A stretch of DNA of 27,806 nt from IMG/VR virus record IMGVR_UViG_3300034073_000264, positions 1-27,806 of that record, one strand, 5' to 3'. Below, piece by piece: positions 1 through 27,806 of the stretch. The notes beneath the pieces were generated by a model, which was not told the origin of the DNA, did not search any database, and worked only from the letters and a program-made list of their open reading frames with translations. Position 1 is the stretch's first letter; each line of letters starts with the position of its first letter. The DNA is from a virus. Made by a program: the position numbers and the translations under genes.

Positions 1-266
1 TTGCAGCAAGCCTGGGCGCTAGCATCGTAGACAATGCACCAGCACCAACAAATAGTTGGGCATCTACATCAGCACCATCAGTAGGTGGCGGACGTGCTTG
101 CCCTCACGGCAAGATGACTGCTATCCAAGGCACAGGTAAAGACGGCAAAATGTACCGTGGTTATTTCTGCCCAGCACCAAAAGGTGCATTTGATAAGTGC
201 AAGAATGACTATGTTCGTATTGGCACAGCCGATTGGAATACATTTGTTCCTGACCAAGTGAAGTAA
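1..266 (+). CDS. C-terminal end of a zinc-ribbon protein (partial, 5' end outside window)
   Basis: The frame is open from base 3 to a TAA at 264-266, giving 87 visible residues; the start lies outside the window. The visible part has a Pro/Ala/Ser-rich linker and then a likely zinc-binding module: CPHGKM, about 20 residues, YFCPAPKG, then a fourth Cys (FDKC). The pattern Cys-x2-Gly...Cys...Cys resembles zinc-ribbon tails seen in phage replication or recombination proteins, but I cannot name the family. Its stop overlaps the start of the helicase gene (TAATG), so the two are probably translationally coupled and co-transcribed. A DNA-binding accessory to replication is a guess from context only. 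The minus-strand frames over this segment are shadows. Confidence 0.6.
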   Translation, partial: AASLGASIVDNAPAPTNSWASTSAPSVGGGRACPHGKMTAIQGTGKDGKMYRGYFCPAPKGAFDKCKNDYVRIGTADWNTFVPDQVK

Positions 267-1084
267 TGAGAACACTCAAGCGAAGCATCAGCAAAGCAGA
301 GGTAGGTGGCGAGCCATTGCCACCCGCCTTTGCGGCGTTTGAGCGAGCAGGAATTATCCTGCGCCGTGCAGAAATTACGATGATTGCTGGCACCCCAGGT
401 GCAGGTAAGTCATCAGTTGCACTGGCAATCGCAGCCAGAGCCAAAGTTCCTACGCTGTACTTCAGCGCAGATACCAACGCTCACACTATGGCTATGCGAT
501 TAGTTGCTATGTCTAGCCGTATCTCACAGCAAGCAGCAGAGCAGTTACTAAAGCGTGACCCAGCCAAAGCAGAAGAAGTTCTTGTTATGAACAACCACTT
601 GTTCTGGTCTTTTGAATCAACACCAACTCTAAAAGATTTGGATGATGAGGTCAGTGCATTTGAAACTGTATGGGGCAGAAGTCCTACGCTTATTGTTGTA
701 GACAATCTAATGGATATAGCAATGGATGGACACGAAGAATTCCAAGGTATGCGTGCAGCAATGAAGGAGTTAAAGTATCTTGCAAGAGATACCAACTCAG
801 CCGTGCTTGTTCTGCACCATACTAAGGAAGGCTTTGAGGGCTATCCCTGCCAGCCACGGTCAGCCATTCAGGGTCTGGTCAACCAGATACCAGCAATGGT
901 TCTGACTATCGGTCAGATGAAACAAGGTGATGATACCTATCTCTGCGTAGCCCCAGTCAAAAACAGATACGGGCGAGCAGACCAGACAGGTAACAACTAT
1001 GTCAGCCTTGCTTTCAACCCTGACAATATGTATTTAGACGATGTTCAAATTAAGTATGCACAGGAGACTATGTATGGAGACTAA
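266..1084 (+). CDS. DnaB-like replicative helicase core (RecA-fold ATPase)
   Basis: This 272-aa protein has the RecA/DnaB ATPase motifs in order: Walker A GTPGAGKS (residues 42-49), Walker B LIVVDNL with Asp146, a sensor-like VLVLHHT (residues 180-186), and PVKNRYGRADQTG near residues 230-242. The last matches the basic KNR-type motif near the C terminus of DnaB-family helicases, which carries the arginine finger. Family knowledge: such proteins form hexameric rings that unwind DNA at the fork. It lacks the N-terminal primase-interaction domain of full DnaB (about 450 aa), so it is a core-only form; a RepA-type or KaiC-like ATPase is the alternative. The start ATG overlaps the upstream stop, and the primase genes lie just downstream, which fits a replication operon. 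Confidence 0.85.
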   Translation: MRTLKRSISKAEVGGEPLPPAFAAFERAGIILRRAEITMIAGTPGAGKSSVALAIAARAKVPTLYFSADTNAHTMAMRLVAMSSRISQQAAEQLLKRDPAKAEEVLVMNNHLFWSFESTPTLKDLDDEVSAFETVWGRSPTLIVVDNLMDIAMDGHEEFQGMRAAMKELKYLARDTNSAVLVLHHTKEGFEGYPCQPRSAIQGLVNQIPAMVLTIGQMKQGDDTYLCVAPVKNRYGRADQTGNNYVSLAFNPDNMYLDDVQIKYAQETMYGD

Positions 1085-1253
1085 GATTTGGGAATACTCT
1101 TTCGCAAAGGAAGATGTAGAAACTCTACTTGCCAAACCAATAACAGATGGTGAGTGGAACATTATTGTTGATGAACTATATAACAATGATGAGTTATACA
1201 ATGCACTAACTACGCTAGCAATGGATGTAGCAAGGGATGTATTAAATAGTTGA
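1074..1253 (+). CDS. Small acidic hypothetical protein
   Basis: This 59-aa product begins METKIWEYSF. I chose the ATG at 1074 over the in-frame ATG at 1041 because AGGAG (1062-1066) sits 7 bases upstream and because it overlaps the helicase gene by only 11 bases. The protein is rich in Asp, Glu and Asn, with a hydrophobic pattern that suggests two or three helices, and no motif I recognise. It ends at a TGA (1251-1253) that overlaps the TTG start of the nuclease gene. Its position between helicase and nuclease suggests an accessory role in replication, but no function can be read from the sequence. Confidence 0.65.
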   Translation: METKIWEYSFAKEDVETLLAKPITDGEWNIIVDELYNNDELYNALTTLAMDVARDVLNS

Positions 1254-1594
1254 GTAGCGCAGCCAAACGCAAGGGTAGCCAAGCAGAACGAGATGTAGTT
1301 GCTTGGCTTAAAGCCAATGGCTTTCCGTATGCAGACCGCAGATTAGCAGGAGCAACGCTAGACAAAGGCGATATTAGCGGTGTGCCAGGAGTTACCATTG
1401 AGATTAAGAACCACGCTAAGATGGACCTTGCAGGTTGGACAGCAGAGTTAGAAGTAGAGATGAAGAATGACGGTGCTTGGACAGGCACAGTTCTACACAA
1501 ACGTAAAGGCAAAGGAGATGTCGGACAGTGGTATGCGACTATGCCAGCACAGGTATGGTTAGAACTACTTAAGAAAGCAGATGGAAAAACATAG
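1250..1594 (+). CDS. Holliday-junction resolvase-like PDDEXK nuclease
   Basis: This 114-aa protein has the hallmarks of small PD-(D/E)xK nucleases of the Hjc-like type common in actinophages. An early Glu lies in QAERDVVAWL (residues 11-20), followed by KGDISGVPGVTIEIKNH, whose Asp, Glu and Lys (D-x9-E-x-K) form the metal-binding core. The basic segment HKRKGKGD follows, and the length is typical. Family knowledge: these enzymes cleave branched DNA such as four-way junctions during replication, recombination or before packaging. The start is TTG at 1250, overlapping the previous stop; no better start lies nearby. The 3' end overlaps the primase start by 14 bases. Resolvase specificity is inferred; the nuclease fold is the firmer call. 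Confidence 0.75.
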   Translation: MSSAAKRKGSQAERDVVAWLKANGFPYADRRLAGATLDKGDISGVPGVTIEIKNHAKMDLAGWTAELEVEMKNDGAWTGTVLHKRKGKGDVGQWYATMPAQVWLELLKKADGKT

Positions 1595-1973
1595 CATTGC
1601 AGCCTACCTACAATACGTAGGCGCCACCCTGCCTAGGGAGGGCAGTGGTTGGCGCAAGATGAAATGCCCATTCCACGGAGACAAACACGCATCTGCTGGT
1701 ATCAATTTTGAACAACAAAGATTTAAGTGCCACGGATGTGGCATTGGTGGAGACGTATACGATTTGATTATGGAAAGAGAAGGAGGCAACTATCGTGAGG
1801 CTGTCAAATTCGCAGAGACAATTTCTCCTACAGGCAACGACAGAATACGCCCAGCACATACATCTAGCAGCAGACTATCTCGCAACAAGGGGTCTGTCGG
1901 TAGACGAAGCCAGGAAGTTTCATTTAGGAGTAGTGGAGAATCCATTGCCAGGTCACGAAGGCTACAAGGGTAA
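1581..1973 (+). CDS. DNA primase, CHC2 zinc-binding domain (first part of a split primase)
   Basis: The 130-aa frame opens with a DnaG-type zinc ribbon: KCPFHGDKH and RFKCHGCGIGGDVYDLI, giving ligands C29, H32, C50 and C53. The helix EREGGNYREAVKFAE (residues 66-80) then matches the end of CHC2 domains. After about residue 81 the sequence turns into low-complexity Ser/Arg text unlike any primase, while the natural continuation of a primase appears in the +1 frame (gene at 1795). The frame-0 tail to 1973 is therefore probably not functional protein, unless the two parts are made separately. Family knowledge: the zinc domain recognises the template and helps start RNA primers. See the finding on the split. 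Confidence 0.8.
   Translation: MEKHSIAAYLQYVGATLPREGSGWRKMKCPFHGDKHASAGINFEQQRFKCHGCGIGGDVYDLIMEREGGNYREAVKFAETISPTGNDRIRPAHTSSSRLSRNKGSVGRRSQEVSFRSSGESIARSRRLQG
1780..1786 (+). promoter_or_regulatory. Internal Shine-Dalgarno inside the primase zinc-domain gene
   Basis: AAGGAGG is a near-perfect anti-16S match. It lies 8 bases upstream of a GTG (1795) that opens the frame encoding the TOPRIM half of the primase. It also encodes Glu-Gly-Gly of the zinc-domain frame, so coding constraint could explain part of it. It is either a true internal initiation site or a stimulator of +1 frameshifting, as the internal SD is in bacterial prfB, although the prfB spacing to the shift site is much shorter. 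Confidence 0.55.
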
Positions 1974-2424
1974 GTTAGTTATCCCATACAGCACCCCATC
2001 AGGGGTGGTTGACCTGCGGTTTCGTTCTATCCACGGTGAAGACCCTAAGTACATTGGCTTGCCAGGAGCAAAGACAACTATGTTCAATGCCCAGGCTGTG
2101 TTAAATGCAGACCAGTATATCTGTGTCACCGAAGGTGAGATTGACTGCATAACAGTAGTAACTAAGACAGGACACCCAGCCGTTGGCATACCAGGTGCTA
2201 ATAATTGGAAGCCCTACTACACAAAAATACTTGACGACTTTGATACAGTTATAGTCCTAGCAGATGGTGACAATCCAGGGCTGGAGTTCGGTAAGAAAGT
2301 CAGCAGAGAATTAGGAAATGTAAACATAGTTCAGATGCCAGAAGGACACGATGTTAACAGCATTGTGCTACAGGAAGGAGTACAATTTTTAGATGAGCGA
2401 ATTAGAAAATGTATCAATGGATGA
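1795..2424 (+). CDS. DNA primase, TOPRIM catalytic domain (second part of a split primase)
   Basis: The 209-aa frame contains a helical segment (QATTEYAQHIHLAADYLATR, then GLS) that matches the linker of DnaG-type primases, then a TOPRIM fold. VTEGEID (residues 111-117) carries the catalytic Glu113, LADGDNPG (155-162) is the DxD metal site, and a late GHDVN segment follows. Family knowledge: this domain polymerises the RNA primer. The frame is +1 relative to the zinc-domain gene and overlaps it from 1795 to 1973. The GTG at 1795 has a strong SD at 1780-1786, so separate synthesis is possible; a frameshift fusion is the alternative. The first 12 residues from GTG do not look primase-like. No C-terminal helicase-interaction domain is visible. 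Confidence 0.82.
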   Translation: MRLSNSQRQFLLQATTEYAQHIHLAADYLATRGLSVDEARKFHLGVVENPLPGHEGYKGKLVIPYSTPSGVVDLRFRSIHGEDPKYIGLPGAKTTMFNAQAVLNADQYICVTEGEIDCITVVTKTGHPAVGIPGANNWKPYYTKILDDFDTVIVLADGDNPGLEFGKKVSRELGNVNIVQMPEGHDVNSIVLQEGVQFLDERIRKCING

Positions 2425-2704
2425 ACTTGAGGGAGTCTGGATACACATAGCAGCCAACCCTCTACTAATGGGTATCCCACTATCAGAAAAGAAGGGCATT
2501 GATTTACTCTCAGCCCTGCACGATATATACAAAGCAATGAAAGTAGATTTAGAGTCAGCACAGATGCTACTCACCCTACTAGCCAATGTCTTAGTGGCAG
2601 CAGCACAAGGTGATGGCGATGAGGTAGTAGAAGAAGTAATAGTTATGGAAGCAATGGCAGCCTTTGATAAAGAGTCAAAGAAGGTATTAGATGAAGGACG
2701 TTAA
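2393..2704 (+). CDS. Acidic hypothetical protein
   Basis: This 103-aa product starts MSELENVSMDELEGVW, within the last 32 bases of the primase gene. It is strongly acidic and appears mostly helical, with a hydrophobic helix near residues 55-72 (QMLLTLLANVLVAAAQ) that is amphipathic rather than clearly membrane-spanning. An Asp/Glu-rich segment follows (GDGDEVVEEVIV). A purine-rich AGGAAGGAG lies at about 2371-2379, rather far (13 bases) from the ATG, so coupling to the upstream gene may dominate initiation. No family recognised. It overlaps the next gene by 14 bases, as expected inside a compact phage operon. Confidence 0.6.
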   Translation: MSELENVSMDELEGVWIHIAANPLLMGIPLSEKKGIDLLSALHDIYKAMKVDLESAQMLLTLLANVLVAAAQGDGDEVVEEVIVMEAMAAFDKESKKVLDEGR

Positions 2705-2996
2705 AGACCTAGATGACATCTTAATGGAACTTAAAATAGTTATGGTGCAGAAGCACCAAGACTACGGACCATACAACATAGCCCACGCACCAGGTGGACC
2801 TACCAATGGTTTACTAGTTCGGATGCACGACAAGATGGAACGGCTAAAGAATCTTTACTACAACCGCAAAGGCAACACGCCGAACTATGAAAGTATAGAA
2901 GATTCCTACAAAGACCTGGCAAACTATGCCATAATAGGACTATTGGTACAAAGAGGTCAATGGGAAGGCACAGGTGGAGGCAGAATACCTAACTGA
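2691..2996 (+). CDS. Nmad1/DUF1599-like nucleotide modification-associated protein
   Basis: The 101-aa sequence fits the Nmad1 (DUF1599) pattern: KHQDYGPYN near residues 21-29, GLLVRMHDKMERLKNL in the middle, then an ESIEDSYKDLANYAIIGLL helix. These correspond to the conserved DYG, DK-x-x-RL-x-x-L and E-x-x-x-D-x-x-x-D-x-x-x-Y elements. Family knowledge: such all-helical domains relate to MazG-type nucleotide pyrophosphohydrolases and often sit in phage DNA or nucleotide modification operons. Here it could control a nucleotide pool for replication. No modified-base synthesis enzyme is seen nearby. The ATG at 2691 overlaps the upstream gene by 14 bases. The family assignment is by motif memory, not search. 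Confidence 0.7.
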   Translation: MKDVKDLDDILMELKIVMVQKHQDYGPYNIAHAPGGPTNGLLVRMHDKMERLKNLYYNRKGNTPNYESIEDSYKDLANYAIIGLLVQRGQWEGTGGGRIPN

Positions 2997-3627
2997 ATAT
3001 GACGCATTAGTAGCGTCATTAGCCATTGAATACCACAGAAAGTATCCGATGGTAGAGAGTCTAGATATACAGCAGATTCTCTGGTTATGGTTCATTACCC
3101 ATCCCACAAAATATGTAGAGTGGTCAGCCCTTGACCAAAAAGATAAAGACAAACTAATAGCCAAGTCTCTCCGCAATGCAGCCGTTAAGTTTTGCGAGAA
3201 GGAAAAAGCAAAGGCAGTCGGCTACGAGTTGCTTGACCTGTACTACTACGACTCAACAGTGGTTGAGGCATTTCTGCCTAGCATTATCTCTGAGTCATAT
3301 GAAATACCAACCAAGATTAAAGACTTAAACTTTAAGTTCAGCAAGGCAGAGAACAGCAGTGATGGCAACAACTGGCTAGTGTTAAGGTCAGATATAGCCA
3401 ATGCTTTCTTTAAACTTACAGAGGCTAAACAAAATGTCCTGCGGGTCAGGTTCAGCACAGAGAATAATGAGTGGAACCTTATAGCAAAGGACTTAAAGAC
3501 AACACCAGATGGTGCCAGGATGAAAGTCCAGCGTGCTATCAACTCACTTATCCGCAACCTAGGTGGATGGAGACCATACCAAGATGAAGATGTACCACAG
3601 ACAGAGCAGGACGATGACGGAGAGTAG
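2974..3627 (+). CDS. Sigma-70-like RNA polymerase factor
   Basis: In this 217-aa protein the C-terminal quarter (residues about 147-197) reads like sigma region 4. KLTEAKQNVLRVRFSTENNE is followed by WNLIAKDLKTTPDGARMKVQ and RAINSLIRNL, which is a helix-turn-helix with the loop and basic recognition helix expected for -35 binding. The N-terminal half is helical with Trp/Tyr-rich text (IQQILWLWFITHP) that may correspond to a degenerate region 2. The last 15 residues are acidic. The start is GTG at 2974, overlapping the previous gene by 23 bases; no later Met gives a better start. Role inferred: redirecting host RNA polymerase to phage promoters. Alternative: an HTH transcription factor without core-polymerase binding. 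Confidence 0.65.
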   Translation: MEAEYLTEYDALVASLAIEYHRKYPMVESLDIQQILWLWFITHPTKYVEWSALDQKDKDKLIAKSLRNAAVKFCEKEKAKAVGYELLDLYYYDSTVVEAFLPSIISESYEIPTKIKDLNFKFSKAENSSDGNNWLVLRSDIANAFFKLTEAKQNVLRVRFSTENNEWNLIAKDLKTTPDGARMKVQRAINSLIRNLGGWRPYQDEDVPQTEQDDDGE

Positions 3628-3856
3628 AGACATCCGTGACCTGCTACATAAGATTGATTACAGCAGGGCAATGGACCTACGCGGTACACCTCTTGAGGTG
3701 TGTCCGTGTGGCTGTGACATCTTTGTAATGCTAGGTGGATTCATAGATGGAGAGTTAGGTTTTTACTTTACAGATGGCGAGTGTGCAGGTTGTGGCAGTA
3801 TGGTCACACTACCTACACCAGTAGACGGAGAGGAGTTGGGTCTTGCCGACCTATGA
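3614..3856 (+). CDS. Small zinc-ribbon hypothetical protein
   Basis: This 80-aa product begins MTESRDIRDLLHKIDYSRAM. I preferred the ATG at 3614 because it follows a purine-rich AGCAGG and leaves only a 14-base overlap with the sigma-like gene; an upstream in-frame start at 3563 would overlap it by 65. The centre carries CPCGCDIF and, about 30 residues on, CAGCGS. These are two Cys-x-Cys or Cys-x2-Cys knuckles typical of a zinc ribbon. The C terminus is acidic (DGEELGLADL). Similar little zinc proteins are frequent in actinophage replication regions, function unknown. A role in nucleic-acid or protein binding is inference. Confidence 0.65.
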   Translation: MTESRDIRDLLHKIDYSRAMDLRGTPLEVCPCGCDIFVMLGGFIDGELGFYFTDGECAGCGSMVTLPTPVDGEELGLADL

Positions 3857-4016
3857 ATTTAGTTGCCCGATATGCAACGTAGTTGTAGAGCAGACTTTCT
3901 CAGTCTATTCAGACCACGCTATGTGGTGTGAGAAATGCAAGGTGCAGATGGATAAGCAGTTCAGTGCAGCACCAGTCCACTTTAAAGCCAAAGGCTTTTA
4001 CAAAACAGGAGATTAA
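3843..4016 (+). CDS. FmdB-type zinc-ribbon protein (57 aa, TTG start)
   Basis: Starting at TTG 3843 the frame reads MPTYEFSCPICNVVVEQTF, then WCEKCKVQMDKQFSA near residues 30-44, and ends GFYKTGD. The opening Pro-Thr-Tyr-Glu-Phe-x-Cys-x2-Cys, a second Cys-x2-Cys and the terminal GFY-x-(T/S)-D are the signature of the FmdB putative regulatory zinc-ribbon family. AGGAG at 3831-3835 lies 7 bases upstream and supports the TTG. The gene overlaps the preceding one by 14 bases. The family's biochemical role is poorly defined; in phages it is a common accessory gene. At 57 aa it is easily missed by ORF callers. Confidence 0.75.
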   Translation: MPTYEFSCPICNVVVEQTFSVYSDHAMWCEKCKVQMDKQFSAAPVHFKAKGFYKTGD

Positions 4017-4181
4017 ATGAAAAAGAAATTTGATGTAGGTAACAGGAGTATCTTCATATTAGTAGGGTATAGATGGAATAGATTCGGTCTAGGATTCTGT
4101 ATCAGCAAATGGGGAATTGATATAGACTTAAGCGTAGTGTGGCTAACTATTGAATGGTGGCGTAATGATTCCGAAATTTAA
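4017..4181 (+). CDS. Small Trp-rich hypothetical protein
   Basis: The ATG at 4017 follows the preceding TAA directly and opens a 54-codon frame that starts MKKKFDVGNRSIFILVGYRW and ends in TAA at 4179-4181. AGGAG-like bases (acaggag, 4005-4011) lie about 6 bases upstream. The product has a basic N terminus, alternating hydrophobic residues and five Trp, which suggests a small beta-sheet protein rather than a transmembrane helix. No family recognised. It overlaps the WhiB-like gene by 17 bases (4165-4181). Tight packing and a good RBS are the only support that it is translated. Confidence 0.5.
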   Translation: MKKKFDVGNRSIFILVGYRWNRFGLGFCISKWGIDIDLSVVWLTIEWWRNDSEI

Positions 4182-4437
4182 GAACAGACCAGCCTGCGAA
4201 GGTACAGACCTAGACTCCTGGTTTCCAGAAACTTACAGTTCAATAGACACTCCGTATATGAAACGGATATGCTCTACCTGCCCAGCAGAAAGCGAATGTC
4301 TTAGTTACGCATTAGAATATAACGTCATAGGAATATGGGGAGGAACAACTGCTTCCGACAGGGATAGGATACGCAAGGCAAAAGGTATTGTTGCCAAGCC
4401 GATATTCCCAGAATGGGAACTTAGACGCCGTGCTTGA
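4165..4437 (+). CDS. WhiB-family iron-sulfur transcriptional regulator
   Basis: The 90-aa product from ATG 4165 has four Cys in WhiB spacing: C11, then CSTC at 36-39, then C45. The GIWGG turn follows at residues 56-60, and a basic C-terminal tract (RDRIRKAKG) after that. The upstream motif D-L-D-x-W-F-P is also typical. Family knowledge: these small proteins bind a 4Fe-4S cluster and act with the primary sigma factor; they are restricted to actinobacteria and their phages, and the mycobacteriophage TM4 WhiB is known to affect host gene expression. GGTGG at 4156-4160 sits just upstream; an in-frame TTG at 4150 is an alternative start. It probably reprograms host transcription or helps late expression. 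Confidence 0.9.
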   Translation: MIPKFKNRPACEGTDLDSWFPETYSSIDTPYMKRICSTCPAESECLSYALEYNVIGIWGGTTASDRDRIRKAKGIVAKPIFPEWELRRRA

Positions 4438-4888
4438 ACCAATACGTCAGGTAAACGCAGATGGTAAGCGGGAGAAGATTGCAGCCAAGGCGCTTGAGGA
4501 TTACTTCAAGGGTTGGAAGTTGTATGGCACACCCCGCTTTTACTTCTCCGACTTCCACATCTGCTTACAGTGGGGCAATGGTAGAGAGAACTACATCGGA
4601 GATTTAGAAGTCAAATGGTTGAAGACAGATAGCAGTAGACCTGCCATCTTTCCTTTCAACAAACTACAGCAGATGATGATAGCCCCACCATACACAGACA
4701 ATGAACACTCATACCATCGCATCTGTTTTAGATTCGCAGACGGCATAGCAATGGTGCCAGCCAGAGAACTAGCCCACATAGAACCAGTCTTTCATACTAG
4801 ATGGGACACGCAAGAGCGTGACCTAGTAGTATTCTTTGATGCTAGAAGCAGACCCGAATACTGGCACAACCTAGTGATAAACGAATAG
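4430..4888 (+). CDS. Hypothetical protein ending the rightward operon
   Basis: I place the start at GTG 4430 (MLEPIRQVNADGKREKIAAK, 152 aa), which overlaps the WhiB stop by 8 bases. An in-frame TTG at 4388 would add 14 residues with no clear gain. The sequence is rich in aromatic residues, His and Trp (FYFSDFHICLQWGN, YHRICFRFADGIAMVPAREL, PEYWHNLVI), which suggests a compact alpha/beta or beta fold. There is no signal peptide and no motif I recognise. It is followed directly by two hairpins, so it is probably the last gene of the rightward early transcript. Confidence 0.65.
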   Translation: MLEPIRQVNADGKREKIAAKALEDYFKGWKLYGTPRFYFSDFHICLQWGNGRENYIGDLEVKWLKTDSSRPAIFPFNKLQQMMIAPPYTDNEHSYHRICFRFADGIAMVPARELAHIEPVFHTRWDTQERDLVVFFDARSRPEYWHNLVINE

Positions 4889-4889
4889 A

Positions 4890-4918
4890 TTTCTGCTGGA
4901 AGGGGAAGCCAGCAGAAA
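4890..4918 (+). other. Perfect 10-bp hairpin after the rightward operon
   Basis: TTTCTGCTGG (4890-4899) and CCAGCAGAAA (4909-4918) form a perfect 10-bp stem with a 9-base loop, starting two bases after the upstream stop codon. No U-tract follows on the + strand, so it may protect the 3' end of the mRNA or assist the next hairpin rather than terminate alone. Confidence 0.7.
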
Positions 4919-4926
4919 AACAATAG

Positions 4927-4958
4927 ACCCTGCTCTATCGGACGGGCAGGGTTTATTT
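4927..4958 (+). terminator. Probable rho-independent terminator
   Basis: ACCCTGC (4927-4933) pairs with GCAGGGT (4946-4952) and is followed by TTATTTAT. This is the usual shape of an intrinsic terminator for the rightward operon, although the U-tract is interrupted by A. The stem can gain two more pairs, one of them G-U. The RBS of the methyltransferase gene begins only 3 bases later. Confidence 0.65.
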
Positions 4959-4969
4959 ATAGGAGGACT

Positions 4970-5542
4970 ATGGAATATCCAAATTGGTTTGAATCTACAG
5001 AGGCTGTAGATAACTTTAAGAATATGTTATACCACTATAAAGGTCAGCCTAATTTAAAGTTCCTACAACTTGGCGTATACACAGGTGATGCTTCAGTATG
5101 GTTACTAGAAAACATACTGACAGATGAAACCTCTAAGTTAATTGATATAGATACCTGGCAGGGTAGCGATGAAGAAGCCCATAAAGATATGGACTTTGAG
5201 GAAATCTACAAGTTTTACCTCAGCCGAGTAGAGCCATACGGTGACAGAGTAGAGAGCATACGGGCTACGACTATGGATTTTTTGCGCTATGAAGCACTAG
5301 AAGAATACGACTTTATCTACATAGATGCAGACCACACAGCGACAGGAGTTCTACTAGATGCCGAACTATCTTGGGACATCCTCAAGCAGGGTGGGATAAT
5401 GGCATTTGATGACTATGAGTGGAAGTCAGGCAAGGGTAATAACTATGACCCAGCCCCAGGCATTAACTCTTTCCTAAACAGGCACAATAAGGAGTTCAGA
5501 GTCCTACATCAGGGCTGGCAAGTCTGGATAATCAAGGGCTAG
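4970..5542 (+). CDS. Class I SAM-dependent methyltransferase (Methyltransf_24-like)
   Basis: This 190-aa protein has the Rossmann methyltransferase motifs: LQLGVYTGDAS (residues 32-42, motif I, SAM binding), IDIDTWQGSD (58-67, acidic post-I), DFIYIDADHTATGVLLDAEL (114-133), and GGIMAFDDY (141-149). The IDADH...GGxxxxDDY pair is characteristic of the Methyltransf_24 family, seen in phages and in glycan or small-molecule methylation loci. The substrate is unknown; there is no N6-adenine DPPY or cytosine PC motif, so DNA methylation is unlikely. AGGAGG at 4961-4966 gives a strong RBS. The gene is isolated between terminator hairpins at both ends, unlike its overlapping neighbours. Sugar or surface modification, perhaps related to the phage glycosyltransferase, is speculative. 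Confidence 0.8.
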   Translation: MEYPNWFESTEAVDNFKNMLYHYKGQPNLKFLQLGVYTGDASVWLLENILTDETSKLIDIDTWQGSDEEAHKDMDFEEIYKFYLSRVEPYGDRVESIRATTMDFLRYEALEEYDFIYIDADHTATGVLLDAELSWDILKQGGIMAFDDYEWKSGKGNNYDPAPGINSFLNRHNKEFRVLHQGWQVWIIKG

Positions 5543-5555
5543 AAAGCAGAAAAGA

Positions 5556-5590
5556 ACCCCCAGTCTAGGGGATTACCCTAGAGCGGGGGT
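5556..5590. terminator. Two-part hairpin between the convergent arms
   Basis: ACCCCC (5556-5561) pairs with GGGGGT (5585-5590), and inside it TCTAGGG (5564-5570) pairs with CCCTAGA (5576-5582) around a 5-base loop, with a small internal loop between the two stems. It lies between the stop codons of the + and - arms, so it can act on both transcripts. On + it is followed by CTTCGTGTCT, only mildly T-rich. Confidence 0.7.
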
Positions 5591-5600
5591 CTTCGTGTCT

Positions 5601-5623
5601 AAAAACCGCCTTAGAAGGCGTTT
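5601..5623 (-). terminator. Rho-independent terminator of the leftward late operon
   Basis: Read on the - strand, a CGCCT...AGGCG stem with a tetraloop (5607-5620) is followed by GTTTTT, a classical intrinsic terminator. It lies 7 bases past the stop of the last leftward gene (5630). Flanking AAA/TTT on the two sides adds weak pairing. Confidence 0.75.
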
Positions 5624-5629
5624 AAAGGG

Positions 5630-5815
5630 CTACTTTTTCTTACGCCCAAACTCTGGCGCAGATGGGTCAAGCCACTTTAGGACTGGTCCGAGGAAGCCAG
5701 CCAATGCTGCAGTGCCTAACACCTTCAGGTCAGTCTCACCAGCAAGGTAGAGTGCAATAGCAGCGGCTGCTGCTGCACGGAACCAAGTGAGGGATACTTG
5801 CTTTAGTGTTTCCAT
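5630..5815 (-). CDS. Small membrane protein, putative holin
   Basis: This 61-aa product begins METLKQVSLTWFRAAAAAAI. It has a hydrophobic segment near residues 12-24 (FRAAAAAAIALYL) and a second near 32-46 (VLGTAALAGFLGPVL), then a short tail ending GRKKK. One or two membrane passes plus a charged C terminus is the usual holin architecture. It is the last gene of the late operon, abutting the endolysin stop, and a terminator follows. Family knowledge: holins oligomerise in the inner membrane to release endolysin. The call rests on topology and position; the other small membrane protein (6341-6544) is the competing candidate, and the two may be a holin/antiholin pair. Confidence 0.6.
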   Translation of the reverse strand: METLKQVSLTWFRAAAAAAIALYLAGETDLKVLGTAALAGFLGPVLKWLDPSAPEFGRKKK

Positions 5816-6340
5816 TTAGATTGCCTTTCGTTTTGTATTGTGAACCTGGCAACAGGTGCACGTAGGTGCCACTGTAGCACCTTCTGCCACCTTCTTCTTA
5901 GGTGAAGGGGTGAGTCGTGCTCGTACCTGATTCACAATCTTAGGCTGATTCATCCACCAGAACCAAGGGCTAGTGTCATCAGCGTGAGTATCATTAATAG
6001 AGATATGAAGATGCTTAACGTGAGGGTTATTACCAGTATACTTCCTGTTGCCTTCTTTACGTCTTTCCCGTGACCAGATTTTGCCCCTGAAGATAAGATA
6101 CGCAACGCGTTCATCCTCTTTAAGTTTTTCAAAGATGACATTGCAGTCAATCCCGTGCTTCAAATCGTGGGTGAGGTCTACTGCTAGCCCAGTATTGTGG
6201 TCCGAATTCGGACTCGCTTTCAGATGAGCAGCACTTGGCAATAATCCGTCTGACACTTTCTTGCGCTTCGGCGACAATGCTGTCGCCTGACGTAGCACAG
6301 CAATAGCAGCAGGACTCGCGACCTTCACTACAGGTTTCAT
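5816..6340 (-). CDS. Endolysin, M15-type peptidase
   Basis: This 174-aa protein carries SDHNTGLAVDLTHD (H48 and D55) and, 50 residues on, HVKHLHISI with H112. This is the SxHxxGxAxD...HxH zinc site of peptidase family M15 (VanY/D-Ala-D-Ala carboxypeptidase-like and phage L-Ala-D-Glu-type endopeptidases). Family knowledge: cleavage of peptidoglycan peptide bonds at lysis. The C-terminal 35 residues are Lys/Pro-rich and end with a CTCC Cys cluster, with no recognised cell-wall binding domain. There is no signal peptide, so export relies on a holin. It is flanked by two small membrane-protein genes, a lysis cassette. The start ATG follows the TGA of the upstream gene directly. Confidence 0.82.
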   Translation of the reverse strand: MKPVVKVASPAAIAVLRQATALSPKRKKVSDGLLPSAAHLKASPNSDHNTGLAVDLTHDLKHGIDCNVIFEKLKEDERVAYLIFRGKIWSRERRKEGNRKYTGNNPHVKHLHISINDTHADDTSPWFWWMNQPKIVNQVRARLTPSPKKKVAEGATVAPTCTCCQVHNTKRKAI

Positions 6341-6544
6341 TCATTTCCTCAGCACTTCTCTAACTAGGTCGGTCAGTAAATCTACTTTGTCTTCCAAGGC
6401 ATTAACCTTGTCTTTAATACTTGACCCACCGTTGGGCTTTAGTTCTGACAGATAATGTTTAGTTAAATGCTTAACTCCCATAGCCAGTGCTCCAGCAAGG
6501 GTAGTTACAGATACGGCTAATCCAGCCCAATCAGCAGGTGACAT
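6341..6544 (-). CDS. Small membrane/coiled-coil protein of the lysis cassette
   Basis: This 67-aa protein has a short N terminus and one hydrophobic segment (WAGLAVSVTTLAGALAMGV, residues 6-24). A basic stretch (KHLTKHYLSELKPNGG) and a C-terminal heptad-like helix follow (IKDKVNALEDKVDLLTDLVR, residues 43-62). A single-pass anchor with a cytoplasmic or periplasmic coiled coil is common among small proteins next to actinophage lysins, and has been proposed as holin or holin partner. Its stop abuts the endolysin start, with GAGG a few bases ahead serving as that gene's RBS. Function inferred from context only. Confidence 0.6.
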   Translation of the reverse strand: MSPADWAGLAVSVTTLAGALAMGVKHLTKHYLSELKPNGGSSIKDKVNALEDKVDLLTDLVREVLRK

Positions 6545-6546
6545 AG

Positions 6547-8751
6547 TTATACAGTCCTTATTAGTATATCCAGGATTCCACCATAGCCAGAGAAACCTCT
6601 GTCTGGTGGAGTCTGTCGTGTGAATGTGATTTGTTCAATTATTACTTGACGGCTTTCGCCAGTCTGTAAGTCCTGCCAAGTTACTACGTCTCCACCTTGT
6701 TCAATGTTTTCCAGTTGGGCAATACGGTCTTTAGCCCGACCTTCATAACCAACCATTACATTGTACTTATCTGTCTCAACGTCATAGCAATAGACAGGAA
6801 ACTTAATTACCCGTTGACGCGGGGTAGCGATAGTAGCCTTTGCTTGATAGCCCTTGAAGATTGGACCTTTAGTATTATCTGTACCGTCTCTGTATAGGAT
6901 GAATTTGTAGGCTAGATATTCTCTGGAGCCTGATGGCTGGCTAGTAGTTACTTCTACTGGCGGAACTGATGAGTCATAACTAACTACGTCATACTCTGTG
7001 CCATCTTCATCTACAGTTTCTAACGTCATAGAACCGTAGGTAAAGTCACCACGTCCAAGTAAACGTTTAAAGTTTTTAGGCTCAAGAGTATTGTAGCGAA
7101 TATAGCCAGTTTCAACGTAACCATCAGGCATCTTCGCACCAGCAGATTCTATATTGATTGAACCAGTTTCATTGACCAGCGCATATGCGGATGATACGGC
7201 AGTTGATGCTACATCAGCAGCCGTTTTAGCGTAACTAAATGTTGTTGTTGTTGCTGAAGTTACTGTGTATTGACCATTAAATGTAGAGTCAACTCCCTCT
7301 ACCCATATTGAATCACTAGTGGTCAAGCCGTGTGCTGTAGCCGTAGTAAGTGTAGCAACATTAGATGTAAGTTGTTTGTTGGTAATTGTGCCACGATTAA
7401 TAGCATCAGTTACAAAAACTAATCTATTAGTAAGTCCAGCAAAAGCACAAGAGGTTGTTTTATACCCAGTTACACCATTGTCTAACCACAAATCATTTGC
7501 ATAAGCAAAGCGTAATCCACCTAAATCATTGCCTAAATCTAGGCGAACGACTCCAGCCTCGCCAGCAACACCAGTAGCAGCCCAGGCATATTTATCTCTA
7601 AATGCAAAGTCATATACAGGTTGGCTAGTCTCAACTATAAGTGGACCATAAGTAATAGAACCATTGTCATCTACGGTGGCAGCCCTAATACCTTTACTTG
7701 TACCAATTAACATATAGCCAAGATAATATTTGATGCTATGGATAAGTTCGCCAGATGGCATTTCAGCAGCAGTAATAGCACTGGTAAGGCTAGGCATAGA
7801 ACCTGTGCTTGTACTTAAAGTGAATTTATAAATGCTAGATTGAACACCAGTAAAACCAGCCACATAGATAGCAGTACCAGATGCGGTAATGCTAGTGAAG
7901 GTATGGTTCTCATCGCTATGGGTATATACAGCAGTCGGTGCGCTGGTAGCCGTAGTTGAAAATTCATATATCTTATTATTCGCACCCATAACAATACGGT
8001 CTTTAATATATTCCATAGTTGCATTAGTTACCGTAATGCCATTAATGGTAAACATAACTGTTGCCGATGTACTTGCATCACCTGTTAATACTTTTTTATT
8101 TACTTCTAATTTACCTGATGGACCAGTATCATTAGTCACCCAAAAAGCAGTAACACCATCATCGCAGATAGCATAAACTTTATCATCAGTTCCAGCATTG
8201 TAATCAATGAAATCGGTAACTGTTCCGCTTACTGAAATTTTATCTACATCGTATCCGTCTAGTAATAAAACTCCATCAGTATTAGACCACCGTATACTGC
8301 GAACGGCTTGAGTTGCTCTGCCGTTGCTAACAGTAGGGCTAGTTGTGTAGTGAGCAGCGGACGTATTATTTAATAAAGTTACTTCTCCTGGCTCCCAAAC
8401 ATTAACGCCACGACTATCTTTAAATTGATAGGTACCTTCCCCGACAATAAGTGCTGGGTCATAAAAAGTAATGCCAGTCCCGTCTTGAAACGAGGACTGG
8501 CTTCTTAGCCACCACCCAGTTAGTGACTGTTCACCAGGTTCAGTTTGATTATCAAATTGTTCTTTGCGGTATGGCGCTGTTTGACGGATATATGGTCTTT
8601 GGTCAGAGATAGCATAGATAAATGGCATACCGCCAAGGGCTGTATCATAAGCAATATCAGTGTTCTGCCAGATGCTATCGGTAGCAACTACACCTACATC
8701 TACAGCAATCGCTCTACTAGAGCGACCTTCGGTAATATCACGACCAGCCAC
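6547..8751 (-). CDS. Large tail protein, possible beta-propeller nozzle/minor tail protein
   Basis: This 734-aa protein starts with GTG at 8751 (MAGRDITEGRSSRAIAVDVG), 3 bases after GGAGAG. Most of it is beta-rich with repeating units such as DKVYAICDDGV, NKIYEFSTTAT, SSIYKFTLSTST and KYAWAATGV, which look like propeller blades. Residues about 455-525 (THR/ALA/SER-rich, with HGLTTSDSIWVEGVDST) look like an inserted beta domain. The C-terminal 200 residues are less repetitive. Short-tailed phages carry a propeller-rich nozzle protein of similar size (T7 gp12, about 790 aa); I cannot show homology. Position between fibre and lysis genes fits a late structural protein. Alternative: a minor tail or host-recognition protein of a long-tailed phage. 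Confidence 0.6.
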   Translation of the reverse strand: MAGRDITEGRSSRAIAVDVGVVATDSIWQNTDIAYDTALGGMPFIYAISDQRPYIRQTAPYRKEQFDNQTEPGEQSLTGWWLRSQSSFQDGTGITFYDPALIVGEGTYQFKDSRGVNVWEPGEVTLLNNTSAAHYTTSPTVSNGRATQAVRSIRWSNTDGVLLLDGYDVDKISVSGTVTDFIDYNAGTDDKVYAICDDGVTAFWVTNDTGPSGKLEVNKKVLTGDASTSATVMFTINGITVTNATMEYIKDRIVMGANNKIYEFSTTATSAPTAVYTHSDENHTFTSITASGTAIYVAGFTGVQSSIYKFTLSTSTGSMPSLTSAITAAEMPSGELIHSIKYYLGYMLIGTSKGIRAATVDDNGSITYGPLIVETSQPVYDFAFRDKYAWAATGVAGEAGVVRLDLGNDLGGLRFAYANDLWLDNGVTGYKTTSCAFAGLTNRLVFVTDAINRGTITNKQLTSNVATLTTATAHGLTTSDSIWVEGVDSTFNGQYTVTSATTTTFSYAKTAADVASTAVSSAYALVNETGSINIESAGAKMPDGYVETGYIRYNTLEPKNFKRLLGRGDFTYGSMTLETVDEDGTEYDVVSYDSSVPPVEVTTSQPSGSREYLAYKFILYRDGTDNTKGPIFKGYQAKATIATPRQRVIKFPVYCYDVETDKYNVMVGYEGRAKDRIAQLENIEQGGDVVTWQDLQTGESRQVIIEQITFTRQTPPDRGFSGYGGILDILIRTV

Positions 8752-9486
8752 TTACTCTCCTTGCTGTTGTTGTAATTCCTTAACTTTTTCTTTCAAATGT
8801 TCGTTAGCCCAATACAATGCGTAGTAGTCAAAGTCAACGCTAAAGCGTTTCATATGTTTGACTAACGCCCCAGTGTGGGCGTGTAGTGGAATACCTGCAT
8901 CTCTCATACGGCGAAAGAAGATGATGTCCTCACCGATAAAGTGGTCATCATTACCATCACCAGTCTCCATAAACATACCCTTGCCAGGGTGTGCTGCCCT
9001 CATCTTAGGAACAATAGACTTGTGCATAATGACAAAGCCAAAGCCTGCATTGTCTACCTTAATTAACTGATTGTCAGGTAGCGGGTGGATATACTGAATC
9101 TGATGTGCTGAGATGTCGTTGAATAGACAAGGGAATGGGCGCATCAATGTGCCCTCATTCTCCTTAGAGATGAAGTAGGTACCGCTTACTACTGGACGGT
9201 TAATCTTGTCGGCTGACTGCCAGAGTTTCTTCATAGCCTCAAGGTTGAGCACTATGTCTGAGTCAACCCAGAGTAGCCAGTCAGTCTTAAGTTTGTCTGC
9301 CCAATAGTCAAATAGATTCTGGCGTTGTCTGCCAATCTGATTGCCTTGGACTCTAATGCTGGTATTGATGAACATATCATTGGTAGCGCCAGCGATAAAT
9401 GCTGTCATCAATCCTTCAGTAAACTTGCCATCGGTAGTGCCATTGTCGCACCAACCGAGGGCTACTGTGTCATTCTTGCCTATCAT
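8752..9486 (-). CDS. Glycosyltransferase, GT-A fold (family 2-like)
   Basis: This 244-aa protein has the GT-A donor site LLWVDSDIVLNLEAM (residues 71-85), whose DSD (75-77) binds metal and nucleotide-sugar. Before it is RQRQNLFDYW, and later GEDIIFFRRMRDAGIPLHAH, the acceptor-side ED and His commonly seen in the family. The C terminus is a helical KEKVKELQQQQ tail. No membrane segment. Family knowledge: transfer of a sugar to a protein, lipid or glycan. Sitting inside the tail/fibre module, it may glycosylate virion proteins or host surface glycans, but the substrate is not readable. The GTG start of the 734-aa gene follows its stop immediately. Confidence 0.75.
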   Translation of the reverse strand: MIGKNDTVALGWCDNGTTDGKFTEGLMTAFIAGATNDMFINTSIRVQGNQIGRQRQNLFDYWADKLKTDWLLWVDSDIVLNLEAMKKLWQSADKINRPVVSGTYFISKENEGTLMRPFPCLFNDISAHQIQYIHPLPDNQLIKVDNAGFGFVIMHKSIVPKMRAAHPGKGMFMETGDGNDDHFIGEDIIFFRRMRDAGIPLHAHTGALVKHMKRFSVDFDYYALYWANEHLKEKVKELQQQQGE

Positions 9487-9501
9487 TGTCCCCTTCTTTC
9501 T

Positions 9502-9729
9502 TTAAGCGCCTACTAGGGCGGCTACTTCAATATCGGTCAAACCAAGAGCCTTGAGTTTATCCTGTGCTGCTTGCTTTGCTGCTGCCTTAGCCTGCTCATC
9601 TGCTAGGCGTTGCGCTTCAGCCTCAGCAAATGCTGCTGCTTCAGCCTCGCGCTGTGCAATTTCTTCGGCTGTTAGTTCTACCTCTGTGGTTACTCCGCTG
9701 GAGCAGTCCACTATTAGTTTCGTTGGCAT
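9502..9729 (-). CDS. Small Ala/Glu-rich fibre-associated protein
   Basis: This 75-aa product begins MPTKLIVDCSSGVTTEVELT, continues with a long Ala/Glu helix (REAEAAAFAEAEAQRLADEQ), and ends KALGLTDIEVAALVGA. This short beta N terminus, charged helix and final LG-(L/I)-T-x-x-E-x-x-x-L motif recur in small proteins next to fibre genes in many phages, where they are suspected fibre chaperones or assembly factors. A second protein with the same ending lies at 11780-12028. Role inferred from type and position. Confidence 0.6.
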   Translation of the reverse strand: MPTKLIVDCSSGVTTEVELTAEEIAQREAEAAAFAEAEAQRLADEQAKAAAKQAAQDKLKALGLTDIEVAALVGA

Positions 9730-9740
9730 TGTTTCCTTTC

Positions 9741-10265
9741 CTAACTGTTCTTGATTCCGTAAAGTGTCGCGGTTGAGTATTGGGCAAGATTACCTGTTGT
9801 ATCTGGAAATATTTTGATTGAAGTTATTGCTGCCGAATTTGCCCAAAGTGACGCATTCAATGTTGTAAATGCTTTTGTTGCGTTTGCTTCAGATACTCCG
9901 TCAATACTAACACTTTTGTTATTAGAACTAGTATAGTTTGGAATATAATATTCAGCATTAGAAAAAGTGCTGGCAGTTGAATTGTCACCAACGGCTACTG
10001 AAGAATATTGAACATCAGCAGCAGAACTTGTGCTAAGTGATAGAGCCGAAGTTCCATTTGCGTAAAGAATCCGCAACGAATAAGCAGTTCCTCCTGAATT
10101 ATTAAACTGTAAATTTACCCAGTCTTCGGTATCTGCTAGTGTGCTTCTTAGCGAGGTTTTCATTACCAAATCCGTATAAGTCTGTGGAATACTTGTAAAT
10201 TCAATATTCGCAGCCCCGCCGCTTCCGACTGTTACTGTGGCGATTGCCTCATAAGTGGTTGCCAT
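9741..10265 (-). CDS. Fibre-tip-like beta protein, paralogue A
   Basis: This 174-aa protein starts MATTYEAIATVTVGSGGA and has the signature FTSIPQTYTDLVM near residues 24-36, a Ser/Thr/Asn-rich middle, and SAAITSIKIFPDTTGNLAQY followed by STATLYGIKNS at the end. The same start, middle FTSI-x-x-(T/S)YT-x-L and final ITSI-(K/R)-(I/L)F...LYGIK recur in the two genes to its right in the window, so all three are paralogues. Such beta-rich modules are widespread in environmental phages beside fibre genes and are probably virion surface or host-contact proteins, by inference. RBS-like GGCGG precedes the ATG. Confidence 0.65.
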   Translation of the reverse strand: MATTYEAIATVTVGSGGAANIEFTSIPQTYTDLVMKTSLRSTLADTEDWVNLQFNNSGGTAYSLRILYANGTSALSLSTSSAADVQYSSVAVGDNSTASTFSNAEYYIPNYTSSNNKSVSIDGVSEANATKAFTTLNASLWANSAAITSIKIFPDTTGNLAQYSTATLYGIKNS

Positions 10266-10298
10266 TATGCCGCCTTTCTAAAATTAGTAATCATAAGG

Positions 10299-10814
10299 TC
10301 AGGCTGCTTTCACGCCGTAGAGAGTGAACATTGAACTAGAAGCAAAACCACCGACAGTTACAAAAATTCTTATAGAAGTTATTGCGCTTGTGCTTCTCCA
10401 TAGCCCGACCGAAGTTTCAACACCTTTATATGTTGAACCCCCTGGAGTATTACTGCGATTTATGATTGTTTTGTAAGTTGTAGTGTTTGAGTAATTTTGG
10501 AAGTTAGTTATGAAGTTAGCGGTGTTCGTAGTTGAGTCACCTAAACCGTATTGGCGGGCTAAAGTAAATCGCGCTTGTGAAGATAATCTATTAGACCCCG
10601 CTGCGCTCCCATCGCCATATAAGAATGTGCCGGAATAATTGCTTCCAGTATCAGAATTAACTTCGCATAGTAAGGCAGGTGAGTCGGTATTAGAAGGCTT
10701 AATAAAACTAACCAACACTAGGTCGGTATAACTACCGCTAATTGAAGTAAAACTGACTTCCGTTGCGGTGCTCCCAAGCGTTGTCGTTGCTATCGGCGAA
10801 TAGGTGGTAGCCAT
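10299..10814 (-). CDS. Fibre-tip-like beta protein, paralogue B
   Basis: This 171-aa protein begins MATTYSPIATTTLGSTATEV, then FTSISGSYTDLVLV, a GDGSAAGSNRLSS loop, NYSNTTTYKTIINRSN, and ends AITSIRIFVTVGG followed by FTLYGVKAA. It shares the N-terminal, central and C-terminal blocks of paralogues A and C, with most variation in the loops between them. This is the pattern expected if the loops contact variable targets. A 33-base gap separates it from A, and only 3 bases from C. Function inferred: virion surface or receptor-binding accessory. Confidence 0.65.
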   Translation of the reverse strand: MATTYSPIATTTLGSTATEVSFTSISGSYTDLVLVSFIKPSNTDSPALLCEVNSDTGSNYSGTFLYGDGSAAGSNRLSSQARFTLARQYGLGDSTTNTANFITNFQNYSNTTTYKTIINRSNTPGGSTYKGVETSVGLWRSTSAITSIRIFVTVGGFASSSMFTLYGVKAA

Positions 10815-10817
10815 TAT

Positions 10818-11447
10818 TTAAGCCCCTTTGATTCCATATAAGGCGAATGTCGTGTACTGTGCAAAGTTAGCAGTATGAGGAAACAACTTGATACTTGTAA
10901 CTGCTGATGTGCTACGCCAACTACTACTTTCTAGCCCAACACGACCAGGTAAAGGCGAGGTGCCGTTATTATCAAAACCAATCAACATACGAGCGGTTTT
11001 ATATTTATTAGTATTAGCATAATCTAAAAGTTCAAAAACAATTCCAGCAAATGTGTTAGATGTAGCCGTTGCGCTAGGAATCATAAAATTCACGCCAAAC
11101 ATTGAAGATTGATTTATTTGACCTTCGGAACTTGCTGAGGCTCCATCACCTATAACATTATGTCTGCTATAATTACTAGCCGTGTCTGAATTAAATTGAA
11201 CTTGTAAACCTGTTCTACCTTCAGATGTATCAGTACTACGCACTATACCTCTTATTTGTAAATGAGTATAAGTTCCGGGAATGGAAGTAAATTCAGCGCT
11301 AGAAGCGCCACCCGAACCAATTGTGACTGTGGCTATGGACTCATAGGCATAGTTAGGCGGTACATAGGCAGTATTACCAGCAAGCATACTCCCATAGTTA
11401 GTTCTGCCTTTAATACTGCTGGCAGAAAGTTTATATACTGGACTCAC
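10818..11447 (-). CDS. Fibre-tip-like beta protein, paralogue C with N-terminal extension
   Basis: This 209-aa protein starts at GTG 11447, overlapping the upstream stop by one base. It has about 33 extra residues (MSPVYKLSASSIKGRTNYGS...) before the shared module YESIATVTIGSGG...EFTSIPGTYTHL. It ends AVTSIKLFPHTANFAQY then TTFALYGIKGA. The extra N terminus, absent from A and B, may anchor it to the virion; this is inference. As the first of the three in transcription order it could be the ancestral copy, with A and B duplicated downstream. Confidence 0.65.
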   Translation of the reverse strand: MSPVYKLSASSIKGRTNYGSMLAGNTAYVPPNYAYESIATVTIGSGGASSAEFTSIPGTYTHLQIRGIVRSTDTSEGRTGLQVQFNSDTASNYSRHNVIGDGASASSEGQINQSSMFGVNFMIPSATATSNTFAGIVFELLDYANTNKYKTARMLIGFDNNGTSPLPGRVGLESSSWRSTSAVTSIKLFPHTANFAQYTTFALYGIKGA

Positions 11448-11761
11448 TATGAAATCTCCACTCCCGAGATATGAAAACTTACACCAGTTGTAGAAGCAAG
11501 ACCAGTAATAGTAGTAGCAGGGTTGGTTGGAGGAATGACCTGCTTCATATCAATCACTGTAGTGTCATAGGCACCAACGGATACCGATGAGGCAGCAGTC
11601 ACACCAGCAATAGTGAGTGTGAAGTTAGCCGTGCTGCTAGTCGTATTAGTCACCAATAAGTTGGTAACAATAGTCGTAGTGCTGGTATTCGGTTGGGTGT
11701 ATAGGGTTGTTGATGTAGTCGCTGCTGCTGTGCGAGCGAGTACCTTAGATGTTGTAGCCAT
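11447..11761 (-). CDS. Small Thr-rich beta-sandwich-like structural protein
   Basis: This 104-aa product begins MATTSKVLARTAAATTSTTL. Strongly alternating short beta segments follow, such as TTIVTNLLVTNTTSSTANFT, ASSVSVGAYDTTVIDMKQVI and GVSFHISGVEIS. The composition (very high Thr, Ser, Val, Ala; no Cys; one Met besides the start) is typical of compact virion beta proteins. No family recognised. It sits within the fibre cassette, its TAG overlapping the GTG of paralogue C. Likely a minor fibre or tail component. Confidence 0.6.
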   Translation of the reverse strand: MATTSKVLARTAAATTSTTLYTQPNTSTTTIVTNLLVTNTTSSTANFTLTIAGVTAASSVSVGAYDTTVIDMKQVIPPTNPATTITGLASTTGVSFHISGVEIS

Positions 11762-11779
11762 TAGTTACTACATACCTTT

Positions 11780-12028
11780 CTATGATAGGAGGAGTTTTGC
11801 TTCGTCTTCGGTAATGCCTAAACGGTTAAAAATGGCTTGCTTTGCGGCTTTGGTTTCCGCATCTTGTTGCGCTTTCCAAAAATCATATTGAGCAAATCCG
11901 GCTTGAAATTCTTCTCTTGTAAGAGGTTCAACACCTTCATCCCAACGAATTGAATCAAAATCAGATTCTGTAATTACCCAACCACCTTGCGGTCTAAGCA
12001 TTTTTAGAACATCTGAACCTTGTGCCAT
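11780..12028 (-). CDS. Small fibre-associated protein with LGIT-x-x-E C terminus
   Basis: From ATG 12028 this is an 82-aa product (MAQGSDVLKMLRPQGGWVIT). I prefer this start to one 12 bases upstream because GGAG (12035-12038) is 6 bases away and overlap with the fibre stop is avoided. The sequence continues ESDFDSIRWDEGVEPLTREE, then EFQAGFAQYDFWKAQQDAE, and ends IFNRLGITEDEAKLLLS. This overall pattern is very common next to fibre genes in aquatic phages. It shares its C-terminal motif with the 9502-9729 protein. A fibre-assembly or chaperone role is a reasonable guess, not shown by sequence. Confidence 0.65.
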   Translation of the reverse strand: MAQGSDVLKMLRPQGGWVITESDFDSIRWDEGVEPLTREEFQAGFAQYDFWKAQQDAETKAAKQAIFNRLGITEDEAKLLLS

Positions 12029-12029
12029 T

Positions 12030-12734
12030 TTACGCTCCAATTTCTAGTAAAACAATAGACGAGGCTTGCGCTCCATATTGCGCCTTAAATTCCATACCGG
12101 ATGCACCAACCGCCATTTGGACTTTGTAAGTTGTGGAAGAAGTTGTTGCTGGACTATCTAAATAAGTCCAAGTAACATAATTATTATGCACTACAGCAGT
12201 CGCACCGGAAGCCTGAGTTTTTAATGAAGTGGGCGCACTAGCATCATCATCACCAAAAATTTGTGTGCTGCCCCTTAATAAACGAGCACCACCTCTAACT
12301 TCTTGGCTTATATCTAATAATCTATAATTCAATGATACTAAAACAAGCACTTTACTGGTATTGACACTAGGAGTAATTGCTAAACTTAAACCAGTATCAG
12401 CCCAAGATTGTGAAGTTGAAGTTGTTTCGGTTGAATAGGTACCACTGACTACTTGCAAAACTTTTCCACCAGCAGCAGGCGCAGCCCACTTCAACCCTGT
12501 CGTTTCTGCCGAGTCAACCTGTAAGACATAACCAGCAGTAGAGGCAACGGCTAGACGGTTATAGGTATCGTTACCTGTACCAACAACTAAGTCGCCCTTG
12601 GCTGCTATGGTTGTAGCCATATCATTAGTAATGGTTACAGTACCCGATGTACCCCCACCTGTAATACCTGTGCCTGCGGTAATCCCATTTATATCTGCAG
12701 CAAAATTATCTGCAAGCGTTCTTGCTTTTGTCAT
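12030..12734 (-). CDS. Short tail fibre protein
   Basis: This 234-aa protein begins MTKARTLADNFAADINGITA and continues GTGITGGGTSGTVTITNDM. A segment AAKGDLVVGTGNDTYNRLAV follows, with AGYVLQVDSAETTGLKWA after it, the usual stem text of phage fibres. Residues about 92-234 form a beta-rich head starting KVLQVVSGTYSTETTSTSQS and ending SSIVLLEIGA. The stem resembles the C-terminal part of the 695-aa fibre (AKGDLIVATASDTPGKLSVG, GYFLKADSTTATGLAWAQ), so the two fibres share an attachment or repeat module. Its ATG overlaps the stop of that gene (TAATG). Probable host-contact fibre. Confidence 0.75.
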   Translation of the reverse strand: MTKARTLADNFAADINGITAGTGITGGGTSGTVTITNDMATTIAAKGDLVVGTGNDTYNRLAVASTAGYVLQVDSAETTGLKWAAPAAGGKVLQVVSGTYSTETTSTSQSWADTGLSLAITPSVNTSKVLVLVSLNYRLLDISQEVRGGARLLRGSTQIFGDDDASAPTSLKTQASGATAVVHNNYVTWTYLDSPATTSSTTYKVQMAVGASGMEFKAQYGAQASSIVLLEIGA

Positions 12735-14821
12735 TAGTATGCTCCCATTATATTCATTACTAAGTTATCTTGAACTGAAGCAGTTGTTGCATAAGAAGAT
12801 AAATCTACCTGTGCCCAAGCAAGTCCTGTAGCAGTTGTTGAGTCAGCCTTGAGGAAATATCCATTTGTACCTACGCTAAGTTTACCAGGAGTATCGGAAG
12901 CAGTAGCAACGATTAAATCTCCTTTTGCATCTAGGATGCTATTAGGAATCGTTGTAGCCACATCAAATGCCGTAAAGGTAATAATCTCAATGACATCAGA
13001 GGCAGCAAGTGCAGGGCTAAAGCCTGTGATGCTTGTGCCATTGGTTGCTGTATAGTCTTGACTGCGAACCATAAGTACACCGTTTAGGTATACTTGCTCC
13101 TTGCCAGCAAGATAAGAAAGAGTTACGCCATTATCATCTGGACCCGAAACACTAGTCTCTCCGCCAGATAAAGTATAGCGATAACGGAACAACTGAGCAG
13201 TTGAGGAAATACCACCCCAAGCACTACCGCTCCAGACATACATCTGGTTGTCAACTGTGTTCCAATATAAAGCACCAGTTAGAAGTGGATTGCCATCATT
13301 ATCTACAGTTGGTGGAGACGACTTAGCGCCTAGGTATCTATCATCAAATTCATCATAAGAAGTAGCAGCGCTAGAAGCAGATGTTGCTGCTGAGTTAGCA
13401 GATGTGAGAGCAGATGACGCTGATGTGCTTGCGCTATTAGCGCTAGTTAATGCAGACGAAGCAGAGGTGCTTGCGCTAGATGCTGAAGTTGCTGCATTAG
13501 TTTCAGATGTAGCAGCACTAGATGCTGAAGTAGAAGCACTGTTAGCCGAAGTTAAAGCACTTGAGGCTGATGTGCTAGCAGATGATGCACTTGTTGCTGC
13601 AGAAGTAGCAGAAGTAGCAGCAGATGCAGCAGATGTCGCTGCAGCAGCAGCGTCTCCTACAATACTTGCTGCAGAAGCAGCGGCACTAGAAGCCGAAGTA
13701 GCAGCAGCAGTAGCAGAAGCAGCAGCGCTTGTAGCACTAGTTGCTGCAGCAGTTGCTGAAGTGGCTGCTGAGTTAGCGCTGGTTAAGGCTGACGATGCCG
13801 AAGTGCTAGCCGATGAGGCTGAAGTAGCAGCCGATGAAGCAGAAGTTTGTACCGCACTTACTGAAGCAGCAGCCGAGGTAGCAGATGTTGCCGCTGCTGT
13901 CGCAGAAGCCGCTGCAGAGGTTGCAGAGGTGGCTGCAGATGTGGCTGAGGTAGATGCACTGTTGGCGCTAGTTAGGGCGCTAGAAGCGCTTGTAGAGGCG
14001 CTAGAGGCACTTGTAGCAGCACTGGCAGCACTTGTGGCTGCGGAGGCTGCGCTAGTGGCTGCAGCGGTTGCAGAGCCTAGGATTGAGTCTACATAATCTT
14101 TAGGGGTAGCAGAGGATGAAATCATACCTGCGCTAGATAGACCAGTAATTACTGGAGAGCCTGAGATAGTCGGGCTAGTTAAAGTCTTATTAGTCAGGGT
14201 CTGAGTAGCATCAAGAATTACCACCGTACCAGAAGTATTCGGTAGGGTGATTGTGTTGTCTTGAGTTGGGTCAACTACAGTCAGGGTAGTCTCGTGAGCA
14301 TCAGCCGTAGCGCCTTCAAAGACAATGCTTGCTTCAGCAGATGGTGTACCCGTAAGGGTAGGGTTAGAGATTGTTGGGCTGGTAAGAGTCTTGTTGGTTA
14401 GAGTCTGAGTCTTAAGTGTACCGACTACGACACCTTCACCTGCGCCAATGCCGTGCATTGTGTGAGCAACACCAGCACCATCATTATAAGAAGCATCAGC
14501 CTCTGCGTGTAGGTTGGCATCACGGTAATCTCTACCGATAGCCATATGTCTGACTACTGCACCAGCAGAATGGTCTTGCGCCGAAGAACCATCTATTGCT
14601 CTTGTAATTGTAAATGTATTAGTGGATACCGCCGTAGCATCTACGATTTCTTCTAGCGCTGTATCTACGTCAATGACTAATGTGAATGTTCTGCCTGATG
14701 GGATAGTCACACCACCAAGTAGCGCTGTGCCAGAAACCACCGTCATAGACGTGGCTCCAGATGTAATAGCACCTGTCAGCGTAGTTTGCTGAGAGCGAGA
14801 TGAGTATTGCCGTGTTGTCAT
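12734..14821 (-). CDS. Long tail fibre with heptad-repeat shaft
   Basis: This 695-aa fibre has four parts. Residues 1-130 are a beta-rich N-terminal region with a small domain (VDTALEEIVDATAVSTNTFT then RAIDGSSAQDHSAGAVV). Residues 131-250 contain TQTLTNKTLTSPTIS twice (138-152 and 206-220). Residues 255-485 are 33 consecutive heptads of the type xTSAxSA. The C-terminal head region (490-695) includes DDRYLGAKSSPPTVDNDGN, ALYWNTVDNQMYVWSGSAWG and a beta tip. Family knowledge: Ala/Ser/Thr heptads of this kind are seen in trimeric phage fibre shafts. It precedes the short fibre gene, sharing one base. The long open frame on the opposite strand (13404-14096) is a composition artefact. Confidence 0.85.
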   Translation of the reverse strand: MTTRQYSSRSQQTTLTGAITSGATSMTVVSGTALLGGVTIPSGRTFTLVIDVDTALEEIVDATAVSTNTFTITRAIDGSSAQDHSAGAVVRHMAIGRDYRDANLHAEADASYNDGAGVAHTMHGIGAGEGVVVGTLKTQTLTNKTLTSPTISNPTLTGTPSAEASIVFEGATADAHETTLTVVDPTQDNTITLPNTSGTVVILDATQTLTNKTLTSPTISGSPVITGLSSAGMISSSATPKDYVDSILGSATAAATSAASAATSAASAATSASSASTSASSALTSANSASTSATSAATSATSAAASATAAATSATSAAASVSAVQTSASSAATSASSASTSASSALTSANSAATSATAAATSATSAAASATAAATSASSAAASAASIVGDAAAAATSAASAATSATSAATSASSASTSASSALTSANSASTSASSAATSETNAATSASSASTSASSALTSANSASTSASSALTSANSAATSASSAATSYDEFDDRYLGAKSSPPTVDNDGNPLLTGALYWNTVDNQMYVWSGSAWGGISSTAQLFRYRYTLSGGETSVSGPDDNGVTLSYLAGKEQVYLNGVLMVRSQDYTATNGTSITGFSPALAASDVIEIITFTAFDVATTIPNSILDAKGDLIVATASDTPGKLSVGTNGYFLKADSTTATGLAWAQVDLSSYATTASVQDNLVMNIMGAY
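13367..14059 (-). repeat. 33 tandem 21-bp (heptad) repeats in the fibre shaft
   Basis: Residues 255-485 of the 695-aa fibre form 33 heptads with consensus x-T-S-A-x-S-A and no insertion or deletion that breaks the register. A higher-order block of three heptads (ATSASSA, STSASSA, LTSANSA) recurs at residues 269, 332, 409 and 444. The most divergent heptad is VGDAAAA at 388. Synonymous codons vary between copies, so the DNA repeats are imperfect and old rather than freshly amplified. Confidence 0.85.
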
Positions 14822-14829
14822 TTAGGTTC

Positions 14830-15753
14830 CTATCGGGCGCTGTAGTGAACTCGTGGGGGATACTGGTTCTGTTGCTTGCTACGCTCCTCATTAAGTCGTT
14901 GCGTATACAAAGCAAATAGTTGCCGTACTGCTGTATTGCTTGCGCCAAATGGACGCTTTGCATCAATCTCATCAGCCTGTGGGCTGTACTGAGCAGCACG
15001 GGCTGGGTCTAGGTATTGTAGTAATCTATATGCAGCACCAAGAATTACTACATCTTTTACAGATTCTGGTAGTCCAGTCTGTGTAGCAAAGTCTTGATTA
15101 GTTGCTGTAAAAACTGATGGGCTAGTTGCATACATAACCTTTACAGTTCTGCCAGCAATAATTACATCCCCAATAGTTATAGTTTGGCTGTTAGTACCCC
15201 AGGTAGTTACGTCAGCAAATGGGTCAAAGTCCCAACGCTTAACGCGTATCCACTCTTTAGTAGGTCCAATGTCCTGCCAGGATACTGACAAGATATTCTC
15301 TATGCCTAAATTTTCAAATTCATAAGTTGTGACTGCAGCATTGTAAGTAAAAGTTGTCTGCTTAGTTGCGTAGATAGCACTACCAACTGCGTGGATAGTG
15401 TCGTTAATAGCCTTCTCAATACTGTATTTAGGAAAGATTGGGCTAACAGTTACCTTTGCTGCTTCGGCGTGAGTAGCAGCAGTGGTACCTAAATAACCTC
15501 TGCCATACGGAGCAACAGTGGCTGTGTTAGCCACACGGTCTACGCTATCTACCCACATCAATTCACTATCAATTTCAATAATACCTTTGCCAAGGTCTTG
15601 AGTAGAAGCAAGACTTAATACTAAAGGTGAAGTAACTGGAGAAGTTGTAGTAGTAACAGCAGCAGTTAAATATGTAGAACGGTCTTGTTGATAGGTATAG
15701 CCAGACAAGTTTATCTGGACTTCATCCATCATCTGAGCCAGGGTATATGTCAT
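14830..15753 (-). CDS. Putative head-tail adaptor/tail protein with inserted beta domain
   Basis: This 307-aa protein begins MTYTLAQMMDEVQINLSGYT. After a short helix there is a beta segment (residues about 32-104) containing IIEIDSELMWVDSVD and APYGRGYLGTTAATHAEAAK, which resembles the RG...GT-x-A-x-x-H modules of baseplate and fibre proteins. Then come YSIEKAINDTIHAVGSAI, a beta region, and a helical stretch SVKDVVILGAAYRLLQYLDP. The helix-beta-helix plan around the insert resembles ring-forming adaptors between portal and tail (T7 gp11-like), but that is a guess. It lies between the capsid block and the fibres. Alternative: a neck or tail-completion protein. Confidence 0.55.
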   Translation of the reverse strand: MTYTLAQMMDEVQINLSGYTYQQDRSTYLTAAVTTTTSPVTSPLVLSLASTQDLGKGIIEIDSELMWVDSVDRVANTATVAPYGRGYLGTTAATHAEAAKVTVSPIFPKYSIEKAINDTIHAVGSAIYATKQTTFTYNAAVTTYEFENLGIENILSVSWQDIGPTKEWIRVKRWDFDPFADVTTWGTNSQTITIGDVIIAGRTVKVMYATSPSVFTATNQDFATQTGLPESVKDVVILGAAYRLLQYLDPARAAQYSPQADEIDAKRPFGASNTAVRQLFALYTQRLNEERSKQQNQYPPRVHYSAR

Positions 15754-16025
15754 AGGTTAATGCTCCTTAAAGCATCAGTTGGAGATAAATCAGTTGTTCC
15801 TGCTAATTCGTTGCAGATACCGCCTAACGCTTTGTAAGCCGAAGGTTGACGATTAGTGTCTGCTTTCTTATTAAGCGCAGCAATCAGCGCTAATCCTGTT
15901 GTCCCTGCATAAGCATTGGCAGCAGCAGTTGGAGCCTTGTAATTAGAAATTGCTGGATATGTCCCACCATTAGCCAAGCGATTTAGTTCGCTAGCAAAAG
16001 AACTACCTGCTGTGCCTGTTGCCAT
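15750..16025 (-). CDS. Ala/Asn-rich small hypothetical virion-region protein
   Basis: This 91-aa product begins MATGTAGSSFASELNRLANG, has YKAPTAAANAYAGTTGLALI in the middle and ends LSPTDALRSINL. Residues 45-57 (LIAALNKKADTNR) and 60-80 appear helical. No recognised family. Its start shares one base with the stop of the gene above (TAATG), and its stop overlaps the start of the adaptor gene (ATGA), so it is translationally locked into the structural operon. A small neck or head component is possible. Confidence 0.6.
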   Translation of the reverse strand: MATGTAGSSFASELNRLANGGTYPAISNYKAPTAAANAYAGTTGLALIAALNKKADTNRQPSAYKALGGICNELAGTTDLSPTDALRSINL

Positions 16026-16198
16026 TACTTACCTTTCTTCTTACGTAATACTGCAGCGTTATCTACTAGATTCGGATACGGTCTGCCCGCAGCCTTTGCA
16101 CGTGCTCGTGCAGCAGCCTTCTGTGCAGAAGTCAGTTTTGTAGATGTACGCTTTGGATTCTTCTTGTCCCAAAATGCTTTGCCCTTCTTCTTCACCAT
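16025..16198 (-). CDS. Tiny basic protein (57 aa)
   Basis: The frame from ATG 16198 to TAA 16025 reads MVKKKGKAFWDKKNPKRTST, then KLTSAQKAAARARAKAAGRP and ends VLRKKKGK. Basic residues occur throughout and there are only two acidic residues. Its stop overlaps the next start (TAATG), and its start lies inside the end of the DUF6321-like gene by 7 bases, typical of real coupled genes. It belongs to the run of small, mostly basic proteins between capsid and adaptor genes. Nucleic-acid binding is likely from charge; a specific function is unknown. Confidence 0.65.
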   Translation of the reverse strand: MVKKKGKAFWDKKNPKRTSTKLTSAQKAAARARAKAAGRPYPNLVDNAAVLRKKKGK

Positions 16199-16491
16199 TT
16201 CACCTTGTCAGCCCAATAAGCAGCAGACATCTTTCCTTTGGCAATGTTTTTACTATGGCGTGCCTTAAAAGATGCACGCTTCTTCTTCATTCTGTCAGAC
16301 TCTCCAGCCTTCGGCTTGCCTGCAGTCTTAGCACCCTGTTCGCCAAAGCGAATAGTCTTAACCTGGTCGCCTGATTTAGCGACTACAATGTGGCTTTTAG
16401 TAGGATGATTAGGTGTTCTTTTAGGTTTATTAAAACCTGATACACCAGCCCTCTTAAGCCTTGGGTCCGCTTTGCTTGCCATATTCCCCAT
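16192..16491 (-). CDS. Basic DUF6321-like small phage protein
   Basis: This 99-aa product starts MGNMASKADPRLKRAGVSGF; AGGA 4 bases upstream favours the first Met. Its C-terminal half is well known from phages: TIRFGEQGAKTAGKPKAGES, then RMKKKRASFKARHSKNIAKG and KMSAAYWADKVKW. From memory this matches proteins grouped as DUF6321, found in virion-gene regions of marine and freshwater phages. The protein is strongly basic. Role unknown; a DNA- or RNA-binding head component is possible. It overlaps the upstream 49-aa gene by 38 bases, which is unusually long here. Confidence 0.72.
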   Translation of the reverse strand: MGNMASKADPRLKRAGVSGFNKPKRTPNHPTKSHIVVAKSGDQVKTIRFGEQGAKTAGKPKAGESDRMKKKRASFKARHSKNIAKGKMSAAYWADKVKW

Positions 16492-16603
16492 ACTTTCCTA
16501 GTACTGCTCTTACTGTTCCGTTTTTATTTAACCGCACCACTAGACCGTTCTTAATCTGAACAGAGTTAAATCCGCGGTGCGGTTTGAATTTACCTGATGA
16601 CAT
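16454..16603 (-). CDS. Tiny basic protein (49 aa) overlapping the next gene
   Basis: From ATG 16603, which overlaps the stop of the 69-aa gene (TAATG), the frame reads MSSGKFKPHRGFNSVQIKNG, then LVVRLNKNGTVRAVLGKYGE and ends KQSGPKA at TAA 16454-16456. It is basic with a beta-strand pattern (VQIKNGLVVRLNKNGTVRAVL) and looks like a small beta-hairpin domain. It overlaps the DUF6321-like gene by 38 bases in a different frame. Short length and overlap lower certainty, but coupling and composition match its neighbours. Confidence 0.55.
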   Translation of the reverse strand: MSSGKFKPHRGFNSVQIKNGLVVRLNKNGTVRAVLGKYGEYGKQSGPKA

Positions 16604-16812
16604 TACGGATTCCGATGGGTGTATGTTCCGCCTTTGGTTTGAGCAGGAAATCCTGACTCAACAGACTTTACACCGCTTCTAACCCATTGATAAATTTTAT
16701 CTACACTAGACTGGTCATCAAACGATTTACGTCCACGTAGTTTAGCACTGGTTTCTTTTTCTTTGCGGCGCTTTGCGCTACCTGCACTTTCGGAACGAAT
16801 TATATTAGCCAT
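16603..16812 (-). CDS. Small basic hypothetical protein (69 aa)
   Basis: The product begins MANIIRSESAGSAKRRKEKE, continues TSAKLRGRKSFDDQSSVDKI then YQWVRSGVKSVESGFPAQTK, and ends GTYTHRNP. The first half is Lys/Arg/Ser-rich and probably flexible, the second half possibly a helix. No family recognised. Start and stop both share bases with neighbours through TAATG junctions. It is part of the small-protein run between capsid and adaptor genes. Confidence 0.62.
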   Translation of the reverse strand: MANIIRSESAGSAKRRKEKETSAKLRGRKSFDDQSSVDKIYQWVRSGVKSVESGFPAQTKGGTYTHRNP

Positions 16813-16997
16813 TATTTCTTACCTTTTTTCATAGCACCCTTAACTTTTTTAAGATTTGGGTTCTTCTTTTTGGCTGCTGCTGAGGCTTTCCGAGCACCAG
16901 CCGCAAGGATTGCTCCTGCACGTTCCTTGGAGATACCCTGCTTTTTGGCAATTTGTGATTGGGCTGCTTTGAAGCCCATTCCTTTTTTTGCCTTCAT
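16812..16997 (-). CDS. Lys/Ala-rich histone-like small protein (61 aa)
   Basis: The product begins MKAKKGMGFKAAQSQIAKKQ, then GISKERAGAILAAGARKASA and ends AAKKKNPNLKKVKGAMKKGKK. A central helix-turn-helix-like hydrophobic core (AQSQIAKKQGISKERAGAIL) is flanked by strongly basic arms. Similar short proteins occur in structural regions of other phages in my memory, without assigned function. Almost no acidic residues. DNA or RNA binding is the natural inference from charge; packaging-associated DNA condensation is a hypothesis. Confidence 0.65.
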   Translation of the reverse strand: MKAKKGMGFKAAQSQIAKKQGISKERAGAILAAGARKASAAAKKKNPNLKKVKGAMKKGKK

Positions 16998-17200
16998 TAG
17001 TTGGTTCCTCCTAGTGGATAAGCACCAGTTTTATTAGCAATACGCTCTTTAATTTTTCTAATGTTGGCTGGAGTAACCTTGCCTTGCTGAATCATTTTTT
17101 CAAACATTGCTTCAGCCTTGGCTAACTTAGCATTATCAGCAGCATCAATTTCTTTCTTACGCTGCTCTGCAGTTTTACCTGGACTAATTCTACCTGGCAT
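16997..17200 (-). CDS. Small charged helical protein (67 aa)
   Basis: The product begins MPGRISPGKTAEQRKKEIDA, continues ADNAKLAKAEAMFEKMIQQG and KVTPANIRKIKERIANKTGA, and ends YPLGGTN. It is predicted largely helical, with mixed charge and a net positive balance, less extreme than its neighbours. The ending Gly-Ala-Tyr-Pro is distinctive but not recognised. TAATG junction with the 61-aa gene. Another member of the small-protein array. Confidence 0.62.
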   Translation of the reverse strand: MPGRISPGKTAEQRKKEIDAADNAKLAKAEAMFEKMIQQGKVTPANIRKIKERIANKTGAYPLGGTN

Positions 17201-17202
17201 AA

Positions 17203-17352
17203 CTACTTCTTCTTCTTTTTAGCAGCCATCTTCTTCTTTGCTGCCTTCATCATCATTGCTTTTTCTTCCATCTTCTCAGCCTTGGCATACATCTTTGCTG
17301 CTTTCTTACCCTTGGCTGTGTATGGGAATTTCTTGCTGCCTACCTTTGGCAT
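17203..17352 (-). CDS. Very Lys-rich tiny protein (49 aa)
   Basis: From ATG 17352 with AGGAG 7 bases upstream (17360-17364), the frame reads MPKVGSKKFPYTAKGKKAAK, continues MYAKAEKMEEKAMMMKAAKK and ends KMAAKKKKK. Nineteen of 49 residues are Lys and only three are acidic (all Glu), giving a histone H1- or protamine-like tail. The N-terminal KVGSKKFPYTAKGKKAA block is less simple and suggests genuine conservation rather than a random A-rich frame. Probably binds nucleic acid. It is the most extreme member of the array. Confidence 0.65.
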   Translation of the reverse strand: MPKVGSKKFPYTAKGKKAAKMYAKAEKMEEKAMMMKAAKKKMAAKKKKK

Positions 17353-17354
17353 AG

Positions 17355-17666
17355 TTATACTCCTAGTTCTTTCATTATTGCTGCTGATTTACTGTTGATT
17401 GCTTTGGCTGGTGGCATTTTGTTGCCGTCATAGGGTCTACCCATAACTTCACTAGCCTTAACTGCCTCTTGAATCTTTGCCATAGAAGTTCCATTTGGCT
17501 GGATACCCTGTGCTCTCGCTGCTTTATAGGCATCCAATTCTTTATTAAATGCTTTAGTAGGCATACTGCGCCGACTATCGGCATCACCTGCGTTCATCTG
17601 AACGCTTAGTCCCTTACATCCAAAACAATCTTCTACATATTCAGGATGATATTCCCAGTGCTTCAT
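17355..17666 (-). CDS. Hypothetical protein with CFGCK motif
   Basis: This 103-aa product begins MKHWEYHPEYVEDCFGCKGL and continues KAFNKELDAYKAARAQGIQP in the middle, ending INSKSAAIMKELGV. The opening MKH-(W/F)-EYHPE-(Y/F)-VE-x-CFGCK and the central KELDAYKAARAQGIQP are a combination I have seen in actinophage structural regions, function unassigned. The Cys-x2-Cys pair alone could hold metal only by dimerising. It sits between the capsid-proximal 90-aa protein and the tiny-protein array, overlapping the former by 4 bases. Confidence 0.68.
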   Translation of the reverse strand: MKHWEYHPEYVEDCFGCKGLSVQMNAGDADSRRSMPTKAFNKELDAYKAARAQGIQPNGTSMAKIQEAVKASEVMGRPYDGNKMPPAKAINSKSAAIMKELGV

Positions 17667-17935
17667 AGTGCAGTAAAATTACTTTCTGTTACTCCAACAC
17701 CGCCTGCAATGAGCCTAGCCTTTGTAGCATCATCAACTACGTGGTTGTAACCACCTTGATAAATCTCAGGATAGGTTGCATATTGTTCATCTTGTAGATA
17801 ACGAACCTGTGCATAGTCGCCATCTAGTTCTCTGACTATGGTTATGCCACGGTCAATCTTGTAGAAGTGAAATAGCCGAGCCTGTCCAGCAGGTCCTTCT
17901 TCTACAGTTGGTGTTTTAAACAACCATTGAGTCAT
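17663..17935 (-). CDS. Small hypothetical structural-region protein (90 aa)
   Basis: The product begins MTQWLFKTPTVEEGPAGQAR and continues LFHFYKIDRGITIVRELDGD then YAQVRYLQDEQYATYPEIYQ. This is a beta-rich segment with many aromatics, ending VTESNFTAL. It is the first gene after the capsid gene in transcription order. Head-completion or neck proteins of this size often lie there, but no family is recognised. AGGAGG-like sequence (GGAGGAC on the - strand at about 17939-17945) gives a good RBS. Confidence 0.62.
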   Translation of the reverse strand: MTQWLFKTPTVEEGPAGQARLFHFYKIDRGITIVRELDGDYAQVRYLQDEQYATYPEIYQGGYNHVVDDATKARLIAGGVGVTESNFTAL

Positions 17936-17962
17936 TAAGTCCTCCTAGTGAACTCACCCCGA

Positions 17963-17991
17963 AGGGCAGACTTTTCAAATATGCCTGCCCT
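17963..17991 (-). other. Hairpin downstream of the capsid gene
   Basis: AGGGCAG (17963-17969) and CTGCCCT (17985-17991) form a 7-bp stem around a 15-base loop, in the 70-base gap after the capsid stop. No T-tract follows on the - strand, so it may be a partial terminator or RNA-processing or stability element setting capsid mRNA above downstream genes. Confidence 0.5.
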
Positions 17992-18005
17992 GCAGAGTCA
18001 ATCAA

Positions 18006-19208
18006 CTACTTAGCAGCGATTGATGAACCAGTTTCAATACGGTACAACGCTTCCTCACGATAGCGAGCAAAGCCGAGTACGCCGTACCAGCCCATTGGGC
18101 GGAAGCGCATCAACTTGTCGGTTACGTTACCGATAACGATGTGTGGTTCCTCAGCAACAGCCTCAGCAAGTGCTTGCTGTCCGCAGAGGAGAGTATCAAA
18201 TACACGGGTAACTGGGGTAACTGTGATGGTTGCTGTAGTAGCAACTGCAGCAGAGTTAGCAACAGTCATTGTAAGGGTTGTGGTGCTTCCAGATGTGCTG
18301 ATAGAAGCAATCTTTGCATCAGTTCCGATACCAGTACCAGAAATCTTATCGCCAACTTCTGCACGGGTTGCAATTACAGATGTTGAAGCAACACCAATTG
18401 TGAAGCCACCAGATGTACCAGCAACTGTTGGAACAGTTGTAGCAAGTGCAGTCTGGTCAGCGCCATCCTTAGCGTTTGGAATACGTGAAGACTCTACGAA
18501 GAACGCGCCTTCATAGTCTCCGATTTCTCCAGCCCAAACCTTGTCAACATTGCCAGGGGTTTGGATGTGGGTGAAGTTCCAGCCCATATTGCCAGTCTCT
18601 GCACGAAGGTCGTGTGAAACTTCTGGGTGGATACCGCACCAGTAGTAAGAACCACGGCGAGCCTTTGCCTTGTTAGCACGCAACTTAGCAACAGCCTTGC
18701 GGATGTCTGCTGAGTCAATCGTGTCAGAAGCAGTGATGGTTGCTGTGGATGTACGGCTACCGCCGTAAAGAACATTTGTTCCGCCAATTAGGGTTGTTCC
18801 AACAACTGCGTCAATAGAATCAGCAAGGTTGTATGCAACGATATTTGCAATTGCTGGGTCTACGTCTGCAAGTGAGAACAACTCAAGAGCACGGGTTACG
18901 AGTACTGCGTTACCGTACTCATTGAGAGTAATGGTAACTGAAGTAGGTGTAGACAATGCTACTGCATCTGGGTCAACTGTCTCAGATAAAGTAGATGTCT
19001 TTTGGTCAAGGTCAACATAGCGTTGTAGAACAACGGTTGAGCCAGGGAAAGCCTGACGAGCAGGGCGCTTGTCTGCGACAGAACGAAGTAGTGGTTCTGA
19101 ACGGAGAGCAAACTCTAGAAGACGGTCATACGCCTTCTGGACTAGACCTGCTGCACCAGCGGTACCTCCAAGTGAGGAAGAACCTGTTGATGTATAAGCA
19201 TTGGACAT
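18006..19208 (-). CDS. Major capsid protein, N4-gp56-like HK97 fold
   Basis: This 400-aa protein has the pattern I associate with the N4-gp56 family: GSTVVLQRYVDLDQ (residues 56-69), VTITLNEYGNAVLVTRALEL (91-110), DVDPAIANIVAYNLADSIDA (115-134), YYWCGIHPEVSHDLRAETG (188-206), VDKVWAGEIGDYEGAFFVES (221-240), and LLCGQQALAEAVAEEPHIVI (340-359). The last part is MGWYGVLGFARYREEALYRI. Residues about 250-334 are a Gly/Ser/Thr/Ala-rich stretch that interrupts this pattern and looks like an inserted surface domain. Family knowledge: forms the icosahedral shell. The strongest SD in the late region precedes it and a scaffold-like gene lies upstream, both expected for the most expressed virion gene. 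Confidence 0.85.
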   Translation of the reverse strand: MSNAYTSTGSSSLGGTAGAAGLVQKAYDRLLEFALRSEPLLRSVADKRPARQAFPGSTVVLQRYVDLDQKTSTLSETVDPDAVALSTPTSVTITLNEYGNAVLVTRALELFSLADVDPAIANIVAYNLADSIDAVVGTTLIGGTNVLYGGSRTSTATITASDTIDSADIRKAVAKLRANKAKARRGSYYWCGIHPEVSHDLRAETGNMGWNFTHIQTPGNVDKVWAGEIGDYEGAFFVESSRIPNAKDGADQTALATTVPTVAGTSGGFTIGVASTSVIATRAEVGDKISGTGIGTDAKIASISTSGSTTTLTMTVANSAAVATTATITVTPVTRVFDTLLCGQQALAEAVAEEPHIVIGNVTDKLMRFRPMGWYGVLGFARYREEALYRIETGSSIAAK

Positions 19209-19217
19209 TAGTTTGCG

Positions 19218-19225
19218 TCACCTCC
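19218..19225 (-). promoter_or_regulatory. Consensus Shine-Dalgarno of the capsid gene
   Basis: On the - strand GGAGGTGA is fully complementary to the 16S 3' end and lies 9 bases before the capsid ATG. It is the strongest RBS seen in the window, as fits the most abundant virion protein. Confidence 0.85.
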
Positions 19226-19241
19226 AAGTGACTATGAACGA

Positions 19242-19712
19242 TTAGGAATTGCGTAGTAGATTTATTAAATCTTCCATTGACTCCGCATTATTTAAACGGG
19301 CTTCAATGTCTACGACTTTATCTGGAGCAATTCCGCCTTGAGTAAGAATGTCTTGCTGACGTAATGTCGCAAGATTCTGCTGTTCTTCTACCTTTTCAGC
19401 CTGTGGGTTATAGCCGATTAAATCTCCGTTATCACGGAGCCAAGAGTCAATAGACTCCTCAGTGGCTTCCTGCACATCTTTCAAGATAAGGCGAGCAGCC
19501 TTAGCGTTTACTCCCTTTTTTGCTAGGACTTCAGAGACAGTTCTTTCTTTCTTTTCCTTGAGGAATCCGTCAAGTTGTTCAGAAAGTTCTTTAATACGCT
19601 TCTCATCAGCACGCTTGGCTTTTCTTAGTTTCTTAACTAAGTCATCGCCACTTAACTGATGGTCAGGTATTTCTTGGTTGTCTTCTTCGTCATCCCAGTA
19701 GTTGTTGCTCAT
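19242..19712 (-). CDS. Probable capsid scaffolding protein
   Basis: From ATG 19712 (GGTGG 5 bases upstream; a GTG 9 bases further up is the alternative) the product is 156 aa, MSNNYWDDEEDNQEIPDHQL at the start. It has an acidic disordered N terminus, a long charged helix (DLVKKLRKAKRADEKRIKEL and SEQLDGFLKEKKERTVSEVL), a middle AKKGVNAKAARLILKDVQ, and a C-terminal helix ending MEDLINLLRNS. This acidic, coiled-coil, Cys-free make-up directly upstream of the capsid gene is characteristic of scaffold proteins that direct shell assembly and then leave. Homology is not shown; architecture and position are the evidence. Confidence 0.75.
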   Translation of the reverse strand: MSNNYWDDEEDNQEIPDHQLSGDDLVKKLRKAKRADEKRIKELSEQLDGFLKEKKERTVSEVLAKKGVNAKAARLILKDVQEATEESIDSWLRDNGDLIGYNPQAEKVEEQQNLATLRQQDILTQGGIAPDKVVDIEARLNNAESMEDLINLLRNS

Positions 19713-19742
19713 AGCAACCACCCTTTCTATTTGTCGTTAGTC

Positions 19743-19824
19743 GCAAGCCACAGTTCTATCCAGGGGTAGATAGGCTGGCTCTTGCTACCAGTCTTATACA
19801 CCGTGCGGGGCTGGTCGGTCCGCA
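19743..19824 (-). other. Structured untranslated region upstream of the scaffold gene
   Basis: The 121-base gap between the 513-aa gene and the scaffold gene is the longest untranslated stretch in the leftward arm. It holds two possible hairpins: a compound one at 19743-19785 (outer GCAAGCCA with TGGCTCTTGC and inner CTATC with GATAG) and one at 19804-19824 (TGCGG with CCGCA). It may be an attenuator or processing site, or hold a promoter feeding scaffold and capsid. I saw no clear -10/-35. Confidence 0.4.
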
Positions 19825-19833
19825 TCGGGATTC

Positions 19834-21375
19834 TTATATTTGTCCGCCTATTTGGCTACCTAGCGAACCTCTGCCTAAGCCAGATTGTCCGCTAAATGCA
19901 GCAATCTCACGTTCAGCAAGTCGCTGACGTTTACGTTGTGCAGAGGCTAGGCTATTAAATACTTCTTGTTCAGCCTCAGCCTGACCATACTGGTCAAGTA
20001 CATCGGTATAAATCTCACTAAGTTTTGTAGCCTGTGGAAGTATGTTGGCAATAGTTGAGTAACCACGCTGTGCTTCAGCCTGTGTAATACCTTGGGCTGC
20101 CAACTGTTCAGCAACGTTAACTCCAGCAGTAAGTCCTTGACGTGCTGCAGCCACACCAATTTCGGCTGCTGCAACTTGACGTTCAATCTTAGGAAATTGC
20201 TGGCTTGGGTCAAGAACATAAGCAACCATATCGGTTGTGCCAATGCCGTAGAATTGTCTTAACATTCCGCTAACAGCAGGGTCAGCATTTTGTACTCGCT
20301 GCACCGCAGTTACTACACGACTAGATAGTTCTTCTGGGGATACATCATTAGCAAGGAACTGTGTTACATAAACATCATTATCAAACTGCTTAAGTCCATA
20401 CGCTCTAAGAATCTGACGGTATCTATCTTCTAGTCCAATGTAAGTACCTGGGTCAAGAACAGCCAAGCCTTTCTTAAGACGGTCTTGGTTGGCAATAAAA
20501 CGCTGTCTGTATTCTTCTGTATCTTGCAATTGAAGTGCAATAGTATCTTCACTAGCACCAGTGCTAACAAGTTCTCTAATTTTAGGAACAAGACTGGCGA
20601 GACCATATCTACTAAAGCGGTCCGTAAGAGCCGTTAAAGCGTTTTGACGTTTTTGCTGTGTAGCCAATGCTTCGGCTGCAGCAGTATCTGCCCTAAACTG
20701 ATTTTGGCTAGCAGTAAGGCTAGCAATCTGTGCTTGTAAAGAACTAATAAGAGCCTGAGTTGCAGCATCAAGCCCCGCAGGTACAGGCGTAGGAGTAACT
20801 GTGGGTGTAGAGGTAACAACCGTAGGAGTAACTACAGTTGTAGATGTTGTCTTGGGTGGAACAAATTTTCCAGTTATAGGGTCTATAACATAATTTGCTG
20901 GTGGTTTAATAATCATACCAGTGTTAGGGTCAATAGATAAACCTAATTGAGCAGCAAGTTTTTCTGCATTTTCTTTAGCCGCTATTTGTTCTGGAGTCAA
21001 TGTTTTAGATTGGCTAACTGTTCCAGAAGAACTTCCTTGAAAACTTGTAGGACCAGACCACATTGACTGGACGGCTGGACTTCTTGTTCCAGTAGCAGGG
21101 TCTACTATAGTATTAGTAGAAGAATCATAATATGCATTTGGTGTTTTAATTAAATTTAAACTGCCAGATACATCTGTAGACTTACTACCTACATCAGTTC
21201 TAAAAGCATAGTTATAGTTATAAGCATCAGAGGCTGGCAACTGTGGAGCCTGTGCAGCAGCAGCGGCTTCAGCCTTTGCTTTATTTTCAAAATATAATCT
21301 TGTTCGTTCTTCAGAACGAGCAGCAACTTCTTTTTCAATACGAGCACGGCGCTCAGCAGCAGTTTCTTTAGCCAT
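19834..21375 (-). CDS. Hypothetical virion-region protein (513 aa), possible internal protein
   Basis: The product starts MAKETAAERRARIEKEVAAR, an Ala/Glu/Arg coiled coil. A low-complexity Ser/Thr/Pro segment follows (about residues 85-200, including TTSTTVVTPTVVTSTPTVTP), then a helix ALISSLQAQIASLTASQNQF. The C-terminal half (250-500) is helical: RFSRYGLASLVPKIRELVST, EYRQRFIANQDRLKKGLAVL, and GLEDRYRQILRAYGLKQF. It ends GLGRGSLGSQIGGQI. The last helical half resembles internal or ejected virion proteins in style, but I recognise no family. It lies just before the scaffold and capsid genes, and its ATG shares a base with the previous stop. Confidence 0.6.
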   Translation of the reverse strand: MAKETAAERRARIEKEVAARSEERTRLYFENKAKAEAAAAAQAPQLPASDAYNYNYAFRTDVGSKSTDVSGSLNLIKTPNAYYDSSTNTIVDPATGTRSPAVQSMWSGPTSFQGSSSGTVSQSKTLTPEQIAAKENAEKLAAQLGLSIDPNTGMIIKPPANYVIDPITGKFVPPKTTSTTVVTPTVVTSTPTVTPTPVPAGLDAATQALISSLQAQIASLTASQNQFRADTAAAEALATQQKRQNALTALTDRFSRYGLASLVPKIRELVSTGASEDTIALQLQDTEEYRQRFIANQDRLKKGLAVLDPGTYIGLEDRYRQILRAYGLKQFDNDVYVTQFLANDVSPEELSSRVVTAVQRVQNADPAVSGMLRQFYGIGTTDMVAYVLDPSQQFPKIERQVAAAEIGVAAARQGLTAGVNVAEQLAAQGITQAEAQRGYSTIANILPQATKLSEIYTDVLDQYGQAEAEQEVFNSLASAQRKRQRLAEREIAAFSGQSGLGRGSLGSQIGGQI

Positions 21376-22280
21376 TAGAACGCCAACTTAAATTGCTGAA
21401 GAATATTTCTACCAACATTATCAAAAGCATCACGAGCATTGTTTGTGTACAACCATTCATCTGAATTTTTCACTGTTTGTTGTACCTCCCATAACGGCAT
21501 AATTTCAAAAGCACCAGTTTTAGGATTCACATATCCTGTTACTTTTTGAAACAATGGATTATCATTAGTAATTGTATCTACATCTTTTTCAAGCAAGTTA
21601 GCAATCATCTGCCTAGCAGCCGAAGTCTGCATACTAAATGACCTGCCAGCCTCTATACCCTTTGCATAGGCTGGGTAGGCAGACATAGCAAATCCTTTTA
21701 ATTCTTCCTGGATAGTTTCATCAGTTGTAGTGCCGTCTAGCAAACCAGCAGATACTTTGTCCCAATAATTTTTCGGCAGTAGATAACTAACTCCTTGGTC
21801 ATCAGCATAGGACTTTAAAGCATTAACCGTGCCAAGAGCACTGCCACCTATCTTACTGCCCATCAAACCAGAGTTAAGAATTTTAATCTCAAGTTGCACA
21901 TCTGTGTCACCCTTGAGGTAAGAATCTTCTAACATTGCATCTATAGCAGAATTCCAAACAAATCCTTTTTCTATAAGTCTACGCTTTTGCGTTTGCTTCC
22001 ACGCATCTAATTCTTGAGCGTAAACACCAGGTTGTGTCTTTTGTTTGGTTTGTCTAGATTGGGCATTGCTAGTTAAATTCCTATAATAATCAGAATTAAA
22101 ATAGGCTAATCTTGCTTCAGCAATATCACCCGCCACAAACATATCAAAGATGGGTTTTAATTCAGGAAACGCAATAAGAATAGTTTCTGTAATACCCAAA
22201 GCAAGGGCTTCTGCTTTACCAGTAGCACTTTGAGGAGGGATAACTCCTCCGCCACCATCTATTACATTATTAGGTCTCAT
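21375..22280 (-). CDS. Hypothetical virion-region protein (301 aa)
   Basis: The product begins MRPNNVIDGGGGVIPPQSAT and has helical, charged text throughout: ETILIAFPELKPIFDMFVAG, NSDYYRNLTSNAQSRQTKQK, and GFVWNSAIDAMLEDSYLKGD. The end is ARDAFDNVGRNILQQFKLAF. Some blocks (IRNLLEK-like helices, AYAKGIEAGRSFSMQTSAAR) hint at repeated helical bundles. No recognised family. It overlaps the 290-aa gene by 4 bases (ATGA) and the 513-aa gene by one base. The three similarly styled genes 19834-23149 may form one internal-protein assembly, an inference from position and composition. Confidence 0.55.
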   Translation of the reverse strand: MRPNNVIDGGGGVIPPQSATGKAEALALGITETILIAFPELKPIFDMFVAGDIAEARLAYFNSDYYRNLTSNAQSRQTKQKTQPGVYAQELDAWKQTQKRRLIEKGFVWNSAIDAMLEDSYLKGDTDVQLEIKILNSGLMGSKIGGSALGTVNALKSYADDQGVSYLLPKNYWDKVSAGLLDGTTTDETIQEELKGFAMSAYPAYAKGIEAGRSFSMQTSAARQMIANLLEKDVDTITNDNPLFQKVTGYVNPKTGAFEIMPLWEVQQTVKNSDEWLYTNNARDAFDNVGRNILQQFKLAF

Positions 22281-23149
22281 ACTACTGGCGCTCCCATCTG
22301 GTCAAGGAATACCAAAAAATCAAAGTTTTGTTTATAGCGCATCACATCTGGCAATTCTGTTTCTACTTTTTTGCCTACTTCAGCCTCTACTTGCGCTTGG
22401 GTAAACGGTTTAGTAGTAGTTCTAACAATCTTGCCCCCAGCCTCTTTAGTAGTAGTAAGGGTTCCCTCTTTAATTTGTTTTACATAACGGTCAGTTTCTT
22501 GCTGAATAAAGTCTTCAGTACCAGTTGTCATATCTGTTTTGCCACGAACTACACCACGAACAATAGCCTCAACTACATCCCTATCCATAAGATTAATGTC
22601 TTGAACTGGAAGATTTTTGTCGCCAGCGCCAGCGCTACCTAGACTACCTAACCAACTTTTAAACGGACTGAACTTAGTATTACCTTCAATAGTATAAGAC
22701 TGAACCTGAGTAAGGCTATGATTTCTTGCTGCGTCTAAAATAGCCTGATTAAATGCTGTTTCGTTTTTGGTTTTATAATCAGTCTCAGAAAGAAAATTCT
22801 TATCTAATAATTGCTGACGTAGTACTTCAAGATTACCCTTAAAGTTAGTTTTAATAGACTTAATGACCTGTGAGCCATACTGTTTAGTAAAGCCAAGACC
22901 ATCTGGTGCTACCCAAAAGAAAACTTCAGGTCTTTCTCCTGTTGGTTTACCCTTACTATCAACTGCTATTTCATACAAAATAAGATTTCTATTTTGGTCA
23001 GTACCAACCTTTAATTGACCATTATCTAATCCTATGTCGCCAAGTACTCTTTTAAGGTCATCTAAATGTTTTTTATTAGCCGTAGCAGCAGCATTAGCCG
23101 ATGCTTCACCGCGTGTCTTGGCTTCTTCTGGTGACTTATCTACCGCCAA
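22277..23149 (-). CDS. Hypothetical virion-region protein (290 aa, TTG start)
   Basis: The start is TTG 23149 (MAVDKSPEEAKTRGEASANA), 6 bases after an AAAGGG, and it overlaps the giant gene by 14 bases. The sequence is helical and charged with a beta part (NLILYEIAVDSKGKPTGERP). Segments DVNEAIVRGVV-like and QRPFTQAQVEAEVGKKVETE follow. The end is YKQNFDFLVFLDQMGAPVV. The visible blocks VLRQQLLDKNFLSETDYKTK and AILDAARNHSLTQVQSYTI suggest a helical core. No family recognised. Likely a minor virion protein by location between the giant protein and the 301-aa protein. Confidence 0.55.
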   Translation of the reverse strand: MAVDKSPEEAKTRGEASANAAATANKKHLDDLKRVLGDIGLDNGQLKVGTDQNRNLILYEIAVDSKGKPTGERPEVFFWVAPDGLGFTKQYGSQVIKSIKTNFKGNLEVLRQQLLDKNFLSETDYKTKNETAFNQAILDAARNHSLTQVQSYTIEGNTKFSPFKSWLGSLGSAGAGDKNLPVQDINLMDRDVVEAIVRGVVRGKTDMTTGTEDFIQQETDRYVKQIKEGTLTTTKEAGGKIVRTTTKPFTQAQVEAEVGKKVETELPDVMRYKQNFDFLVFLDQMGAPVV

Positions 23150-26100
23150 CGTATGCCCTTTCTACGGAAGCACCCACCACATCGCGGGAGTACTTGTTTA
23201 ACATAGGTACAAATATCAAACGGGTTGCTTCTTTAACGGCTGGGTCAAATACCAACTGTTCAAGAACCGCTATTACTTCTTCTTTCATACGCTTACGGTC
23301 ATCACTAAACGTATACAATTGCTTATAGGATGGGTTGGTTGAGTAATCAACAAAAGCCTGAACTTCATTAATTGCTAACCGCATAGCATTTCTAGTGGCA
23401 TTTGGTATAGGCGCACTAGCATCATCTACCGCGCCTCTAAGGTCACGGAACATCATCTTTAAATCCCGACCAGATATATTGTCATCTAATGAATCTTCTA
23501 GTTCTGGATTAGATAGTAGCAACGACTGTTGCTCTGCATCTGCTAAAGCAATTAGGCTGGCACGCTCTTGATAGTCAGTAGACGTAGCCAATCTTTCCAC
23601 TAACGCATCATTAATTGCATAATACTTTTCTTTATCTCTGGCTATTTGAACTTTGTTTAAATACTCTCTGAAGTCAGCCTGTTCAACTAACCCTTGTGCT
23701 TCCATCCAGGAATATATATCTGGGTTGTATTCTCCAACTTTGGGAGCAAATACAAAACCAATACCTGAATCTTGATACTCATCTAGAAATCGTCTATTAT
23801 TAGTAGACCAATCTTTTAATTCGTTAGTCTTGGCTATAACTGTTTTAAATGCTTTATTTGTTTTAGGTATTGTATATACTGATTTGCCTGGATTATTACC
23901 AATAAACATAGCAACAGCCAACTCAAATGGGTTGGCTACTTCAGGGTCTGCTTTAATAACACCTTGATATACATCCCAGAAAGCACTGGTCCAAGTACTG
24001 ATACCAGTCTCTTTAATAAAGTCAGGTAATCCCTTACTATCTTTTAAACTTGGGTATGCAGGGCTACCAAACAAACCTATAATTGCCTGTGCAGCAGTTA
24101 CGTTATTAGCAGCAACTTTGACGTTCTGTATATATCTTGTTTTTTCTTTGCTAGTTGCGTTATCTGGTAAACCTTTGCCAAAGGCTTCCATATAATTAAC
24201 TGCTTGATACCAGGCATTAGCCTTATTTCTATTACGCTCCGCAGGGGCTAAAGTATCCCAAGCCGTTGTAGCCAACATTGGGAAAGCCGTTCTTAAAGCA
24301 TCACCGACATCAGTATTTTGACCAATATGACCCATAGCAAATGTGTCTAAATAATTGGCTACTTCGTTGGTGTAAGGATAAATTCTATCTTCCCAAGTTT
24401 GTGGCAAAAAAGCACTAAGCACTGGTAAATCACGCAAGAATCCTTTAACTGCGGTAATGCTTATTCCTGCAAGTGGTCCAGCAAAGGCTGGCTGTCCAGC
24501 ATCAGGAGCAAAAGATGGGTTAATTAATCGGAACTTAAAAGAAAACTCATTAAATGAGCCAACCTTGTAGTCAACATTAAATGCACCTAGCACCTTTTGT
24601 GTGGCTGTATTCATAACAATATCCGTAGGTACTGTTAGATAGTCATCGCCATTCTCATCCTGGTAAACAGAACCTATGTTTTCTAATCCATAGTGCAAAA
24701 GCCGTAAACGCATAAGTGCTCTTGGTCCCTCATTTGCATAAAGACGATAAACACGGCGCTGGAAATCTTCGGTAGCACGGAAGAATCTGCCTACATAGCG
24801 GATAGCCAGAGCAAAATTAGAACGAATACTTGGATTATCTACAAACTCAAGCACAGAATCTGTAGCCATATTAATTGCTATATTGGTTACCTGCTTATCG
24901 GCTGCTTCATCAGCAAACTTTCTAGCAGTATCTGGGTCTATATTTGGATTTGCATCCAGTAATCCTCTGTAATGGCGGTCAGATAAAAACTTTTCGTAAG
25001 GAACTAAATCATCTAGGGCTTTATTTACAGCCACACGCATAGCAGGCAGACGGAAAAATCCCGTTACCTGACGGTCCATCATCTCAAGAACTTTATCTGG
25101 GAACCGTTCAAACCATTTATCTATGGTGCTAAGGTCTTCCTTTAGCGCATCCATATCAGATACTTTGCCGTTAGATACAAGGCGCGTATTTATATAACCA
25201 GAAGTAGGACGCTTACCTACTGTAGCGTCATTAAATTCTTTCCAGGTTAAATTATTAGCAGCGCGTGACCAAGCAGTTGCTGCTGGCATACCCTGACGTG
25301 GGGCTGCCTTAATCACATCAGCATATTTACGTTGCATTAAGTCATACAAGTTATCATTAAAGCCATCTGCGCTACCGTGGAAAGCAAAACGCATATCATT
25401 CAAGATACGCTCTGCATAAATACGGGCTATCTCTGGGTCGGACACACCTTGTTGACGGAAATAAACGGTCTCACCCCAGTTAGATAGGGCTGCCTGTAGT
25501 CTTTTAGCATCCAGTACGTCATAAAAAGCGCTAACTTCATTGAATGTTGCGCCCATCTGCTCCATAAGTTCAGTACGTGCATTGGCAAAATTAGTACTTG
25601 GACGTAATGCTCCAAAGAAATCATCATTACGTAACCCGTTATTGTTAAAAAATACACTTACTGGGTCTAAATAATAATTTCCAGGTAGTTTAAGTTGGTT
25701 AAATCCAAAACGAATTAGGAAGTTGTCCCACATAGCAACGCCTAATTCTTGTTGACTTAACTTTTCTATTTCTTTAGGCGTATAAAGTGGTGACCGCTCT
25801 AATCCCAACTCTTTAATAAACCTAGTTAGTTGGTCTATATCAAATACAGACTCATAAAAATCTCGGTCCATTCTGCCTACGACTAAATCACGGGCAGCAA
25901 TAGAGGCTGTTAAGCCCTCATTAAAATTAGAATTATTGCGAAGAACTCGTTTTAAATTTTGCCATTCTTTATTGTCATCAGTAAATTTATAGATTTCTTC
26001 AATTCTGCTGATAATGCCTTCTTTAATAAATACTGGCTTTATCTCAGATAGTGGTATTTCGTATCCAACTTCTTTAGATTTTTTAACTCTAATTTTTTCA

Positions 26101-27806
26101 ATAATGTCGGCTTGTTCTGCTGAAGTAAGAACTTTCCGTGGGTCTAATGGTCTACCGTCTACAGTAATACCCATCTTATTTGCTATATAGTATAAAGAAC
26201 CTTTATAAGGACCAATAGCAGCACCACTGCCAGTAACCGTCTGCATAGCCTTAATATCTTTTTGAAACTTACTGGCTACTAAATCAAGAATATCCGTAAC
26301 TGGCTTAGTTAAATAATAAAAGAAACCTTCATCTACGTTAGTTCTAATACCTAAACGTGGAGCCAGGGTATATGCAGCCCAGTTATTATTCCAAAGAGTA
26401 GCAAATCTGCTCCTACCAATACCGTTAAACAAAAGCAGAAAGTTTTTAGCAGGAGTGCCCTTGGCACGTTCATCTAATCTTGCCTTTGAAGATAGTTGAT
26501 AAATAGTATCAAACGGCAACTGCTTAATACCTTTACGTAATTGAGATGGCTCAATAGCACCAGTAGCAGCAAGGGTTGGCGTAAGGTTATTAAAGGCTAC
26601 TGCCATAGGATGCATCTGAGCCGCAATATTATCCGCAATAGGCATATCTACAACTGGAGTAAATCCAGCCTGCCCGTTATATGTATCTTGAAGAATACGT
26701 TGAATATCATCTTCAGGAACATTCATACGCTTCATAAAGGCGTACTGCATATTACGTACTGCTGTCAATTGAATATCTAATGGCTCATCTAAAAGCATCA
26801 GAGTAACAGCATTGGCTATATTTTTAGGTAGCACCAAACTAGCAGTATTGCGAATATTGTCAGCAGTTTCAATAGCGTTTTCGCCAAACTTAATAACTCC
26901 AGGTAGTCTGCTGGCAGCAACGCCCAACTTAAGCGCTAAACGCCGTGCTTTACCAACATCCTCTTGTAGCGCAAACAATTCATCAATCTGTGGATTGAGC
27001 AGTTTATTTTCTTCATCGGCAACTTTAGTAACAATTGACATAGCCTTAATGGCTTCTGCATCGCCCTTAGCAAGAATCTCTTTAGTAGTTATATCTACTT
27101 CGCTTGTTGGATTAAATACTGAATAAGCAACTCGGTGCATAGCCGAAGTAAGAGTTCTGCTTTTGCGAGCATAAGGAATACCATTACGGCGGAAAGAAAT
27201 ACCATTAACTCTGCCATTAAGCATAAGATTAGCATCATCTACGTGGGTGAAAAACTTTTGTGCACTAGCAGCATCAAAGGCTTTAACTTCACCAGTAGTA
27301 AGGGTTTTTATTACTGGTTCGTTATACCACTCAGGAAAATCAAATCTAATAGACTCAAGTATTGAGGCTTTAGCAGTAGGAGATTTAGCCTCTGCATAGG
27401 ACTTTAAGCGTGGTCCTAGTTGGTCATCCCAAAGAGTTTTAATTTCAGGTTCATTAAATAACCAGGCATAACCTTCTTCAGTACCTTTGCGCTGAGATAC
27501 AAACTTAAACTGTTCAGCAAGGCGTTGACCTTTACTTTTAAATGCAGCCTGCTGAAATGCCTCACGGACTCCAACGCGTATACCGCCAACACCCTTAGCA
27601 AGTGTCTTGGCTACGGCTGGTAATCCTAAACCTATGTAAGTAAGTGGGTCAATAAACACTGTGTAAAAAGCATCTATAGTTCCAGATACTTTCTTTTTAA
27701 CTTTTATTTCTTCGGCTTTAAGTATTGCTTTGCCACGTTTGCTTTCAGGCGATACGCCCTCTGGCAAAACAATTCTTGGCTGAACACCTAATAATCTTTG
27801 GGCTAC
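23136..27806 (-). CDS. Giant virion protein, probable internal/ejection protein (5' end outside window)
   Basis: The frame is open from the right edge, so the gene is truncated at its 5' end: 13 residues (VAQRLLGVQPRIV) precede the internal TTG at 27767 and 1,556 residues are visible. It is helix-rich, with DTASLVLPKNIANAV-like hydrophobic stretches, charged linkers and no Cys clusters. One hydrophobic region near residues 35-55 of the post-TTG part (FYTVFIDPLTYIGLGLPAVA) could be a membrane-active segment. Very large helical proteins in the structural arm of short-tailed phages are usually ejected internal proteins; a tape measure would be the alternative for a long-tailed phage. A lytic domain might lie in the missing N terminus. 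It ends overlapping the 290-aa gene by 14 bases. Confidence 0.6.
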   Translation of the reverse strand, partial: VAQRLLGVQPRIVLPEGVSPESKRGKAILKAEEIKVKKKVSGTIDAFYTVFIDPLTYIGLGLPAVAKTLAKGVGGIRVGVREAFQQAAFKSKGQRLAEQFKFVSQRKGTEEGYAWLFNEPEIKTLWDDQLGPRLKSYAEAKSPTAKASILESIRFDFPEWYNEPVIKTLTTGEVKAFDAASAQKFFTHVDDANLMLNGRVNGISFRRNGIPYARKSRTLTSAMHRVAYSVFNPTSEVDITTKEILAKGDAEAIKAMSIVTKVADEENKLLNPQIDELFALQEDVGKARRLALKLGVAASRLPGVIKFGENAIETADNIRNTASLVLPKNIANAVTLMLLDEPLDIQLTAVRNMQYAFMKRMNVPEDDIQRILQDTYNGQAGFTPVVDMPIADNIAAQMHPMAVAFNNLTPTLAATGAIEPSQLRKGIKQLPFDTIYQLSSKARLDERAKGTPAKNFLLLFNGIGRSRFATLWNNNWAAYTLAPRLGIRTNVDEGFFYYLTKPVTDILDLVASKFQKDIKAMQTVTGSGAAIGPYKGSLYYIANKMGITVDGRPLDPRKVLTSAEQADIIEKIRVKKSKEVGYEIPLSEIKPVFIKEGIISRIEEIYKFTDDNKEWQNLKRVLRNNSNFNEGLTASIAARDLVVGRMDRDFYESVFDIDQLTRFIKELGLERSPLYTPKEIEKLSQQELGVAMWDNFLIRFGFNQLKLPGNYYLDPVSVFFNNNGLRNDDFFGALRPSTNFANARTELMEQMGATFNEVSAFYDVLDAKRLQAALSNWGETVYFRQQGVSDPEIARIYAERILNDMRFAFHGSADGFNDNLYDLMQRKYADVIKAAPRQGMPAATAWSRAANNLTWKEFNDATVGKRPTSGYINTRLVSNGKVSDMDALKEDLSTIDKWFERFPDKVLEMMDRQVTGFFRLPAMRVAVNKALDDLVPYEKFLSDRHYRGLLDANPNIDPDTARKFADEAADKQVTNIAINMATDSVLEFVDNPSIRSNFALAIRYVGRFFRATEDFQRRVYRLYANEGPRALMRLRLLHYGLENIGSVYQDENGDDYLTVPTDIVMNTATQKVLGAFNVDYKVGSFNEFSFKFRLINPSFAPDAGQPAFAGPLAGISITAVKGFLRDLPVLSAFLPQTWEDRIYPYTNEVANYLDTFAMGHIGQNTDVGDALRTAFPMLATTAWDTLAPAERNRNKANAWYQAVNYMEAFGKGLPDNATSKEKTRYIQNVKVAANNVTAAQAIIGLFGSPAYPSLKDSKGLPDFIKETGISTWTSAFWDVYQGVIKADPEVANPFELAVAMFIGNNPGKSVYTIPKTNKAFKTVIAKTNELKDWSTNNRRFLDEYQDSGIGFVFAPKVGEYNPDIYSWMEAQGLVEQADFREYLNKVQIARDKEKYYAINDALVERLATSTDYQERASLIALADAEQQSLLLSNPELEDSLDDNISGRDLKMMFRDLRGAVDDASAPIPNATRNAMRLAINEVQAFVDYSTNPSYKQLYTFSDDRKRMKEEVIAVLEQLVFDPAVKEATRLIFVPMLNKYSRDVVGASVERAYVGGR

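What the first reader, a model, noticed from the sequence alone, without database searches (positions are those of the whole stretch)
1581..2424. DNA primase split across two reading frames with a strong internal Shine-Dalgarno
The CHC2 zinc domain is in frame 0 and the linker plus TOPRIM domain in the +1 frame. Frame 0 still looks like primase to about base 1817 (KFAE) and frame 1 from about 1831 (QATTEYAQ), so a fusion would need a +1 shift within roughly 1818-1830 (ACAATTTCTCCTA). An AAGGAGG at 1780-1786 also offers internal initiation at GTG 1795. Three explanations compete: programmed +1 frameshifting, two separate subunits, or a one-base error or mutation. The good RBS argues against a simple error.
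Basis: partly seen in the sequence, partly recalled or inferred. Interest (0 to 1): 0.72.

Follow-up and report, generated by a model that had tools for sequence, protein, structure and literature searches.

The report
Split phage primase in overlapping genes
This phage encodes its DNA primase as two separate proteins from two genes that overlap in different reading frames, a layout shared by hundreds of relatives that infect actinobacteria, so the frame break is a real and ordinary gene arrangement and not an error or a frameshifted fusion.

Summary
A CHC2 zinc-finger ORF (1581-1973) and a DnaG-type RNA-polymerase/TOPRIM ORF (GTG 1795-2424) overlap by 179 nt in the +1 frame, with AAGGAGG at 1780-1786.

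It is not an error. All 80 closest viral relatives keep the same frame offset, overlap, GTG and a GGAG-containing SD. Across seven viral scans, one bacterial-genome scan and named phages, 481 loci (partly redundant) carry the two domains as separate ORFs. No intact close relative fuses them.

It is best explained as two genes and two subunits:
- The TOPRIM frame is under selection from GTG 1795, upstream of the proposed shift zone.
- The zinc frame is under selection up to its own stop at 1973; TOPRIM fourfold-site diversity is 0.13 in the overlap and 0.48 after it (p=2e-6).
- A Streptomyces-phage group has the genes 13-15 nt apart in all three relative frames, with AAGGAGG between them.
- Twice, an HNH endonuclease ORF lies between the genes.
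- The proposed shift zone has no slip-prone codon or stimulatory structure.

The arrangement is already reported in cluster A phages ("two overlapping reading frames", "overlapping DNA primases"). I found no experimental test. Rare frameshifting in addition is not excluded.

The parts
1581..1973 (+). Gene 1: primase zinc-binding subunit (CHC2), 130 aa; ordered domain to about residue 82, then a basic disordered tail
   Evidence: Pfam Zn_ribbon_DnaG; phrog_360; AlphaFold2; zinc ligands C29, H32, C50, C53
1780..1786 (+). Shine-Dalgarno AAGGAGG of gene 2
   Evidence: sequence; an SD of 5 or more bases in 81 of 81 group A loci incl. the window; its bases are constrained at zinc-frame third positions
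1795..2424 (+). Gene 2: primase catalytic subunit (RNA-polymerase domain with TOPRIM), 209 aa, GTG start, +1 frame relative to gene 1
   Evidence: Pfam Toprim_2; phrog_849; AlphaFold2 pLDDT 91.7; Foldseek to DnaG cores
1795..1973 (+). 179-nt overlap coding for both proteins; both frames under selection
1794..1835 (+).
   Evidence: no slip-capable codon in 1818-1830

Best explanation
This is a natural two-gene, two-subunit DnaG-type primase. Gene 1 makes a small zinc-binding (template-recognition) protein with a basic, disordered tail. Gene 2, which starts inside gene 1 in the +1 frame from its own Shine-Dalgarno, makes the RNA-polymerase/TOPRIM catalytic protein. The two are made as separate polypeptides and presumably reunite at the phage replication fork with the phage DnaB-like helicase, the zinc subunit acting in trans on the polymerase subunit. 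Shown here by sequence and evolution: two ORFs, an independent start, both frames selected to their own ends, and genes that can be separated. Inferred: association of the proteins and primer synthesis in trans.
For: (1) Identical +1 offset, 179-nt overlap, GTG and GGAG-containing SD in 80/80 close relatives. (2) 481 split loci in all, partly redundant, including cultured phages of Mycobacterium, Gordonia, Rhodococcus, Streptomyces and Cutibacterium; no intact fusion among close relatives. (3) Constraint on the TOPRIM frame begins at GTG 1795, before the proposed shift zone, and those first residues form part of a confident helix. (4) Constraint on the zinc frame continues to its own stop at 1973 and then vanishes, repeated in groups B, C, D and F; a +1 fusion would not need this tail. 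(5) In SqueakyClean-like Streptomyces phages the zinc ORF ends 13, 14 or 15 nt before a TTG with AAGGAGG, giving all three relative frames; the tail of the free version (SRYGGGHR...GGGYVPAWKRK) resembles the overlapped one in Sitrop (SRYGGSRK...GGGYQPRWRRS). (6) Two separate lineages, L283 and L430, carry an HNH endonuclease frame between the genes. (7) Primase zinc domains are reported to act across subunits (Corn et al. 2005, cited in PMC6163395).
Against: No protein data: neither product nor their complex has been seen. The 42-nt block 1794-1835 is more invariant than the rest of the overlap, which double coding explains but does not prove. Cutibacterium phages lack a recognisable SD before the second ATG, so initiation there needs another route such as translational coupling or a weak site. 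The +1 offset is kept in most lineages, though overlapping genes tend to freeze their offset anyway.
Confidence: 0.88

Rival explanations
1. Programmed +1 frameshifting within about 1818-1830 (or elsewhere in the overlap) makes a single fused primase, alone or as a minor product beside the separate proteins.
For: The +1 offset is kept in most lineages. The block 1794-1835 is almost invariant. Homologous primases elsewhere (DnaG, T7 gp4) are single-chain. A slip-capable GGG codon precedes the zinc-frame stop TAA in the window.
Against: Both frames are under selection before and after the zone. No re-pairing codon lies in 1818-1830 and no slippery motif is shared between groups. No stimulatory structure. 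Relatives have the genes 13-15 nt apart in all three frames or an HNH frame between them. A shift at the GGG-TAA would lose the conserved first 58 residues of the polymerase subunit.
Confidence: 0.08
2. One-base sequencing or assembly error, or a recent frameshift mutation in a single-chain primase gene.
For: None found beyond the frame break itself.
Against: 80/80 close relatives from different metagenomes and hundreds of distant ones, including cultured phages, carry the same break. Both frames are under purifying selection.
Confidence: 0.01
3. Only the catalytic subunit is a working primase; the zinc ORF is now a remnant or has another role (for example as a DNA-binding regulator).
For: Several GenBank annotations omit the zinc gene. 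No tested activity for either protein was found in the papers searched.
Against: Zinc ligands are invariant or nearly so across 24 diverse members, the frame is under selection to its own stop, and the gene is kept next to the catalytic gene in almost all loci, including those without overlap.
Confidence: 0.03

Closest known systems
Cluster A mycobacteriophage primase pair (D29 gp58/gp57; HarryOW gp54/gp55)
   Same: Zinc ORF followed by TOPRIM ORF, +1 offset, overlap of about 146-191 nt by chosen start, 45% identity in TOPRIM from residue 2. Reported as 'two overlapping reading frames' (PMC8032465) and 'overlapping DNA primases' (PMC12613952).
   Different: The start is usually TTG or ATG (GTG in some), and host and flanking genes differ. 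Several GenBank entries start one gene late or omit the other.
Streptomyces Arquatrovirinae-type primase pair (SqueakyClean gp38/gp39)
   Same: Same two proteins in the same order, beside a DnaB-like helicase and a Holliday junction resolvase.
   Different: Most have lost the overlap: 13-15 nt gap, any relative frame.
Bacterial DnaG and phage T7 gp4 primase
   Same: Same CHC2 zinc ribbon and RNA-polymerase/TOPRIM fold.
   Different: Both domains on one chain. DnaG has a C-terminal helicase-binding domain and T7 gp4 a fused helicase (general knowledge); neither is encoded in these two ORFs. T7 also makes an in-frame internal-start form without the zinc domain (general knowledge).

Membership tests
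Split (two-ORF) actinophage primase | CHC2 ORF directly upstream of a separate TOPRIM primase ORF | tested here: met
Split (two-ORF) actinophage primase | +1-frame overlap of roughly 120-190 nt (the usual form) | tested here: met
   179 nt here; 122-191 nt in the other overlapping groups by chosen start
Split (two-ORF) actinophage primase | TOPRIM protein homologous along its whole length to the cluster A protein | tested here: met
   45-46% identity over residues 2 to 203-204 to D29 and Sheen
Split (two-ORF) actinophage primase | Products are separate polypeptides in vivo | not testable with these tools
   supported only indirectly, by selection on both frames and by separated relatives
DnaG-type primase | CHC2 zinc ligands | tested here: met
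   C29, C50, C53 invariant and H32 nearly invariant
DnaG-type primase | TOPRIM acidic motifs (EGE and DxD) and RNA-polymerase-domain fold | tested here: met
   E113, E115, D117, D159 invariant and D157 nearly invariant; Foldseek to 1eqn/1dde at E of 2-3e-10
DnaG-type primase | Both domains on one polypeptide | tested here: not met
   separate ORFs in this and all intact close relatives
DnaG-type primase | RNA primer synthesis | not testable with these tools
   needs biochemistry
Programmed +1 frameshift gene | Conserved slippery codon with stimulatory signal at the junction | tested here: not met
Programmed +1 frameshift gene | Upstream frame loses constraint after the shift site and downstream frame gains it there | tested here: not met
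   both constrained from 1795 to 1973
Programmed +1 frameshift gene | Fused product detected | not testable with these tools
   no proteomic data available here

The most novel reading that the evidence does not exclude
The pair is an obligately two-polypeptide DnaG-type primase. Its template-recognition zinc subunit works only in trans and carries a conserved basic tail that docks it to DNA, helicase or the polymerase subunit, so zinc and polymerase subunits can vary in ratio or be exchanged independently during infection.
Probability: 0.55. Interest if true: 0.5.

Novelty: new member of a known kind. Interest (0 to 1): 0.33.

Why it matters
It removes a candidate frameshift or sequencing-error case and shows that a large group of actinobacterial phages supplies the primase zinc domain as a separate protein. 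Action of that domain across subunits has been described for DnaG, where both domains sit on one chain, so these phages offer a natural system in which trans action would be the only way to work. It also shows that GenBank records can start the second gene too late (D29 gp57) or omit the first (DaVinci, Kimona, MissWhite, Colbster, Rockstar, Fabian).

Tried and rejected
Error or mutation: rejected, since 80/80 close relatives match. Frameshift fusion: no slip-capable codon in 1818-1830, no shared slippery site, no structure signal, no homopolymer of 5 or more. In-frame fusion in relatives: the only near hit, L444 (a Streptomyces genome), is a decayed copy with a stop after the first zinc ligands and the polymerase N-terminus in another frame; the other fused hits are distant DnaG-like proteins at 113 bits or less. 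Rfam elements in 1-5000: none. Literature on a tested split primase: the searches gave only annotation remarks. The pair was not folded as a two-chain complex, because the tool predicts single chains. A first script for the zinc-ORF coordinates stopped with an error and was rerun. One search was a report attempt that was not accepted because of its format.

Full report
What is there. The window is a 27.8-kb viral contig. At 1581-1973 an ORF of 130 codons carries a DnaG-type CHC2 zinc ribbon, and at 1795-2424 an ORF of 209 codons in the +1 frame carries the RNA-polymerase/TOPRIM part of a primase. They overlap by 179 nt. AAGGAGG at 1780-1786 precedes GTG 1795 by 8 nt. One detail differs: homology in the TOPRIM frame begins at about residue 2, not at 1831.

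It is not an error. All 80 nearest IMG/VR loci (87-100% identical in TOPRIM) have the same offset, the same 179-nt overlap, the same GTG and an SD containing GGAG. A tblastn search of phage records found 1496 with the TOPRIM protein; most of the listed ones show two 'DNA primase' genes, in phages of Mycobacterium, Streptomyces, Cutibacterium, Rhodococcus and Gordonia.

Survey of arrangement. With profile HMMs for the two proteins I classified loci from six viral scans plus 15 named phages: 393 loci with both parts, all split; 365 at offset +1, 25 at +2, 3 at 0. A seventh viral scan and one bacterial-genome scan added 72 and 16 split loci. The sets overlap a little, so 481 is an upper count. 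The only near relative with one ORF, L444, is a decayed copy in a Streptomyces genome.

Natural experiments. In the SqueakyClean-like group (38 of 42 loci) the zinc ORF ends 13, 14 or 15 nt before a TTG start with AAGGAGG, so the genes stand in all three relative frames without overlap. In L283 a complete HNH endonuclease ORF (Pfam HNH_3, E=2e-15) lies between the genes, and a similar HNH-like frame lies between them in L430, from Jiangella anatolica (judged by eye). These lineages cannot make a fusion by a short shift at the junction, yet both genes are kept.

Selection in the overlap. Among 34-35 relatives that differ by more than 3%, zinc-frame third-position diversity is about 0.39 upstream and falls to about zero at the codon containing the GTG. 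The TOPRIM frame is therefore selected from GTG 1795 on, before the suggested shift zone. At TOPRIM fourfold sites, diversity is 0.127 in the overlap (19 sites) and 0.480 downstream (33 sites), p=1.9e-6, and third-position diversity jumps from 0.15 to 0.45 just after the zinc stop at 1973. The zinc frame is therefore selected to its own end. Groups B, C, D and F show the same jump (from 0.16, 0.21, 0.29 and 0.03 to 0.48, 0.32, 0.55 and 0.10-0.19), and the non-overlapping group E has no such step. If TOPRIM codons are resampled synonymously, the zinc frame stays open to 1970 in 2.7% of cases.

Frameshift tests. No codon in 1818-1830 can re-pair in +1; slip-capable codons elsewhere (1806, 1890, 1923, 1968) were not seen as a shared motif among groups (1806 compared by eye, the others lie in stretches that differ between groups). 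Folding z-scores are -0.8 (1831-1930) and +1.2 (1740-1840). There is no homopolymer of 5 or more and no Rfam match. The 1794-1835 block is almost invariant, which two conserved helices read in two frames can explain; an added RNA role is not excluded.

Structure. AlphaFold2 gives the polymerase subunit a confident fold (pLDDT 91.7) that includes a helix at residues 5-19, half of which is encoded before the supposed junction. Its best PDB matches are DnaG catalytic cores, followed by T7 gp4. The zinc subunit is ordered to about residue 82, with a disordered basic tail. The tail of the non-overlapped Streptomyces version resembles that of the overlapped Sitrop version, so it is not merely a by-product of the other frame.

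How it most likely works. Two ribosome entry points on one mRNA yield a zinc subunit and a polymerase subunit. By analogy with DnaG, whose zinc domain can act on another subunit's polymerase domain (Corn et al. 2005, cited in PMC6163395), the zinc protein would select the template site in trans while the TOPRIM protein makes the primer next to the phage DnaB-like helicase encoded at 266-1084. Association and activity are inferred, not shown.

Novelty. [quoted passage not shown] I found no experimental work on it in the library searched, which lacks most subscription journals. The window is a new member of that known kind; the evolutionary evidence for two independent genes is the added value.

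Noticed in passing
window 4150-4437 (+): WhiB-type transcription factor gene (Pfam Whib, E=7e-14), which points to an actinobacterial host.
   Followed up: partly
window 2974-3627 (+): Sigma-K-like factor gene (PHROG 354) downstream of the primase, as in several cluster A phages.
   Followed up: no
window 1794-1835: 42-nt block almost invariant at all codon positions, tighter than the rest of the overlap; an RNA-level role beyond double coding is unresolved.
   Followed up: partly
L283:1694-1996 and L430 about 1480-1900: HNH endonuclease frames lying between the two primase genes in two lineages.
   Followed up: partly
D29 (L082), DaVinci (L085), Kimona (L083), MissWhite (L084), Colbster (L095), Rockstar (L096), Fabian (L088): GenBank annotation starts the second primase gene about 57 codons late (D29 gp57) or omits the zinc-finger gene although its frame is open.
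   Followed up: partly
C-termini of zinc subunits in L323, L089, L225, L357, L288: Tails end in a short aromatic/Pro/Trp/basic motif (such as GYVPAWKRK, GYQPRWRRS, KVPAWRSR), possibly a docking peptide; partly coupled to the other frame where genes overlap.
   Followed up: no
window 23136-27806 (-): Very long ORF, at least 1543 aa and open at the window end; not examined.
   Followed up: no
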